In this document: positions 1 to 64,000 of the stretch, one piece after another
How positions within the stretch are numbered: position 1 is the first letter of the stretch
Layout of the letters: every line of letters begins with the position of its first letter
NCBI RefSeq assembly: GCF_001466725.1
Contig: NZ_CP013650.1
Coordinates: forward strand, 2,046,001 to 2,110,000
DNA from: Lacimicrobium alkaliphilum
Lineage (GTDB): Bacteria > Pseudomonadota > Gammaproteobacteria > Enterobacterales > Alteromonadaceae
Direction of reading: 5' to 3'
DNA length: 64,000 bases
Translations under genes and position numbers: made by a program
Notes under the pieces: model-generated
The model's input: only the letters and a program-made list of their open reading frames with translations
What the model was told of the DNA's origin: nothing
Databases searched by the model: none

Positions 1-201
1 CACAATAACGTTATGCTTTTCCAGTTCCGTTTTGCTGTCACGAAGGTTCTGCGCCTGAACCGTGCAGCCCGGTGTCATGGCTTTAGGGTAAAAATACACC
101 AGGACTTTTTTTCCCTTTAAATCAGCCAGGCTGACACTGTTATTATTCTGATCCGGCAGGGTAAATTGTGGTGCCGGTTGTCCCGCTTCAATCATGTTCA
201 T
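1..201 (-). CDS. bcp: Peroxiredoxin Bcp/PrxQ, 5' part only (3' end beyond window)
   Basis: The first 67 residues of a thioredoxin-fold peroxidase that reduces hydroperoxides in the cytoplasm. The N-terminus matches the Bcp family (LPDQ, LVYFYPKAMTPGCT). The peroxidatic cysteine is residue 46 in the TPGCT motif. The usual resolving cysteine five residues later is Gln51, so this looks like a one-Cys version. The start at 201 follows a GAGG ribosome binding site; a second ATG at 195 is possible. It lies 21 nt downstream of gcvR on the same strand, the same neighbour relation as in Escherichia coli, so co-transcription is likely. The gene runs off the left edge. Confidence 0.93.
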   Translation of the reverse strand, partial: MNMIEAGQPAPQFTLPDQNNNSVSLADLKGKKVLVYFYPKAMTPGCTVQAQNLRDSKTELEKHNVIV

Positions 202-222
202 AATCACCTCATTGCTTTGGTT

Positions 223-750
223 TTAATGCTTTGGCTTAATGGTGCCTTGTAAGTTAAGTTCCCCGAGCCTGCCAGCAAAGGCCTGACTTATGGCGTCAAT
301 ATCCGTCTCTTTGGGCATGCTGACGACCATCTTGCAGGTCATCATCTCGGCATCACCCTCCTTATCACGGTAGGTATTTTGCCGGAAGGCCGTCACTGTT
401 ATATCGAATTCGGCGAAAAAGGCCGTGATATGGTGAATGACACCCAGTGCATCACGGCCGGAAATCTCAACATCGGCCAGATGTACCAGATCCTGGCGAT
501 GGTGTTGTCTGGTACGTTTCATCATTGACAGCAGATCATGCTGTTGACACACCTGGGGGATCTGAAATTCAGCCTTGGCAATGGCGCCCTGAGATCCTTC
601 GAGGATCATGGTCAGAGAGAAGTCCTGACCATAAACTGCCTGGCGACTGTCCAGAATATTGCAGTGGCAGGCTCCCACAGTAGCGGCGAGGGTACTGAGA
701 ATGCCTATCTTGTCTGTCCCCAGTATGGTGACAATAAGTTGATGTTTCAT
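223..750 (-). CDS. gcvR: Glycine cleavage system transcriptional repressor GcvR
   Basis: A 175-residue protein made of two ACT domains (about residues 5-80 and 90-170), without a DNA-binding domain. In enterobacteria GcvR acts by binding the activator GcvA and holding the glycine-cleavage operon off when glycine is low. The opening residues (LIVTILGTDKIGILS) and the second-domain segment (ALGVIHHITAFFAEF) are typical ACT sequences. It is a little shorter than the E. coli protein (about 190 residues). It is divergent from dapA and just upstream of bcp, the arrangement found in E. coli. No glycine-cleavage genes lie in the window. Confidence 0.9.
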   Translation of the reverse strand: MKHQLIVTILGTDKIGILSTLAATVGACHCNILDSRQAVYGQDFSLTMILEGSQGAIAKAEFQIPQVCQQHDLLSMMKRTRQHHRQDLVHLADVEISGRDALGVIHHITAFFAEFDITVTAFRQNTYRDKEGDAEMMTCKMVVSMPKETDIDAISQAFAGRLGELNLQGTIKPKH

Positions 751-916
751 AAGCTGTCGAGTCAGTGTCCGAAGGTCGGCAAGTCTATCATAATGTTGAT
801 ATTTCTCTATGGATCCGTTAGAGGCCGGCGAATCTGTTGTAACTCATGATTAAATCCAGCTTGTTTTTAACCCCTGACCTCTTTACCATTGTGCGCTTAA
901 TTTTCCGGGGGCAATA

Positions 917-1798
917 ATGTTCAAAGGCAGTATCGTAGCGCTTGTAACGCCGATGACAGAAAACGGCGACGTTGATTATCCATCTCTGCAAAAACTGGTT
1001 GAATTTCATATCCAATCCGGTACTGACGGACTGGTTGCGGTAGGTACCACAGGCGAGTCCGCTACTTTGCCTATGCAAGAGCATATCGAGGTGGTCAGAA
1101 AAATCGTCGAATATGCGGGAAAACGTATCAGAGTCATTTCAGGCAGCGGTGCCAATTCCACTTCAGAAGCGATTGAACTCAGTCAGGCTTCTGCAGAAGT
1201 CGGTGCGGATGGCCTGTTAAGCGTGGTGCCTTACTATAACAAGCCTCAGCAACGGGGAATGGTAGCGCATTTTGAGAAAGTCGCCGATGCCTGCGAGCTG
1301 CCGTTGTTACTTTATAATGTACCCGGTCGCACTGTGGCTGATATGTTACCGCAGACCACTGCAGAACTTGCGGCTCATCCCCGGATTGTCGGTCTTAAAG
1401 ACGCTACAGGTGATTTAAACCGCTTGCAGGAATTAAAGCGGATACTACCAGAAGATTTTATTTTACTCAGTGGCGATGATCCCACTGGTTGTGAATTTAT
1501 GTTACAGGGCGGACATGGTGTGATTTCTGTCACGGCCAATGTCGTCCCCGCGCTGATGGCTAAATTATGTAAGGCTGCCACCAGTGGAGCCCGCAGTGAG
1601 GCGGAGCAAACAGACAAATCCCTGCAGGCATTGCATCAGGCCCTGTTTATTGAACCTAATCCTGTTATGCCCAAGTGGGCACTGTATCGAATGGGGATGA
1701 TCCCGACACCGGTTTTGAGATTACCCATGGTGGAACCGGAACTCGCCAGCCAAAAAACCATCGAAGCAGTGTTACATGATATCGGCGTAATTTCCTGA
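917..1798 (+). CDS. dapA: 4-hydroxy-tetrahydrodipicolinate synthase
   Basis: Cytoplasmic class I aldolase that condenses pyruvate with aspartate semialdehyde, the first committed step of lysine and diaminopimelate synthesis. The 293-residue chain has the usual family length. Schiff-base Lys161 lies in GLKDATGD. The catalytic triad residues are visible as Thr44 (GTTGES), Tyr107 and Tyr133 (LLYNVPGR), and Arg138 binds the substrate carboxylate. A GGGGG run about 8 nt before the ATG serves as ribosome binding site. bamC follows after 9 nt and purC soon after that, the same dapA-bamC-purC order as in E. coli, so an operon is likely. Confidence 0.97.
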   Translation: MFKGSIVALVTPMTENGDVDYPSLQKLVEFHIQSGTDGLVAVGTTGESATLPMQEHIEVVRKIVEYAGKRIRVISGSGANSTSEAIELSQASAEVGADGLLSVVPYYNKPQQRGMVAHFEKVADACELPLLLYNVPGRTVADMLPQTTAELAAHPRIVGLKDATGDLNRLQELKRILPEDFILLSGDDPTGCEFMLQGGHGVISVTANVVPALMAKLCKAATSGARSEAEQTDKSLQALHQALFIEPNPVMPKWALYRMGMIPTPVLRLPMVEPELASQKTIEAVLHDIGVIS

Positions 1799-1807
1799 GG
1801 AGCTTTC

Positions 1808-2914
1808 ATGATTCGTAATTCAGTGCTTGCACTATCATCAATACTGGTGCTGGCTGCCTGCTCAACACCACAAGAGCGGCGTATCGCCAACGATGATTTT
1901 GAGTATTTAAAGCAAGATAATCGTCAGACCCTGAAGGTTCCAGAAGGGCTGCGAGCTCCCCAGCAGAGCCGGGAGTACCAGATTCCTGAACTGGGGCCGG
2001 ACGCGCCGAGGAATTTGTTAGGCGAAAAGTTACAAGTACTCTCTCCCCCACTGGTACTGCCCCTGGTCACAGGATCTCATGTTGAAGAAGGACAACGCAG
2101 CGCCACCGTATTTTTTGATCAGGTCGATGACAGTCAGCCACTGGACACCTCGGTGTGGGGCAGTCTGATAAGCTATCTGGAGGAGCAGGGCATAGGTGTT
2201 GATTCCTTTGATAAAGACGCCGGCACCCTGGTTACCGACTGGATGCTGATGGAAACAGAACTGGATACCGGATGGTTTGACTGGACTACCACAGAGCGCA
2301 GTGTTGGCCGGCGCTTTGAATTCAAACTGGATGTGAAGCCTCACGGTCGTACTGCGGCACTGAAAGTAAGACTTAAAGACTATCTGGAAACAGTAGGGAA
2401 GCAGACACGTTCGGCAGAAGAGCTGAACGCCGATGATATCCGTCGCAATGAAGTGGATATCCTTAACCGGGTTATTGGACATTATCAACAGCAATTACAG
2501 ATCGCCAACATCCGCAAGGTCAGAGAAATTCGCCAGGGCATGAATATGCAAATGGGTAGTAATGCCAAAGGCGAGCCGGCATTTATTGTTGAGGGAGATT
2601 ACGATATAGCCTGGACCCGTATTCAACTGGTATTGCGCAAACTGGGCTTCAACGTCAAGGATCTGGATAAGTCTAATGGTCTGCTTTTTGTGTCCTATGA
2701 AGGTAGTGAAAGCAGCTGGTGGGACAGTTTGTGGGGGAATGATGATGATCTGCCCCTGGAAAAGCAGGAATACCGTTTGCACCTGAGCAGGTTAGAGGAC
2801 AAGACGGTGATTACCTTTATGGATAATGAAAGTAATAATCTGTCTGAAAACTTACTCTCGGGTATTTTCCAGCCTTTCTCTGACACCATGGCTGCCAACA
2901 ATCTGGATATTTAA
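1808..2914 (+). CDS. bamC: Outer membrane assembly lipoprotein BamC
   Basis: A 368-residue lipoprotein of the BAM complex, which inserts beta-barrel proteins into the outer membrane. The signal peptide ends in the lipobox LAAC, giving lipidated Cys18. An unstructured N-terminal stretch follows, and then two helix-grip domains (about residues 100-220 and 245-350), as expected for BamC (NlpB). The AGGAG before the ATG overlaps the end of dapA, and purC starts 20 nt downstream. The assignment rests on length, lipobox, domain layout and the conserved position between dapA and purC; the sequence itself is divergent. Confidence 0.92.
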   Translation: MIRNSVLALSSILVLAACSTPQERRIANDDFEYLKQDNRQTLKVPEGLRAPQQSREYQIPELGPDAPRNLLGEKLQVLSPPLVLPLVTGSHVEEGQRSATVFFDQVDDSQPLDTSVWGSLISYLEEQGIGVDSFDKDAGTLVTDWMLMETELDTGWFDWTTTERSVGRRFEFKLDVKPHGRTAALKVRLKDYLETVGKQTRSAEELNADDIRRNEVDILNRVIGHYQQQLQIANIRKVREIRQGMNMQMGSNAKGEPAFIVEGDYDIAWTRIQLVLRKLGFNVKDLDKSNGLLFVSYEGSESSWWDSLWGNDDDLPLEKQEYRLHLSRLEDKTVITFMDNESNNLSENLLSGIFQPFSDTMAANNLDI

Positions 2915-2934
2915 CTTTTTAAGAGAACCATTGA

Positions 2935-3648
2935 ATGGAAAAGAGAACTGAGCTTTACCGGGGTAAAGCGAAAACCGTTTTTACAACCGACGATCCTGCT
3001 CGTCTTGTCCTGCATTTCAGGAATGACACCTCAGCCTTTGATGGTGAGAAAATCGAACAGCTTGAACGTAAAGGAATGATTAATAACAAGTTTAATCATT
3101 TCATTATGTCTAAACTGGAGCAGGCAGGTGTCCCTACTCAGGTTGAGGCACTGTTGTCTGATACCGACTCGTTAGTAAAAAAACTGGATATGATCCCGGT
3201 TGAGTGTGTGGTCAGAAATATTGCTGCCGGTTCGATTTGCCGTCGTCTGGGGATTGAAGAAGGCACCGTGCTGAACCCGCCCACCTTTGAATTTTTCCTG
3301 AAAAACGATGCGTTGCATGATCCGATGATCAATGAATCGCACATCAAGACTTTTGGCTGGGCAGAAGATGCTCACATCGAGCAGATGAAAGCCCTGACAT
3401 TTAAAGTTAACGATGTCCTCAAAACACTGTTTGATGATGCCGGTATGCTGTTAGTTGACTACAAGCTGGAGTTTGGCCTGTTTGGCGGCCAAATAACCTT
3501 GGGTGATGAAATTACCCCGGATGGATGCCGTTTATGGGACAAAGAAACCCGTAAAAAGATGGATAAAGACAGGTTCCGTCAGGGCCTCGGCAATGTGGTC
3601 GAAGCGTACGAAGAAGTGTCTGCCCGCCTTGGTATTAAACTGGACTAA
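2935..3648 (+). CDS. purC: Phosphoribosylaminoimidazole-succinocarboxamide synthase
   Basis: SAICAR synthase, the ATP-dependent ligase that joins aspartate to CAIR in purine synthesis. At 237 residues it has the same length as the E. coli enzyme. Recognisable features are the N-terminal [10 protein letters not shown] strand, the DTSAFDG segment, VVRNIAAGS, and the C-terminal [11 protein letters not shown] metal and nucleotide region. An AAGAGAACC stretch precedes the ATG. It is the last gene of the dapA-bamC-purC run and is followed by a strong terminator. No PurR site was identified. Confidence 0.97.
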
Positions 3649-3676
3649 GGCACTTAATTTTACCAATATAATAAAA

Positions 3677-3705
3677 AGCAGGGGCCTGGCCCCTGCTTTT
3701 TTTTT
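3677..3705. terminator. Bidirectional rho-independent terminator after purC
   Basis: A self-complementary 21-nt segment (arms AGCAGGGGCC and GGCCCCTGCT around a single T, 3677-3697) is followed by nine T residues. On the left side it is preceded by an A run. It can therefore end purC on the plus strand and the S8 peptidase gene on the minus strand, whose stop codon is at 3707. Confidence 0.9.
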
Positions 3706-3706
3706 G

Positions 3707-6700
3707 CTAATGTTCTCTGCTCGCTGCTATCACTATCCTGCTGAGTGCCAATAGCAATACTGCCCATAAGCTCAAGGACAGACTTCCCCCTCCGGATCCG
3801 CTGTTATTCTGTGCTGCTCTGGGATTAACCGTTACCAACACGTTTGCCTGGCTGCTTAGCCCTGTTTGATCTGTGACCGTTACCTGAAACCCCAGAGTCG
3901 TGGGGCTACTGACAACAGGTAAGCGAACAGAGGGCTGCAGTACAGTCTGATCGAAGGTCACTGAGCTTCCTGAGGTTTGTTGCCAGCTAACAGTTAATGG
4001 ATCGTCGTTAGGATCGCTGGCTGTCGCCATCAATGTGACAGAATCTCCCGAGGTCGCTGATATTGATGCCTCGTTTTGATTATTGATCAGAACCTGCGGC
4101 GGCCCCTCTACCTGAACCCGGGGCGTTGGTGCATGCTGCTCCTCTTTCGTGCCAGGGTGCTGGGGTAACTGTGAGCTGAGGCTGACATCAACAGGGCCAC
4201 CGGGATGATCGTCGTCAATCTGCAGGGTAAAGGAAAGGATGCTGGCACCCCCTGTACCCGCCGCTTTTAGCACTTGCCAGCGTATGCCGTTCTCAGTCAG
4301 ACTGAAGTCACCACTGACACTTTCAGACAACAACTGGGTGTTATCCGGTACATGGGCATCGATCCGGTAGCTTCTGTTTTCGCTGTCGGGATTGGCCGCT
4401 ACCCTGACCTGATAGCTGACCTGATCACCGGGCTGCACACGCTGAGCTGACAAGAGTGAAAGCGTCACATCATCTTCCTGCCTGGTCAGATCCACAAGAA
4501 ACAAGCCAAGATTGCCGGGAACATCAGTATCGGTACCCAGATCCAGTGCGCCATAGACTTTGTCACCGGTCTGCATGTCCAGATCCCAGCCGACTCTGAG
4601 TGTGAAGGGCTGTTGTGCGCTGACCGATTGGGGGCCGCTTAATGTCAGGTTGTCACTCTGACTGCCATCGACAATAGCGTGACTCAGCGTGAAACCGTCT
4701 TTGGCACTGCCGCTGCCCTGCCAGTTTTGTACTAACACCCAATAATTCCCCGCATCAGGAAGGGCCAGTTCGATCTTTTCCAGGGCCGTCGAGCCAGCGC
4801 TGAGAGTCACAAGTTCACTTTCCTGGGCAATGCCATCATTGTTCGCATCCCGGCCCAGCCACAGATCCAGATCCGGTGCCTGACTCTGTGTAATCTCGAC
4901 AATAAAGCGTTTGGATTGAGGCGGAAGATTAAAAGTAAAAGTCGCAACACCATCATTCAGATCATCAAATACGTCGGCGTTGTCGCTGTCTTCAGCCACT
5001 TGATCTTGTTGTGATTGCGCCACTGTCAGCCCATATGAGCGCACGGTCAGATCTTCAATATCTACTGTCCGCACATCGTCTATCAGCAGACTATCGGCGT
5101 CGCGTCTGGCCTCAATGACCAGATGTTCAGGCAAGGTGGTCAGTTTGGGTTGTACTGCAACAGGCATGGATAGTTTCTGACCCGTTGAGGATTCAAGCTG
5201 CACAGATGCAAACACCCATTCTCCCTCTGTTGCCGAAGAAGCGTCGGCAGCAATGCTCAGTGTTTGCACCTCGCTGGCATCAATACTGAATTGCTCAGGC
5301 AGTACCGTAATTTCAGCAGCGCTATTTGTGTTGACGACCGTTGCCACCCAGCTATCACTTTGTGTGCCTTTCAGCCGGCGGATCCAGCTGCAGGAGCTGA
5401 AACAGTCTGCATCAGCCACAGAGGCCAGGTTAAGTGCAGCCGGTTCACCGCCGTTGTCCGGATTTGCGGCCTGATATTCAGCGATACTGATATCCATAAC
5501 CAGACCACTTTGCGCGGCGGCGCTGACATTGAGCATACCAGAGCCCATATCGAAAGGATCGGAAAGCGTGACACCATCTTCTTTAAAGGTGACCGGATTG
5601 GCGGTAAGCATCAGTGCAGATTGTATTTCTGCGGCACTCCAGTCTGGATGGAGTCCGCGCAGCAGTGCTGCCGCGCCCGCCACGCTTGGCGCCGCCATGG
5701 AGGTGCCGCTTAAAAAGGCAAAATCCGCAGGATCGGGAATATCCTTAAACCCTTCAGGCTGCTCGTCGGCATAAGCCGACCAGATCTCAACTCCCGGTGC
5801 GACCATGCTTGGCGTGATCACATCACTGAGCAGATTATTCGGGCCCCGGGAGGTGAAATCCGCAGCAATATTGGCCAATTCCGGCTCAGAGCCAATTTCA
5901 CTGGCACTGATGCGGGCCTGATGACCTGTGCCACTGGCCAGCCAGCTTCGCAGTGCATTGCCATCCGCTGCGGTTATCTGAATAGCAGGTAGCACATGAT
6001 TGTCTGCCACCAGATTTTCGGCGCCGCCGTCAATATTGGCCAACACCATGCCTCCTGCACCCCCGGCTTTGACGTGCTTGCCCTTGTCGACTCTTGCAAT
6101 TTCTCCGCGCTCACACAGCACAATCTCGCCATTAAAGGTACCGGCAGGAAAAGGCTGAAGACACTGGGCCGGATCGCCATCCGCACCATTGGGGTTGGTG
6201 AAATCTCCGGCATAGACGATGGCGGCACTGATACCGGCTGTTTTCCCTTCACCTTCGATGGTCGACGGCGCTGCCGTATCGCCACCGGAGAAACTATTCA
6301 GGGTCTTGCTGCTGAAAACCCTGTCATGGGTATATGCGCCAACGGTCAGCACCCAGGGGGCAGAGGCATCAGAGGAGGCGGTTTCCGGTTGTGGACCACT
6401 ATTACCGGCTGAATGAGTGACAATCACCCCGGCTTCTCTGGCATTCAGAAAGGCCAGGCCTTTACTGCCTTGCCAGGGTGAGGTCAATTCGGCACCGATG
6501 GAATGATTGAGCACATCGACGCCGTCTATGATCGCCTGTTCCACCGCAGCGACGACCAAATCTGTCCAGCATCCGGAGAAACCAATACTGTCATCTTCGC
6601 CGGGTTCACAGACCTGGTAGCTGATGATATTGGCTCGCGGCGCGATGCCTGCTATCCGATCGAAGGTGAAATCCGGCATCGCATCACCGCTGGCATCTAA

Positions 6701-7561
6701 CAGAGGCTGATTTAAGAGCACATTACCTGCTGCAACGCCGGCCACATGAGAGCCGTGACCGTTATAATCCTCGCCCACTTCAGGCGTGCCCGGAGCAAAA
6801 TCATCGTATTGAGAGGTGATCCGATCATAGCTGTAGACTCCGATCAGTTTGTTATTACACAGGGCCGGCTCAGAGACACAATCACCGAGGTAAGTGCCAA
6901 GGGGATTCTGATGCTGATAACCATCACCGGCGGTTTCACTGAATGACGGATGATCAGTGTTGATACCCGTATCCAGTACGCCCACAATTATCCCTTCACC
7001 CTGAAACGCTTCCTGCCCCTGTTGTCCCGACCAGACCAGGTCTGCCCCTGTCCAGCCCGGACCTGAATCACTGTTAAGCGGAACCAACCTGGAACGTTCC
7101 ACAAAGGCTACCTCTGGCAATCGGGCTATCTCTGCCGCCTGTTTCTGGGTTAACTCTAATACCAGCGCATTGAGTGCATACTGAAAGTTTGCCAGCGGAG
7201 CTTTGGCTCTGATGCTACCGGGGATGCGGGCGAGGAAATCCTGTTGTTGTTGTCGTAACGTGGCGGCATAACGCTGTACCTGAGATGAGCTGGCATCCAG
7301 GCGCCGGAATCCGCCAAGGTTGTCCGTTGATAGGGTGCTCTGAGGGCCAGTTTTATTAAACTGGCGACTAAGTGCGGCAACGGACGGACTTTGTAATCTG
7401 ACAATATAAGTATATACCCCGGCAGCAAGTCCCGGCTCCTTGGCAAATTTATTCTGCTGCTTTGACAGCTGTGGTTTGGTCATTCCCTGACTGAGTGCTG
7501 CTGACTGCAATAACAGACATGCACTGACAGCAGCAGACAACATTTTCATGGGCATATTCAT
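3707..7561 (-). CDS. Secreted S8 subtilisin-like serine peptidase with PA and C-terminal accessory domains
   Basis: A 1284-residue exported protease. It has a signal peptide (about residues 1-25) and an I9-type propeptide (about 50-158, starting YIVRLQSPS). The subtilase domain carries Asp197 (VLDTGI), His269 (NGHGSH), oxyanion Asn387 (SAGNSGP) and Ser621 (LSGTSMAAP). A protease-associated insert lies at about 440-550, between Asn387 and Ser621. The C-terminal half contains a pre-peptidase-type beta domain (about 900-970) and a PKD/cadherin-like domain with DPNDDPLTVSW. The tail is a Gly/Ser stretch, a hydrophobic helix and a few basic residues, resembling a GlyGly-CTERM sorting signal. It is probably delivered to the surface or medium by type II secretion to digest protein. 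It is monocistronic and divergent from the bkd operon. Confidence 0.93.
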   Translation of the reverse strand: MNMPMKMLSAAVSACLLLQSAALSQGMTKPQLSKQQNKFAKEPGLAAGVYTYIVRLQSPSVAALSRQFNKTGPQSTLSTDNLGGFRRLDASSSQVQRYAATLRQQQQDFLARIPGSIRAKAPLANFQYALNALVLELTQKQAAEIARLPEVAFVERSRLVPLNSDSGPGWTGADLVWSGQQGQEAFQGEGIIVGVLDTGINTDHPSFSETAGDGYQHQNPLGTYLGDCVSEPALCNNKLIGVYSYDRITSQYDDFAPGTPEVGEDYNGHGSHVAGVAAGNVLLNQPLLDASGDAMPDFTFDRIAGIAPRANIISYQVCEPGEDDSIGFSGCWTDLVVAAVEQAIIDGVDVLNHSIGAELTSPWQGSKGLAFLNAREAGVIVTHSAGNSGPQPETASSDASAPWVLTVGAYTHDRVFSSKTLNSFSGGDTAAPSTIEGEGKTAGISAAIVYAGDFTNPNGADGDPAQCLQPFPAGTFNGEIVLCERGEIARVDKGKHVKAGGAGGMVLANIDGGAENLVADNHVLPAIQITAADGNALRSWLASGTGHQARISASEIGSEPELANIAADFTSRGPNNLLSDVITPSMVAPGVEIWSAYADEQPEGFKDIPDPADFAFLSGTSMAAPSVAGAAALLRGLHPDWSAAEIQSALMLTANPVTFKEDGVTLSDPFDMGSGMLNVSAAAQSGLVMDISIAEYQAANPDNGGEPAALNLASVADADCFSSCSWIRRLKGTQSDSWVATVVNTNSAAEITVLPEQFSIDASEVQTLSIAADASSATEGEWVFASVQLESSTGQKLSMPVAVQPKLTTLPEHLVIEARRDADSLLIDDVRTVDIEDLTVRSYGLTVAQSQQDQVAEDSDNADVFDDLNDGVATFTFNLPPQSKRFIVEITQSQAPDLDLWLGRDANNDGIAQESELVTLSAGSTALEKIELALPDAGNYWVLVQNWQGSGSAKDGFTLSHAIVDGSQSDNLTLSGPQSVSAQQPFTLRVGWDLDMQTGDKVYGALDLGTDTDVPGNLGLFLVDLTRQEDDVTLSLLSAQRVQPGDQVSYQVRVAANPDSENRSYRIDAHVPDNTQLLSESVSGDFSLTENGIRWQVLKAAGTGGASILSFTLQIDDDHPGGPVDVSLSSQLPQHPGTKEEQHAPTPRVQVEGPPQVLINNQNEASISATSGDSVTLMATASDPNDDPLTVSWQQTSGSSVTFDQTVLQPSVRLPVVSSPTTLGFQVTVTDQTGLSSQANVLVTVNPRAAQNNSGSGGGSLSLSLWAVLLLALSRIVIAASREH

Positions 7562-7672
7562 ATCTGTTACTCCGGTTTAATTGCGCCAGATGGCCTTGCT
7601 TGTATGGGGGTATAATAAACAAAATGGACCTGTGAATGTTTGTACCTTGTTCAGCAAATGTGGATCACTTGT

Positions 7673-7700
7673 TAAAATTAGGCTGTTCATCCTAATTTTA
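7673..7700. promoter_or_regulatory. Inverted repeat in the S8 peptidase / bkd intergenic region
   Basis: Perfect 10-bp arms TAAAATTAGG (7673-7682) and CCTAATTTTA (7691-7700) are separated by 8 nt. They lie in the 291-bp gap between the divergent peptidase and E1-alpha genes, about 150 nt upstream of the latter. The A+T-rich arms and lack of a following T run fit an operator better than a terminator. No binding protein is implied by sequence alone. Nothing else in this gap could be assigned with confidence. Confidence 0.5.
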
Positions 7701-7852
7701 TTGTCTGACTTGGTCATCACATACTAATTAAATCCTGTCCGGCCAGCTAAAAAGCAACACCTTGTGGAGTATCCTCTACTAGTATAGTCAGCAATATCAA
7801 CAGCAGAACCGGACGCTTAGGGTTACCGGTTTACGAACAGTAAAGGCAAAAT

Positions 7853-9037
7853 ATGAAAGACAGAAATCATCTTTCTAACGTCGGTCTTGTTCACGAGGTC
7901 AGTATCATTGAAAACGGCCTTATCGACATTCCCATGTTGCAGATTTTACAGCCAGATGGCACCCCCCATAAGAAGGCCAAAGTGCCGGAGTTGGATCAGC
8001 AACTGGCACTGAAAATCTATCGTACTATGCGTTTTATCCGTGTGCTCGACGAGCGTATGGTGGCAGCGCAGCGCCAGGGCCGGATCAGCTTTTATCTGGC
8101 CAGCACCGGCGAAGAGGCCGCCAGTGTCGCCAGTGCAGCGGCCCTTAAGCCGCAGGATATGATTATGTCTCAGTATCGTGAACAAGGCGCTCTGGCATTT
8201 CGCGGTTATAGTACCGAAGCCTTTATGAATCAGATGTTCAGCAATGAAAAAGAAGCCAATAAAGGGCGGCAGATGCCGATTCACTACGGTGACAAGGCGC
8301 TTAACTTTATGACCATCTCTTCGCCGCTGGGCACTCAGATCCCACAGGCATCGGGTTATGCCTATGGTCAGAAGATGGCCGGGGAAGAAGCCATCACCAT
8401 CTGTTACTTTGGTGAAGGGGCAGCTTCGGAAGGGGACTTTCATGCAGGTCTGAATATGGCTGCGGTGCTGAACTGCCCGGTCATCTTCTTCTGTCGTAAC
8501 AACGGTTACGCCATTTCTACGCCGGCGGAAGAGCAGTTTGCCGGTGATGGTATCGCCTCACGTGGCTTAGGTTATGGGGTGAAAACTATCCGCGTAGATG
8601 GCAATGATACCTTTGCCGTGTATGCGGCCACCCAGCAGGCTCGGGCCATAGCGCTTAAAGACAACTGTCCGGTACTGATCGAAGCCATGACCTATCGTCT
8701 GGCGGCCCATTCCACGTCTGATGATCCCACTGGCTATCGCTCCAAAGACGAAGAGGCCCGGTGGCAGCAAAAAGATCCTATTGCCCGACTCGGCGCCTGG
8801 CTGAAAAATAAAGGCTGGCTGGACGAAGAGCAGGAAAACAAGGATCTCGAAAAAATACGTCAGGAAGTGTTACAGGAGCTCAAAAGGGTAGAGAAAGTGC
8901 CGATCTGTAAAATTGATGAAATTATCGAAGATGTGTACGACACGCCGCCCTGGCATTTAAAAGAGCAACTGAGCGAGCTTAAGAAACATATGGCCAAATA
9001 CCCCGAGGCCTATCCGAAAACATCAGGGAGGCTGTAA
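7853..9037 (+). CDS. bkdA1: Branched-chain 2-oxoacid dehydrogenase E1 component, alpha subunit
   Basis: Thiamine-diphosphate-dependent alpha subunit of the complex that oxidatively decarboxylates the 2-oxoacids derived from valine, leucine and isoleucine. The 394 residues include the ThDP/Mg motif beginning GEGAASEGD (187) and ending in NN (216-217), and the loop [12 protein letters not shown] typical of E1-alpha. The N-terminal extension of about 50 residues resembles BkdA1 of related marine bacteria. The ribosome binding site is weak (AAGG, then CAAAAT). The E1-beta gene starts 2 nt after the stop. The products support degradation of branched-chain amino acids or supply primers for branched fatty acids. 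Confidence 0.94.
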
Positions 9038-9039
9038 CC

Positions 9040-10017
9040 ATGGCGAAAATGAATTTATTGCAAGCAATCAATAACGCCCTGATCACCGCCATGGAAGAAA
9101 ATGAAAAGGTCATGGTATTTGGCGAAGACGTGGGCCATTTTGGTGGTGTGTTCAGAGCCACCAGTAACCTGCAACAAAAATTTGGCCGTGATCGTTGTTT
9201 CAATACACCTTTGACAGAGCAGGGCATCATTGGCTTTGCCAACGGTCTGGCGTCACAGGGTTCAGTGCCCGTGGCAGAGATCCAGTTCGGCGATTATATT
9301 TTCCCGGCTTTTGACCAGATCGTTAATGAAACGGCCAAGTGGCGCTATCGCTCCGGTGGTCAGTTCAGTTGCGGCACGCTGACCATCCGTACCCCTTATG
9401 GCGGTGGTATTGCCGGAGGGCACTACCATTCACAGTCTCCTGAGGCCTATTTTGCCCATACGCCAGGTTTGAAGATCGTGATTCCCCGCAATCCTTATCA
9501 GGCAAAAGGCTTGTTGCTGGCCTCGATTCGTGACGATAATCCGGTACTGTTTATGGAGCCAAAACGGCTGTATCGTGCATCAACAGGTGAGGTGCCGGAA
9601 GAGGATTACACCCTGCCGCTGGGTAAGGCCGAGATCACCAAATCCGGCACCGATATTACCCTGCTCGCCTGGGGCGCACAGATGGAAGTGATCGATAAAG
9701 CGACCGAGCTGGCGCAAAAAGAAGGCATTGACGCCGAAGTGATCGACCTGCGTAGTATTTTGCCCTGGGATGCCGAAACCGTCTGTGAGTCGGTGGTCAA
9801 GACCGGGCGCTTACTGATTTCCCATGAAGCGCCTCTGACCGGTGGTTTTGCCAGTGAGATCGCGGCCACGGTGCAGGATAAGTGCTTTTTAAATCTGGAA
9901 TCGCCTATTGCCCGGGTCTGTGGCCTGGATACACCCTATCCGCTGGCCCATGAGAAAGAATATATGCCGGATCACCTCAAGGTATTTGAGGCCATCAAAC
10001 GCACAGTTCATTACTAG
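9040..10017 (+). CDS. bkdA2: Branched-chain 2-oxoacid dehydrogenase E1 component, beta subunit
   Basis: Beta subunit of the E1 heterotetramer, 325 residues, the normal length for the family. It has the transketolase-like pyrimidine-binding fold ([13 protein letters not shown] near residue 30, [29 protein letters not shown]) and a C-terminal transketolase domain ([24 protein letters not shown]). It is tightly coupled to the alpha-subunit gene (2-nt gap) and followed after 11 nt by the E2 gene, so the three are one transcript. The ribosome binding site GGAGG lies inside the end of the E1-alpha gene. Confidence 0.96.
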
Positions 10018-10028
10018 GAGCCGAGTTT

Positions 10029-11665
10029 ATGAAAGATTTTATATTACCGGATATCGGCGAAGGCATAGTGGAATGCGAACTGGTGGAATGGCTGGTCGAG
10101 GAAGGCGATAAAATTGTTGAGGATCAGCCCGTCGCCGATGTGATGACCGACAAAGCCCTGGTACAGATCCCCGCCATGGATACCGGCGTGGTGAAGAAGC
10201 TGTATTACAAGAAGGGTGAAATCGCGAAGGTCCATGAACCCTTATTTGCTATGGAGGTAGAGGGTGAAGGCGGGACTCAGGCCAGTGAAAAAGCCAGCGG
10301 TGATGAGCAAGCCCAAAGCAGCGATGACAGCCCTTCAGCCAGTGCTGATGGGAAATATCAAAGTGGCGGCAAACAGGTCGAGGATTTTATCCTGCCGGAT
10401 ATCGGTGAGGGTATCGTCGAGTGTGAACTGGTAGAGTGGCTGGTCGAAGAAGGTGATGAAATTACCGAAGATCAGCCCGTTGCCGATGTGATGACCGACA
10501 AAGCCCTGGTGCAGATCCCCTCTAAGTTTAATGGCAAAGTGATCAAGCGTTACTACCAGAAAGGCGAGATTGCCAAAGTTCATGAGCCCTTGTTTGCCAT
10601 AGAAATAGATGCAGAACCGGGCTCAGCGCCGCCTGCAACAAAGAGTGCCGGTAAATCTGCGGCATCAGAACCTGACAACCAAAAGCAAAGCGCCAAAAGT
10701 GATGCAACTGCAGCTTCCAAACAGGAAAAATTTCCCGGCGGGGAGTTTGACCCTGAACCGGCACCGCCGGGTAAAGCCCTGGCCAGCCCCGCTGTCAGGC
10801 GTTTAGCCAGAGAGCTGGAAGTGGATCTGAGCAAAGTACAGGGTAGCGGTAAAAAAGGCCGGGTCATGAAGCAGGACCTGCGGGCACTTAAGCAGCAGGA
10901 TTCTGAGTCATCGCAGCAACCCGAACAAACTGCGACTAAAGGGCAGGTGCAAAGCTCTGGTGGCACCAGAGTTGAGCCGATTCGCGGTGTGCGCGCGGCG
11001 ATGGCGAAACAGATGTCGGCGTCGGTATTCAGCATCCCTCATTTCAGCGTCAGCGATGAAATTGAAATGGATGCACTGATGGCGGCCCGGGCGCAGCTCA
11101 AACCTGAATTTGAAAAACAGGGCGTTAAGCTCAGCTTTATGCCCTTTATTATCAAAGCCATGTCACTGGCGCTGAAACAGTTTCCCATCGTCAATGCCCA
11201 GGTCAATGAGGATTGCACCGAACTGACCTATTTTGATGATCACAACATTGGTATGGCGGTGGACTCGAAAATTGGCTTGCTGGTGCCCAATATCAAAGGG
11301 TTCAGCATTTAAGCCTGTTTGAAATTGCCAAAGAGGCCAACCGCCTGATCGAACAGGCCAGGGAAGGGCGCCTGCCGGGCGGGGATCTTAAAAGCGGCAC
11401 CATCAGTATCTCTAATGTGGGTGTGATTGGTGGCACGGTGGCGACACCGGTTATCAATAAACCGGAATCGGCGATTGTGGCGCTGGGCAAGATCCAGCGT
11501 CTGCCACGCTTTGACGAGCAGGATAATGTCAGACCCGTGAATATTATGCATATCAGCTGGTCAGGGGATCACCGGATTATCGACGGAGCCACGATGGTCA
11601 GGTTCAGCAACCTGTGGAAATCCTATCTGGAAAATCCGCTGGCGATGCTGGCCGATATGAAGTAA
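10029..11665 (+). pseudogene. bkdB: E2 dihydrolipoyl acyltransferase of the branched-chain complex, broken by a one-base frameshift
   Basis: Codes for a core E2 with two lipoyl domains (Lys42 and Lys159, each in VMTDKALVQIP), Ala/Ser-rich linkers, a peripheral subunit-binding domain (about residues 255-290) and the acyltransferase domain. The frame is open from 10029 to a stop at 11312, where residue 427 ends in GFSI. The rest of the catalytic domain continues in another frame from about 11300 to 11665 and includes the active-site motif DHRIIDG. Adding one G to the GGG at 11298-11300 restores a 545-residue protein with perfect continuity (KGVQHLSLFEIAKEA). The truncated product would lack the catalytic histidine. 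A sequencing indel at this G run, a true mutation or recoding are all possible; an indel seems likeliest. No E3 gene is adjacent. Confidence 0.88.
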
Positions 11666-11679
11666 TTCAGAAATAACGA

Positions 11680-11705
11680 AAAAGCCCGCATAATGCGGGC
11701 TTTTG
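11680..11705. terminator. Rho-independent terminator after the bkd operon
   Basis: Hairpin arms AGCCCGCA (11683-11690) and TGCGGGCT (11694-11701) with a TAA loop, flanked by A and T runs. It ends the bkd operon and, read the other way, can also end the minus-strand TPR gene. Confidence 0.9.
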
Positions 11706-11727
11706 TTTGGCACAGAAAAGATCTGCC

Positions 11728-12216
11728 TTAGTTAAGACTGCTGAGTATCTGCGTGCCGCTGTCTGCTGCTGAAAGTCGTGCCAGATTGCGCTCCGCCAGA
11801 CTATTTGCGGGGTTGAGTTCTGTGGCCCTTTGCATATCCTGCAGGCTCAGTTCGGTTTTACTCTGAACATAGTGCAGCACAGCACGGTTGTTATAGGCAA
11901 TACTTTGATCGCGCTTGTTATTGTGCTGTTCAATAGCCTGATCGCAATAGGTTGAAGCGTTACTGAGCTGGCCAAGGGCGATATAAGCCACGCACAGATT
12001 GGTGTGAGCAGGGGCCGTCAGTTCGCGCATGCGGGTGTTACCCAGCAACGTCTGAAGTTTATGGATGCCGGCCTGGTATTGCCCGGCTTCAATGTTTCTT
12101 ACGCCCGGTATATCCTGATAACTGGTTTTCAGCTCCAGGTTGCCATGAGCCTGAGCATGGCTTATGGCGACAAAAGACAAGGCGAGGGTGGTGGTTTTGA
12201 ATATTGATTTGAACAT
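11728..12216 (-). CDS. Exported tetratricopeptide-repeat protein, function unknown
   Basis: About 162 residues beginning MFKSIFKTTTLAL, with a signal peptide likely cleaved after SHAQA. TPR-like helices fill the rest, most clearly in AYNNRAVLHYVQSKTELSLQ and the following RATELNPANSLAERNLA. The start at 12216 is chosen because AAGGGG lies 7 nt upstream; an earlier in-frame ATG at 12240 has no such site. It is likely periplasmic. It is divergent from the TPR-containing membrane regulator at 12384, so the pair could share a pathway, but no function can be assigned. A terminator shared with the bkd operon lies downstream. Confidence 0.78.
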   Translation of the reverse strand: MFKSIFKTTTLALSFVAISHAQAHGNLELKTSYQDIPGVRNIEAGQYQAGIHKLQTLLGNTRMRELTAPAHTNLCVAYIALGQLSNASTYCDQAIEQHNNKRDQSIAYNNRAVLHYVQSKTELSLQDMQRATELNPANSLAERNLARLSAADSGTQILSSLN

Positions 12217-12383
12217 GGCAAAGCCCCTTATAAATAACACTTGTTGTGAACCTGACTGGTTTATATTGTCGGTACCAGATCGGTTATAAGTGACAACCAG
12301 AGCTTGCGCCTGACGGACAAAGAATGAAAAGCTAATGTTTTGCTAATGGAGAACTTGATGGTGGATAACAGGATGCAGGCCTG

Positions 12384-14681
12384 ATGCAGGAAGGGAAATC
12401 CCCGGACGGGCAATTTAGCATAGAAAATTTTCGAATCGATGCCGGTAATAACAGTATCTACCACGAGCATCAGGTTCTTCATGTTGAGCCACGGGCTATG
12501 CATGTACTCTGGGTACTGGCCGAACATGCCGGACAGACCGTAGAGCGGGAGGTGTTGTTTAGTCGCGTCTGGGGGCAGCAGGTTGTAGTAGAAGAAGCAC
12601 TGACCCGCACTATTTCCCAGCTCAGAAAAGCCCTCAATGACAGCCATTCCAGACAACTTATCCAGACCATACCGAAAAAAGGCTATCGCCTTGCCTGTGA
12701 GGTTAACTGGCAGAATCCGCAATCTGCAGAGGCTGCGGATAACACCGAAAGTGTGGAACAACATAGCCAATCAGCACGGAATACTTCGGCTGCTAAAAGC
12801 GCTCTGACTTCGAAGCCATTTTGGCTGGCAGGACTATTTGTCATACTGATATTGCTGGCATTTACCCTTAACCGATTCACTCAGCCCACTGTGGAATACA
12901 ATAGCTCTGTGCCGGATAAACCGCGGATCAGCGTTCTTCCTCTGAAAAATCTGTCAGGTAATCCTCAACATGATTATCTGGCCAATGGCATTGCCGAGGA
13001 AGTACTGACATCACTGGCACAAACACCGGGTTTGGCGGTGGCATCCCGTTATTCAGCCTTCTCATTTGGCAACACTGACCTTACTCCCCGGCAGATTGCC
13101 GAACAGCTTAAGGTAAGATATCTGCTGGTGGGTAAACTGCAGGGCATTGATGAGCGGGGATATCAGATTCAGGTGGAACTGGTGGATACCAGAAGTGAGG
13201 TGGATGTGTGGCGCCGCAGTTATGCCGGGCCGCAGAAGCAGCTCAGCAAGGTCAGCCACCAGATTAGCTCCGATGTGCGGGATTATTTAGTGCCACAGGC
13301 ATCAGTGACAGGAAATAATCAATGGTCTGCCGCCCGCATTGATGTAGAGGCCTATCAGCACTACCTGCAAGGTCAGTACTGGTGGATGAATGGTTCAACC
13401 AGCGAGTGGTTTTACCGGGCAGAGAAAGCCTTTCTGGATGCGATTAAGATAGCGCCGGATTTTGCCGCGGCCCATGGCAGCCTGGCATATATCTATGCCA
13501 GATATCAGTTTCATGATATTTATATGAACAAAGAGGATGCCATCGACAAGTCCCGCCAGGCCATCGATACGGCCATGGCACTGGATCCTGAGCAGGTGGA
13601 CGCTTTGCATGCTCAGGCGATTCTGGCGACTCTGGACCACCACTTCGAGGATGCCGAAAAAGCACTGCAACAGGCTCTGGCGGTGCGCTCTCCCAATGCT
13701 CAGGCATGGTATCTGTATTCTGAGCTGGCACTGGTACAAAATCAGCCAGACCAGGCGCTGGATTACGCGCTACGAGCCAGAGAGGCAGATCCTCTCTCGC
13801 CCTGGGTCAATATTAATCTGGCCATGGTTTACTATTATCTTGGCCAGTATGAGCAGGCTCTGCAGGCCATCTCGGTGGCTCAGAATGTGGATCCGGAATA
13901 TAGCTGGAGCTATGTCTGGCAGGCCAGAATACTGCATAAAACCGGACGGTTGGCGGAGGCAATTCTGGCCATGCAAAAATGCCTTAGTCTGGATCCCGGC
14001 TCTGCTGCAAACAGTGCCTATCTGGGATTGTTATATCTGGAGCTTGATAAGCAACCCGAGGCGGCCAACTGGTTTGAGCGCACCGCCTCCTTATATGGTG
14101 ACTCCGTTGACGCCCGCTTCTGGAAAAACTTTATTCGTCTGGGATATCAGAACCTGGAACCGCAGATAAGCCTGAGCATGCTGCAATCCATGCAGTCGAC
14201 CCGCACTGGCACCTATAATCTGTTGCCCTTAATGCGTCATCTTTATCTGGCACTTGATCGCCAAAAGCAGGGATTTACCTCACTGGCACAGATGCAGCCT
14301 TCCCCCCTTGAGCCTGATACCACAGTAAATATCCGCAATAGTGAATTAGCACTGGCACTGCAGGTCCTGAGTGAGGATAGAAAGATTAAAAAAGCGCTGA
14401 ATCAACAATTCAGGGAACTCCTGTCCCAATTTCCACAGTGGGCGCTGTACTCTGGGTTCAGGGCTAATCACCTGCTGATACAAGGCCAGACAGAGCGGGC
14501 GCTGGCGGTGTTATTGCAGGCATATCAAAAGGGTTGGATCCCTCTGTGGTGGCTTTTTATCCAAGCCGATCAGAGTGATAATGCCAGGGCATTAAAGGCC
14601 TTACCTGCATTTAACAAGCTGAGCGCCTTAATCGGGGCTAAACAACAACAGCAGCGGCAACAGCTGAACCAGAGGGACTAA
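12384..14681 (+). CDS. CadC-like transmembrane regulator: OmpR-type winged helix plus TolB-like and TPR domains
   Basis: A 765-residue protein. A winged helix-turn-helix DNA-binding domain occupies about residues 10-105 (EEALTRTISQLRKAL recognition region, then IPKKGYRL), followed by a variable linker. One membrane helix lies at about 146-164. A periplasmic domain starting RISVLPLKNLSGN (about 175-300) resembles the TolB-N/FlgO fold seen in CadC relatives, and a long TPR array covers about 320-700. The layout implies a one-component regulator that senses a periplasmic signal and binds DNA while anchored in the membrane. The targets are unknown. It converges on the electron-transfer cluster, with only 18 nt between stop codons. 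The ribosome binding site is weak. Confidence 0.85.
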   Translation: MQEGKSPDGQFSIENFRIDAGNNSIYHEHQVLHVEPRAMHVLWVLAEHAGQTVEREVLFSRVWGQQVVVEEALTRTISQLRKALNDSHSRQLIQTIPKKGYRLACEVNWQNPQSAEAADNTESVEQHSQSARNTSAAKSALTSKPFWLAGLFVILILLAFTLNRFTQPTVEYNSSVPDKPRISVLPLKNLSGNPQHDYLANGIAEEVLTSLAQTPGLAVASRYSAFSFGNTDLTPRQIAEQLKVRYLLVGKLQGIDERGYQIQVELVDTRSEVDVWRRSYAGPQKQLSKVSHQISSDVRDYLVPQASVTGNNQWSAARIDVEAYQHYLQGQYWWMNGSTSEWFYRAEKAFLDAIKIAPDFAAAHGSLAYIYARYQFHDIYMNKEDAIDKSRQAIDTAMALDPEQVDALHAQAILATLDHHFEDAEKALQQALAVRSPNAQAWYLYSELALVQNQPDQALDYALRAREADPLSPWVNINLAMVYYYLGQYEQALQAISVAQNVDPEYSWSYVWQARILHKTGRLAEAILAMQKCLSLDPGSAANSAYLGLLYLELDKQPEAANWFERTASLYGDSVDARFWKNFIRLGYQNLEPQISLSMLQSMQSTRTGTYNLLPLMRHLYLALDRQKQGFTSLAQMQPSPLEPDTTVNIRNSELALALQVLSEDRKIKKALNQQFRELLSQFPQWALYSGFRANHLLIQGQTERALAVLLQAYQKGWIPLWWLFIQADQSDNARALKALPAFNKLSALIGAKQQQQRQQLNQRD

Positions 14682-14699
14682 ATCAGGATATGTGCTGAG

Positions 14700-15059
14700 T
14701 TAATCTTCTTTAAGCACGCCAATCTGATAACCGGCCATCATGTCCCAGGCAGTCTGACTGTGGTTGTTGCCATAACCTTTGGTCTTCATGCCTTCTGTTG
14801 CCTCCTTTCCGCACCAGTTTGCCATAACAATGGCAGGGGCAGGATGTTTGGGTATATATTTGCTGAAATCATACACCCGGCTTTCAATCACCATCCAGCA
14901 ATCTTCAGTGGTATTATGCAGGGCTACTTCTGCCAGAGTATAGCCAGTTTTCTCCTCTGCGGCATCAGAAGGGGTTACAGGCACAAGCCAAAATAGCATC
15001 AGCAATGTTCCTACACATGACCAGAAGGCAATAAAGGCGGCGAATCCAACTTGCTTCAT
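14700..15059 (-). CDS. Membrane-anchored periplasmic cytochrome b5-like protein
   Basis: A 119-residue protein with an N-terminal membrane anchor (about residues 5-27) and a cytochrome b5 domain (about 38-116). The segment from YTLAEVALHNT to VYDFSKYIPKHP fits the fold. His72 (in KHPAPA, where the classical motif is HPGG) and His100 (NNHSQ) are the probable axial heme ligands. The GKEATEG segment and the C-terminal IG strand agree with bacterial b5 proteins. A strong AAGGAG site precedes the ATG. It is the last gene of the decaheme-barrel-flavocytochrome run, 11 nt after the flavocytochrome, so it probably carries electrons in the periplasm within that system. This role is inferred. Confidence 0.85.
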   Translation of the reverse strand: MKQVGFAAFIAFWSCVGTLLMLFWLVPVTPSDAAEEKTGYTLAEVALHNTTEDCWMVIESRVYDFSKYIPKHPAPAIVMANWCGKEATEGMKTKGYGNNHSQTAWDMMAGYQIGVLKED

Positions 15060-15070
15060 TTCATTTCTCC

Positions 15071-16396
15071 TTATAAAAGTACAAATTCTTCAGTGGTGAT
15101 GCGGTTTAATGGCACACCGGCATCCGTTAATATTCTGCGGCTGCTGTCAATAAGCGGTACCGGACCGCAAATATAAGCTTCTCTGTGGCTAAAATCCGGG
15201 CAATGCTGTTTAATAAAACAGCTGGTCAGAGGTCCTTGCTGGTAAAAAAAGTGGGGGGTAAAACTTAGGCCGGAAATACTATCAGACAATTTTTGTAGTT
15301 CATCGCCGAATACCAGTCTTGCTTCATCCTGCACACAATAAATGAGATGAATATTCACGTCCTGACTGAGTCTGGCATGGTGTCTGAGCCGTGCCAGAAA
15401 AGGGGTGATGCCGATGCCACCGGCAATCCATAACTCCGACTGATCCGGGCTGGCCTTAGGGTCAAAAAAGCGACCATAGGGGCCCTCTACACTGACTTCT
15501 GTGTTAATTGCAAGGTTTTGCAATGCCCGGCTGCCATCACCCAGTGCTTTGATGGCCATACGCAGGGTCGGCTCACAAGGCGACGAAGACAGCGTATATG
15601 GGTGTTCTTCGTTGTTGCCAGACTCCAGCTCGCGGCAAAAGGGGGTAAAATAAACAAACTGACCCGGCTGGTATTTCAGATGAGCCCGCTGAGGCTGTAG
15701 CGTCAGTTCCACCACATTATTCGCAGGGTGTGTAATTTCAGTTACCTTATAGGGCAGGCGACCACGCCAGCGCGAGAATATCCAGCGGTAGCCGATAGCA
15801 CCAAGGGCCATCAATGCCAGCAAACCCCAGACAATATCTCCCCAATGACCGGGCAGGGTGCGACTGAGCATCAGCGTGTGCACCAAAGCAAATACCACAG
15901 TGACACCACTTAAGTTGTGCATCCATTTCCAGCGCTGGTAATCAGGCTTACCGAAAAAGGCAAAAGTCGGGGCCATAAAAATCATTAAGGCGATAAGTGC
16001 CACCCAGCCCCAAAGCACGGGTCTTTGTGAAGAGAACAATGTATTCACTGCAGCGTTCAGGGAGATTTCCGCGGCGGCAAAAGCGAGTAATAAGGGATGG
16101 GTGAGGATCATCAAAAAGCCAATGGCACCCAGCAGATGATGCAGTTTCCATAATTTAGTCAGTCCGCCAAAGGGTTGATCAAAACCCGGTACCCTGCAAC
16201 AGAGTATGGCGGCCACCAGCAATAACGCCATCCCCCAGATGCCGGTCAGACGTCCCAGCAGATTCAACAGCGCCCCGGCAGATGAAAAATCTGAGGCAGT
16301 GATAAACAACAGGGCTAAAAGGCCGGGCAGAATGGCCAGTGTGAAGGTGATGATTTTACTTTGTGAGAGTACCACTGGTGCTGCCTTAATATTCAT
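15071..16396 (-). CDS. Ferric reductase / NADPH oxidase-like transmembrane flavocytochrome
   Basis: A 441-residue inner-membrane protein. Six or so helices (residues 15-205) carry His86/His100 and His160/His173, spaced 14 and 13 residues apart as in the two-heme NOX and ferric reductase family. The cytoplasmic half has an FAD-binding barrel with HPYTLSSS (265-272) and an NAD(P)H domain with GGIGITPF (326-333) and CGP (410-412). It should move electrons from cytoplasmic NAD(P)H through FAD and two b hemes to the periplasmic side. The ATG overlaps the stop of the MtrB-like gene by 11 nt, indicating translational coupling. Its acceptor may be the b5 or decaheme protein encoded beside it; direct superoxide or iron reduction is the alternative. 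Confidence 0.88.
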   Translation of the reverse strand: MNIKAAPVVLSQSKIITFTLAILPGLLALLFITASDFSSAGALLNLLGRLTGIWGMALLLVAAILCCRVPGFDQPFGGLTKLWKLHHLLGAIGFLMILTHPLLLAFAAAEISLNAAVNTLFSSQRPVLWGWVALIALMIFMAPTFAFFGKPDYQRWKWMHNLSGVTVVFALVHTLMLSRTLPGHWGDIVWGLLALMALGAIGYRWIFSRWRGRLPYKVTEITHPANNVVELTLQPQRAHLKYQPGQFVYFTPFCRELESGNNEEHPYTLSSSPCEPTLRMAIKALGDGSRALQNLAINTEVSVEGPYGRFFDPKASPDQSELWIAGGIGITPFLARLRHHARLSQDVNIHLIYCVQDEARLVFGDELQKLSDSISGLSFTPHFFYQQGPLTSCFIKQHCPDFSHREAYICGPVPLIDSSRRILTDAGVPLNRITTEEFVLL

Positions 16397-18602
16397 ATCG
16401 ATAACTTAAGCCCAACCAGGTCGCCTGATACCGGGGGCTCCGCTGCCCGGGTAACAGAACATTGCTAAGGGTATTCATTGCGACATTATCCAGGGCAAAA
16501 TCATCGCTGTCGTAGGTCTCCCTGATAAGAGTCAGTGCTGCAGATGATGATGCAGATAAATGATAGCGTGCAGTCAGATTCGCTGTATTTAATTGTGTTT
16601 TAAGATCCGGCAGCGGTGCGCTTTGCAAGACGCTGCCATGATGATTGATCATCTCACCGACAGAACGACTGTGGTTAAATGACATTGACAGATCCAGGGT
16701 TCCTTGTGCCTGCCAGTCAGAAAAGGCCGGTCTGAGGCCCTGACGTTCCAGGCTAAATCCCAGTGTCTGAAAATCATCGCTGGCACTGACTTGCCAGTTG
16801 CGCTGTGGATCGAAAGCTTCAGCCGGAGCAAATCCGCGAAAGGAGCGGCCGGATTGCTGATATTGATAGTTGTCATAGCTATAAAATCCGGAAAGTTGCC
16901 AGTCCTTATCGCTGATATAACTGATATTGCCGTTAACCGAGTACATCTTTGAGCTGTTGAGTCCGAAGTGGCCGTCAGGATAGGTATCCTGGTTCCAGCT
17001 TAGTTGTGCCCCCAGACTCAGCGAAGTCTGAGGGTACCAGTCCGCTTGTAACGACACGCTATCCCGGTCCCGTTCACTCAGGTAGTACTTGCGCAGTAAG
17101 GGATGGTTCTCAAACTCTTCGGCCTCTGTAGTGCCGGGAACATGAGTCTGAATCAGTGGCCGGTTGCCAATATAGTCATCGGTGCGTCGCTGCTGGTGAG
17201 AATAACTGACTGCCATCGCCAGTGTCTCAAAGTAATGGCTGCGAAAGCCCAGGCGGATATCATTTTCCCTGGCCCGGGTAATTTCTGAATAATCCCGACG
17301 GGTGTCCGTGTAGTGATAACCCGCCTGTAACTGTGTTGCTGTCATTAGCCGCCAGTTCGCCTCGAGGTTTGCCTTACGTTTACTCAGGCTGTAAGGACGA
17401 TTTAACCTGGCATCGGCAAAGCCCTGCTGATAAGCGGCATCGCCGGCAACCCGCTGGTAGGCTGCCACAGGCGTCTGATTGTCTCTGTCACGGTACGCTA
17501 ACCTGGCGATCAGATTCAGGCCCGATAAGGGTCGTGAACTCAGGCGCAGATTGAGGTTAGTGGTGTCCACCCTGCCATCCAGCGACTGCATGGGCAGGGA
17601 AGCATTAACAATCAGCCGGGAGTTCGCAGTATAGGATAAAAAGCTCTGATTCTGAGATTGGCGTCCCAGTGCGGCATCAAGATAAAGCCGTGTGTAAGGT
17701 GTGAAGCGATAACTCCCGTTGACGCGAAACTGATGCGCCTGGTTATCCGGCTCTGTGGCCATCTGATTGATGCCATCAGGGAAACCCACCCCCGCAGCCC
17801 ACTGAGGATGTTGTCCGAAGGCCGTGGGCCAGATTACTGAGGTCAGGGTATTGTCAAAAAATGAGCCGTGATAGCCCAGTGTCCAGCTTAACCTGCTGCC
17901 CAGATATGCCAGAGAAATACTGGCCTGATGGGTCTGATGATCCACTGGTGCCGCCAGTAAAACCGCGCGCACATTGCCACCGCTGGAACCCGTGGCACCG
18001 CCAAGGGCCTTGGTCCCTGTGACGCTGTCCCGGCGAAAATCAACATTCAAGGCCCAGTTTTCACCCAGGTTCCGCTGATAATCCAGTTCCAGCCAGTGGC
18101 GCTTGTGCCTGAGGCTGACAGGGTTCAGATGATCAGAAACAGAGGTCATGCCCGCAGTGGTGTTATCGTTAACCTGCCAGTTGCCTGGCAAGCTGAATTT
18201 TGCCAATCCGGTACTGTAAAAAGGGGTATGGGCATCATCATAGTCATATCCTGATATCTGGCGCCAGTTCAGATCCACTGACTGGTTATCATCAAACTGT
18301 CCTTTGAGCATAAAACGTGCAGACGACAGACCGAGTTGATTAGCTCCAATCTGCCATTTATCGGTGTCTGTGAATCCGGGCAAGAGCAGGTCAATATTAA
18401 CAAATGGCGTGAACCCCAGGTCATTGACACCATGGGAACTGCCAAACTGCCAGGCATCCTGGTCAAGGTATCCGAGACTGGCTTCAATATTCCCCTGCAA
18501 AGATTCAGTGGCTTGCACGCACAAACCACTGCTCAGGCATAGCAGGAGCAGGCTTACGCAGTTTGCAGGGAGTGTTCTGTGGGTGAATAGGGTCATCGGC
18601 AT
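16386..18602 (-). CDS. MtrB/PioB-family outer membrane beta-barrel associated with a decaheme cytochrome
   Basis: A 738-residue protein with a signal peptide (about residues 1-31) followed by alternating aromatic and polar strands up to the C-terminal YRYEY, the expected end of an outer-membrane barrel. Length, the N-terminal GNIEASLGYLD strand and the position directly after a DmsE/MtrA-type cytochrome fit the MtrB/PioB family. Those proteins wrap a multiheme cytochrome and let electrons cross the outer membrane. No CXXC pair is visible in the mature N-terminus, unlike Shewanella MtrB. It starts 3 nt after the cytochrome gene and overlaps the flavocytochrome gene by 11 nt. Confidence 0.87.
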   Translation of the reverse strand: MPMTLFTHRTLPANCVSLLLLCLSSGLCVQATESLQGNIEASLGYLDQDAWQFGSSHGVNDLGFTPFVNIDLLLPGFTDTDKWQIGANQLGLSSARFMLKGQFDDNQSVDLNWRQISGYDYDDAHTPFYSTGLAKFSLPGNWQVNDNTTAGMTSVSDHLNPVSLRHKRHWLELDYQRNLGENWALNVDFRRDSVTGTKALGGATGSSGGNVRAVLLAAPVDHQTHQASISLAYLGSRLSWTLGYHGSFFDNTLTSVIWPTAFGQHPQWAAGVGFPDGINQMATEPDNQAHQFRVNGSYRFTPYTRLYLDAALGRQSQNQSFLSYTANSRLIVNASLPMQSLDGRVDTTNLNLRLSSRPLSGLNLIARLAYRDRDNQTPVAAYQRVAGDAAYQQGFADARLNRPYSLSKRKANLEANWRLMTATQLQAGYHYTDTRRDYSEITRARENDIRLGFRSHYFETLAMAVSYSHQQRRTDDYIGNRPLIQTHVPGTTEAEEFENHPLLRKYYLSERDRDSVSLQADWYPQTSLSLGAQLSWNQDTYPDGHFGLNSSKMYSVNGNISYISDKDWQLSGFYSYDNYQYQQSGRSFRGFAPAEAFDPQRNWQVSASDDFQTLGFSLERQGLRPAFSDWQAQGTLDLSMSFNHSRSVGEMINHHGSVLQSAPLPDLKTQLNTANLTARYHLSASSSAALTLIRETYDSDDFALDNVAMNTLSNVLLPGQRSPRYQATWLGLSYRYEY

Positions 18603-18605
18603 GCC

Positions 18606-19559
18606 TTAGCGGGTCAGGCCCGAGCCTGACGGATGATTGCTGCCGTGTACCTGAGAATGACAATTCATACAGTCTTTACCCAGTAAATTAGAGGATGCGC
18701 CCCTTGGTGGAATACCGGTACCGCTTTCCTGATTACTCGGATGAAAGGCGGCCTGATGACATTGCTGACACAGAAAAGGCGTTCGGGCGTTGAGTAACGC
18801 ATTGTGGTTGGAGCCATGGGGTGTATGGCAACTACTGCAATCTTCGGTTACCGGCGCGTGTTCCCATAAAAAGGGACCGCGTTTCTCTGCATGGCAGTCA
18901 AGACACTGTTCATTCAGAGTGAAGGCTTTCAGTTCCGCCGGTCCCGGTCCGCCATGGGGTGAATGACAGTCGATGCAGTTCATATGGCCTGAACGCAGCG
19001 GGTGGCTGGAGGGGCGCATTATCTGAGCACGCTGGCGCTGATGGCAGTCCATACACTGATTGTTAAGTTGCACAAACTTTTTCATCGCGTCATCCTCCTG
19101 ATGGATGGTGTGACAGCTGGTGCAGCCCTGTTGACTGAACTCATGGGCACTGCCGGCCCAATAATGCCCGGCCGTATCCTGGTGACAGTCTAAACATACC
19201 TCATCGCGCTGCTGAGCAGGCTGATCTGAATTAAAAACCATAGCAGGCGGCGGACGCACCCCATTCACCAGCTTTAAATGACTGGCACTTGGACCATGAC
19301 AGCTCTGGCAACCCTGCTGGTTGGTCGAAAAAGGGGTGTTTTCAGATGAGGATTGTCCATGCACACTGTGCATCACACTCTCGGCTGGATGGTCACTGTC
19401 AGCACCATGGCACATCAGGCACAGCTTTGGATCATTGGGCATATATTCCCGCTCAATATCCGTTGTTTCGCTGCTAATTGAATTGCCGGACAGTATGGTG
19501 AAAGCCATAAGCCAACCCGCCAGCCACAATTTTGATGCGCCCTTGCTGAGTATTTTCAT
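18606..19559 (-). CDS. Periplasmic decaheme c-type cytochrome, DmsE/MtrA family
   Basis: A 317-residue exported protein with exactly ten CXXCH heme-attachment motifs: CLMCH, CQSCH, CLDCH, CTSCH, CMDCH, CIDCH, CLDCH, CSSCH, CQQCH and CMNCH. Heme number and length match MtrA/DmsE/PioA proteins, which form the wire inside an MtrB-type barrel. The start MKILSKGASK at 19559 is preferred because AGGA lies about 7 nt upstream; an ATG 33 nt earlier lacks a site. A signal peptide follows. It is the first gene of a four-gene minus-strand run. A near-consensus FNR box lies about 80 nt upstream. Partner reductases such as MtrC or DmsA are absent from the window. Confidence 0.93.
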   Translation of the reverse strand: MKILSKGASKLWLAGWLMAFTILSGNSISSETTDIEREYMPNDPKLCLMCHGADSDHPAESVMHSVHGQSSSENTPFSTNQQGCQSCHGPSASHLKLVNGVRPPPAMVFNSDQPAQQRDEVCLDCHQDTAGHYWAGSAHEFSQQGCTSCHTIHQEDDAMKKFVQLNNQCMDCHQRQRAQIMRPSSHPLRSGHMNCIDCHSPHGGPGPAELKAFTLNEQCLDCHAEKRGPFLWEHAPVTEDCSSCHTPHGSNHNALLNARTPFLCQQCHQAAFHPSNQESGTGIPPRGASSNLLGKDCMNCHSQVHGSNHPSGSGLTR

Positions 19560-19637
19560 TGATTTCCTGTCAAATGATATTCCCCCAAGCATACTAGTAC
19601 AGAAATTCCTTATCTGTCGGCACAGACGTATTGTTTT

Positions 19638-19651
19638 TTGAGCTATATCAA
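19638..19651 (-). promoter_or_regulatory. Candidate FNR-type operator for the decaheme cytochrome operon
   Basis: On the minus strand the site reads TTGAT-ATAG-CTCAA, nine of ten matches to the FNR/EtrA consensus TTGAT-N4-ATCAA. A GATAAG -10-like hexamer at 19614-19609 would put the transcription start near 19602. The box would then be centred at about -42, the class II activator position. The implied leader is about 43 nt. Hand-aligned; a chance match is possible but the geometry supports it. Confidence 0.5.
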
Positions 19652-19757
19652 TAAGAAATGTCTTTGGATAGTGGCTATCTATCTGTTGCTATGTAGATTA
19701 TGTTATGCAGCTGTTACCTTACCTGGCATTCAGGATTTCAAAGATAAGGGGATTGCT

Positions 19758-21035
19758 GTGCAACAGCTAAAATATCTGATTTTTACTCTTACGCTGATAT
19801 GTGTTTTAAACAGTGCAGCATTGGCGGCCACACCGCTGGTCGTCAAAGCCAGTCGTTATCTTGATGTGCAAAGCGGCGAAGTGATTTCTCCCGCTGTCTT
19901 TGTTGTTGAAGGAGGACTGATCGCCGGCATAAATCCGCAAAGTCTGCCTGATGATGCCAGAATTCTTGAACTGGGAGACTTAACCCTGTTGCCCGGTTTT
20001 ATGGATATGCACAGCCACGTCACGCTGGATTATTTTAATGATGATCACTGGACCACTGCGCCGGTAATGGAAACCTCCGCAGACTGGGCGTTACATGGTG
20101 TTAAATTTGGTCTTGAAATGCTTGAAGCAGGATTCACCACGGTTCGTGATGCCGGTGGTTTTCCGGGCTTTCCCGATGTTGCCCTGATGCGGGCCATCGA
20201 TAAGGGGCATGTTGTTGGCCCACGTATGTTCCCGGCTGGTCACTATATTTCCATTACCGGCGGCCATTGCGACATTACCGGGTTCGCGCCTGGGATCCAG
20301 GAGCTTGGTCCCAAACAGGGTATAGCTGATGGCAAGGCAGAACTGCTCAAGGCCATTCGTTATCAGGCCAAACATGGTGTCAAAGTGATCAAGGTCTGTG
20401 CCACCGCCGGTGTATTTTCAAAAGGTGATAGCCCGGGAGCGCAGCAATATTCTGACGAAGAGTTGAACATTATTGTTGAGGAAAGCTCACGGCATGGTCT
20501 TAAGGTAATGGCTCACGCACATGGCAGTGAGGGCATTATGGCGGCGGTAAAAGCCGGCGTTGCCTCCATAGAGCACGGCTCTATGCTGACACCGGAGATT
20601 GTTGAGGAAATGAAAGCGCGGGGCACATACTATGTCCCGACAATACATTTAAATGACCTGCCGCTGCCCCCTGAAACACCGAGCTGGACAGTTAAAAAGA
20701 ATGAATTTCTTAAACCTCATGTGGAAAACAGTTTCAGGCTCGCTCTGAAGCACAACATCAAGATTGCGCTGGGCAGTGATGCAGGGGTGATGCAGCATAA
20801 AGATGCTCGTCTGGAATTTTATGCCATGGTTAAACGGGGAATGAGCCCGTTGCACGCTATTCAAAGTGCCACCGTCAATGCTGCAGACTTACTTGGGGTA
20901 TCTGACCGTGGGCAGTTAAAAACCGGAATGCTGGCCGATATGGTTGCAGTCAGCGGCCACCCCTTAGAGGATATACAAACCCTTGAAGACGTTAAGGTAG
21001 TAATCAAAGGGGGCAAGGTTATTAAGGGGGACTGA
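19758..21035 (+). CDS. Secreted metal-dependent amidohydrolase (imidazolonepropionase/prolidase-like)
   Basis: A 425-residue amidohydrolase-superfamily enzyme with a signal peptide (about residues 1-23, ending ALA). Metal ligands are visible: His85 and His87 (MHSHV), Lys212 (IKVCATAG, the probable carboxylated lysine), His253 (MAHAHG), His273 (IEHGS) and Asp341 (GSDAGV). Such proteins hydrolyse Xaa-Pro or other dipeptides, or cyclic amides; the substrate cannot be told here. The GTG start at 19758 is chosen over an in-frame ATG 120 nt upstream because AAGGGG lies 6 nt before it and it opens a normal signal peptide. It is divergent from the decaheme operon. Confidence 0.88.
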   Translation: MQQLKYLIFTLTLICVLNSAALAATPLVVKASRYLDVQSGEVISPAVFVVEGGLIAGINPQSLPDDARILELGDLTLLPGFMDMHSHVTLDYFNDDHWTTAPVMETSADWALHGVKFGLEMLEAGFTTVRDAGGFPGFPDVALMRAIDKGHVVGPRMFPAGHYISITGGHCDITGFAPGIQELGPKQGIADGKAELLKAIRYQAKHGVKVIKVCATAGVFSKGDSPGAQQYSDEELNIIVEESSRHGLKVMAHAHGSEGIMAAVKAGVASIEHGSMLTPEIVEEMKARGTYYVPTIHLNDLPLPPETPSWTVKKNEFLKPHVENSFRLALKHNIKIALGSDAGVMQHKDARLEFYAMVKRGMSPLHAIQSATVNAADLLGVSDRGQLKTGMLADMVAVSGHPLEDIQTLEDVKVVIKGGKVIKGD

Positions 21036-21128
21036 CGGGCTTTGTCAGAAAGCAAAGACCGGCGTGCCAGCAGAGCGGAAATCCCTTAAACTGTCGTCAG
21101 TCAGTTAAAACTTAATTGGGATCATTCA

Positions 21129-21971
21129 TTGTTCAGTTACCGTCATGCCTTTCATGCTGGCAATCATGCCGATGTACTGAAACATCTGTGTCAGATGTTA
21201 TTGCTGGAAAAACTCTGCAGCAAAGATAAGGCTTTTGTTTATATTGACACCCATGCCGGTGCCGGAATCTATGATTTAACCTCTGAACAGGCACAGAAAA
21301 CCTCAGAGTATCAGGCCGGAATTGATGCCTTATCCGATGCTTCCTGCCAGAACCCTCATATTCGCGCTTATTTAAAACTGGTTGAGCAGTACCGAAAGCA
21401 AAATCGCTATCCGGGCTCTCCTGAAATCGCCAGAAGGTTGTGCCGTGCACAGGACAGCCTGCAATTAATGGAGTGGCATAATAACGAAGTACAGCAACTT
21501 GCAACAAACTTTAAGCAGCAGAGACGGGTAAAGGTGCATCACCGTGATGGCTTTGAAGGCCTGGTGGCCATCACCCCCCCCAAACCGGCCCGCGGCATGG
21601 TGTTGATCGATCCCTCCTATGAACTGGAAACAGACTATCAGGTGCTGCCCGACACCCTGAATAAGGCCTATAAGCGCTGGCAGACCGGCATCTATGCAAT
21701 CTGGTATCCACTTTTAGCTAGAAAGCGGGATCGCAGTCACAGCATGCTCGAGACGATTCGCCGAGGCCCATATACCTCGGTGCTGGATATTCAGCTCAGT
21801 GTGGCGCCACAGGATGAGCAGTTAGGGATGCACGGCTCGGGGATGCTGATTATTAATCCCCCCTGGCAGTTTGACCAGCATATAGAGGCAATGCTGCCTG
21901 AGCTGGTAAAGGCGCTGGGGCAGGGCGGTGAAGGAACATATCAGGTTCGCTGGCTGGCACAGCGGGATTAG
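21129..21971 (+). CDS. rlmJ: 23S rRNA (adenine(2030)-N6)-methyltransferase
   Basis: A 280-residue SAM-dependent enzyme that methylates A2030 of 23S rRNA. The N-terminal signature FSYRHAFHAGNHADVLKH identifies RlmJ. The catalytic motif is D161-PSY, a variant of the DPPY found in E. coli. The SAM site is near DTHAGAGIYDL (40-50). Translation appears to start at a TTG, since the family begins exactly here and no ATG is available. It is likely the first gene of a run with the kinase (5-nt gap), tesB and the carbonic anhydrase-like gene. Confidence 0.95.
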   Translation: MFSYRHAFHAGNHADVLKHLCQMLLLEKLCSKDKAFVYIDTHAGAGIYDLTSEQAQKTSEYQAGIDALSDASCQNPHIRAYLKLVEQYRKQNRYPGSPEIARRLCRAQDSLQLMEWHNNEVQQLATNFKQQRRVKVHHRDGFEGLVAITPPKPARGMVLIDPSYELETDYQVLPDTLNKAYKRWQTGIYAIWYPLLARKRDRSHSMLETIRRGPYTSVLDIQLSVAPQDEQLGMHGSGMLIINPPWQFDQHIEAMLPELVKALGQGGEGTYQVRWLAQRD

Positions 21972-21976
21972 CATTC

Positions 21977-23809
21977 ATGTCAGTACCGGATTCCCGACTC
22001 AAGCATTTTTATATTCCCGATGAACAGTCCATCTATCTGCTCTCTCATCAGGACGCCCAAAAGCTAAAGGACTGGATTAATCTGTGTATAGAGCAACTGG
22101 AACTATTGGGCTATAAGAACATCGAGCTGATTGGGAAAGGGGCCTTTGGTTTTGCTTTTGCCGGTGTTAATGAACGCAATCAGCAATTGGTGTTTAAATT
22201 TTCCCGTATTAACCTGCCTCAGCATGTTCAGGACAGGCTCGAAGAGGAAGCCTATATGCTCAGTCAGGTGGATCACCCCAGGGTGCCACAACTGGAAGAG
22301 TTCCAGCGGATTAAGAAACAGGCGATTATGGTGATGGAGCGGGCCAGGGGCCAGGATCTGGAGCAGGTTTCTCTGCAAAAGGGGCCGCTGCCAGCGCGCT
22401 TAGTGGTAAAAATTGCCGTGCAACTGGCCGAATTGCTCTGGAGTTTGCGTCAGCATAAGCACAAAGGCCACATTAAACCTATTGTGCATGGGGATATTAA
22501 GCCCTCAAACCTGGTGTTTGATGAAGAGAATGAACAAGTGGCCCTGATAGACTGGGGCTCCTGTGTCTATGCCCAGCTTGATGCCGGGGGGCATTACGTG
22601 GGTAATAATGTGATGGATCTGATGTCCAGCGATCTGCAGCAGACCAATGCCAGGCTGGGCGATGTGTATTTTATCGGCGAAGAGCAGCTAAATGGCGCAC
22701 TTTCCAGTCCCCGCTTCGATGAGCAGGGGGTGGCCAGCACCCTGTATGCACTGGCGTCCGGGCAATCCTGTCGCTTTGGCACCCAGGTGATTACGCCCAA
22801 TGCACTGGGGTTGCCACAGGAGCTGGCTCAGACGCTGACCGCCATGCTCAGCGACGATGCTGATACACGGCGCAAGGGCGGCGATTATTTTATGCACAAC
22901 GCCGGTTATTTGCGCAATCTGGTGTTTGCAGATAGCGAAAGTCCTGAGCATCAACCGGTGATCCCCTGCTGGACACACCATGGTGATAAACCTATCGATA
23001 CCGTGGTCTACAGCTCCAGAAAGTCCTTTTTACGGGCCGAGTCTATCGAAGATGAACTGCGCTACCTGAATGATGAACAGTTTGAACGTTATTATAAAAA
23101 TTATATGCAAGGCATGGGGCAGACCGAAAAGGCCTTTATTTCTGCGGTGAGTCGTCTCGGCCGTTACCCGGTAGTGGGCGGCCTGGCGGTGCGCTGGCAT
23201 CCAGAGGGGATTTATATCGATTCGAGCCTGAACCTGCACGATCCTTCAATGAAGTATTCCTTTGAGGTGTCGGTGAACAATGTGGTGACACTGGCACGGG
23301 CCATTCACAGGGTCGGAGTATTTAAAAGCTGTATGTTTAATGCCCGGGATACATTGCATCTGGAGCGCACGGATGTGCAGCAACCCTTTATTCCTGAGCC
23401 CGGTATGGCGATCCCCTATGAGGTCAGTCGTATCTCTGTGGAAGAGGCACAAAGTCGTATGCATTCCTACTTTGAAGATGGCGATGACCCGGACGAATTA
23501 CTTAAACTTCCTCCGGAGATACTGGCTATTCTCAGTGAGTTAAATGATATTCACCACACAGGTTGTATTATCTTTGAAGCACTGGAAACCCATCTCAAGG
23601 TACACAGTTACTACACTTTGCTGGATCACAGTAAAGAGAAGCGGTTCCGCAACCTGTTAAAACAACTTATCGGCCATATACCCCAAATAGAAGGGGTAGG
23701 CATATCCGGTTTTATGAAGCTGCCCTATAAAGATACCCGCTTTTTTGAGCACATGGCGTCTCTGCCCGATAAGTTTTATCCTCGTAACCCCTTAGAAATG
23801 AGATCCTAA
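21977..23809 (+). CDS. Eukaryotic-type serine/threonine protein kinase with unassigned C-terminal half
   Basis: A 610-residue protein whose first 300 residues form a protein-kinase domain. It has the glycine loop IGKGAFGFAFAG (52-63), the ATP lysine Lys74 (VFKFSR), the catalytic loop HGDIKPSN (171-178, with Asp173, Lys175 and Asn178), and the metal-binding Asp192 in IDWGS, where DFG is usual. HGD replaces HRD, as in many bacterial and atypical kinases. The C-terminal half (about 320-610) has no membrane helix and no domain recognised here. It is soluble and cytoplasmic. It sits between rlmJ and tesB with very short gaps; the substrate is unknown. Confidence 0.85.
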   Translation: MSVPDSRLKHFYIPDEQSIYLLSHQDAQKLKDWINLCIEQLELLGYKNIELIGKGAFGFAFAGVNERNQQLVFKFSRINLPQHVQDRLEEEAYMLSQVDHPRVPQLEEFQRIKKQAIMVMERARGQDLEQVSLQKGPLPARLVVKIAVQLAELLWSLRQHKHKGHIKPIVHGDIKPSNLVFDEENEQVALIDWGSCVYAQLDAGGHYVGNNVMDLMSSDLQQTNARLGDVYFIGEEQLNGALSSPRFDEQGVASTLYALASGQSCRFGTQVITPNALGLPQELAQTLTAMLSDDADTRRKGGDYFMHNAGYLRNLVFADSESPEHQPVIPCWTHHGDKPIDTVVYSSRKSFLRAESIEDELRYLNDEQFERYYKNYMQGMGQTEKAFISAVSRLGRYPVVGGLAVRWHPEGIYIDSSLNLHDPSMKYSFEVSVNNVVTLARAIHRVGVFKSCMFNARDTLHLERTDVQQPFIPEPGMAIPYEVSRISVEEAQSRMHSYFEDGDDPDELLKLPPEILAILSELNDIHHTGCIIFEALETHLKVHSYYTLLDHSKEKRFRNLLKQLIGHIPQIEGVGISGFMKLPYKDTRFFEHMASLPDKFYPRNPLEMRS

Positions 23810-23813
23810 AAGC

Positions 23814-24677
23814 ATGATGAATTCTGTACAACTGAGTGAATTACTGACCCTGGAACGACTGGAAAAGGGCCTGTATCGTGGCCTGAGCTGGGATCTGGGA
23901 TTTCGTGCCCTGTTTGGCGGCCAGGTGATGGGCCAGGCTCTGGCTGCCGCACAGCAAACTGTTGAGGCAGATCGCGTCGCCCATTCCATGCATTGCTATT
24001 TCTTGCTGCCCGGTGATGCCAATCAGTCCGTGGTCTACGACGTTGAATTTATTCGCGATGGACGCAGTTTCTGTACCCGGCGGGTCAAAGCTATTCAGAA
24101 CGGCAGAACGATTTTTTATATGACCGCTTCATTTCAGATCAAAGAACAAGGCCTGACCCATCAGCACGGGGATATGCCGCAAGTACCGGAGCCGGAGAGT
24201 CTGGAGCCGGATATTCGCTTTTATGAAAATGTGCTGGACAAGCTGCCTGCCAATATGGTGGAAAAGCTGGCTTATCATCGCCCCATAGACATGCGTACGG
24301 TGCAGGCCATAAATCCTATGAAGCCAAAGGTTGCGCCACCTACCCGCAACGTGTGGATGAAAAGTGTCGAATCATTGGGTGATGAACTGAATACCCATCA
24401 AACCACCTTAACCTACGCCTCTGATTACTATTTTCTGGTCACGGCTTTGCAGCCTCACGGTATGTCCATCATGCATCCGAATATCCGTATGGCGACCATT
24501 GATCATGCCATGTGGTTCCACCGCCCGTTTCGGTTCGATGACTGGTTGTTGTATTGCATGGAGAGTCCATTTTCTGGTGGCTCAAGGGGATTTGCCCGGG
24601 GCCAGATTTTTAATCGTCAGGGCGAACTGGTGGCGTCAACTATGCAGGAAGGCCTGATGCGCAAGGTGGAAAAATAA
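23814..24677 (+). CDS. tesB: Acyl-CoA thioesterase II
   Basis: A 287-residue double-hotdog thioesterase that hydrolyses medium- and long-chain acyl-CoA to free acid and CoA. The N-terminal [13 protein letters not shown] and [17 protein letters not shown] segments match TesB. The C-terminal hotdog has the catalytic aspartate in [10 protein letters not shown] and the glutamine in STMQEG. E. coli TesB is 286 residues. Two adjacent ATG codons (23814, 23817) could start it. The stop overlaps the ATG of the next gene by one base, indicating coupled translation. Confidence 0.95.
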
Positions 24678-25198
24678 TGTTATATGCTCTGGATACAAAA
24701 CAGCCCACCCTGGCAAAAAATGTGTATATCGCCCCGGGCGCTCATCTCATCGGTGATGTAAGACTGGGGGAGAATGCCTCAGTCTGGTTTAATGCGGTGA
24801 TCCGTGCCGATAATCATGAAATCATCATTGGCGCCAGAACCAATATTCAGGACGGCGCCATCCTGCATACCGATGAAGACGTACCCTTAACCCTGGCCAC
24901 CGGTGTTACCGTCGGTCACAAAGCCATGTTACATGGCTGCGTGATAGATGATTACAGTCTTATCGGCATTAATGCGGTGATACTCAATGGCGCCAGTATC
25001 GGTAAACACTGCCTGATAGGGGCCAATGCCCTGATCACCGAAAACATGCAGATCCCTGATCGCAGTCTGGTGGTGGGCAGCCCTGCTAAAGTGATTCGTC
25101 AGCTTAATGATCAGCAGTGCAGGATGCTGGAGGCCTCAGCGGCACATTATGTAGAGAATGCCAGGCGCTTTGATCTTAATCTGAAGCGAACCAGCTAA
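24677..25198 (+). CDS. Gamma-carbonic anhydrase family protein (YrdA-like)
   Basis: A 173-residue left-handed beta-helix protein built from hexapeptide repeats ([21 protein letters not shown], then [20 protein letters not shown]). His64, His81 and His86 are placed as the three zinc ligands of the gamma class ([16 protein letters not shown]). Members include Cam-like anhydrases, but many bacterial relatives have no proven activity. It forms the end of the rlmJ-kinase-tesB run, with a 1-nt overlap with tesB. Cytoplasmic. Confidence 0.9.
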
Positions 25199-25233
25199 AA
25201 AAAGGCCCAGAGAACCGGGGAGGTTCCTGGGCT
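25197..25233 (-). terminator. Rho-independent terminator, minus strand
   Basis: Hairpin at 25204-25233 with arms GGCCCAG/CTGGGC and GAACC/GGTTC, interrupted by one mismatch. On the minus strand it is followed by seven T residues (25203-25197). There is no T run on the plus side, so it serves transcription coming from the right: rsmF with a 240-nt trailer, or a separate short transcript. Confidence 0.7.
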
Positions 25234-25391
25234 TAGGGGAATGGCTCGTATTTGAGCCGTGCGCTAACTTTTAAGGCCTGGAAAAACGGAAAATTTTGTC
25301 ACCATTGCTCAAGCCGGACTGTAATTGTAGAACAAGCCTGAATGTTTTTTAAACAATTTTCTTATTTAAATAAATTATGTATTAAAAACAT
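25197..25391 (-). ncRNA. Possible small RNA between the carbonic anhydrase gene and rsmF
   Basis: The 275-bp gap holds no credible reading frame, yet it ends on the minus strand in a good intrinsic terminator. A minus-strand promoter-like pair lies upstream: TTGCAG at 25424-25419 and TATTAT at 25403-25398, with a short 15-nt spacing. A small GGCTC/GAGCC hairpin precedes the terminator. A transcript of about 195 nt would result. The alternative is a long rsmF 3' trailer. No known RNA family was recognised. Confidence 0.2.
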
Positions 25392-25473
25392 GATTTTATA
25401 ATATCAGTATAAGACATCCTGCAAGCTTGTAATCACAACTTCTGCAGAGTTTATCCACAGCATTATGCCCAGC

Positions 25474-26946
25474 TTATTCCATAGGTTCAGGGTATAAGTT
25501 GTGGGGCTGGCCATCAGCGGACCAGTCAGGCAGGTTATCTCTGACCAGCTCACGGGGCAGGGTGTTTTTTATCTTCAACCCTAAACCTTTTGCCAGACCC
25601 ACCGGGGTATTTTGCCAGGTTAAAAGTAACTCTCCTTGCGGTGGCTTAGTGTCTGCCGTGAGGTCCCGGCCCTGGTAGTACTGGCGCAGTTGATCTGTGC
25701 TGAGGGCCAGACACTGACGGGTAAAGTTCATGCCCAGCGCCATGGCGGCATCATGGCTTAACCGAAAACCGGATTTATGCCGACTGGCGATTTTCAGACC
25801 GACACGCTGGAAACGGAACTGGCCGAGCAGGTTTTCTGTCTGTTGGGGAAACAACCAATAATCCTGCTCTTTGATAAAAAGCCTGGACTCTTCAGGAAGT
25901 CTGCAACCGAACTGCCCGGTCAGATAGTCATTAAGTTGCTGTTGTTGCTTTTTACTCGCCGGGGAAAAGGGCAGTTGTGCCTTTCTGGGAGCAGGAAGTT
26001 GAAGACCAAGATCACGGGTTTTGCGAAATCGGGCAACAAAAAAGCCTTCGCTGTTAAACAGCTGCGGCCAGATATGCAGATATCCTTGTTCGGTGACGGC
26101 CTTCTCTGCACCAGGGAAAAGCTTATCCAGGGCTTCCACCTCTACCGAATCGGCATATCTGTCCAGAAGATACTGGCAAACAGACTGGTTCTCCTGCTGA
26201 TTCAGGGTACAGGTGGAATAGACCAGGCAGCCGCCTGGCTTTAGTGCTCTGAAGGCACTGTCAATTAATTGCTCTTGCAGTGCGCTGATGGAGTCAATGG
26301 ATGCCTGAGACCAGTTTTTTAGTGCGTCGGGATCTTTTCTGATGGTACCTTCGCCGCCGCAGGGCGCATCCAGTAATACTGCATCAAAGGTTTGCGGTAA
26401 CCAGTCGCCAAACACCTTACCATCAAAATGACTGATAGCCGTATTACGTACACCCAGCCGCTGCAGCACTGCTGCCAGAGATTTAATCCGGCTTGCCGCC
26501 AGCTCATTAGCAACCAGCAAACCATTGTTATGCATCAGGGCGCTTAGTTGTGTGGTTTTTGAGCCTGGTGCGGCCGCCATATCAAGGACTCTTTCAGGTA
26601 ACGCGTTACCGATAAGCGCCTGCGGTGGCAGCATAGAACTGGCTTCCTGAATATAAAAAAGCCCGGCCAGATGCTCTGGTGTGCTCCCCAGGGGGGCCAT
26701 GTGTTCCTGCTGTTGTGGGCGCTCCAGCCAGAATCCCTCTGAGCACCATGGAACAGGGGTAAGGCGCCAGTTTTGTTGTTTCATTCGCTGACAAAAATCC
26801 TGCACGCTGATCTTCAGCGTATTGACCCTGATACTCTTGCGCAACGGGGCTTTGCAGGCCTGAATAAATCCGTCCATGGACAAAGAGTCAGGCATAATCT
26901 CAGCCATGTGATTTAAGAAGGTATCCGGAAGATAGGGTAAAGACAT
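25474..26946 (-). CDS. rsmF: 16S rRNA (cytosine(1407)-C5)-methyltransferase
   Basis: A 490-residue NOL1/NOP2/Sun-family enzyme that makes m5C1407 in 16S rRNA (RsmF/YebU). The catalytic core has the SAM motif VLDMAAAPGSKTTQLSAL, the motif IV LLDAPCGGEGTIRKD with its cysteine, and the second cysteine in VYSTCTLN. A PUA-like C-terminal domain follows. The ATG at 26946 is used; it matches the family start (PYLPDTFLNHM) and has AAGG about 10 nt upstream, whereas the upstream TTG lacks a site. Monocistronic and convergent with the tesB run. Confidence 0.95.
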   Translation of the reverse strand: MSLPYLPDTFLNHMAEIMPDSLSMDGFIQACKAPLRKSIRVNTLKISVQDFCQRMKQQNWRLTPVPWCSEGFWLERPQQQEHMAPLGSTPEHLAGLFYIQEASSMLPPQALIGNALPERVLDMAAAPGSKTTQLSALMHNNGLLVANELAASRIKSLAAVLQRLGVRNTAISHFDGKVFGDWLPQTFDAVLLDAPCGGEGTIRKDPDALKNWSQASIDSISALQEQLIDSAFRALKPGGCLVYSTCTLNQQENQSVCQYLLDRYADSVEVEALDKLFPGAEKAVTEQGYLHIWPQLFNSEGFFVARFRKTRDLGLQLPAPRKAQLPFSPASKKQQQQLNDYLTGQFGCRLPEESRLFIKEQDYWLFPQQTENLLGQFRFQRVGLKIASRHKSGFRLSHDAAMALGMNFTRQCLALSTDQLRQYYQGRDLTADTKPPQGELLLTWQNTPVGLAKGLGLKIKNTLPRELVRDNLPDWSADGQPHNLYPEPME

Positions 26947-27058
26947 AAATAACAAGCCTTAAGAAGCAAGGGGCTATTATACCTAAAATTAAACATGGTT
27001 GGTTGCAGGGCCTGGTCTGGGGTAAACTCTTGTAAAATATCAGCCTGGAATCAGCACA

Positions 27059-27316
27059 ATGAAAAAGTTACTCGTCGGCTCCTTGTTAGTGTTATTGGCA
27101 GCCTGCTCCAAAGTTAACATGGAGTCTTATGACCAGATTAAGACCGGCATGTCCTATACCGAGGTTAAAAAGGTGTTGGGTGAAGCAGATAAATGTGAAG
27201 ATAAATTAGCCAATACCCAGTGTATCTGGGGAGATGAAGACAAGCATATTAAAGTAAACTTTGTCGCCGATGCGGCGGTTTACTTCGACCATAAAGGGCT
27301 GATACCGGGCCAATGA
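27059..27316 (+). CDS. Small lipoprotein of the SmpA/OmlA-like type
   Basis: An 85-residue lipoprotein with the lipobox LAAC (lipidated Cys16). The mature part is a single BLIP/SmpA-like domain: YDQIKTGMSYTEVKKVLGE is the typical opening helix, followed by beta strands containing CIWGDED. Two further cysteines (in KCED and QCIW) could form a disulphide. Similar proteins are annotated DUF3862. Probably periplasm-facing in the outer or inner membrane. Function unknown. No operon partner is obvious; the next gene starts 115 nt downstream. Confidence 0.8.
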   Translation: MKKLLVGSLLVLLAACSKVNMESYDQIKTGMSYTEVKKVLGEADKCEDKLANTQCIWGDEDKHIKVNFVADAAVYFDHKGLIPGQ

Positions 27317-27431
27317 GTAGTTGTGACCAGCGTGACTGATATGCTCACAAGTAATTCATCATAGGTTCAGTTGCCATGGAGACAATGCAAGACTGAATCA
27401 ATGATTGATGAATCGCTCAATGGAGAAGCTT

Positions 27432-28112
27432 ATGAAAACAATCCTTATTGCACTATCCCTGCTTGTAATAGGTATCCCGGCACAGGCACAACAACCGCAG
27501 CCACAGCAAATCAGGGTGGTAGGTCAGTCCAGCGTCAGCAAAGTACCGGATTTATTCCATTTCAGTCTGTATATCGAAGAAAAGGGGCCTGTGATCAATA
27601 AACTGAATGACAGTCTCACGGATAAAACCGGCCGTATTATCAAAAGTTTGCTGGATCAAGGCGTCGAGGAAAAAGATATCGCGTCAATGCAGGTACAATT
27701 GCAGCCCTGGTATGAACACAGAAACGGCATGACAGAACAAAAGGGGTTTGTGTTGTCCCGCACCGTGCATATCAGTCTCAGAGCGTTGAAGTTATACGAT
27801 AAGGTACTGGATTCAGTGTTTAAAATCGGTGCTACGCGTATGGACGGTTTTGAATATGGCTTTGACGATCCGCAGAGCCTGTACCTTCGAGCGCTGGAGC
27901 TGGCTGTTGAGGATGCCCGCGTTCGCGCCGAGAAGCTCGCCGCTGCGGCCGGTGTGAAGGTTGGCAAGGTCACCTCAATCAACGAAGTGTCGCAGTATCG
28001 TCCTGTAGCGAAAATGGCCGAATCACGCATGCGTATGCAAAGTGATGTCAGCATGCCAGGGCAACAGACCATTGATGCCAGAATCGAAGTGCAATTTGAG
28101 CTGGTTCAATGA
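27432..28112 (+). CDS. Periplasmic SIMPL-domain (DUF541) protein
   Basis: A 226-residue exported protein with a signal peptide (MKTILIALSLLVIGIPAQAQ). One SIMPL/DUF541 domain fills the rest, recognised by IRVVGQSSVSKVPDLFHFSLYIEE, the segment around LRALELAVEDARVRAEKLAAAAG, and the C-terminal IEVQFEL strand. The start at 27432 follows GGAG at 7 nt; two ATGs further upstream would break the signal peptide. Family members include YggE, linked to oxidative stress, and periplasmic BP26. A precise role cannot be given. Confidence 0.86.
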   Translation: MKTILIALSLLVIGIPAQAQQPQPQQIRVVGQSSVSKVPDLFHFSLYIEEKGPVINKLNDSLTDKTGRIIKSLLDQGVEEKDIASMQVQLQPWYEHRNGMTEQKGFVLSRTVHISLRALKLYDKVLDSVFKIGATRMDGFEYGFDDPQSLYLRALELAVEDARVRAEKLAAAAGVKVGKVTSINEVSQYRPVAKMAESRMRMQSDVSMPGQQTIDARIEVQFELVQ

Positions 28113-28190
28113 TTCTTGTGGAACCGGTAATTTTTTTATGTCCCCTGACCGGGGCGTGTTAAACCATTTAAATAGGCAGTAGAAGTATTT

Positions 28191-28655
28191 ATGCCAATAG
28201 CTAAACCGCAGTTGTACGCCGAGATCACTCAGCAAGCCGGGGCCCTGATCGAAGGAGAGCAAGACTTAATTGCTAACCTGGCGAATCTCAGTGCTTTACT
28301 ATGGATGCGTTTACCTGAAATTAACTGGGCAGGGTTTTATCTTTATAAAGATGAGCAACTGGTACTGGGACCGTTTCAGGGCAAACCGGCCTGTGTGCGT
28401 ATTCCCATGGGGCGTGGCGTTTGTGGCACCGCGGCCAAGCTGGGAGAGGCTCAGTTGGTTGAAGATGTTCACCAGTTTGAAGGCCACATCGCCTGTGACA
28501 GCGCCTCTAATTCGGAAGTGGTAATCCCTTTCTACCGGGGCGGTGAACTCCTGGGAGTGCTGGATATCGACAGCCCTGTTACCGGGCGTTTTGACCAGCA
28601 GGATTTACAGGGTTTGCAACAGCTTGTGGATACGCTGCAGGAGAACCTGATTTGA
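28191..28655 (+). CDS. msrC: Free methionine-(R)-sulfoxide reductase, GAF domain
   Basis: A 154-residue single GAF-domain enzyme (fRMsr, YebR) that reduces free Met-R-sulfoxide using thioredoxin. The segment VRIPMGRGVCGTAAKLGE carries an active-site cysteine, with further cysteines in KPACVRI and HIACDSAS and the closing strand LLGVLDIDSP. The first gene of msrC-orphan-proQ-prc, an order shared with E. coli yebR-proQ-prc. The following gene overlaps its stop codon. Confidence 0.94.
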   Translation: MPIAKPQLYAEITQQAGALIEGEQDLIANLANLSALLWMRLPEINWAGFYLYKDEQLVLGPFQGKPACVRIPMGRGVCGTAAKLGEAQLVEDVHQFEGHIACDSASNSEVVIPFYRGGELLGVLDIDSPVTGRFDQQDLQGLQQLVDTLQENLI

Positions 28656-28948
28656 AACAGATGGTGGATATACATGTGGTTCTGGCAACACCTGCAGATA
28701 TGGAGTTCTGGGAAGAGCAGGCGGAAGAAGCCAGTGACAGATTGAACGAGTTTCTGCACTACCTGTATGCCAGTGTTGAAGAGGACATCGAGACCCATCA
28801 GCTTGAATTAATGCTCCAACATATCTGGGAAAATTGGTACGAAGATCAATATTTACTGGATATTGAAGAGCATGAGCTGCATGACTGGGTTGACCAACTA
28901 GTGGCAACTTGGGATGATGAGCACCCTGAAGCACACACAGACCATTAG
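28652..28948 (+). CDS. Small acidic protein of unknown function between msrC and proQ
   Basis: Up to 98 residues, very rich in Glu/Asp and His and with six tryptophans, no signal peptide and no membrane helix. It is predicted to be mostly helical. I do not recognise a family. The TTG at 28652 is the likelier start because AGGAG lies 8 nt before it; the ATG at 28661 is 17 nt from that site. It overlaps the msrC stop by 4 nt and ends 9 nt before proQ, so it is translated within this operon. Confidence 0.75.
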   Translation: MKQMVDIHVVLATPADMEFWEEQAEEASDRLNEFLHYLYASVEEDIETHQLELMLQHIWENWYEDQYLLDIEEHELHDWVDQLVATWDDEHPEAHTDH

Positions 28949-28957
28949 AACAATTGA

Positions 28958-29641
28958 ATGGATAACCCACAACAGAAGTTTTCAAACAGCAAAGAAGTCA
29001 TCGCTTTTTTAGCTGAAACCTTTCCTGCCTGTTTTAGTACTCAGGGTGAGGCCAAGCCTCTGAAAATAGGAATTTTCCAGGACCTGGCTGAGCGTTTAGC
29101 CGGGGATGAGCGTATCAGTAAGACCATGCTGCGCACGTCCTTGCGACACTACACCAACAGTTGGCGTTATCTGCACGCAGTGACTGAGGGAGCCCATCGG
29201 GTTGATCTCGACGGCAAACAAGATGCTGTGGTTGATAAAGAGCATGCTGAACATGCCAAAACGCAACTGGCTGAGAGTAAAGAAAAAGCCGCACTGAGGC
29301 GCAAGGAAAATAAAGATAAAGCAGCCCGGCCATCGACTGGCCAGAAGAAAACACCCAGAGCGAAAGTTACCGATGGCACAAAAGCCAACCGGTCAGCAAA
29401 TAATGGTGCCAACGGAACTAAAAGCAGTTCTGCTAAACCAATAAAAAGAACACCCCCTGCTAAACTAAGTGATAAAGATCTGGTTGCGGGCACACAAGTC
29501 ACGGTTAAACTCGGTAAAGTGCCTGTTGAGGGTACTATCAGTGAAATAGCTAAGGAAGGGGTTCATGTTCAGCTCAGTACCGGCATGGTGGTTAAAGTGC
29601 CAGCCGATACATTGAGGTTGTTGACCCCGCCTAAGAGGTAA
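28958..29641 (+). CDS. proQ: RNA chaperone ProQ
   Basis: A 227-residue ProQ/FinO-family protein that binds structured small RNAs and mRNA 3' ends. An N-terminal FinO domain (about residues 5-120, with ETFPACFS, LKIGIFQDL, LRTSLRHYTNSWRYL) is followed by a basic, Lys/Ala-rich disordered linker (about 120-175). A Tudor-like C-terminal domain (VTVKLGKVPVEGTISEI) closes the protein. Same length class as E. coli ProQ (232). prc starts 4 nt downstream, as in E. coli. Confidence 0.96.
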   Translation: MDNPQQKFSNSKEVIAFLAETFPACFSTQGEAKPLKIGIFQDLAERLAGDERISKTMLRTSLRHYTNSWRYLHAVTEGAHRVDLDGKQDAVVDKEHAEHAKTQLAESKEKAALRRKENKDKAARPSTGQKKTPRAKVTDGTKANRSANNGANGTKSSSAKPIKRTPPAKLSDKDLVAGTQVTVKLGKVPVEGTISEIAKEGVHVQLSTGMVVKVPADTLRLLTPPKR

Positions 29642-29645
29642 ATAT

Positions 29646-31685
29646 ATGAATCATGCAATTCGGGTTTCTGTCGCCACCGCACTTCTTGCGCTCAGTGGTA
29701 ATGCAATAGCGGTATCGGTTACGGCCAGTATCGAAGATTTGCCTGAGCTGGAGCAGGAATCTCAACATGCTGTCGCATCAAAGCGGATAGCATCCTTATT
29801 CACAAGGGCGCACTATAAGAATGTTGAGCTTGATGATGAGATGTCATCGAAAATCTTTGACCGTTATCTGCAAGGTCTTGACTCGAATCGCAACATATTT
29901 CTTGCCTCCGACATTGCCAGCCTGGAACAGCACCGTAAGAGTTTTGATGATGCCCTGCAAAGAGGGAATCTGAGCCCGGCGTATGATATGTATACGCTGA
30001 ATATAAAGCGTCGTGCCGAACGTTATCAATATGCCCTTTCATTACTTGAGCAACCTTTCGATTTTGAAAAAAAAGGGGATGCTTTTCACTATGATCGGGA
30101 AGAGGCAGAGTGGCCGGCAGATAAAGCTGAACTCGATGAATTATGGCGTCAGCGGGTCAAATACGATGCCTTAAATCTCAAACTTGCCGGTAAGGACTGG
30201 GACGACGCTAAAGAAATACTGGAAAAACGCTATCAAAGAGCGATCAAGCGTCTGACACAAACCCAGAGCGAAGATGTGTTTCAGGCAGTGATGAATTCAT
30301 TTGCCCGCAGTGTTGAGGCCCATACCAGTTACCTTTCTCCCCGAAATGCCGAGCGTTTCCAGATGGAGATGGATTTGTCTTTTGAAGGTATTGGTGCGGT
30401 ATTGCAGTCAGAGGATGATCATACTGTGATCCGCTCTATTGTGCCTGGCGGCCCGGCTGATCAGTCAAAGCAAATCAAGCCTGAAGATAAGATTGTCGGT
30501 GTGGCCCAGGACGAGGATGAGTTTGTCGATGTGGTAGGCTGGCGTCTGGATGAAGTGGTCGAACTGATTAAAGGACCCAAAGGCAGCGTGGTCAGGCTCC
30601 AGGTACTCAAAGGCTCGGTAGACAGCGGGGCGCCCTCAGTTGTCAGTCTGACCCGGGATAAAATAAAACTGGAAGATCGGGCTGCAAAATCTGAAGTCTA
30701 TGTTCCGGAAGAGGGCCCGAACAAAGGAGAGAAGCTGGGTGTGATTACCATTCCCTCTTTTTACAATAAACTGCACCAGGACGTAAAAACGGAGATAGAT
30801 AGTCTTAAAGAACAGGGTGTTCAGGGGATGATCATAGATCTGCGCGGTAATGGTGGCGGATCACTGAGTGAAGCAACTCAATTGTCAGGTTTGTTTATTG
30901 ATAAAGGGCCTGTAGTGCAAATCCGTGACGGAGCCGGGCGTATACGCGAAGAGCGTGACACCGATGGGATGGTTTTTTATGAAGGGCCGCTGACCGTGCT
31001 GGTCGACAGGTACAGTGCCTCGGCTTCAGAGATCTTTGCTGCCGCGATGCAGGATTATGGTCGAGCCCTGATTGTCGGCGAGCAAACTTTTGGTAAAGGT
31101 ACGGTTCAGCAGCACCGTGGCTTAGGGCGCATTTATGATCTTTACGACAACCCTCTTGGCAGTGTGCAGTTTACTATCGCTAAATTTTATCGGATAGATG
31201 GCGGCAGTACTCAGCACAAGGGCGTCATCCCGGATATTCTTTTGCCTTCACCTGTAGATCCTGAAGATTGGGGCGAGAGTAAAGAAGAGAACGCGCTGCC
31301 CTGGGATAGCATAGTGCGGGCCAATTACACCACTTTTGGTGATACCAGTGATGCGGTGCAAAAGGTTGAAGAAAGCCATGAGCAGCGGATTCAGAAAGAT
31401 CCTGAATTTTCGTATATCTTCGAAGATATTGAAGAGTATCGTCGCAAGAAAGAAGAGAAGTTTATTTCTCTGGTTGAATCTGAGCGCAAACTGGAAAAAG
31501 AAGAGCAGGAGAAAAAGGCATTACAACGGGCGAATGAACGCCTTGCCCGTCTCGGTAAAGAGCCCGTGGAGAATCTTGATGATTTACCAGAGGATTTGGA
31601 AGAAATCGATCCGTTTCTTGACGAGGCAGCATCTATCACTTTTGATGTGGTGAGTACCGGCAAGTATGCCATTAAGACACTTTAG
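29646..31685 (+). CDS. prc: Tail-specific periplasmic protease Prc (Tsp)
   Basis: A 679-residue S41 endopeptidase with a signal peptide (about residues 1-22). It has a long N-terminal helical domain, a PDZ domain (about 240-325, FEGIGAVLQSED) and the tail-specific protease core. The catalytic Ser459 (YSASASEI) and Lys484 (TFGKGT) are 25 residues apart, as in E. coli Prc. The C-terminal domain is rich in Lys/Glu (DUF3340-like). It trims or degrades periplasmic proteins from their C-termini, including peptidoglycan hydrolases and lipoproteins in studied species. Last gene of the msrC-proQ-prc run; a terminator follows. Confidence 0.97.
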   Translation: MNHAIRVSVATALLALSGNAIAVSVTASIEDLPELEQESQHAVASKRIASLFTRAHYKNVELDDEMSSKIFDRYLQGLDSNRNIFLASDIASLEQHRKSFDDALQRGNLSPAYDMYTLNIKRRAERYQYALSLLEQPFDFEKKGDAFHYDREEAEWPADKAELDELWRQRVKYDALNLKLAGKDWDDAKEILEKRYQRAIKRLTQTQSEDVFQAVMNSFARSVEAHTSYLSPRNAERFQMEMDLSFEGIGAVLQSEDDHTVIRSIVPGGPADQSKQIKPEDKIVGVAQDEDEFVDVVGWRLDEVVELIKGPKGSVVRLQVLKGSVDSGAPSVVSLTRDKIKLEDRAAKSEVYVPEEGPNKGEKLGVITIPSFYNKLHQDVKTEIDSLKEQGVQGMIIDLRGNGGGSLSEATQLSGLFIDKGPVVQIRDGAGRIREERDTDGMVFYEGPLTVLVDRYSASASEIFAAAMQDYGRALIVGEQTFGKGTVQQHRGLGRIYDLYDNPLGSVQFTIAKFYRIDGGSTQHKGVIPDILLPSPVDPEDWGESKEENALPWDSIVRANYTTFGDTSDAVQKVEESHEQRIQKDPEFSYIFEDIEEYRRKKEEKFISLVESERKLEKEEQEKKALQRANERLARLGKEPVENLDDLPEDLEEIDPFLDEAASITFDVVSTGKYAIKTL

Positions 31686-31707
31686 TTGTTTTAGTTGATT
31701 GAGGCAG

Positions 31708-31737
31708 GGCCATGTATTGTTACATGGCCTTGTTTTT
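31708..31737 (+). terminator. Rho-independent terminator after prc
   Basis: Perfect 9-bp arms GGCCATGTA (31708-31716) and TACATGGCC (31721-31729) around a TTGT loop, followed by TTGTTTTT. Confidence 0.88.
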
Positions 31738-31861
31738 ATGTGCTGCAGATCCCTATGGCTGGCATCTGGGATATCATATAGATCAGAAGAAAAAATTTAA
31801 AACAAGTAATAAGTCAGGGGCAATCCCGACATAAAAATAACAAAAATATAGGGCAAAAAAA

Positions 31862-33193
31862 ATGAGTGCAAGAGGTGAGTTTTCTTCCAGGCTGGGGTTT
31901 GTGCTGGCAGCGGCAGGTTCTGCAGTAGGGCTGGGGAATATCTGGGGCTTCCCTACTCAGGTGGCCAGTAATGGCGGAGCCGCCTTTGTATTGATGTATA
32001 TTCTTCTGGCATTTGTGCTCGCCTATCCCGTATTAATGGCCGAGCTGTTAATCGGTCGTGCAACCCAGTCGAACATGGTTGATGCACTGGGTAAAATCTC
32101 CGGCAGTATTGTCGGCAAGGCAACCGGGATTTGGGGTTGTGTGACGGTATCGCTGATCCTGGCTTTTTACGCTATTGTCGCTGGCTGGATGATTGCTTTT
32201 GGACTGCAGGCGCTGACAAATATTTTCCAGTGGCAGTCAATGTCGCTGTGGCTTACCAGTTTTTCTGACAGCCGCAATCTGATTTTCTGTGCGCTCTTTG
32301 TACTGCTTACTGCGTTGATTGTTATCGGTGGGGTCAGTAAAGGCATCGAGAGGTGGTCGGTCAGGCTGATGCCGACCTTATTTCTGATCGTATTGCTGTT
32401 AATTGGCTATGTTATGACCCTTGATGGTGCTGTGCAGGGACTGAAGATCTATCTTCTGCCAGACTTTTCCAAGGTGCTGAATCCTGATTTGCTGATCAGT
32501 GCCATGGGGCAGGCGTTTTTCTCTATGTCGCTGGGTGTAGGTACCATGCTGGTTTATGGCTCTTATGTCAGTCGCAAAGAAAAACTACCCAGTCTTGGCG
32601 CCTCTGTTGCTCTGGTTGATATCGCTGTCGCTATTCTTGCCGGCCTGCTGATTATTCCTGCTATGTACGTCGCCCTTCACAATGGGGTTGAGATTTTCTC
32701 AGAATCCGGAGAACTGATTGCGGGAGATACCCTTATTTTTACCGTGTTACCTGCGTTGTTCGATACGATGGGCTCGGTAGGTAATCTGGTGGCACTGGCG
32801 TTCTTTATTCTGATGACCATTGCTGCGGTAACATCATCCATCTCCATGCTTGAGGTGCCGGTGGCGTATGTGGTGGAAAGTCATGGCGTGAAACGTAAAA
32901 TCGCGGTGTGGCTGATTGCAACAGTAATCTTCCTGTGCAGCGCCATCATTGCACTGAACTTTGAGTCACTTTTCGGTTTGGTTATTGCTGTAACTACTCA
33001 ATACAGTCAGCCTTTGCTTGGGCTGATGCTGTGTATTTTTGCGGGCTGGGTTTGGAAGCGCAATGAAATCCTGCAGGAGCTCCGTCATAGCGATGAGCAT
33101 GCGGCAGAGGGACTATTCTGGAAGATTTGGCCCTGGTATGTCCGTTTTGTGTGCCCGGTCATTATCGTACTGATGTTCTACCGGTCTTTCTGA
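31862..33193 (+). CDS. Sodium-dependent transporter of the neurotransmitter symporter (NSS) family
   Basis: A 443-residue inner-membrane protein with about 11 or 12 helices. The N-terminal segment beginning FSSRLGFVLAAAGSAVGLGN followed by IWGFP is the NSS hallmark (helix 1, sodium and substrate site), as in LeuT and TnaT. Bacterial members import amino acids or related amines with sodium. The substrate is not predictable. The leader (31740-31861) is A-rich with only a weak GGGC before the ATG. Followed by an NhaC-type antiporter gene, so both may work with the sodium gradient of a marine cell. Confidence 0.92.
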   Translation: MSARGEFSSRLGFVLAAAGSAVGLGNIWGFPTQVASNGGAAFVLMYILLAFVLAYPVLMAELLIGRATQSNMVDALGKISGSIVGKATGIWGCVTVSLILAFYAIVAGWMIAFGLQALTNIFQWQSMSLWLTSFSDSRNLIFCALFVLLTALIVIGGVSKGIERWSVRLMPTLFLIVLLLIGYVMTLDGAVQGLKIYLLPDFSKVLNPDLLISAMGQAFFSMSLGVGTMLVYGSYVSRKEKLPSLGASVALVDIAVAILAGLLIIPAMYVALHNGVEIFSESGELIAGDTLIFTVLPALFDTMGSVGNLVALAFFILMTIAAVTSSISMLEVPVAYVVESHGVKRKIAVWLIATVIFLCSAIIALNFESLFGLVIAVTTQYSQPLLGLMLCIFAGWVWKRNEILQELRHSDEHAAEGLFWKIWPWYVRFVCPVIIVLMFYRSF

Positions 33194-33203
33194 TTTGTTT
33201 TAA

Positions 33204-33230
33204 GGCCGTCGACCATCAGGATGGACGGCC
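33204..33230 (+). terminator. Weak hairpin between the two transporter genes
   Basis: Arms GGCCGTC (33204-33210) and GACGGCC (33224-33230) with a 13-nt loop, followed only by GGTTTATC. It may terminate or attenuate transcription between the NSS and NhaC genes; the poor T run makes this uncertain. Confidence 0.4.
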
Positions 33231-33272
33231 GGTTTATCGATCCTAAAATAACAATAATCCAAGGAGTCACTG

Positions 33273-34733
33273 ATGTCTGACCGAAGACAACCCTCAATGC
33301 TGGATGCACTGATCCCCATTGCGGTGCTGGTTGTGCTGTTAAGCTCGTCGGTAATACTTTTTGCCGACGACTCTTCTTATGGTCCCAACCAGATAGCCTT
33401 GTTGCTGGCCATGGGGGTGGCTGCCATTATCGGGCTGAAGAATGGTTACAAATGGAAGGAGATCGAGGAGGGGATAGTACACGGAATTTCTCTGTCACTG
33501 GGGGCGGTACTGATACTTTTGTCTGTGGGCGCATTGATTGGTACCTGGTTGCTTTCAGGCACCGTGCCCATGCTGATTTACTACGGACTCAAACTGCTCG
33601 ATCCGTCTTTCTTTTATGCGGCCACCTGTATCATTTGCGCCATTGTTGCCATGAGCATTGGCAGCTCCTGGACCACCGCTGCGACGGTAGGGGTGGCATT
33701 GATTGGCGTGGCTAATGGTATGGGCATGTCTGAAGCGGTCACCGCCGGTGCCATTGTTTCCGGCGCCTATTTCGGTGACAAGATATCACCCCTTTCAGAA
33801 ACCACTAACCTTGCACCAGCAGTGGCCGGTACTGAACTGTTTGAACATATTCGCTATATGCTCTGGACCACTATCCCGAGCTTTGTTCTGGCGATACTGC
33901 TGTTTGTGATTGTGGGGCTTAACGCCTCTGGTCAGGCATCGCTGGAAAAGATTGAGAGAATGCAGCAACTGCTGGAAGCTAACTTTGAACTCAGCCCGGT
34001 ATTACTGGTACCCCTGATTGTGCTGCTGGTGCTGGCGGTCAGAAAAGTCCCTGCATTCCCGACGGTTTCAATCGGCGCACTGTTGGGGGGCTTATGGGCC
34101 GCATGGTTTCAACCTGATGTGGTTCAGAGTCTGGCAGAGCAGGGTCGTGAAGGGTGGCTGGCTTCGGTAACTGTGGTCTGGACCAGTTTGTTTAACGGCG
34201 TCAGTCTGGATACTGGCAATGCCGATCTGGACGATTTGCTCAGTGGCGGCGGTATGTCCAGCATGCTGAATACTATCTGGCTGATTATCTGCGCCATGTC
34301 TTTTGGTGCGGTAGTGGAAAAAACCGGTCTGCTGAAAAGGGTGGTTACCGTGTTTCTCAAAGGCGCAAAAACTGCCGGAGGCATGGTCACCCGCACCATG
34401 TTCACCTGCCTGGGTACCAATCTGATTACTGCCGATCAGTATATGTCTATTGTGATGCCGGGCAGAATGTACAAAGAAGAATTTGCCAAACGGGGGCTGC
34501 ACCAGCTGAACCTGTCCCGTAGCCTGGAAGATGGAGGAACTCTTACATCACCGTTAATCCCCTGGAATACCTGTGGTGCTTACATGCATAGTGTGCTGAT
34601 GGTCAGCCCGCTGGAATACATTTTCTTTGCGTTTTTCAATCTGATTAATCCGGTGCTAGCGATTATCTATGCCTACCTCGGCATTAAAATACTGCGTATC
34701 CCTGTACCATCGCCAGAGCCCGGCAAAGCCTGA
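33273..34733 (+). CDS. nhaC: NhaC-family Na+/H+ antiporter
   Basis: A 486-residue polytopic inner-membrane protein. The mid-region SIGSSWTTAATVGVALIGVA and GAYFGDKISPLSETTNLAPA, and the C-terminal half with CLGTNLITADQYMSIV, are characteristic of NhaC antiporters. These exchange Na+ for H+, or in some members amino acids or organic acids for each other. A strong AAGGAG site lies 7 nt before the ATG. Antiport of sodium fits the preceding sodium-driven symporter; the true substrate could differ. Confidence 0.92.
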   Translation: MSDRRQPSMLDALIPIAVLVVLLSSSVILFADDSSYGPNQIALLLAMGVAAIIGLKNGYKWKEIEEGIVHGISLSLGAVLILLSVGALIGTWLLSGTVPMLIYYGLKLLDPSFFYAATCIICAIVAMSIGSSWTTAATVGVALIGVANGMGMSEAVTAGAIVSGAYFGDKISPLSETTNLAPAVAGTELFEHIRYMLWTTIPSFVLAILLFVIVGLNASGQASLEKIERMQQLLEANFELSPVLLVPLIVLLVLAVRKVPAFPTVSIGALLGGLWAAWFQPDVVQSLAEQGREGWLASVTVVWTSLFNGVSLDTGNADLDDLLSGGGMSSMLNTIWLIICAMSFGAVVEKTGLLKRVVTVFLKGAKTAGGMVTRTMFTCLGTNLITADQYMSIVMPGRMYKEEFAKRGLHQLNLSRSLEDGGTLTSPLIPWNTCGAYMHSVLMVSPLEYIFFAFFNLINPVLAIIYAYLGIKILRIPVPSPEPGKA

Positions 34734-34764
34734 TAAAATAACAGGTATCTTCTCGTTGTTACTC

Positions 34765-34788
34765 GCTGTGGCCTGTTCAGGTCACAGC
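34765..34788. repeat. 24-nt palindrome between nhaC and pepN
   Basis: Arms GCTGTGGCCTG (34765-34775) and CAGGTCACAGC (34778-34788) around TT. They are complementary except for one position that forms a G-U pair in RNA. There is no T run. Possible operator or transcript-end hairpin upstream of pepN. Confidence 0.45.
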
Positions 34789-34808
34789 CACCTGATTCAG
34801 GAGTTCTA

Positions 34809-37379
34809 ATGTCATCAAACCAGTCCCGCGCGATGAAACTTGCCGATTATCAAGCCCCCGGTTTCAGTGTCTCCGATATCTATCTGGAGTTTGATTTACA
34901 GGACGAACAAACCAGGGTGACGGCCATCAGTCAGGTGCAACGGGTCGACAGTGCCATCCGGGATCTGGAACTGGATGGAAAAAAACTGATTCTGGAAGGG
35001 CTGTGGATAAACGGTACGCAGACTGAGGTTAGCCTTACAGAACAGGGTATCCGGCTGACTGAGGTGCCGGATCAGTTTGAACTGAGAATCGAAACCCTTA
35101 TCGACCCGGTCAATAACCATGCTCTTGAAGGTCTGTACAAGTCAGGAGGGGCGTTTTGTACTCAATGTGAAGCGCAGGGCTTTCGTCGTATAACCTATTT
35201 TCTGGATCGGCCGGATGTGATGGCCCGATACCGGGTTAAGGTTATTGCTGATAAGCAGGACTGTCCTTATTTGCTGGCCAACGGCAATCTGATTGATAGC
35301 GGTGATGCAGAACAGGGGCGTCATTGGGCACTGTGGGAGGACCCCTTTCCGAAACCCTGTTACCTGTTTGCTCTGGTGGCCGGTGATTTCGATAAGCTGG
35401 AAGATCAGTTTACCACTCACTCCGGTCGTCAGGTGGAATTGCAGCTGTTTGTTGATAAAGGCAATGTCAGTCGTGGTCAGCACGCCCTCGATTCCCTGAA
35501 AAAAGCCATGGCCTGGGACGAGCAGAAATACGGTCTGGAATATGATCTGGATATTTACATGATCGTCGCGGTGGATTTTTTCAATATGGGGGCGATGGAA
35601 AACAAAGGTCTGAATATCTTTAACAGCAAATATGTGCTTGCCGATGCCGCTTCTGCCACAGATCAGGATTACTTTAATATTGAGTCTGTGATTGCCCATG
35701 AGTATTTTCATAACTGGACAGGTAACCGGGTGACCTGCCGTGATTGGTTTCAGCTGAGCCTGAAAGAGGGGCTAACGGTTTTCCGGGATCAACAATTCAG
35801 CGCGGATATGGCCTCTGCTGCCATTGTCAGGATTAATCAGGTCCGGGTAATGCGTGAGCACCAGTTTGCAGAAGACAGTGGCCCCATGGCCCACCCTATT
35901 CGTCCGGCTGAAGTCATGGAGATGAATAACTTCTACTCGGTCACGGTTTATGACAAGGGCGCTGAAGTGATCAGAATGCTGCATACCTTATTAGGTGAGC
36001 AGGGCTTCAGAAAGGGCATGGATTGTTACATCAGTCGCCATGACGGTCAGGCGGTGACCTGTGATGATTTTGTGCAGGCAATGGAAGATGCCAATCAACG
36101 GGATCTCAGTTTGTTCCGCGGATGGTATAGCCAATCTGGTACACCGGTGATCAGCGTGGATTGTGAGTGGGATGAATCCACTCAGCAACTGAGATTGGAT
36201 CTGACTCAGAAAACGCCGCCAACGGCAGACCAGGCTGAAAAGCAGCCCTTGCATATTCCTGTCGCCATTGAGGTTGTGCCTGTGTCGGGGCAGGGAGAGG
36301 GGCGAAGTGAAGTGCTTTCGCTGACCGGGCAACAACAACGCTTTACCTTCGAGAATATCTCAGCCGAGCCGGCCGTGGCCTTACTGACCGGGTTCTCGGC
36401 ACCGGTTAAGGTGGATTATCAGTCAACACCGGGCCATCAACTGGCGGTTATTCTGTACGCCAGCGACCCTGTTGCCCGCTGGGATGCCTGTCAGCAACTG
36501 GTCAGTGACGCGATTTTTACTATTGCGCAGAATGATGCCCGTACTGTGCCTGATTTCCCGATAGAGCTTTTTGCCGGCCTGCTGGAACAGGCGCAGACGG
36601 AGCCCGCGTTAATCGCAGAAATGCTGGAACTGCCAAGTTTTGAAACGCTGGCCCAGCAAAGGGATAGAATCGATGTGGATGCCTTGCTCGGCGCCAGGAA
36701 ACAACTCAAGACGCTGCTGGCAGAGAAATTTTCAGCTCAGTGGCAGAGATTGTTTATACAGTTATCCAATCCTCAGTACGACTATCAACAGCAACAAGTG
36801 GAAAGGCGACGACTGTCCGGTGTCTGTTTGTCTTACCTTGCATGCACTGAAGCCAGCCTGGATATTCTGCGTCAGGCGTATAAGCATAGTGACAATATGA
36901 CCGACACTCTGGCCGTGCTTAAGGCTTGTCAGGCTGAGAACCTGCCCCTGTTTGACGAGCTGATGCAGGACTTTGAACAGAGGTGGCATGATGATCCGCT
37001 TGTTATGGACAAGTGGTTTGCGCTGCACGCCGGGCGTCAGCATCCGGGGTGTCTGAGTACACTGCAATTACTGATGTCTCATGGCAGATACAGTATCAAT
37101 AACCCAAACAGAGTGAGGTCGGTAATGGGCACCTTTGCTTTTTATAATACCGAAGGCTTCCATCGTCGCGACGGCAGTGGCTATAGGTTTCTGACTGATT
37201 ACCTGCTCGAACTGGATGCGGTCAATCCTCAGGTAGCGGCACGGCTGATCACGCCAATGATCCAGTATGCGAAACTTGATGAAAACAGACAGCAGAAAAT
37301 ACGTCTGCAACTGTTGCGACTGTTTGAGCATAAATCACTCAGTCGTGATTTATATGAAAAAGTACAAAAAGCGCTATAA
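34809..37379 (+). CDS. pepN: Aminopeptidase N, M1 family
   Basis: An 856-residue zinc aminopeptidase that removes N-terminal residues from peptides in the cytoplasm. The exopeptidase motif GAMEN is at 261-265. Zinc ligands His297, His301 and Glu320 and catalytic Glu298 lie in HEYFHNW and LSLKE, at the same numbers as E. coli PepN (870 residues). An AGGAG site lies 6 nt before the ATG. A DUF2835 gene follows 34 nt downstream. Confidence 0.97.
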   Translation: MSSNQSRAMKLADYQAPGFSVSDIYLEFDLQDEQTRVTAISQVQRVDSAIRDLELDGKKLILEGLWINGTQTEVSLTEQGIRLTEVPDQFELRIETLIDPVNNHALEGLYKSGGAFCTQCEAQGFRRITYFLDRPDVMARYRVKVIADKQDCPYLLANGNLIDSGDAEQGRHWALWEDPFPKPCYLFALVAGDFDKLEDQFTTHSGRQVELQLFVDKGNVSRGQHALDSLKKAMAWDEQKYGLEYDLDIYMIVAVDFFNMGAMENKGLNIFNSKYVLADAASATDQDYFNIESVIAHEYFHNWTGNRVTCRDWFQLSLKEGLTVFRDQQFSADMASAAIVRINQVRVMREHQFAEDSGPMAHPIRPAEVMEMNNFYSVTVYDKGAEVIRMLHTLLGEQGFRKGMDCYISRHDGQAVTCDDFVQAMEDANQRDLSLFRGWYSQSGTPVISVDCEWDESTQQLRLDLTQKTPPTADQAEKQPLHIPVAIEVVPVSGQGEGRSEVLSLTGQQQRFTFENISAEPAVALLTGFSAPVKVDYQSTPGHQLAVILYASDPVARWDACQQLVSDAIFTIAQNDARTVPDFPIELFAGLLEQAQTEPALIAEMLELPSFETLAQQRDRIDVDALLGARKQLKTLLAEKFSAQWQRLFIQLSNPQYDYQQQQVERRRLSGVCLSYLACTEASLDILRQAYKHSDNMTDTLAVLKACQAENLPLFDELMQDFEQRWHDDPLVMDKWFALHAGRQHPGCLSTLQLLMSHGRYSINNPNRVRSVMGTFAFYNTEGFHRRDGSGYRFLTDYLLELDAVNPQVAARLITPMIQYAKLDENRQQKIRLQLLRLFEHKSLSRDLYEKVQKAL

Positions 37380-37413
37380 ATGTAGACATCTGAACGCAGA
37401 GTATGGGTTTTAA

Positions 37414-37638
37414 ATGGTGAACACCTATTTTTTCCGTATTCATTTAAGCTACGACCAGTGCCAGTATCTATATACTGGCAGTACCAGCCATGCTGTTGTG
37501 ACTGCCGAGTCAGGGCAACGTATTCGCATTCCGGCAAGTAACCTGAGGCCTTTTATCGGTCAATATGGGATCCGCGGCCGTTTCCGCTTAATAACTAATC
37601 AAAACAATAAAATTCTGTCTTTTGAACCTGTCTCCTAA
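37414..37638 (+). CDS. DUF2835 family small protein
   Basis: A 74-residue protein predicted to be all beta, with the pattern of the DUF2835 family: YLYTGSTSHAVV, GQRIRIPASNLRPF and GIRGRFRL. Function unknown. It is cytoplasmic, lacking a signal or membrane segment. Its place just after pepN is seen in other marine gammaproteobacteria as far as I recall. Co-transcription with pepN is plausible from the 34-nt gap. Confidence 0.8.
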   Translation: MVNTYFFRIHLSYDQCQYLYTGSTSHAVVTAESGQRIRIPASNLRPFIGQYGIRGRFRLITNQNNKILSFEPVS

Positions 37639-37731
37639 TCGCAACTTGCTAAATTTAAGACAGCAACCTATTGAAAATAATAAGAAAAGCAACTAGGCTC
37701 AACTGGTACGATTTGTTCTTGCTAATGGGCT

Positions 37732-37750
37732 AAAATGATGTAATCATTTT
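37732..37750. promoter_or_regulatory. 19-nt palindrome upstream of the DUF1302 cluster
   Basis: Perfect arms AAAATGAT (37732-37739) and ATCATTTT (37743-37750) around GTA. It lies about 95 nt upstream of the DUF1302 start in a 205-bp gap without other features. The form suits a dimeric repressor operator. The regulator is unknown. Confidence 0.5.
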
Positions 37751-37843
37751 GTTAATTGTCCAGCATTGGCGCCGGATACCGAGGCAAAAGCATCTGCAGT
37801 GGGACATAAAACACATTGCTGCAGGTTCAGGGGAGAATAAAAA

Positions 37844-39907
37844 ATGAATAACAGGCCGCGCATATTTAACAAGACACCTTTGGCAATTGGCATTGCCGCA
37901 CTGCTTGGGGGGGCAATGGCTCCTGCAATGGCTGCCAGTTGGGATGTCGGTGATGTGTCTATTACTTTAGATTCCAATTTTTCTTTCGGTGCTAGCTACC
38001 GGATTGAAGAACGGGACTTCAGTCTGATAGGTAACAGTAATCATCCGAAGTTCGACTGGACAGGCTATAACGGCACGACTAATGTGGTGTATTCCTCAGC
38101 CGATATCTGGGCCCAGGCCGATGGGGCCTATTCAACTAACGGCGATAACGGCAACCTCAATTTTGATCCATGGGAACCCTTCTCGACTCAGTTTAAGGGC
38201 AGTCACGATCTGAATATCACCTACAAAGACATGGGGTTCTTTGCCCGGGCGATGTATTTCTACGATTTCGAACTGATGGACGGCGATCGCGCCTGGAAAA
38301 ATCCGGTCTCCGCTCAGGCTGGTTTTAACGAGCCTTATGACCCTTGTAGCGACCCTGAAGCCAAAGATGAATTGTGCCGCGACTTCCGTCTGTTGGATGC
38401 ATTCTTCTATTACGATTTCTATATGGGCGATGTACCGGTTTCCCTGCGTGTCGGGAATCAGGTCGTAAGCTGGGGTGAGAGTACCTTTATTCAGCACGGT
38501 ATCAACACGATCAATCCTGTGGATGTCACCAGGGCTCAGGCGCCCGGTGCAGAACTGAAAGAAGTCTTTATACCGGTTGGTATGGTGTTTGCGCAGTTTG
38601 GCCTGACCAATAATATGGGCCTGTCCATGTACTATCAGTATGAGTGGGAAAAAAGTCGTCTGCCTCAGGCCGGCAGCTATTTTGCCACCAACGATTTTGC
38701 CGGGGAGGGCGGTCAGTCAGCCAACGTGCAGTTAGGCTTTACCGGTAACCCTGATATCGACCTGAATTTCCTGCTGATGAGCCTTAATGGGCTCGGCGAC
38801 GGCCTGCGTGCAGGCGCGGACGCCAGCCAGATTTCACAGGCATACCTGGCATTTCCGACTAAAGTAGCAGTGCGCGGATACAGTGATGAGGCGCACAATG
38901 ATGCCGATGATCAGGGCCAGTACGGCATCAAGTTGTCTTACTATTCAGAAGCGCTGAATGATACTGAGTTTGGTTTCTACCATATTAACTATCATAGCCA
39001 GCGGCCATTGATCTCCGGTATCGCGTCTGACTTCACTCAGGCTGGTATTGGGGCTGACCTGGCTTATCTGGCAGCCAATCAGATTACTAAAGATAATATC
39101 ACCGATTTGCGTGCTTTCACTAAGGCCGAGTTCGAGTATCCGGAAGACATTAAACTTTATGGTATCAGTTTCAACACGCAGGTGGGTGAAACAGCTCTGG
39201 CCGGTGAAATCGCTTACCGTCAGGACGAGCCTCTGCAGATCGATGATGTTGAACTCCTGTACGCTGGTATGCCACAGCAGCTTGCCAATGCAGGTCTGCG
39301 ACCTGACCTGGCAGGTATATCTCAGTTAAATGATTACCTTGGTTATACGGTAGGCCCGGGCGAGACAGCACCTGGCGCTGTTTTTTCTGATACTACCCAG
39401 ATACAGTTCACTGCCACGCACTTATTCGGCCCTACATTAGGCACAGATAATCTGGTGGTGTTGGGTGAAGTCGGTTATGTCAACGTACACGATATGCCGG
39501 ATCCGGCGTTGCTCAGACTGAACGGCCCGGGAACCTCCAGAAGTGGTCCGATTCCCGGTAAGGAAGGTCTGCATATAGGCTTGTCGAATGGCCCGGAAAC
39601 CAATCCTTTCCCGACGGACGACGCCTGGGGTTACAGATTGCTGGCTAAGGCCGATTACAATAACGTGTTTTCCGGTGTCAACATGTCAGTGAGGGCGACA
39701 TTTGCCCATGACGTTGACGGCATTACTCCGGATCCACTGTTCCTGTTTATTGAAGACAGAAAGTCTTCCAGTATATCTCTGGATTTTGACTACCTGAGTA
39801 AGTGGTCTGCCAGTTTCTCACTGAATTCCTTCTGGGGTGGCGTAGGTACAACTAACTCGCTGTCTGACCGGGACTTCGTATCCTTCAACATCAAATATTC
39901 AATCTAG
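37844..39907 (+). CDS. DUF1302 outer membrane protein
   Basis: A 687-residue exported protein with a signal peptide ending in AMAA (about residue 31) and a beta-rich body of alternating aromatic strands. The NFSFGASYRIEERD opening, the VVSWGESTFIQHGIN core and the C-terminal FVSFNIKYSI strand are typical of DUF1302, a probable outer-membrane barrel. GGGGAG precedes the ATG. It is the first gene of a DUF1302-DUF1329-YCF48-RND run, a combination I associate with bacteria that take up or export hydrophobic compounds such as sterols, fatty acids or terpenoids. The substrate here is unknown. Confidence 0.87.
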   Translation: MNNRPRIFNKTPLAIGIAALLGGAMAPAMAASWDVGDVSITLDSNFSFGASYRIEERDFSLIGNSNHPKFDWTGYNGTTNVVYSSADIWAQADGAYSTNGDNGNLNFDPWEPFSTQFKGSHDLNITYKDMGFFARAMYFYDFELMDGDRAWKNPVSAQAGFNEPYDPCSDPEAKDELCRDFRLLDAFFYYDFYMGDVPVSLRVGNQVVSWGESTFIQHGINTINPVDVTRAQAPGAELKEVFIPVGMVFAQFGLTNNMGLSMYYQYEWEKSRLPQAGSYFATNDFAGEGGQSANVQLGFTGNPDIDLNFLLMSLNGLGDGLRAGADASQISQAYLAFPTKVAVRGYSDEAHNDADDQGQYGIKLSYYSEALNDTEFGFYHINYHSQRPLISGIASDFTQAGIGADLAYLAANQITKDNITDLRAFTKAEFEYPEDIKLYGISFNTQVGETALAGEIAYRQDEPLQIDDVELLYAGMPQQLANAGLRPDLAGISQLNDYLGYTVGPGETAPGAVFSDTTQIQFTATHLFGPTLGTDNLVVLGEVGYVNVHDMPDPALLRLNGPGTSRSGPIPGKEGLHIGLSNGPETNPFPTDDAWGYRLLAKADYNNVFSGVNMSVRATFAHDVDGITPDPLFLFIEDRKSSSISLDFDYLSKWSASFSLNSFWGGVGTTNSLSDRDFVSFNIKYSI

Positions 39908-39920
39908 GGAGTCGTAGCAA

Positions 39921-41285
39921 ATGAAAAAGTTAACCCTAGTCGCAACGGCATTGAGTCTGGTTATCAGTAGCTCATTGGCCCAGGCTAAAGTCTCAGAAGC
40001 AGAAGCGGCAAAGTTAGGTACAGAGCTGATGCCACTTGGTGGCGAAAAGTCAGCGAATGCGGATGGCAGCATCCCTGCGTGGAATGGCGGTATCACCGAA
40101 CCCCCGGCAGGATATTCTGTTGGCGATCACCACCCCGATCCGTACCCCGGTGATAAGGTGTTGTTTGAGATCACTGCATCCAATATGGCAGAACACGCTG
40201 AGTTGTTGTCTGAAGGTCAGAAAAAATTGTTCGAAACCTATCCGGATACCTTTAAAATTCCGGTTTATGAGACCCGTCGCAGTGCATCAGCACCAGAGTT
40301 TGTCTATGAAGCTACCAAAGAAAATGCGACCCGCGCAGAGCTGGTAGAAGGTGGTAACGGCGTAAAGAATGCGGCAATGGGCATTCCTTTCCCGATTCCG
40401 CAAAACGGCCTGGAAGCTATCTGGAACCATATTCTGCGCTATCGTGGCGAAGCCATTCAGCGCTATGGCGGTCAGGCCGCCCCCACTGCCGCCGGTGATT
40501 ATAATCTTATCGGTTTTGATGATGTTCTGATGATTAAGTACTCGGAGCAGGGGGTTACCCCGGAAAAACTGGTAGAAGAAAATGTACTGATGAAGTTCAA
40601 GCAGAGTATTACCGAGCCGGCCAGACTGGCGGGTACTGCGTTGCTGGTACATGAGACCATGGATCAGGTGCGCGAACCGCGCCAGGCCTGGACCTATAAC
40701 ACCGGTCAGCGCCGCGTGCGTAAAGCACCGAATATCGCTTACGATGCACCGGGCACAGCGGCTGATGGTCTGAGAACTACCGATGATTTCGATATGTTTA
40801 ACGGCGCTCCTGATCGCTATAACTGGACGCTCAAAGGCAAACAGGAGTTATATGTTCCGTATAACAACTACGAGCTTCACAGTGATGACGTTACTTATAG
40901 CGACATTCTCAAGCCCGGACATATCAATCCTGATCTGACCCGTTTTGAAAAGCACCGGGTGTGGGTAGTCGAAGCGAACCTCAAAGATGAGTACCGTCAT
41001 ATATATCAGAAGCGGGTGTTCTATATTGATGAGGACAGCTGGCAGATTCTGGTAGCCGATATGTATGATAACCGTAACGAGTTATATCGGGTGGCAATGG
41101 CATACGCAGTAAACTATTACGAAGTGCCTGCCCTATGGTCTACACTGGATGTGTATCATGATCTGAACTCTCGTCGTTATCTGGCGCTGGGTCTGGATAA
41201 TGAAACTCAGATGTATGATTTTACTATTAAACCAAGTGACAGGGATTTTACGCCACAGGCATTGCGCCGCTCAGGTATAAGATAA
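39921..41285 (+). CDS. DUF1329 exported protein
   Basis: A 454-residue protein with a signal peptide (MKKLTLVATALSLVISSSLA). The mature part matches DUF1329: GGEKSANADGSIPAWNGGI near the start, then RQAWTYNTGQRRVRKAPNIAYD, and YRVAMAYAVNYYEVPALW near the end. The fold resembles LolA/LolB-like lipid carriers in some members, so a periplasmic or outer-membrane-associated hydrophobic carrier is possible. It starts 13 nt after the DUF1302 gene with a GGGAG site. A strong terminator follows, so the downstream YCF48 and RND genes may depend on read-through or their own promoter. Confidence 0.87.
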   Translation: MKKLTLVATALSLVISSSLAQAKVSEAEAAKLGTELMPLGGEKSANADGSIPAWNGGITEPPAGYSVGDHHPDPYPGDKVLFEITASNMAEHAELLSEGQKKLFETYPDTFKIPVYETRRSASAPEFVYEATKENATRAELVEGGNGVKNAAMGIPFPIPQNGLEAIWNHILRYRGEAIQRYGGQAAPTAAGDYNLIGFDDVLMIKYSEQGVTPEKLVEENVLMKFKQSITEPARLAGTALLVHETMDQVREPRQAWTYNTGQRRVRKAPNIAYDAPGTAADGLRTTDDFDMFNGAPDRYNWTLKGKQELYVPYNNYELHSDDVTYSDILKPGHINPDLTRFEKHRVWVVEANLKDEYRHIYQKRVFYIDEDSWQILVADMYDNRNELYRVAMAYAVNYYEVPALWSTLDVYHDLNSRRYLALGLDNETQMYDFTIKPSDRDFTPQALRRSGIR

Positions 41286-41319
41286 CTGTCGTTACCAACT
41301 CCTGAGTGGAAATGGTATA

Positions 41320-41346
41320 AAACGGTTGGCAATGCCAACCGTTTTT
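41320..41346 (+). terminator. Rho-independent terminator after the DUF1329 gene
   Basis: Perfect 11-bp arms AAACGGTTGGC (41320-41330) and GCCAACCGTTT (41334-41344) around AAT, followed by TTGTTGG. It splits the four-gene cluster in two. Confidence 0.88.
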
Positions 41347-41350
41347 GTTG

Positions 41351-41383
41351 GTCTCATCCAGTGAGACTCACCCGCTTTGCGGG
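41351..41383. repeat. Two further small hairpins before the YCF48-like gene
   Basis: GTCTCA/TGAGAC (41351-41356, 41362-41367) and CCCGC/GCGGG (41371-41375, 41379-41383) follow the terminator directly. A weaker CTAGC/GCTAG pair comes next. Together they fill the gap up to the ribosome binding site of the next gene. Confidence 0.5.
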
Positions 41384-41423
41384 CTAGCTGAAGCTGCGCT
41401 AGAACTCTTCCGGAGTTTTAGTG

Positions 41424-42446
41424 ATGAGTTTCTCAACCGTGCGAAATTCTATGAAAAAAAACATATTGCCTCTCTTCGCCGCCGTTTTAATCTTCAGTAC
41501 TACGGCAACCTCAGATGTCACCCCACAAGCCTCATTTCAGGCCCCTCTGGCAAATAAGTCCCTGTTACTGGATATCAGCCAGATAGGACAAACACAGCGG
41601 CTTATCGCTGTCGGTGAGCGGGGGCATATTCTGATTTCTGAGGATGGCCAGAGCTGGCAGCAAAAGCAGGTACCGGTAACTGCTACGCTGACTGCAGTGT
41701 TTGCCCGCGATAATCATATCTGGGTGGTGGGGCATGATGCCGTGATTCTGTACAGCGACGATGGTGGAGAAAGCTGGCAGATTCAGAATTTTGAACCGGA
41801 ACTACAAAAACCTTTAATGGATGTTCTGTTTTTCGATGATCGCCATGGTATTGCTATTGGTGCCTACGGTCTGTTCTACCGGACAGAGGATGGTGGACAA
41901 AGCTGGAATAAGGAAGCCCATATCTCTTTGCTGAATGAGATGGATGTGGAATACCTTGAATCCCTTAAGGAGGAGGACATAAATCTCTATGAAAGCGAAA
42001 TGGAAGCGATTTTACCCCATCTGAACCGCGTTTCTGTTGCCGGTGACAAACTGTTACTTGCAGGAGAAGCCGGAACGCTGGCTGTCAGTGAGGATAAGGG
42101 ACAAAGCTGGCAACGCATGGATGTGGATTACTACGGTTCCTTTTTTGATATCCAGCAAATGACAGATGGCCGGATCTTCGCTGCGGGCCTGCGCGGGAAT
42201 CTGTTTGAATATGTTGATGAGCAGTGGCAGGAGATTGAAACCGGTATCAGTTCAACCCTGAACTCAATTGTCCGTATCGAAGGTAAAGCGCCGCTGATTG
42301 TTGCTAACAAGGGCTATTATTTGTGGCTGGAAGAGCCACTCAGAGCCGAGCAGACCGACGACGAAGAAGCGCTGGTCAATGCTGTGCTGTTTAACGATAA
42401 ACTCCTGGTGGTTACAGAAGCCGGGATCCAGGAACTGCAGAAGTAG
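41424..42446 (+). CDS. YCF48/BNR-repeat exported protein
   Basis: A 340-residue protein with a signal peptide (hydrophobic core ILPLFAAVLIFSTTA). The body is a beta-propeller of BNR/YCF48-type blades, with the repeated motif S-D-G-x-S-W visible as SEDGQSWQQ, SDDGGESWQ, TEDGGQSWN and SEDKGQSWQR. Relatives include the photosystem II assembly factor HCF136, but in non-photosynthetic bacteria such genes commonly accompany RND exporters. The ATG at 41424 is used, with GGAG 8 nt upstream. The RND gene follows after 9 nt. Confidence 0.86.
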   Translation: MSFSTVRNSMKKNILPLFAAVLIFSTTATSDVTPQASFQAPLANKSLLLDISQIGQTQRLIAVGERGHILISEDGQSWQQKQVPVTATLTAVFARDNHIWVVGHDAVILYSDDGGESWQIQNFEPELQKPLMDVLFFDDRHGIAIGAYGLFYRTEDGGQSWNKEAHISLLNEMDVEYLESLKEEDINLYESEMEAILPHLNRVSVAGDKLLLAGEAGTLAVSEDKGQSWQRMDVDYYGSFFDIQQMTDGRIFAAGLRGNLFEYVDEQWQEIETGISSTLNSIVRIEGKAPLIVANKGYYLWLEEPLRAEQTDDEEALVNAVLFNDKLLVVTEAGIQELQK

Positions 42447-42455
42447 AGTGCAATT

Positions 42456-44792
42456 ATGACAAAGCTGATAGATTTTTTAGAGTTGGTTATCTTCAGGCAC
42501 AGAGGCTGGGTCATTGCACTGTTTGCATTGTTTACCGGATATCTATTGTTGCAGGCTACTAACCTGCGCCTGGATGCCGCGTTTACCAAGAATATTCCGT
42601 TGAACCACAGTTATATGAAGACCTACATGGAGCACCAGAAAAATTTTGGTGGGGCCAATAGCATTCTGGTGTCGGTGTGTGACAGAGATTCGGATATTTT
42701 TAATGAAACCTTTTTCAATCGCCTGAAAGAAGTTCATGATCAGTTATTTTTTATTCCGGGAGTCGATCGTTCTCAGGTTAAGTCACTTTACAGTGCCTCG
42801 ACCCGTTTTACTGAGGTTGTTGAGGAGGGCTTTTCCGGGGGGCCGGTGATCCCGGCTGATTTTTCAGCTTCCGATCCCAGGGGGCTTGATCTGGTATCCC
42901 AGAATATCAGTAAGGCGGGTATTGTCGGACGAATGGTGTCCGATGATTTCCAGTGCGCTATGGTCAATGCCCAGCTGCTGGAATTGGATCCGCAAACCGG
43001 TGAACAACTGGATACCCTTGCGTTTGCTGCGGATCTCGAAGAGCAACTAAGAGGTCAATACGAAGACGACGAAATAAGCATCCATATTATTGGCTTTGCC
43101 AAGATGGTGGGTGATGTGGCAGATGGCGCAAAGGATGTATTGCTGTTTTTTGCCGTTGCTATCGCTATTACGGCCGTGATGGTGTACTTCTTCTGTAAAT
43201 CTCTGTTGCTGACCGTGTTGCCGTTAGCCTGCTCGATTATTGCGGTGATCTGGCAAATGGGTCTGGTTACCTTACTGGGCTTTGGTCTGGATCCTATGTC
43301 GATTCTGGTGCCATTCCTGGTTTTTGCTATTGGTGTCAGCCATGGCGTGCAGATGATTAATTCGGTCGGTAAGCAGGTGGTGATGGGGCACAGTGCCAAA
43401 TCCGGTGCACAGATGGCATTCCGCACTCTGCTGATCCCCGGTGGCGTTGCACTGCTGTCAGATACTGTTGGCTTTATGACTTTACTGGTCATTGATATTG
43501 GCATCATCAGAGAGCTGGCCATCACGGCCAGTTTAGGTGTGGCAGTGATTATTCTCACTAACCTCATCTTACTGCCGGTGTTAATGTCTTATGTGAAGCT
43601 TGGCGATAAATACAAAGCTAAGTTTGCCAATAAGGAAAAGCGTTCAGACCACTTCTGGGAAACCATTTCGAAATGTTCAAGCCCAAATGTGGCTAAGGTC
43701 ATTCTGGTATTGGTGGCTTTGTTGTTCGCTTATGGCTGGTATCAGTCGAGCCAGATGAAGATCGGCGATTTGCATGCCGGCGCTCCGGCTTTGCATGAAG
43801 ATTCCAGATATAATCAGGATACCTTCCTGATCACCGATAAGTATGCCATCAGCGTGGATTATTTGTCAGTGCTGGTAGAAACCACCGCATCAGCCTGTAC
43901 TTCACATCAGATTATGAGTGATATTGATGAGTTCCAGTGGAAGATGGAAAATGTTCCCGGGGTACAATCTACCGTGAGTCTGGCCTCTGTGGCTAAACTG
44001 ATCAATGCCGGTTATAACGAGGGTAATCCCAAGTGGCGGGTGTTGCCGAGAAACCAGCAAACCATGGTTCAGGCTATTTCCCGTGTTGACACCTCGTCCG
44101 GTCTGCTCAATGGTGATTGCTCGGTGATGCCGGTGATTCTGTTTATGGATGACCATAAAGCGGAAACCATCAACCGGGTCGTTGATGCGGTGAAAGAATA
44201 CCGTCAGCAGTATGAGCGTGAGGATTTACAGTTCAAACTGGCATCCGGGCCAGTGGGCGTGATGGCGGCCACTAACGAAGCCGTTAAAGCAGCTCAGAAC
44301 CCAATGATGGCTTACGTATTTGGTGCGGTGATTCTGTTGTGTCTGCTCAGTTTCCGATCATTACGCGCAACCTTGTCAGTGGTCATTCCTCTTTATGTGG
44401 TATCCGTGCTGGCACAGGCATTGATGACCAAACTACAAATTGGTTTAACGGTTTCCACTTTGCCGGTGATTGCCCTTGGGGTTGGTATTGGTGTCGACTA
44501 TGGTATCTACATTCTGTCAACTATGAGTCAGAAGCTTAAAAGTGGTATGCCGGTTCGTCAGGCGTATTTTGATGCGCTTAAAGAAAGGGGCAGTGCGGTG
44601 CTGTTTACCGGCATCACCCTGGCCATTGGTGTCAGTACCTGGGTGTTCTCCAGCCTCAAATTTCAGATGGATATGGGGATATTGCTGACCTTTATGTTTG
44701 TGGTAAATATGCTTGGAGCCATCGTGGTATTGCCCGCTTTGGCTTCTGTATTCTGGTATAAACAGAACAGCGATAAAAAAGTGCGAAAATAA
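42456..44792 (+). CDS. RND-superfamily transporter (MMPL/HpnN-like)
   Basis: A 778-residue inner-membrane protein in two halves, each with one helix, a large periplasmic loop and five or six further helices. The halves are marked by MSILVPFLVFAIGVSHGVQM and LPVIALGVGIGVDYGIYIL, with the acidic residue typical of RND motifs. Size and sequence fit the MMPL/HpnN group, which moves lipids and hopanoid-like molecules, better than drug-efflux RND pumps; no membrane-fusion partner gene is adjacent. Coupled to the YCF48-like gene and probably working with the DUF1302 and DUF1329 proteins on a hydrophobic substrate. Confidence 0.9.
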   Translation: MTKLIDFLELVIFRHRGWVIALFALFTGYLLLQATNLRLDAAFTKNIPLNHSYMKTYMEHQKNFGGANSILVSVCDRDSDIFNETFFNRLKEVHDQLFFIPGVDRSQVKSLYSASTRFTEVVEEGFSGGPVIPADFSASDPRGLDLVSQNISKAGIVGRMVSDDFQCAMVNAQLLELDPQTGEQLDTLAFAADLEEQLRGQYEDDEISIHIIGFAKMVGDVADGAKDVLLFFAVAIAITAVMVYFFCKSLLLTVLPLACSIIAVIWQMGLVTLLGFGLDPMSILVPFLVFAIGVSHGVQMINSVGKQVVMGHSAKSGAQMAFRTLLIPGGVALLSDTVGFMTLLVIDIGIIRELAITASLGVAVIILTNLILLPVLMSYVKLGDKYKAKFANKEKRSDHFWETISKCSSPNVAKVILVLVALLFAYGWYQSSQMKIGDLHAGAPALHEDSRYNQDTFLITDKYAISVDYLSVLVETTASACTSHQIMSDIDEFQWKMENVPGVQSTVSLASVAKLINAGYNEGNPKWRVLPRNQQTMVQAISRVDTSSGLLNGDCSVMPVILFMDDHKAETINRVVDAVKEYRQQYEREDLQFKLASGPVGVMAATNEAVKAAQNPMMAYVFGAVILLCLLSFRSLRATLSVVIPLYVVSVLAQALMTKLQIGLTVSTLPVIALGVGIGVDYGIYILSTMSQKLKSGMPVRQAYFDALKERGSAVLFTGITLAIGVSTWVFSSLKFQMDMGILLTFMFVVNMLGAIVVLPALASVFWYKQNSDKKVRK

Positions 44793-44821
44793 TTCACATT
44801 TTTTTTATGCAACAAAGTCCG

Positions 44822-44850
44822 GCCCGGAAAGATTCTGCGGTCGGGCTTTT
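44822..44850 (+). terminator. Probable terminator after the RND gene
   Basis: Short arms GCCCG (44822-44826) and CGGGC (44842-44846), extendable by G-U pairs, followed by TTTTGTTTT. The remaining gap up to 45117 (325 bp in all) contains only the palindrome listed next and no reading frame. Confidence 0.5.
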
Positions 44851-45065
44851 GTTTTCAGGCGGTAGTCTGAATGACGCACAATTAAGGCTTTTAGCGACGG
44901 ATAGCTATCAGTTCTGAACAGATTGGTGAAAATTTACCGAACCCCATACAGCCTGCATAGCGTTATTTTTATCCTGGCTCCCTGCATATCTATTTTTGTT
45001 GTCTTTGTTAACCCCTGTCAGGGCCTTTCAAAGCCCGCAGTAATCAGCGAGAATACGCCTAAAAT

Positions 45066-45086
45066 CTAAAGAACTCAGTTCTTTAG
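45066..45086. promoter_or_regulatory. 21-nt palindrome in the leader of the glutamate dehydrogenase gene
   Basis: Perfect 10-bp arms CTAAAGAACT (45066-45075) and AGTTCTTTAG (45077-45086) about a single C. It ends 31 nt before the start codon. There is no T run, so an operator or a leader-RNA stem is more likely than a terminator. Confidence 0.5.
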
Positions 45087-45117
45087 CCCTACAAAGTCTG
45101 CATAACAAGGTAGAAAA

Positions 45118-48100
45118 ATGACGGTTGATAACCAGCACTCTGTACTTTTGGATAATGTTTACACACTGATTCGTAAGAAAGTGGATAAAACGCAGGCGCA
45201 ACTGGTGGAGCAGTTTGCCAGAATTCTATTTAATAACATCTCCCGTGATGACCTGGAAAATCGTGTCGACAGCGATCTTTATGGGGCCAGTCTGAGCTTG
45301 TGGAATGAGTTCTCTGATTATCATGACAGCGAGCCATTCATCCGCGTATTCAATCCTGAAATATCCAAGCATGGCTGGCAGTCTTCACACACTATCATTG
45401 AGATCATCACTGAAGACATGCCGTTTCTGGTGGACTCAGTCAGAATGGCCATCAACCGTCTGAGTATTACTGCCCATTTGTTGCTGCACAGTCCCATCGC
45501 CGTTAAGCGGGATAAAAAGCATATGGTTGAAAGCCTTCTTGATACAAAAAAAGAAGGTCATGGCAAGCAAACGATTTTCCTTATCGAGGTAGACCGGCAA
45601 ACCAGTAAGAAAGCGCTGCAGGATATTGAGAAAGAGCTGCACTCGGTGCTGGATGAGGTTCAACTGGCGGTGTCTGACTGGATGCCGATGAAGAATCAGC
45701 TCAAGGAAATTATCGCCGGGTATGACAAACAGCCTTGTCCGGCGGGGCAGGAAGCGCAAAAACAAACCCATGCTTTTTTACGCTGGATCAGCAATGAAAA
45801 CTTTACCCTGATGGGCTATCGCCATTATCAGGCCAAAGCCATCGAAGGGGATCATCGCTGGATCGCGGACAATGATTCGAGTCTGGGATTAATGAAGAAC
45901 TCTGTCAGCAACAGGGAACGATTGCTTTCCAAACTGCCGGTTTCTGCACAGCAGGAAACCTTAAGTGAGAATCCCCTGATTCTGACCAAAACCAATTCCA
46001 AATCCAGGGTGCATCGCCCGGCGTATATGGATTACATCGGTATCAAGGAGTTTGATAAGCAGGGTAATGTAGTAGGGGAGCATCGCTTTATCGGCTTGTA
46101 TTCTTCCGCCTTTTACAATGCCGGAGCCTATGAAGTTCCCGTTCTCAAAGACAAAATTGCCCGCATGTGTGATAACTCAGGTTTCGACAAGACCTCACAT
46201 GCTTACAAGGCCTTTCTGAATATTCTGGAGACTTACCCCCGTGACGAACTGATTCAGGCTAATGAGTCAGAACTGGGTAAGATTGCCCTGGGCATTTTTC
46301 AGATGCAGGAGCGCGGCATCTCACGCTTGTTTATGCGCCGGGATGTGTTCGGACGTTTTTATTCCTGCATGGTGTTTGTGCCCAGAGAGCGCTACAACAC
46401 CCAGTTACGTAAAGAAACCCAGGCGCTGCTGCAAAAGTCCTTTAATAGTGATCAGGACGTGGAGTTCACCACCTATTTCTCTGAGTCTGTGTATGCCCGC
46501 ACCCATTACATCGTCAGGGTGAAAAATAACAATGTGGAAATTAATGTGAAGGAAATTGAAAAGAATATCATCGAGCTCAGCAAGCGTTGGGAAGACAAAC
46601 TCAGCAGTGCACTGAGAAGTACATATGGTGAAGCCCGCGGCAAGCAGCTGGATGAAAAATATCTCAATGCGTTCACCCGCAGCTATAAAGAGCATAATCT
46701 GCCCACCACTACAGTAGTGGATATTGAGAAAATCGAGAGCCTGACCGATACCCACACCCTGGATATGTTGTTCTACAGGCCGCAGGAAGAATCAGCTGAC
46801 AGTGAAGCGGTTAAACTGAAGTTGTTCCACCGTAATCAGCCCATTCATTTGTCTGCGGTACTGCCGATGCTGGAGCATTTTGGTCTGCGGGTCATCGATG
46901 AAAGTCCCTACCAGGTGAAGGCCAGTGACGGCAGCGTCAACTGGATTATGGATTTCTCCATGTTGCACACGGCCAGCAACAAGATGAGCCTGGAGCAGGC
47001 GCAGGAATTGTTCCAGGACGCCTTCTCAAAAGTCTGGTACCAACAACTGGAAGATGATGCCTTTAACCGTTTGGTGCTGGGCGCTGGCTTACCCGGTCGC
47101 AAGGTCACCATTTTGCGCGCCTATGCCAAATATATGCGCCAGACAGGCAGTTCCTTCAGTAAAAACTATATTGCTCGCACTTTGGATGCATACCCTGGTA
47201 TTGCAATATTGCTGGTAAACCTGTTCGAGCAGCGTTTTGACCCTAAAATCAAACGTTCAGAGAAAAAAGAAGAGGCCTTGCTGACAAAAGTCAAAGAGAG
47301 CCTGGACAACGTCTCTAATCTTGATGATGACCGTATTATCCGTCGTTATCTGGATATGATTATGGCCACCCTGAGAACCAACTTTTATCAGGCCGACGAG
47401 CAGGGCAATGACAAATCCTATATTTCCTTCAAGCTGCTGCCGGAACTGATCCCGGAAATGCCACTGCCACTGCCGAAATTCGAGATTTTCGTCTATTCGC
47501 CCAGGGTAGAAGGGGTGCATTTGCGCGGGGGTAAAGTCGCCCGTGGTGGTTTGCGCTGGTCCGATCGCCAGGAAGACTTCCGCACCGAGGTACTGGGACT
47601 GGTCAAGGCCCAGCAGGTTAAAAACACCGTCATCGTGCCAGTGGGCGCCAAGGGCGGCTTTGTATGTAAGAACCTGCCTGTGGGTGAAGGGCGCCAGGCG
47701 ATTTTCGAAGAAGGTAAAGCCTGCTACAAGATATTTATCCGCTCATTACTGGATATCACTGACAATATTGTTCAGGGTGAAGTGGTGCATCCTGAGAATG
47801 TGGTCAGACTGGATGAAGATGACCCATACCTGGTAGTTGCAGCCGATAAGGGCACCGCGACCTTTTCCGATATCGCCAATGGTATTGCTGAAGAGTATAA
47901 CTTCTGGCTGGGTGATGCCTTTGCATCGGGAGGCAGTGTTGGCTATGACCACAAGGGCATGGGTATTACCGCACGGGGTGCATGGGAGTCAGTTAAACGC
48001 CACTTCCTGGAAATGGGTGTGAACTGTCAGACCACTGACTTTACCTGTGTCGGCATCGGCGATATGGCCGGTGATGTGTTTGGTAACGGCATGTTGTTAT

Positions 48101-49944
48101 CCAGGCACATTCGCCTGGTGGCGGCCTTTAACCATATGCATATTTTCTTTGACCCCGATCCCGATGCAGCCAGCAGCTACAAAGAACGGGAACGCCTGTT
48201 TAAGGACACGTCACTGAATTGGGCAGACTATGACAAATCGTTAATCTCCAAAGGAGGTGGCGTATTTTCAAGGGCTGACAAGTCGATCAAGCTTTCCCCG
48301 GAAATGAAAAAGTGGCTGGGTACTAAACAGCAGACCATGACACCTAGCGAACTGATCAAAAACATCCTGCAAATGCAGGTGGATCTGATCTGGAACGGCG
48401 GTATCGGCACCTACATGAAAGGCAGCAAGGAAACGCATGCCGATGTGGGTGATCGTGCCAATGATGATCTGAGGGTAAATGGTAATCAGGTCAAAGCAAA
48501 AATAATAGGAGAGGGCGGTAACCTCGGTTTTACGCAACTGGGCAGAATTGAGTACTGCGCAAATGGCGGACGCATGAATACCGACTTTATCGATAATGTC
48601 GGTGGTGTGGACTGCTCAGATAACGAAGTTAACATCAAGATATTGCTGAATACCCTCGTGCAGGACGGTGAACTGACGCTCAAACAGCGTAATAAGCTGC
48701 TCTATGACATGACCGATGATGTGGCGCAAATCGTATTGCAGGATTGTAAGCGTCAGACTCAGTCTATCTCTATTGACGAGTTGGGCGGTGCAGATCGACT
48801 CAAAGAGCAACTGCGCTTTATCCATGGGCTGGAGCGAGAGGGGAACCTGAACCGCGAACTGGAGTTTATTCCTTCCGATGATGAACTGTCTGAACGTCAG
48901 GCCTCCGATAAAGGGCTGACCCGGCCGGAAATGTCGGTATTGCTGGCTTACGGCAAGATGGTACTGAAAGAAAGACTGAACATTCCGGAGGTTACGGATA
49001 ACCCTTATCATGCAAAATTGCTGATCAGCGCCTTCCCTAAACCTCTGCAGGACAGGTTCTCGGAGCAAATGACTCAGCATCCGCTGCGCGGCGAAATCAT
49101 TGCCACTAAGCTGACCAATAATATGCTCAATGATATGGGCCTAAACTTCGCCTTCAGGCTGCAGGAAGAGACCGGCGCCACTATTTCCGAGGTAGTTAAT
49201 GCCTATTCTGTGGTCAAGGGTATTTTCGGCATGGAAACCCTGTGGCGGGATATTGAAAAGCTTGAAGACAAAATCACCAGCGATGTGTTGCTGAGTATGC
49301 TTGATGATATGCGCCGCACGCTGCGTCGCGCCTCACGCTGGTACCTGCGTCATGGTAATAAAGCCATGGCGATTGATGAGTCGGTGGAGTTTTACCGCAG
49401 TACCTTTGATGACCTGAGTAAGAATCTGCAGAATTATCTGGTAGAAGAGGAATACAAGGAACTGGAAAACAAAGCGCTTAAACTGACTAAAGGTGGCGTA
49501 CCTGACAATATTGCCTATAAAGTCGGTAGCCTGAGCAATCTGTTTTCCTGCCTGGATCTGGCCCAGATTGCTGCCAATGAGGGTAAGCCGGTGGCGCTGG
49601 TCGCGAGTCTCTATTACAGATTGGGTAACAAGCTGCAATTGCACTGGTTCCTGGATCAAATTAACCGTCAGTCCGTGAGCAATCATTGGCAGGCACTGGC
49701 CAGAGCCTCTTACCGCGAAGAACTGGACTGGCAGCAACGGGCCATTACCTCAGTACTGTTGAAGTTTGAGCCGGATAATAAAGACGCCCAGGCGATTCTG
49801 GATAACTGGATGGAAGCCCATAAGGTATTGCTGGAACGCTGGTATCACATGATGTCTGAGTTTAAGACCAGCAGCACCCATGAGTTCGCCAAATTCTCTG
49901 TGGCATTGCGTGAGTTGATGCTGCTCAGTCTCAACTGCTCTTAG
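45118..49944 (+). CDS. gdhB: NAD-specific glutamate dehydrogenase, large 180-kDa type
   Basis: A 1608-residue enzyme that oxidises glutamate to 2-oxoglutarate and ammonia with NAD, feeding carbon into the TCA cycle. The family is known from Streptomyces, Pseudomonas and Caulobacter. The N-terminal third holds ACT-like regulatory domains. The catalytic core (about residues 780-1250) has LRGGKVARGGLRWSDR and PVGAKGGFV with catalytic Lys845. A C-terminal helical domain closes the protein. An AAGG site precedes the ATG. Monocistronic, with a palindrome in its leader and a strong terminator. Confidence 0.97.
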   Translation: MTVDNQHSVLLDNVYTLIRKKVDKTQAQLVEQFARILFNNISRDDLENRVDSDLYGASLSLWNEFSDYHDSEPFIRVFNPEISKHGWQSSHTIIEIITEDMPFLVDSVRMAINRLSITAHLLLHSPIAVKRDKKHMVESLLDTKKEGHGKQTIFLIEVDRQTSKKALQDIEKELHSVLDEVQLAVSDWMPMKNQLKEIIAGYDKQPCPAGQEAQKQTHAFLRWISNENFTLMGYRHYQAKAIEGDHRWIADNDSSLGLMKNSVSNRERLLSKLPVSAQQETLSENPLILTKTNSKSRVHRPAYMDYIGIKEFDKQGNVVGEHRFIGLYSSAFYNAGAYEVPVLKDKIARMCDNSGFDKTSHAYKAFLNILETYPRDELIQANESELGKIALGIFQMQERGISRLFMRRDVFGRFYSCMVFVPRERYNTQLRKETQALLQKSFNSDQDVEFTTYFSESVYARTHYIVRVKNNNVEINVKEIEKNIIELSKRWEDKLSSALRSTYGEARGKQLDEKYLNAFTRSYKEHNLPTTTVVDIEKIESLTDTHTLDMLFYRPQEESADSEAVKLKLFHRNQPIHLSAVLPMLEHFGLRVIDESPYQVKASDGSVNWIMDFSMLHTASNKMSLEQAQELFQDAFSKVWYQQLEDDAFNRLVLGAGLPGRKVTILRAYAKYMRQTGSSFSKNYIARTLDAYPGIAILLVNLFEQRFDPKIKRSEKKEEALLTKVKESLDNVSNLDDDRIIRRYLDMIMATLRTNFYQADEQGNDKSYISFKLLPELIPEMPLPLPKFEIFVYSPRVEGVHLRGGKVARGGLRWSDRQEDFRTEVLGLVKAQQVKNTVIVPVGAKGGFVCKNLPVGEGRQAIFEEGKACYKIFIRSLLDITDNIVQGEVVHPENVVRLDEDDPYLVVAADKGTATFSDIANGIAEEYNFWLGDAFASGGSVGYDHKGMGITARGAWESVKRHFLEMGVNCQTTDFTCVGIGDMAGDVFGNGMLLSRHIRLVAAFNHMHIFFDPDPDAASSYKERERLFKDTSLNWADYDKSLISKGGGVFSRADKSIKLSPEMKKWLGTKQQTMTPSELIKNILQMQVDLIWNGGIGTYMKGSKETHADVGDRANDDLRVNGNQVKAKIIGEGGNLGFTQLGRIEYCANGGRMNTDFIDNVGGVDCSDNEVNIKILLNTLVQDGELTLKQRNKLLYDMTDDVAQIVLQDCKRQTQSISIDELGGADRLKEQLRFIHGLEREGNLNRELEFIPSDDELSERQASDKGLTRPEMSVLLAYGKMVLKERLNIPEVTDNPYHAKLLISAFPKPLQDRFSEQMTQHPLRGEIIATKLTNNMLNDMGLNFAFRLQEETGATISEVVNAYSVVKGIFGMETLWRDIEKLEDKITSDVLLSMLDDMRRTLRRASRWYLRHGNKAMAIDESVEFYRSTFDDLSKNLQNYLVEEEYKELENKALKLTKGGVPDNIAYKVGSLSNLFSCLDLAQIAANEGKPVALVASLYYRLGNKLQLHWFLDQINRQSVSNHWQALARASYREELDWQQRAITSVLLKFEPDNKDAQAILDNWMEAHKVLLERWYHMMSEFKTSSTHEFAKFSVALRELMLLSLNCS

Positions 49945-49971
49945 GTTTTAACAGGATTTTTTGTATATAAT

Positions 49972-49996
49972 GCCCCGGTTTTACCGGGGCTTTTTT
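49972..49996 (+). terminator. Rho-independent terminator after the glutamate dehydrogenase gene
   Basis: Perfect 8-bp arms GCCCCGGT (49972-49979) and ACCGGGGC (49983-49990) around TTT, followed by six T residues. Confidence 0.93.
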
Positions 49997-50000
49997 ATGT

Positions 50001-50098
50001 CCAGGGGCTGGGAATGCCAGAAAAATGCGAAGCATTTTTAATGACCAGCGCGCAGGCATGGATGCCGCAGCTGGACTTTTGATAAAGGCAGGATGCCT
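50001..50098. repeat. Cluster of palindromic units after the glutamate dehydrogenase gene
   Basis: Three perfect hairpins lie in a row: AAAAATGC/GCATTTTT (50020-50027, 50031-50038; GAA loop), GGCAT/ATGCC (50055-50065 region) and AGGCA/TGCCT (50086-50098 region). An outer GTCCAG near 50000 can pair with CTGGAC near 50071-50076. The whole looks like a compound intergenic repeat of the REP/BIME kind. The 308-bp gap holds this, the terminator and the tandem repeat below, and no reading frame. Confidence 0.6.
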
Positions 50099-50105
50099 GA
50101 TTCAA

Positions 50106-50205
50106 AAGGACGGTATGCCGGGGTTGTAGGGAACATTCCCCGGCGATGTCCAGGGAAGGACGGTATGCCGGAAATGTCAGGAACGGATTTCCGGTGATCT
50201 CGTTC
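50106..50205. repeat. Two tandem 50-bp hairpin repeats upstream of pyrD
   Basis: The 16-nt block AAGGACGGTATGCCGG occurs at 50106 and 50156. Each copy continues into a stem-loop: CCGGGG/CCCCGG in the first, CCGGAAAT/ATTTCCGG in the second. A shared GGAAC lies in the loop and a GAT follows the stem. The arms differ between copies but stay complementary. Confidence 0.7.
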
Positions 50206-50252
50206 CTGTAACTGCAATCCAAATTAATCAATAACAGGTGGATACAGCGCCC

Positions 50253-51260
50253 ATGTATACGTTTCTCAGAGAGTTATTGTTCAGTCTTGATGCCGAGAGA
50301 TCCCACGATGTCAGTATGGGCTTTTTAAAACACAGCCAGCATAATTTGTTAAACAGATTGTATGCACAAAAGTTGCCGCCAAAACCGGTTCAGGTACTGG
50401 GTATGAACTTCCCCAATCCGCTGGGACTGGCCGCCGGATTGGATAAAAATGGCGAATGTATTGACGCTTTTGCTGCCATGGGGTTTGGCTTTATCGAAAT
50501 CGGCACTGTTACGCCCAGACCTCAGCCTGGTAATGATAAACCCAGATTATTCCGCTTACCCCAGTCTCAGGCCATCATCAATCGTATGGGCTTTAACAAC
50601 AAAGGGGTTGACTATCTGGTAGAGCAGGTCAGGCAGGCGGAATATCAGGGCATTCTGGGCATTAACATCGGTAAGAACAAAAGCACAGCCGAAGAGCGCG
50701 CACTGGATGATTATATTCTGTGTCTGGACAAGGTCTACAACCATGCCAGCTATGTCACCATCAATATTTCATCACCGAATACACCCGGCCTGCGAAATCT
50801 GCAATACGGCGAAGCCCTGGACTCATTGTTGCGTGGTCTGAAACTACAGCAGGATAAATTGGCCCAGCGCCATGGTAAGTATGTTCCGATACTGGTAAAG
50901 ATTGCCCCGGATCTCAGCGATGAAGAATTACAGGATATTGCCCGCTCACTGATGCAAAGTGGCATGGATGGTGTGATTGCCACCAATACCACCCTCAGCC
51001 GCGAAAAGGTTAAGGGGCAGCAATATGCACAGGAGAGTGGGGGACTCAGTGGATCGCCACTGACAGACCAGAGTCAGATGATCGTCAGCAAACTCAGTAA
51101 GGCGCTGCAGGGTAATATGCCAATTATTGGTGTCGGCGGTATCGATTCACCCGAGACAGCAAAAGCCCGCATGAACGCAGGATCGGATCTGATCCAGATC
51201 TACTCCTCTTTGATCTATCAGGGGCCTGAACTGATCGCCAGGATCCTTAAATCCTTATAA
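50253..51260 (+). CDS. pyrD: Dihydroorotate dehydrogenase (quinone), class 2
   Basis: A 335-residue FMN enzyme at the inner membrane that oxidises dihydroorotate to orotate and passes electrons to the quinone pool (pyrimidine synthesis, fourth step). An N-terminal membrane-associating helix pair precedes the barrel. Motifs include [22 protein letters not shown], and [11 protein letters not shown] with the catalytic serine near residue 174. The ATG at 50253 matches the family start ([10 protein letters not shown]); an in-frame GTG 15 nt upstream lacks a binding site. zapC follows, as in related genomes. Confidence 0.96.
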
Positions 51261-51280
51261 GGATCCCGCCGCGATCCTTT
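51259..51280 (+). terminator. Probable terminator overlapping the pyrD stop codon
   Basis: Arms AAGGATC (51259-51265) and GATCCTT (51273-51279) with a 7-nt loop. Only a short T run follows, so its strength is uncertain. Confidence 0.5.
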
Positions 51281-51365
51281 CCCACTATTATAAAAAAATA
51301 TTAATAAAAATAGATGGTTAGGTGTATGTTCAGGGAAGACAATAATAAGCGATGGAGGGCCCGGT

Positions 51366-51893
51366 ATGCTGCAACCTGATACAAACTGGTATTGGTTTTA
51401 TGATTCACAACATGGCTGCTTGTCGCTGTCTATGGGCGAAATGCAGTTTACAACACCTTATGCATACAAGGTGCTCAATCGCTCTCCCGTCAAGGCGGCA
51501 GATTTCGACCTGCAGGACCTTGAGCATTATTCTCTAGTTGCCCGTGAGCTTGAATTGACATGCACGACCTTTTCGGCTGCGCTAAAGACTCAGTTGGCGC
51601 TGAATATTTGTGCAGCCCTGAGATTCCATAAGCCGCTGATGCCAAAAAGCTGGTTCTTTAATCGTCACAACAATCCGGGCCATTATCATCACCTTGCATA
51701 CCTGACCACCGCAACCTCAGAAGCCAGAGTCTGGGTTGTCGAAGAAAAGCCCAGCAGTTGCCTGTGCATGCTATTGAGCCCTGAACTTGAGCTTCGTCAG
51801 GGTAAAACAATGAAACAGTTTGAGCTTATCCGGGTTACACCGGATTGTTTGCTACCTTGCCTGGAACAATACCCACAGTTAAAACGAGCCTGA
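51366..51893 (+). CDS. zapC: Cell division protein ZapC
   Basis: A 175-residue cytoplasmic protein that in E. coli binds FtsZ and bundles its protofilaments. The N-terminal NWYWFYDSQHGCLSL, the KPLMPKSWFF segment and the C-terminal hydrophobic strands align with ZapC (180 residues in E. coli) by eye. The position after pyrD and before rlmKL is the same as in E. coli. A strong GGAGG site precedes the ATG. Confidence 0.88.
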   Translation: MLQPDTNWYWFYDSQHGCLSLSMGEMQFTTPYAYKVLNRSPVKAADFDLQDLEHYSLVARELELTCTTFSAALKTQLALNICAALRFHKPLMPKSWFFNRHNNPGHYHHLAYLTTATSEARVWVVEEKPSSCLCMLLSPELELRQGKTMKQFELIRVTPDCLLPCLEQYPQLKRA

Positions 51894-52041
51894 GTATCAC
51901 AGCTCGGAGTTGTTGTGCCAATCTGCTCTGACAGAGCAATTATCTGTGTGGATTGGTATTCTCCTCAGTGATAAAAATTGATCCATACAAAAGACATCAT
52001 TTCCCTTATAATCCCTGCCTTTGATTTTTAACGGGCACGGC

Positions 52042-54150
52042 ATGTACGCTTTTTTGATAACAACTTCCAAGGGTCTGGATGAACTGCTGATGCAGGAAAT
52101 TGCAGAACTCTGTCCGGATTTGAGTCTGAAATCCAAGCCTGGTCAGGTGTTGTTTGAAGGAGAGCTCGAGCAGGCTTATCGTATCTGTCTGTGGTCGAGG
52201 CTGGCCAACCGGGTATTGCTGACGCTGGCTGAAGGCGAGATCAATGACGCAGAGCAGCTCTACAAGTTAGCCAGCAGTATCAACTGGTCATTGCAAATGG
52301 ATGTGACACAAAGCTTTGTGGTCGATTTTATCGGTACCAACAGGGCGATAAACAACAGTCAGTTTGGTGCGGTAAAAGTTAAAGATGCCATAGTGGATCA
52401 GTTTCAGGAACTCTATGAGCGCCGTCCCAATGTCAGCAAAGAGCATCCGGATTTGCGCATTCAGTGTCGCTTGTGGCGACAGAACCTGGGTATCTATCTG
52501 GATCTGAGTGGTCACAGTCTGCATCAGCGTCATTATCGCCTGAAGGCCGGCAGTGCTCCGGTAAAAGAACATATTGCGGCGGCCATGTTATACCGTAGTG
52601 GCTGGATTAAGAACCAGAGCCAGGTGATTGCTGACCCCATGTGCGGCGCAGGAACGGTGGTCATAGAAGCGGCCCTGATAGCCTGTAATATTGCTCCGGG
52701 ATTATCCCGGAGGGACTGGGGTTTCAGTCGCTGGAAAAAGCACCAGGATGCAATCTGGCAGGATCTTGTCAGCCAGGCCGAAGTGCAGCAACGTGCCTGC
52801 AGTACCCCCATTTTTGCCAATGATATCGATGCCGCTATGGTTGCGCTGGCAAAACAGAATGCCGGTGCCGCCGGTGTTGCCCAGGACATTGTATTTTCAA
52901 ATCAGGATGCGCTGCAGTGGCGTTGTGATGAGACCGAACCTGGCTATCTGGTGTCTAATCCTCCTTATGGTGAGCGCCTGGGTGAGCTGACCCAATTGCT
53001 CGGTTTGTTCGCCAACTGGGGGCTGCATATCAAGCAGCATTTTAAAGGCTGGAAACTGTCACTGCTGACCTCTAACCGTGACCTGCTGCGTCAGATGAAG
53101 CTCCTTGCCAATAAGACTTATCAGCTTTATAACGGCAAGCTCGAATGCCAGCTGGTTAATTACAACCTGGATGAGAAAAACTGCGAAATACGTGAGCAGG
53201 CGCCTGCCGGTAGTGACTTTGCTAACAGGTTACGAAAGAACCTGAGTCGTCTCAAAGGCTGGCTTAAGCAGCTCGACAGTAACTGTTACCGCATTTATGA
53301 CGCTGATTTACCAGAGTATAATCTGGCCATTGATATCTACGCTGACTGGGTGGTAGTGCAGGAGTATGCGGCACCCAAAGATATTCCCGAAAGCAAAACC
53401 CGTAAGCGTCTGATGGATGCGCTGATGCAGCTGCCATCGGTATTGAATATCGACAGTGACAAGATTGTGCTGAAGGTGCGTCAACAGCAAAAGGGAAAAG
53501 AGCAATACCAGAAAATCGCCACAGAAAAAGAGTATCTGCAAGTGTGGGAGAATGGCGCGCGTTTTTGGGTCAATCTTAAAGATTATCTGGATACCGGGCT
53601 GTTTCTGGATCACCGCACTACCCGCGAAATGGTCAAACAGCGCAGCAAAGGCAAGGATGTGCTGAATTTGTTTGCCTACACCGGTGCGGTGTCGGTGCAG
53701 GCGGCGCTGGGCGGGGCCAAATCCGTCACCACAGTGGATATGTCAAAGACCTATCTGGAGTGGGCTAAGCGTAACTTTGAGCTGAATAAACTGAGTAACG
53801 TGTATCAGTATCGCTTTTTGCAGGAGGATTGCCTGCAATGGTTGCGCGAGCACAATGGTAAATACGATTTGATTTTTATCGATCCGCCGTCATTTTCCAA
53901 TTCTAAACGCATGCAGGATACCTGGGACGTACAGCGGGACCATCTGGCTTTACTTGGCGATGCACAGGCCTGCCTCAGGCCCGGTGGGGAAATCGTGTTT
54001 TCCAATAATCTGCGCTCCTTCAGGCTTGATGAAGACGGGCTCCGGGCCATGGGGTTGCAGGCTGAGAATATCAGTGCACGGACCTTGCCGGAGGATTTTA
54101 AACGAAATCCCAAGATTCACCATTGTTGGGTTATTCGTCATGCAAACTAG
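52042..54150 (+). CDS. rlmKL: Bifunctional 23S rRNA methyltransferase RlmKL (m2G2445 / m7G2069)
   Basis: A 702-residue fusion, the same length as in E. coli. It has an N-terminal ferredoxin-like and THUMP region (about residues 1-155), the RlmL methyltransferase with SNPPYGERL (Asn306), and the RlmK methyltransferase with DPPSFSNSKRM (Asp614). It methylates two guanines near the peptidyl-transferase region of 23S rRNA. The ATG at 52042 matches the family start (MYAFLITTSKGLDELL). The glutaredoxin-like gene overlaps its stop by 11 nt. Confidence 0.96.
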   Translation: MYAFLITTSKGLDELLMQEIAELCPDLSLKSKPGQVLFEGELEQAYRICLWSRLANRVLLTLAEGEINDAEQLYKLASSINWSLQMDVTQSFVVDFIGTNRAINNSQFGAVKVKDAIVDQFQELYERRPNVSKEHPDLRIQCRLWRQNLGIYLDLSGHSLHQRHYRLKAGSAPVKEHIAAAMLYRSGWIKNQSQVIADPMCGAGTVVIEAALIACNIAPGLSRRDWGFSRWKKHQDAIWQDLVSQAEVQQRACSTPIFANDIDAAMVALAKQNAGAAGVAQDIVFSNQDALQWRCDETEPGYLVSNPPYGERLGELTQLLGLFANWGLHIKQHFKGWKLSLLTSNRDLLRQMKLLANKTYQLYNGKLECQLVNYNLDEKNCEIREQAPAGSDFANRLRKNLSRLKGWLKQLDSNCYRIYDADLPEYNLAIDIYADWVVVQEYAAPKDIPESKTRKRLMDALMQLPSVLNIDSDKIVLKVRQQQKGKEQYQKIATEKEYLQVWENGARFWVNLKDYLDTGLFLDHRTTREMVKQRSKGKDVLNLFAYTGAVSVQAALGGAKSVTTVDMSKTYLEWAKRNFELNKLSNVYQYRFLQEDCLQWLREHNGKYDLIFIDPPSFSNSKRMQDTWDVQRDHLALLGDAQACLRPGGEIVFSNNLRSFRLDEDGLRAMGLQAENISARTLPEDFKRNPKIHHCWVIRHAN

Positions 54151-54370
54151 CGTGCTTTTATACAGTACCGAGGGCTGTCACTTGTGTGAGCAGGCCGAGG
54201 AGCTGGTGCTGGCCATGGCACCAGAGATGCACATTAAAAAGATAGATATTGCCTATGATGATGCCTTGTATGAGCAATATCGTTACCGTATTCCGGTATT
54301 GAAAAACGCCGCTGATGCTGAGCTTAACTGGCCTTTTGATACCGCTACACTAAAAGAGTTTCTATCTTGA
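54140..54370 (+). CDS. Glutaredoxin-like (DUF836) protein
   Basis: A 76-residue thioredoxin-fold protein. It opens with a beta strand and the redox motif CHLC (STEGCHLCEQAEEL), then the cis-proline region YRYRIPVL, as in DUF836 glutaredoxin-like proteins. It could reduce protein disulphides, but its partner is unknown. Its ATG lies inside the end of rlmKL, and its stop overlaps the TTG start of uup by 4 nt. All three are therefore translated from one message. Confidence 0.88.
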   Translation: MQTSVLLYSTEGCHLCEQAEELVLAMAPEMHIKKIDIAYDDALYEQYRYRIPVLKNAADAELNWPFDTATLKEFLS

Positions 54371-56256
54371 GTTTACTGCAGTTAAAAAACGCGCAACTGG
54401 CCTTTGGCCACCAGGCATTGCTGGATCATGTTGAAATGGTCATCCAGCCACAGGAACGGGTGTGTCTGGTGGGGCGTAATGGTTGTGGAAAATCTACCTT
54501 ATTAAAAATTATTGAAGGCAGTATGCACCTGGATGATGGCCAGCGCATTGTTGCAGCAGAGACCATCATTGCGCGTCTTGAACAGGATCCGCCGCAGTCA
54601 GTGCAGATGAGTATATTTGATTATGTGGCTGAGGGGCTGGCGGAGTCCGGCGAATTACTCAAAGCCTGGTTTCATATCACCGCACAGGTGGCCAGCGATC
54701 CTAGTGAACGAAATCTTAACCGCATGCAACAGTTGCAGTCTGAGCTGGATCATCTCAACGCCTGGCAGTTTGAGCAGCGTATTACTCAGGTGCTGACTCA
54801 ACTGGAGCTCGACGGCGAACAAGCCCTGTCATCCCTCTCAGGTGGCTGGCGGCGCAAGGCGGCCCTGGCCCGGGCGCTTGTGACAGCACCGGATATCCTG
54901 CTACTGGATGAGCCTACTAACCATCTGGATGTGCAGAGTATTCAGTGGCTGGAAAAAGTGCTGATGGATTTCAACGGCACCGTGGTGTTTGTCAGCCATG
55001 ACCGTGCCTTTATTCGTAATATTGCTACCCGCATATTGGATCTGGACCGGGGACAGCTCACCAGTTATCCGGGTAACTATCAGCAGTATCTGGATAAGAA
55101 AGCTGAAGATCTGGCGATTGAGCAAAGCCACAATGCCCTGTTTGATAAAAAGCTCTCAGAAGAAGAACGCTGGATCCGGCAGGGAATTAAGGCCCGTCGG
55201 ACCCGTAATGAGGGCCGGGTCAGGGCGCTCAAAGCCCTGCGTAAAGAGCACGCTCAGCGCCGACAGGTTCAGGGTACAGCCAAAGTCAGCCTGGCTGACA
55301 GTCAATCATCGGGCAAACTGGTTTTTGAAGCCAAAGCGCTCAGTTATGCTATTGAGGGCAAGCCGATTGTCCGTGATCTGGATTTCAGCCTGTTGCGGGG
55401 TGACAAACTGGCACTGGTGGGTCCCAATGGTTGTGGTAAAAGTACCCTGATCCGCTTATTGCTTGGTAAACTGCAGCCGGACTCCGGTAGCGTACGTCAG
55501 GGCACTAACCTTGATCTGGCCTATTTTGATCAACATCGGGTGGCACTGGATCAGAATGTCAGCGTTGTGGATGCGGTGGCCGATGGCAAGAAAGAGCTGA
55601 CCATCAATGGCCGTACCCGTCACGTGATCAGTTATCTGCAGGATTATCTGTTTGCCCCGGACCGTGCACAGGCGCCGGTGCATTCGTTGTCCGGGGGCGA
55701 GCGTAACCGGTTGTTGTTGGCAAAGCTACTGGCTAAACCCAGTAATCTGCTGATTCTTGATGAGCCAACCAATGACCTGGATGTAGAAACTCTGGAGTTA
55801 CTGGAAGAAACCCTCAGTCAGTACCCCGGTACATTGATTCTGGTCAGCCACGATCGGGAGTTTGTGGATAATGTGGTCACGTCCAGTCTCTATTTTGAAG
55901 GGCAGGGCAAGATCCAGGAATTTGTTGGCGGCTATGCCGAGATTAATCAGTGGTACAGCCAACAAAATAGACCAGCAGCGGAAACTAATAGCAAAGCGCA
56001 AAGTCCAACGGCCAGACCTTCTGCCAGCAAAGGGCAGAAATTATCCTATAAGTTTCAGCTTGAGCTTGAGAAGTTACCGCTGAAGATAGAACAGCTTGAA
56101 CAACAGGTTGCTGAACTGGAGCAGCGTGTGAACAGCCCGGATTTCTTTAAACAGGAACCGGAACAAACCGCCAGCCTGCTTGAGAAGCTTGCCAATACTC
56201 AGAGTGAGTTGGAACAAGCCTATGACAGGTGGGAAGAATTAGATAGCATGTCCTAG
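54367..56256 (+). CDS. uup: ABC-F family ATPase Uup
   Basis: A 629-residue soluble protein with two ATP-binding cassettes. The Walker A motifs are GRNGCGKST (36-44) and GPNGCGKST (352-360), the signatures LSGGWRRKAALARAL and LSGGERNRLLLAKLL, and the Walker B motifs LLLDEPTNHLD and LILDEPTNDLD. A coiled-coil C-terminal domain (about 555-629) is typical of Uup, which binds DNA and ribosomes and limits precise transposon excision in E. coli. Translation most likely starts at the TTG that overlaps the previous stop, as the protein aligns from there. Confidence 0.95.
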   Translation: MSLLQLKNAQLAFGHQALLDHVEMVIQPQERVCLVGRNGCGKSTLLKIIEGSMHLDDGQRIVAAETIIARLEQDPPQSVQMSIFDYVAEGLAESGELLKAWFHITAQVASDPSERNLNRMQQLQSELDHLNAWQFEQRITQVLTQLELDGEQALSSLSGGWRRKAALARALVTAPDILLLDEPTNHLDVQSIQWLEKVLMDFNGTVVFVSHDRAFIRNIATRILDLDRGQLTSYPGNYQQYLDKKAEDLAIEQSHNALFDKKLSEEERWIRQGIKARRTRNEGRVRALKALRKEHAQRRQVQGTAKVSLADSQSSGKLVFEAKALSYAIEGKPIVRDLDFSLLRGDKLALVGPNGCGKSTLIRLLLGKLQPDSGSVRQGTNLDLAYFDQHRVALDQNVSVVDAVADGKKELTINGRTRHVISYLQDYLFAPDRAQAPVHSLSGGERNRLLLAKLLAKPSNLLILDEPTNDLDVETLELLEETLSQYPGTLILVSHDREFVDNVVTSSLYFEGQGKIQEFVGGYAEINQWYSQQNRPAAETNSKAQSPTARPSASKGQKLSYKFQLELEKLPLKIEQLEQQVAELEQRVNSPDFFKQEPEQTASLLEKLANTQSELEQAYDRWEELDSMS

Positions 56257-56290
56257 ACGGAAATGTGCTTGCAGTAAAACAGGATCACAG

Positions 56291-58009
56291 ATGACAAAAA
56301 CAAGACTATACCCTTTTTCCACATTAGCCCTGACATGTCTCAGCCTTGGAGTCTCTGCGGCCAGTTATGAGGTTGTTGAACTGGACGCCACGGATAAAGG
56401 TGTTTCCAGCTTTGCCGCTGCAATTAATGAACAGGGGCAGACCGGTATACTGGTACAAACGCCATTTAACCCGCCCATTGATATCAGCCTGTTAAACCTT
56501 GAAGAGAACGATGCCCTGCGGGATCAGTTGAATGACCCTGATGCAGTAGAGAACGGTCAGATCAGTGAAGAAGATTTGGTGATTATTTACCGTTTTCTGG
56601 TTGGCAGCGTGCCTGCTAATCTGCTGTACCAAAAACTGGGCTCAATACAGAGTTACCTCGCCAATGGAACCGGCAGCACAGAAGAAACTGGTTTCGATAT
56701 CGTCGATGCCGATATGGAGGAACTCAGTCGCAGCGTTGATACTTTTGTGACCGATATCAACAGCCAGGGTGATGTAGCCGGATATGGCAGTGCGCCATAC
56801 ACTAAGTTTCCATGGGTTAATGAGGACGATGAAGCCCTGACCTATGTAGCACGGGAATTCAGCAGTCGCGGTTTTGTCAGAATTAACGGTCAGCTGGTTG
56901 AGCTTTCTCCGGAAGAGACATCACTGGGTGGTTTCAGCCAGGCCAGGGCCATTACTGACAATTATCTCGTAGCCGGCACTGTGTCCACAGAAGCGAATGA
57001 TATTTTGCTGGATACGCTGGAGGATTGTAATGATGAAGAGACCCGGGGCGATTTTCCGGCCGAAGTCTGTTACAACGATGCCGTGAGAAGTCTTGAATCG
57101 AATTACAATCGTGCTCTGAACAGGTTTTTTCAGACCCGTGCCAATGTCTGGCAACTGGACGCTGAGGGCAATATCAATGGGCAAACCCGCTACGGTATCA
57201 GCTATCAGCCAGATGAAGAAGACACCGGGGTTTATGTCAGCCGAGCTGTAGATGTCAACGAGCAGGGTATAGCCGTTGGTGAAACCAGCCACCTGAATCC
57301 TTTCCGGGATAATGTTGTACGTAATTATGCGGCAATATTCAAAGAGGGCGAAGTCATGGCGTTTGCGGATCAGGAAGATTACTCCCTGAGCTCTTTAAAC
57401 CGCAATAACACCCTAAGTACTGCCACTGCAATCAACAATCAGAATCAGGTTGTAGGTTATGCGATTAAAACGATAAATGGTTTTGACCGGACCAAGTTTT
57501 TTGTCTATGACCTTGATTCAGAAGAGCTGGTGTTTCCGGATGATTTCTTCCCTGGCTCAGCCAGTATCGCAAGGGACATTAATGATCAGGGACAGGTTGT
57601 GGGCGAGGGGGAAGTTGACTCGGTGATAGGCAGTTCTACCCGCAGACGTCACGCATTTTTGTATGATATTGATGAGCAGCGTTTTGAAAATCTCAATGAT
57701 TTAATCGGCTGTGACGCGCCTTATACTCTGGTTCAGGCCCATAGCATTAATAACAACGGTGAAATTGCAGCATTGGCTACCGTTACCGGTGTCAGAAAAG
57801 ACATTACCGGGGAACCGCAATTGGACGACGACGGCAATCAGATCGCTGAAGAAACAGTAATGACGGTAAAACTTGTACCTGTTCCGGGAGGCAGCCCTGA
57901 TGACTGTGAAGAGACGGACGACAAACAAGAACGCCAGGGCGCCGGCATAGGCTGGTTACTGCTGGCGTTAATGACCATGGTGGGACTGAGACGCCGTTAC
58001 CAGTCATAA
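56291..58009 (+). CDS. DUF3466 exported protein with C-terminal sorting-like tail
   Basis: A 572-residue secreted or surface protein with a signal peptide (about residues 1-22). The body has repeated beta segments of the type INNQNQVVGYA, VNEQGIAVGE, INDQGQVVGEG and INNNGEIAALA, as in DUF3466 and HAF-repeat proteins. The C-terminus is a Gly-containing helix followed by RRRYQS, resembling a GlyGly-CTERM or similar processing signal. Four cysteines in CNDEETRGDFPAEVC and the C-terminal region may form disulphides. Function unknown. It follows uup by 34 nt. Confidence 0.82.
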   Translation: MTKTRLYPFSTLALTCLSLGVSAASYEVVELDATDKGVSSFAAAINEQGQTGILVQTPFNPPIDISLLNLEENDALRDQLNDPDAVENGQISEEDLVIIYRFLVGSVPANLLYQKLGSIQSYLANGTGSTEETGFDIVDADMEELSRSVDTFVTDINSQGDVAGYGSAPYTKFPWVNEDDEALTYVAREFSSRGFVRINGQLVELSPEETSLGGFSQARAITDNYLVAGTVSTEANDILLDTLEDCNDEETRGDFPAEVCYNDAVRSLESNYNRALNRFFQTRANVWQLDAEGNINGQTRYGISYQPDEEDTGVYVSRAVDVNEQGIAVGETSHLNPFRDNVVRNYAAIFKEGEVMAFADQEDYSLSSLNRNNTLSTATAINNQNQVVGYAIKTINGFDRTKFFVYDLDSEELVFPDDFFPGSASIARDINDQGQVVGEGEVDSVIGSSTRRRHAFLYDIDEQRFENLNDLIGCDAPYTLVQAHSINNNGEIAALATVTGVRKDITGEPQLDDDGNQIAEETVMTVKLVPVPGGSPDDCEETDDKQERQGAGIGWLLLALMTMVGLRRRYQS

Positions 58010-58065
58010 TCACGCAGAAAGACTTGCAATGGATGTCACCTAAACAAGTTGCAGGATTACCTGAT

Positions 58066-58097
58066 AAAAAAGCCTCTGAAAAACAGAGGCTTTTTTG
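58066..58097. terminator. Rho-independent terminator after the DUF3466 gene
   Basis: Arms GCCTCTG (58072-58078) and CAGAGGC (58084-58090), extended by A and T runs on either side. It can work in both directions. Confidence 0.92.
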
Positions 58098-58147
58098 TTT
58101 TTGCATCCTATCTTTTTGATTTAACAATATATTCCATACACATCGAT

Positions 58148-58191
58148 TTATGACAGAACTATTACAAAATAATGTAAGGAAAATGTCATAA
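58148..58191. promoter_or_regulatory. Nested symmetric dyad upstream of rmf
   Basis: Outer arms TTATGACA (58148-58155) and TGTCATAA (58184-58191) enclose inner arms TTACA (58162-58166) and TGTAA (58173-58177). All three spacers are exactly 6 nt. The element lies about 130 nt before the rmf start in a 312-bp gap. It could be a double operator or an RNA structure; no promoter elements were assigned with confidence. Confidence 0.5.
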
Positions 58192-58321
58192 CAATTCAGT
58201 CAGTTAAATAATGTCAATAAGTACTGCAAGGAAGTTATATTGAACCATTGGTACAGATCCTCTATCACATAAGTGTGGTCGCAATGATCACAACTTCAAA
58301 CTCTACGGATGAGGTATCTAA

Positions 58322-58498
58322 ATGAAAAGACAGAAAAGAGATAAACTTTCCCGTGCTCATGCTAAAGGCTATCAGGCAGGCATATCAGGTCGTTCCAAAG
58401 AAATTTGCCCTTATCAGACAATGGATAGCCGCTCTCAATGGTTAGGAGGGTGGCGAGCCGCTCAGGAAGACCGAAGTATAGGGTTAGTTAATCGCTAG
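58322..58498 (+). CDS. rmf: Ribosome modulation factor
   Basis: A 58-residue basic protein starting MKRQKRDKLSRAHAKGYQAG, with SKEICPYQT and the SQWLGGWR motif of RMF. In stationary phase RMF binds 30S subunits and pairs 70S ribosomes into inactive 100S dimers. E. coli RMF is 55 residues and matches over most of its length by eye. A GAGG site lies 7 nt before the ATG. It is monocistronic, with a long upstream region that suggests growth-phase control, and convergent with fabA, as in E. coli where fabA and rmf are neighbours. Confidence 0.96.
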   Translation: MKRQKRDKLSRAHAKGYQAGISGRSKEICPYQTMDSRSQWLGGWRAAQEDRSIGLVNR

Positions 58499-58512
58499 TC
58501 CGTCATCTCGTA

Positions 58513-58535
58513 AAAAAAGCCCCGTAGGGGCTTTT
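58513..58535. terminator. Bidirectional terminator between rmf and fabA
   Basis: Arms GCCCC (58519-58523) and GGGGC (58527-58531) around GTA. They are preceded by seven A residues, which become the T run for fabA on the minus strand, and followed by TTTTAA for rmf. Confidence 0.85.
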
Positions 58536-58560
58536 AACGTTTTAAGGGTAACAGAAACGG

Positions 58561-59079
58561 TCAGAAATTGCTGGTGTCCTGGAATAAGCCGACTTTGAGA
58601 TCTTTTGCTTCGTAGATTTTCCTGCCATCCACTTCAACAATGCCATCAGCCATACCCATGAAGAGCTTGCGCTTAATAACACGCTTCATATGAATTTTAT
58701 AAGTCACTTTTTTCGCAGTTGGAAGAATCTGACCTGTGAATTTCACCTCACCTACGCCCAGTGCGCGGCCTTTACCCGGGCCCTCACACCAACCCAGAAA
58801 AAAACCAACCAGCTGCCACATGGCATCCAGACCAAGGCAGCCAGGCATCACAGGATCGCCGGGGAAATGACAATCGAAAAACCACAGGTCCGGTGAAATA
58901 TCTAACTCGGCAATGATATGTCCTTTATCGTAGTCTCCGCCCTGCTCAGAAATGCTGGTGATTCTGTCCATCATCAGCATGTTAGGAGCGGGCAATTGGC
59001 TGTTACCTGGGCCGAACAATTCGCCCCGGCTACAGGCGAGCAAATCTTCTCGGGAAAAGCTGGATTGTTTGAGTGTCAT
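58561..59079 (-). CDS. fabA: 3-hydroxydecanoyl-[ACP] dehydratase/isomerase
   Basis: A 172-residue hotdog-fold enzyme, the same length as in E. coli. It dehydrates 3-hydroxydecanoyl-ACP and isomerises the product to cis-3-decenoyl-ACP, the branch point of unsaturated fatty acid synthesis. The catalytic residues are His71 ([16 protein letters not shown]) and Asp85. A FabR-like operator lies about 40 nt upstream of the start. No fabB is adjacent. Confidence 0.97.
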
Positions 59080-59118
59080 ATTTCACTTATGGTTAGGGGT
59101 AATTGAGCGCCTTAATTT

Positions 59119-59136
59119 AGCGAACACTCGTGCGCC
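59119..59136. promoter_or_regulatory. Candidate FabR operator upstream of fabA
   Basis: The sequence AGCGAACA-CT-CGTGCGCC resembles the FabR consensus AGCGTACA-N2-TGTTCGCT. The left half fits fully and the right half in about six of eight positions. It ends 40 nt before the fabA start, suitable for a repressor of unsaturated fatty acid synthesis. Aligned by eye. Confidence 0.4.
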
Positions 59137-59248
59137 AAACAACTCTGAACAGTGATATTTTTGTTTATCCAATCAATACTGTACAGGTATCGGTTGTGGC
59201 AGAGTGGTAATATCTACCAATCTGATAGCTAAAGAATCCCGATTTAAG

Positions 59249-59494
59249 ATGAAAAACACCAATGCGAACGCAGAAAAGCAGCGGCGATTCCGCGAACGTC
59301 AGAAAGAAAAAGGCCGCAAAGAAGTCAGAGGCTATGTTAATCCTAAAGCCATGCAGTGTTACCAGGAACTGGCCGAGAAAAGTGGCTGGACAGACAGTGA
59401 GCTACTCAGTAACGCGTTACGCGTAACCTATGCAGCCTATCGTTGTGGGCAAATCAAGCTGCTAAACGAGTGGCTTAAGAAACATGATTACTAG
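59249..59494 (+). CDS. Small basic protein, possible ribbon-helix-helix DNA-binding type
   Basis: About 81 residues starting MKNTNANAEKQ, with a strongly basic segment (QRRFRERQKEKGRKEVRG). A strand-helix-helix pattern follows (VRGYVNPKAMQCYQELAEKSGWTDSELLSNAL), like short CopG/RepB-type regulators. The start at 59249 is chosen because the protein-like composition begins there; a GTG at 59204 is an alternative and neither has a good ribosome binding site. Divergent from fabA and convergent with the Na/Pi transporter gene. Function not assigned. Confidence 0.65.
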   Translation: MKNTNANAEKQRRFRERQKEKGRKEVRGYVNPKAMQCYQELAEKSGWTDSELLSNALRVTYAAYRCGQIKLLNEWLKKHDY

Positions 59495-59509
59495 GTGGGC
59501 ATAAGAAAG

Positions 59510-61057
59510 CTATTGCTCTTTAGCCCATGACTCTTCCTGCTCGTCATGAAGCTGAAGTTGCTCTTTGACTTCGTTTAAACGCCGCACAAAACGTAAAATA
59601 CTGCTCAGTCCGTTCAGGCTGCGCTCTAATCGGTTCAGATCCAATTTCTGGGCGACACAAGTGCGCATCATAAACAGGCGTAATTGCTGGTAATCCTGAT
59701 TCAGTTGTTGCCAGTGTTCAGCGTTGTTTTGTTCTGTGTCCGAAACATATTGCTGCAGCTTGCCAAGCCAAACGCCAATTTCGGGAAGAAAAGAGAACAG
59801 GGTGTCGTCAGTACTGGATTGTACAGCGAAATCCCGATAAGACTGAATGGCGGTAGATAAACCATGCAGGGTGGCTAGTGCAATTTCAAACTCAGCACTT
59901 TGTGCTTCGGTCAGGGTATTACGACTGGCTTTGGCAACAAACTCTTTTGCCTGACTAATCTTTTCCGAAAGTTCACTAAGCTTTGGCTCTGATTCCACCA
60001 GGGTAATCTTCAGTGAGCGGGTCTGATAGTGAATATGCCCTATTTGCTTAAACAGTGCTCCAAGGGCTAATTCAGGCATAGAGGCAATATTGGCGTCCAG
60101 TTCATTGTGACGATGCTTATCTCCTCTGAAGCGTTTGAGTAACCACCTGGAAAGGTGGGGCTCAACCGGAAGCATTAGCAGTACTCCGAGAATATTGAAG
60201 CCACTATGAAAGATTGCAAGAGTCATGGGCAAGGCATTGGCCTGAGTTGTCAGATAATCACCTGCCGACCACAGCAGTACCGGCAGCACCAACAGCGCCA
60301 CAGCACCGGTCAGCAAGTTAAAAAGAATATGGGCCAGTACCAGTCGCTTGGCACTGCTGGAAGCACCAAAACCGGATATGATGGCCGTCGAGGTGGTACC
60401 GATGTTTGCACCGATAACCGCCGCTGCCGACATTTCTAATTGAGCTATGCCTGTGGCTGAGGCGGTAAGAATAATAGCCAGAGCGGCACTGGATGATTGG
60501 GTCACAATGGTCAGCACAATACCCAGGGTCAGACCAATCAGTACCGGACTGTTTACAAACTGCATCATACGGTCTGGGGCGATTTGAATCCCTGAAAAGC
60601 TTTGCTGTAAAGAGGCTATCCCCATAAACAGCAAGCCAAAACCGGCCAGCGCCATACCCAGCGATTGTCCCCTGACACGGGGGGAAAACACTTTCATTAG
60701 TGCACCAATACCAATCAGGGGCAGGGTAATGGCGGTGAAATCCAGCTTGAAGCCAATTATGGTTACTAACCAGGCGGTGAAGGTGGTACCGACATTGCTG
60801 CCAAATATGACCCATACAGATTGTGAAAAGGTCATCAGTCCCGCATTGATAAAACCGATGGTGGCAACCGTTACTGCACTGGATGACTGTACCATTCCGG
60901 TGACTAATACGCCGGCAACAAAGCCTCTGCGCCGATTACAAATCCATTGACCAAGGAGCTGTTCAAGGGCCTTACCGCCGGCGACTTTCAGTCCCTCGGT
61001 CATCATCCACATGCCTATGAGGAAGAGGCCCAGGGCCCCCAGTATCTGCATCCACAT
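59510..61057 (-). CDS. Na+/phosphate cotransporter family protein (NptA/PhoU-like)
   Basis: A 515-residue inner-membrane protein. The two inverted halves carry the repeated QSSSA motif (MVQSSSAVTVATIGFINAG and TQSSSAALAIILTASATG), each with a GxNxGTT element (GSNVGTTFTAW, GANIGTTSTAI), as in type II Na/Pi transporters. A cytoplasmic PhoU-like helical domain occupies about residues 330-510. It likely imports phosphate with sodium or regulates phosphate flux. It ends the minus-strand pair with the beta-CASP hydrolase, whose stop is 9 nt upstream of this start. Confidence 0.92.
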   Translation of the reverse strand: MWMQILGALGLFLIGMWMMTEGLKVAGGKALEQLLGQWICNRRRGFVAGVLVTGMVQSSSAVTVATIGFINAGLMTFSQSVWVIFGSNVGTTFTAWLVTIIGFKLDFTAITLPLIGIGALMKVFSPRVRGQSLGMALAGFGLLFMGIASLQQSFSGIQIAPDRMMQFVNSPVLIGLTLGIVLTIVTQSSSAALAIILTASATGIAQLEMSAAAVIGANIGTTSTAIISGFGASSSAKRLVLAHILFNLLTGAVALLVLPVLLWSAGDYLTTQANALPMTLAIFHSGFNILGVLLMLPVEPHLSRWLLKRFRGDKHRHNELDANIASMPELALGALFKQIGHIHYQTRSLKITLVESEPKLSELSEKISQAKEFVAKASRNTLTEAQSAEFEIALATLHGLSTAIQSYRDFAVQSSTDDTLFSFLPEIGVWLGKLQQYVSDTEQNNAEHWQQLNQDYQQLRLFMMRTCVAQKLDLNRLERSLNGLSSILRFVRRLNEVKEQLQLHDEQEESWAKEQ

Positions 61058-61066
61058 ATCTGTTTC

Positions 61067-62473
61067 TCAGAACACCAGGCTATGATTCCTGGCCGGGATC
61101 TCCACATTCATCTGCAGTTCTTTGTAGAGCCTGTCAGCCAGTGCCTGCTGAGCTTTGGGCTCGCCATGCACCAGTACAACCTGAGGAACTGGCTTAAAAT
61201 GGCTAATCCACCTGACCAGCCCTGACTGGCCTGCATGTGCAGAAAAGCCGCCAAGGGTCTCAATCTGCGCCTTAACAACATATTGTTCGCCAAAGAGTTT
61301 GATATGTCTGGCACCATCAACCAGGATCCGGCCCAGCGTGCCTCGTGCCTGAAAGCCAACAAAAATAAGGGTATTGTTGGGGTTCCATATACGCTGTTTG
61401 AAATGATGGCGAATTCGCCCACCGGTGCACATACCACTGCCGGCAATGATAATGGCGCCACTTTTCATCTTATTAATGGCCATTGAATCTTCCGGTGTTA
61501 CAGACAAAAACAGATTAGGTAAAAAGTCCTCCAGCGGGGCTTTATGGTCTTTATCGAGATGCTGAGTATCTTCATCTGAGAGCAGTTCCAGCCATTTTTC
61601 ATAGATCCGGGTTACGTCAATGGCCATAGGGCTGTCGAGAAAAATCTGCCAGTTATCCAGTTTGTTCTGTTGGCGTAAACAGCCCAGATGAAACAACAAC
61701 TCCTGGGTGCGGCCAACGGCGAAGGAGGGGATCATGACATTTCCGCCACGGTTCCAGGTGTCTTTGAGGATTTGCTCCAGTTGCGCCAGCGTGTCTTCTT
61801 CGGTGCGGTGCTCGCGATCGCCATAGGTGCTCTCCATCAGCACCAGATCGGCTTTCTTCGGCGAACTGGGATCGTTCATCAGCACTGCGTCACGCTTGCC
61901 TAAGTCACCACTGAACACCAGGGTTTTCTGCTTACCCCGTTCAGTAAAAGTCAGCTCTACAATGGAAGAACCAAGTATATGGCCGGCATCATGCAAACAA
62001 AGATTAGCATTGCCGGAGCAAATTGATCTCGTTTCGCAGTAATCCAGGCCCTCACATAAATCAAGTACCCGCTCTACATCCTGCATGGTATATTCCGGCT
62101 TGCGCTCTGGCTTGCCCTGGCGTTTACGTTTCAGATTCTCGCGCTCAAGATCCCGTTCATACAGCCCAGCGGCGTCTTTTAGCATTACTACCAGCAGATC
62201 TGCCGTTGCACTGGTGCAGTATATAGGCCCGGTGAAACCCTGATGCACCAGTTTTGGCAGCATGCCACAATGGTCAAGATGACCATGGGAAAGGATCACG
62301 GCGTCAATCCCCGCCGGGTTAAACTGAAAATGTTCTTCTTCCAGGCGGCTGATCAAATCCCCCCCCTGATGCATACCGCAATCCAGCAGTAGTTGCCCAA
62401 AACAATCAGATTCCAGCAGGTGGCAACTGCCTGTGACTTCCTGCGCGGCGCCAAGAAAGGTAACGGTAGCCAT
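61067..62473 (-). CDS. Metallo-beta-lactamase fold beta-CASP hydrolase, RNA-specific type
   Basis: A 468-residue protein with an N-terminal MBL domain whose zinc motif is HGHLDH (63-68). A beta-CASP insert follows, then a C-terminal RNA-specificity motif (GGFSAHAGQ, VLVHGEPKAQ). The architecture is that of CPSF73/TTHA0252-like RNases found in many bacteria, distinct from RNase J in length. It probably cleaves RNA endo- or exonucleolytically. The upstream neighbour is the divergent L,D-transpeptidase gene. No signal peptide. Confidence 0.92.
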   Translation of the reverse strand: MATVTFLGAAQEVTGSCHLLESDCFGQLLLDCGMHQGGDLISRLEEEHFQFNPAGIDAVILSHGHLDHCGMLPKLVHQGFTGPIYCTSATADLLVVMLKDAAGLYERDLERENLKRKRQGKPERKPEYTMQDVERVLDLCEGLDYCETRSICSGNANLCLHDAGHILGSSIVELTFTERGKQKTLVFSGDLGKRDAVLMNDPSSPKKADLVLMESTYGDREHRTEEDTLAQLEQILKDTWNRGGNVMIPSFAVGRTQELLFHLGCLRQQNKLDNWQIFLDSPMAIDVTRIYEKWLELLSDEDTQHLDKDHKAPLEDFLPNLFLSVTPEDSMAINKMKSGAIIIAGSGMCTGGRIRHHFKQRIWNPNNTLIFVGFQARGTLGRILVDGARHIKLFGEQYVVKAQIETLGGFSAHAGQSGLVRWISHFKPVPQVVLVHGEPKAQQALADRLYKELQMNVEIPARNHSLVF

Positions 62474-62620
62474 AGAAATGAGTACTCTTTTAAAATGCTT
62501 ATGGACTGTTAAGTTAGCAGTATTTACCGCAATAAACCTAAGATTTGGACGTAAATTTGATACAGATCAGCGAATTAGAATTCTCAGTACTTATATCTGA
62601 TAAGGATACCGGCTACACTG

Positions 62621-63562
62621 ATGTCTGGTGATTTAATGGAAAGTAACATATTGAATAATAATGTTATTTTAAAGCGCTTGGGGCTGCTGCTATTGCTCTG
62701 TATGAATCTTGTCATGATTTCACAGGGCAGGGCAGTGAGCTATTCTCTGCCACAGGCGGGCAGTGATTTGATTGCCGAAGATCACACCATTTCTGTAACA
62801 GAGGGCCAGACTCTGGCAGATATTGCCGAGCAGTATTCACTGGGTTTTAACGAACTGGTTGCTGCAAATTCAGGTCTGGATCCCTGGATCCCCAAACCCG
62901 GTAGCCAGGTGACATTGCCGGCGCAAACTATTCTGCCAGAACATCGCTCCGGGGTTGTGATCAATCTGGCAGAGTATCGTCTGTATTACTTTCCTCCTAT
63001 GACCAATAAGGTCATCACCTATCCGGTGGGAATAGGGCGCATTGGCTGGGATACACCAGTAACCAAAACACGTGTTACCGGCAAAAACAAAGACCCGTGG
63101 TGGCGTGTGCCTCAGAGTGTCAGACAGGAGCACCGTAAACAGGGCCGAGAACTACCGGAAATGGTCAGGCCGGGTAAGGATAATCCTTTAGGTGGCTACG
63201 CAATAAACCTTGGCCTGCCGGGGTATTTATTGCATGGAACCAATAAGGGCTTTGGTATCGGCACCCGTGTCAGCCACGGTTGCATAAGACTGCGTAATAC
63301 AGATATTGAAGCGCTTTATCAGCAGCTTCCTGAAGGTACCGAAGTCAGCATCATGAATCAGCCAGTCAAGGTGGGCTGGCATCAGGGCAAACTGATGCTC
63401 GAAGTGCACCCGGCGCTGGAAAAGCAGGAGTTTAACAGTCTCACACCTGTTACCGCTGCTATTGTAAAACACATTCAGAACACAGAGATTGATATTGACT
63501 GGGATAAAGTGCTGTCAATTGCCAGAAAACAACAGGGGATTGTGCAGCAAATATCAAAATAA
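62621..63562 (+). CDS. L,D-transpeptidase (ErfK/YbiS/YcfS/YnhG type) with LysM domain
   Basis: A 313-residue periplasmic enzyme with a signal peptide (hydrophobic core about residues 17-34). It has a LysM domain (about 54-100, HTISVTEGQTLADIAEQY) and a YkuD catalytic domain with His205, His219 and Cys221 in the SHGCIRL motif. Family members make 3-3 crosslinks in peptidoglycan or attach Lpp to it. The ATG at 62636 is an alternative start. The next gene encodes an Lpp-like lipoprotein, as with E. coli ldtE and lpp, so Lpp attachment is the favoured role. Confidence 0.92.
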   Translation: MSGDLMESNILNNNVILKRLGLLLLLCMNLVMISQGRAVSYSLPQAGSDLIAEDHTISVTEGQTLADIAEQYSLGFNELVAANSGLDPWIPKPGSQVTLPAQTILPEHRSGVVINLAEYRLYYFPPMTNKVITYPVGIGRIGWDTPVTKTRVTGKNKDPWWRVPQSVRQEHRKQGRELPEMVRPGKDNPLGGYAINLGLPGYLLHGTNKGFGIGTRVSHGCIRLRNTDIEALYQQLPEGTEVSIMNQPVKVGWHQGKLMLEVHPALEKQEFNSLTPVTAAIVKHIQNTEIDIDWDKVLSIARKQQGIVQQISK

Positions 63563-63656
63563 CGGCTCGTAACATTGCATACTGGCGAGGGTTGACTAGT
63601 TTTATAACAGCTTAGTACCAGTTATTTTATGTGATTGGTAAAACAAGGAGGCAAAA

Positions 63657-63932
63657 ATGAAGAAACTGTATTTTCCTGTAATCTCCGCAGTGGTGATTTT
63701 GGGACTGGGTGGTTGTGCGTCAAACAGCACTGATCCACTGCAGGCTCAGATAGATCAGCTGCAAAGCGAAGTAAAACGGCTGAACAGCCAGAGCAATGAT
63801 GCGGTCTCAGCGGCCAAATCCGCAGACAGAAAGGCAGAGATGGCCATGGATGAAGCGGTAAAGGCTCAGCAAATGGCCAGAGATTCTGAAGAAAAGGCCG
63901 AGCGCATGTTTGAACGTTGCTGCGGCAAATGA
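63657..63932 (+). CDS. lpp: Lpp-like (OprI-type) major outer membrane lipoprotein
   Basis: A 91-residue lipoprotein with the lipobox GLGGC (lipidated Cys20). An Ala/heptad-rich coiled coil covers residues 25-85 (LQAQIDQLQSEVKRLNSQS, then AAKSADRKAEMAMDEAVKAQ). The C-terminus is CCGK, ending in the lysine that L,D-transpeptidases join to diaminopimelate in Lpp. The two adjacent cysteines near the end are unusual. A perfect AAGGAGG site precedes the ATG, in keeping with high expression. It lies 94 nt downstream of the L,D-transpeptidase gene. Confidence 0.88.
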   Translation: MKKLYFPVISAVVILGLGGCASNSTDPLQAQIDQLQSEVKRLNSQSNDAVSAAKSADRKAEMAMDEAVKAQQMARDSEEKAERMFERCCGK

Positions 63933-63957
63933 TCGTCACTTTTAAAACCAGGGCATT

Positions 63958-63989
63958 CAGCAATATCACCATGTTTGGTGATATTGCTG
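63958..63989. repeat. Inverted repeat after lpp, near the window edge
   Basis: Perfect 13-bp arms CAGCAATATCACC (63958-63970) and GGTGATATTGCTG (63977-63989) around a 6-nt loop. No T run follows within the window. It may end the lpp transcript or act as a stabilising 3' stem. Confidence 0.65.
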
Positions 63990-64000
63990 TGCATTTGCTG

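What the first reader, a model, noticed from the sequence alone, without database searches (positions are those of the whole stretch)
14700..19559. Four-gene trans-envelope electron conduit with a flavocytochrome instead of a quinol oxidase
Seen: a ten-heme DmsE/MtrA-type cytochrome, an MtrB/PioB-type barrel, a NOX-like flavocytochrome and an anchored cytochrome b5, with gaps of 3 and 11 nt and an 11-nt overlap. Known: MtrA-MtrB pairs conduct electrons across outer membranes, normally with CymA as donor and MtrC or DmsAB as acceptor. Neither is present here. Inference: NAD(P)H electrons may pass via FAD, two b hemes, b5 and ten c hemes to the outside, bypassing quinones.
Basis: partly seen in the sequence, partly recalled or inferred. 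Interest (0 to 1): 0.85.

Follow-up and report, generated by a model that had tools for sequence, protein, structure and literature searches.

The report
NAD(P)H-fed wire to cell surface
A bacterium and scattered relatives carry a compact gene set that looks like an electrical wire from the cell's main fuel, NAD(P)H, to its outer surface, fed by a relative of the oxidant-making enzymes of our immune cells instead of by the usual membrane quinones.

Summary
Four minus-strand genes at 14700-19559 encode a ten-heme DmsE/MtrA cytochrome, an MtrB/PioB barrel, a NOX-like flavocytochrome (FR) and an anchored cytochrome b5, spaced as stated. Of 8 examined genomes with both FR and MtrAB, 6 (window included) have all four in the same order and strand; in 2, FR-b5 is convergent with MtrAB. 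None of the 8 has an MtrC/OmcA match above cut-off; 6 have no NapC/NirT (CymA-family) match. The window genome has neither, and one MtrB.

Most likely: NAD(P)H -> FAD -> two b hemes -> periplasmic b5 -> ten c hemes -> outside, bypassing quinones, at low oxygen. Gene linkage is shown; electron flow is inferred.

My searches of an open-access library found no description of the combination.

The parts
18606..19559 (-). DmsE/MtrA-type decaheme cytochrome c (10 CXXCH, likely signal peptide)
   Evidence: TIGR03508 5e-79, phmmer to 6r2q_A 3e-67, ten CXXCH
16386..18602 (-). MtrB/PioB-type outer-membrane barrel that would sheath the decaheme cytochrome
   Evidence: PF11854 3e-131, TIGR03509 1e-115, 6r2q_B 3e-47; only PF11854 match in the genome
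15071..16396 (-). NOX/ferric-reductase-like flavocytochrome: six predicted TM helices with two His pairs (H86 or H87 with H100; H160 with H173), FAD and NAD(P) domains
14700..15059 (-). N-terminally anchored cytochrome b5, predicted periplasmic; two His (presumed axial ligands) and two Cys conserved
   Evidence: PF00173 2e-18, 1cxy 4e-23; 14-row alignment
19638..19651 (.). FNR/Anr-type site TTGATNNNNATCAA (1 mismatch), centre about 85 nt upstream of the mtrA start; candidate low-oxygen promoter element
   Evidence: same site in Lacimicrobium sp. SS2-24 (L002). The consensus is recalled, not from a call

Best explanation
A quinone-bypassing, outward trans-envelope electron conduit. FR binds NAD(P)H and FAD on the cytoplasmic side and passes single electrons through two transmembrane b hemes to the periplasmic face; the membrane-anchored b5 picks them up and hands them to the decaheme MtrA held in the MtrB barrel, whose outermost heme faces the medium and reduces a soluble or small acceptor (ferric chelates, flavins, humics) without an MtrC. 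It probably works at low oxygen under FNR, as a redox valve for NAD(P)H rather than an energy-conserving respiration, since no known pump is included. Shown: the gene unit, its conservation, the domains, the conserved ligand residues, the lack of matches to the usual donor and acceptor families. Inferred: direction, partner contacts, acceptor, regulation.
Against: FR-b5 stands without MtrAB in L018, L020, L021 (no MtrB match in those genomes) and in L027 (none beside it), so it has a use that needs no conduit. The two fusions group with L027, not with MtrAB-linked FRs. Of 34 genomes with MtrB above cut-off in a class sample of 369, 2 are among the 5 with a close FR. Linked FRs are not one clade. 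L003 and L006 have no FNR-type site within 2 mismatches, L005 has one with 2; FR upstream regions in L011, L018, L020, L021 and L027 have none within 2; and 6 of 57 other upstream regions have one within 1. Both Marinimicrobium genomes do have a NapC/NirT protein. CbcL, ImcH and NetBCD were not searched.
Confidence: 0.6

Rival explanations
1. Two modules, one address: FR-b5 serves another periplasmic purpose (for example NO or low-oxygen stress, feeding a periplasmic reductase or oxidase), and MtrAB is fed by some other periplasmic cytochrome; they are neighbours because both are induced at low oxygen.
For: FR-b5 without MtrAB in 4 loci; in L027 it lies in a stretch with NorR and the Fe-S repair protein YtfE; in L011 and L019 it is a separate, convergent unit.
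Against: Same-strand order in six genomes, with an overlap and a 3-nt gap in the window; no NapC/NirT match in 6 of 8 genomes; no MtrC above cut-off in 8 of 8.
Confidence: 0.22
2. Inward conduit for extracellular Fe(II) oxidation as in MtoAB/PioAB, with electrons ending on NAD(P)+ through FR.
For: MtrB/PioB family member without an MtrC match; a survey lists Marinimicrobium as holding pio/mto homologues (PMC10654088, passage).
Against: Running Fe(II) to NAD+ is uphill and no pump is known in the FR fold (recalled knowledge); no further cytochrome or iron-sulfur partner in the operon.
Confidence: 0.05
3. Surface superoxide or oxygen-reduction system: a bacterial NOX extended to the cell surface.
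For: Closest solved fold is SpNOX, deposited as an NADPH oxidase.
Against: FNR-type sites suggest expression at low oxygen; a b5 and a ten-heme wire are not needed to make superoxide in the periplasm (inference).
Confidence: 0.07
4. DmsEF-like delivery line to a surface molybdoenzyme (DMSO or iodate reductase) encoded elsewhere.
For: MtrA scores with the DmsE subfamily model.
Against: No molybdoenzyme among the window neighbours scanned. Not searched genome-wide.
Confidence: 0.04

Closest known systems
MtrCAB of Shewanella (MtrAB core, structure 6r2q)
   Same: Decaheme MtrA and MtrB barrel, both clearly homologous
   Different: No MtrC/OmcA and no NapC/NirT (CymA family) match in the genome; FR and b5 take the donor place
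DmsEFAB of Shewanella
   Same: MtrA matches the DmsE subfamily model
   Different: No DmsAB in the operon; it carries FR and b5 instead
MtoAB / PioAB Fe(II)-oxidation conduits
   Same: MtrAB-type pair without MtrC
   Different: No MtoD, PioC or quinone-linked partner in the operon; FR would run outward
SpNOX / eukaryotic NOX and FRE ferric reductases
   Same: Fold, FAD and NAD(P) domains, two His pairs
   Different: Electrons would go to a b5 and an outer-membrane wire, not straight to oxygen or Fe(III) at the same membrane
PCC3/PCC4 inner-membrane proteins with HX13H motifs (PMC5566968, passages)
   Same: Two-b-heme inner-membrane protein encoded with a porin-cytochrome complex
   Different: Those were proposed to be quinone-active; here flavin and NAD(P) domains are attached

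Membership tests
MtrAB porin-cytochrome conduit | Decaheme MtrA-type cytochrome, ten CXXCH | tested here: met
   TIGR03508 5e-79; ten motifs
MtrAB porin-cytochrome conduit | MtrB/PioB barrel encoded next to it | tested here: met
   PF11854 3e-131, 3-nt gap
MtrAB porin-cytochrome conduit | Trans-outer-membrane electron transfer | not testable with these tools
   needs biochemistry
MtrCAB | Extracellular MtrC/OmcA-family decaheme cytochrome | tested here: not met
   TIGR03507: no match in own genome; the same model does score above cut-off in G667
CymA-fed Mtr pathway | NapC/NirT-family quinol dehydrogenase | tested here: not met
   PF03264: no match in own genome, control E. coli positive
CbcL/MtrH/MtoC-, ImcH- or NetBCD-fed pathways | Corresponding quinol oxidase in the genome | not tested
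   no family search made; only that Paired_CXXCH matches lie in MtrA alone
DmsEFAB | DmsAB molybdoenzyme with the conduit | tested here: inconclusive
   not in the operon or among the window neighbours scanned; rest of the genome not searched
NOX/FRE (ferric reductase domain with FAD and NAD domains) | Six TM helices, two His pairs, FAD- and NAD-binding domains | tested here: met
NADPH oxidase (function) | NADPH-dependent superoxide production | not testable with these tools
   fold only
Cytochrome b5 | b5 domain with two conserved His ligands | tested here: met
   PF00173; both His in 14 of 14 rows

The most novel reading that the evidence does not exclude
A complete quinone-free electrical line from cytoplasmic NAD(P)H to the cell exterior in a Gram-negative bacterium: a portable NOX-like flavocytochrome-b5 module plugged into MtrAB, i.e. 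the two-membrane counterpart of eukaryotic NOX/FRE enzymes, switched on by FNR and recruited more than once.
Probability: 0.42. Interest if true: 0.8.

Novelty: new variant of a known kind. Interest (0 to 1): 0.62.

Why it matters
A 2018 survey counts three families of inner-membrane entry points to bacterial extracellular electron transfer, all multiheme c-type quinol oxidases (PMC6295460, abstract and passages); a 2022 survey adds the quinol dehydrogenase NetBCD (PMC8805035, passages). A NAD(P)H-fed entry point would uncouple extracellular reduction from the quinone pool, give a ready-made four-gene part for wiring NAD(P)H to electrodes, and make a direct question (does FR feed MtrA?) testable in a few strains.

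Tried and rejected
Fur-box scan upstream of mtrA (12 stretches): the best match has 6 to 9 mismatches of 19, so no sign of iron regulation. The FNR-site count over the whole window is not exceptional (4 against 3.4 expected); only its position and recurrence speak for it. The 5-of-10 figure (at most 1 mismatch) leaves out L002 as a near copy of the window, and L007 (same MAG as L011) was not in that call; its binomial P rests on a simple background. The real-sequence control is 6 of 57 other upstream regions, Fisher p 0.008; two of the six are one site between FR and its divergent neighbour in L019, and two more share one site in L009, so independent sites are four. The mtrA start used for L019 was approximate (no start codon found at that point). 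The CadC-like TPR regulator at 12384-14681 was considered as regulator and set aside: it is convergent with b5 and absent from that place in Lacimicrobium sp. SS2-24. A second structure job (FR-b5 fusion) was not used, because the tool reports no coordinates from which the position of b5 could be read; alignment A3 made for it was poor. G060/L022 holds only a distant FR (28% identity) without b5 and is left out of the 12 close FR loci.

Literature: searched the held open-access library. Only PMC5566968 held three of MtrB, PioB, cytochrome b5 and ferric reductase, and all of cytochrome b5, decaheme and ferric reductase; its passages describe something different, and the 'cytochrome b5' hit is b561. 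Passages of PMC11475568 held nothing on this. PMC6041382, the Lacimicrobium papers and the FNR papers were seen as listings only. 'Not in print' means these searches.

Full report
What is there. Four minus-strand genes run mtrA (18606-19559), mtrB (16386-18602), FR (15071-16396), b5 (14700-15059), with a 3-nt gap, an 11-nt overlap and an 11-nt gap. MtrA has ten CXXCH motifs and matches the DmsE-type decaheme model (5e-79); MtrB matches MtrB/PioB (3e-131); FR carries Ferric_reduct, FAD_binding_8 and NAD_binding_1; b5 is a cytochrome b5 domain behind one N-terminal hydrophobic helix. The nearest solved sequences are the chains of 6r2q for MtrA and MtrB, SpNOX for FR and 1cxy for b5. The host is taken as Lacimicrobium: it is of one genus with G417, whose contig length equals that of Lacimicrobium sp. 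SS2-24.

The b5. Two histidines (the presumed axial ligands) and two cysteines are kept in 14 of 14 rows. Two homologues, P0052 and P0059, are single proteins in which FR runs straight into the anchor helix and the b5 domain. Since FR should end in the cytoplasm, the retained helix would carry b5 to the periplasm. This is topology by inference. The fusions group with L027, whose FR-b5 has no MtrAB beside it, so they speak for FR-b5 coupling, not for the link to MtrAB.

Neighbourhood in relatives. A scan of named genome contigs with an MtrB alignment returned 10 loci from 9 genomes. Order mtrA-mtrB-FR-b5 on one strand: L002 (Lacimicrobium sp. SS2-24), L003 and L004 (Marinimicrobium agarilyticum, M. 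alkaliphilum), L005, L006. L011 has FR-b5 convergent with mtrAB; L007, from the same MAG, is cut off after mtrB. L008, L009 and L010 have no FR match at 1e-40 in their genomes. A class sample added G288 (L019), again convergent. So of 8 genomes with both modules (window, L002-L006, L011/L007, L019) 6 have the four-gene order and 2 have adjacent convergent units. Indirectly, 19 of the first 40 MtrB clusters (the window's own among the 40) share their longest-contig length with an FR cluster; only 120 of 709 FR hits were listed, so more may exist.

What is missing. Own genome: no MtrC/OmcA model match, no NapC/NirT match, one MtrB, Paired_CXXCH matches only in this MtrA. In the 8 genomes with both modules none has an MtrC/OmcA match over the cut-off (one 17.9-bit match below it, in G666), and 2 of 8, both Marinimicrobium, have a NapC/NirT protein. 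Of the 3 MtrAB genomes without FR, one has an MtrC-family protein over cut-off, one a match below it, and one a NapC/NirT protein. Numbers are small and several genomes are MAGs, but the pattern fits FR-b5 standing in for the quinol donor.

Results against a strict four-gene system. FR-b5 occurs in G120, G368 and G362 (L018, L020, L021), which have no MtrB match, and in L027 (G550) without mtrAB beside it (the rest of G550 was not searched for MtrB). In L027 it sits near NorR and YtfE genes. In 369 sampled gammaproteobacterial genomes FR was found in 6 (5 close, 1 distant) and MtrB above cut-off in 34; 2 have both. In 295 genomes of the family FR was found in 3, the window's included, and one genome of the same genus has no match. 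On the FR tree linked FRs need at least 11 changes of label among 51 rows, 23 of them of unknown context. I read this as a separate FR-b5 module repeatedly combined with, or parted from, MtrAB.

Regulation. An FNR-type site with one mismatch lies at 19638-19651, and the same site is in L002; L004 and L011 have one with one mismatch, L019 a perfect one, L005 one with two, L003 and L006 none within two. L010, which has no FR, also has a perfect one. In L019 both units, mtrAB and FR-b5, have perfect sites, about 74 and 66 nt upstream. FR has no site within two mismatches upstream in L011, L018, L020, L021 or L027. Against 57 other upstream regions of the same loci the enrichment is moderate (5 of 10 against 6 of 57, p 0.008). 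The own genome encodes an FNR over the curated cut-off. This leans towards low-oxygen electron disposal rather than oxygen-consuming roles.

Mechanism. NAD(P)H gives hydride to FAD; single electrons pass the inner and outer b hemes, then b5, then the ten hemes of MtrA through MtrB. Without MtrC the acceptor is probably soluble or small. The step is downhill and carries no known pump, so I expect redox balancing rather than ATP-yielding respiration. Each transfer is inferred from the families.

Prior work. [quoted passage not shown] A 2022 survey describes CymA, NetBCD and MtoC near mtrCAB, and MtrCAB in a Marinimicrobium sp. (PMC8805035, passages); the two Marinimicrobium genomes here have no MtrC match. 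A 2023 survey lists Marinimicrobium as holding pio/mto homologues (PMC10654088, passage). A 2017 survey notes inner-membrane proteins with ferric-reductase-like histidine motifs near other porin-cytochrome clusters, thought to be quinone-active (PMC5566968, passages). I found no description of FR-b5-MtrAB in the searches named under Tried and rejected.

Verdict. Real, conserved, and a new variant of a known kind: an MtrAB conduit with a NOX-like NAD(P)H entry module. The electron path is a supported hypothesis, not a demonstration.

Noticed in passing
10029-11662, break near 11300: The lipoamide acyltransferase (E2) gene is split by a frameshift: residues 1-422 and 423-543 of the SS2-24 protein match in different frames. 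A real lesion or a sequencing error.
   Followed up: partly
11728-14681: A TPR protein and a CadC-like winged-helix/TPR regulator sit between E2 and b5 in the window but not at that place in Lacimicrobium sp. SS2-24 (L002): a lineage-specific insertion or loss.
   Followed up: partly
L008 3390-8838: In a Xanthomonadales MAG, mtrAB is followed by a fumarate reductase flavoprotein gene and a further ORF cut by the contig end: another unusual neighbour for MtrAB.
   Followed up: partly
   Followed up: partly
L010 2641-5510: A cytochrome with eight CXXCH motifs lies divergent to mtrA, with a perfect FNR-type site in between; it matches PF22113 (MtrC/MtrF-like) at 1e-9, a model that also hits the window's MtrA.
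   Followed up: no
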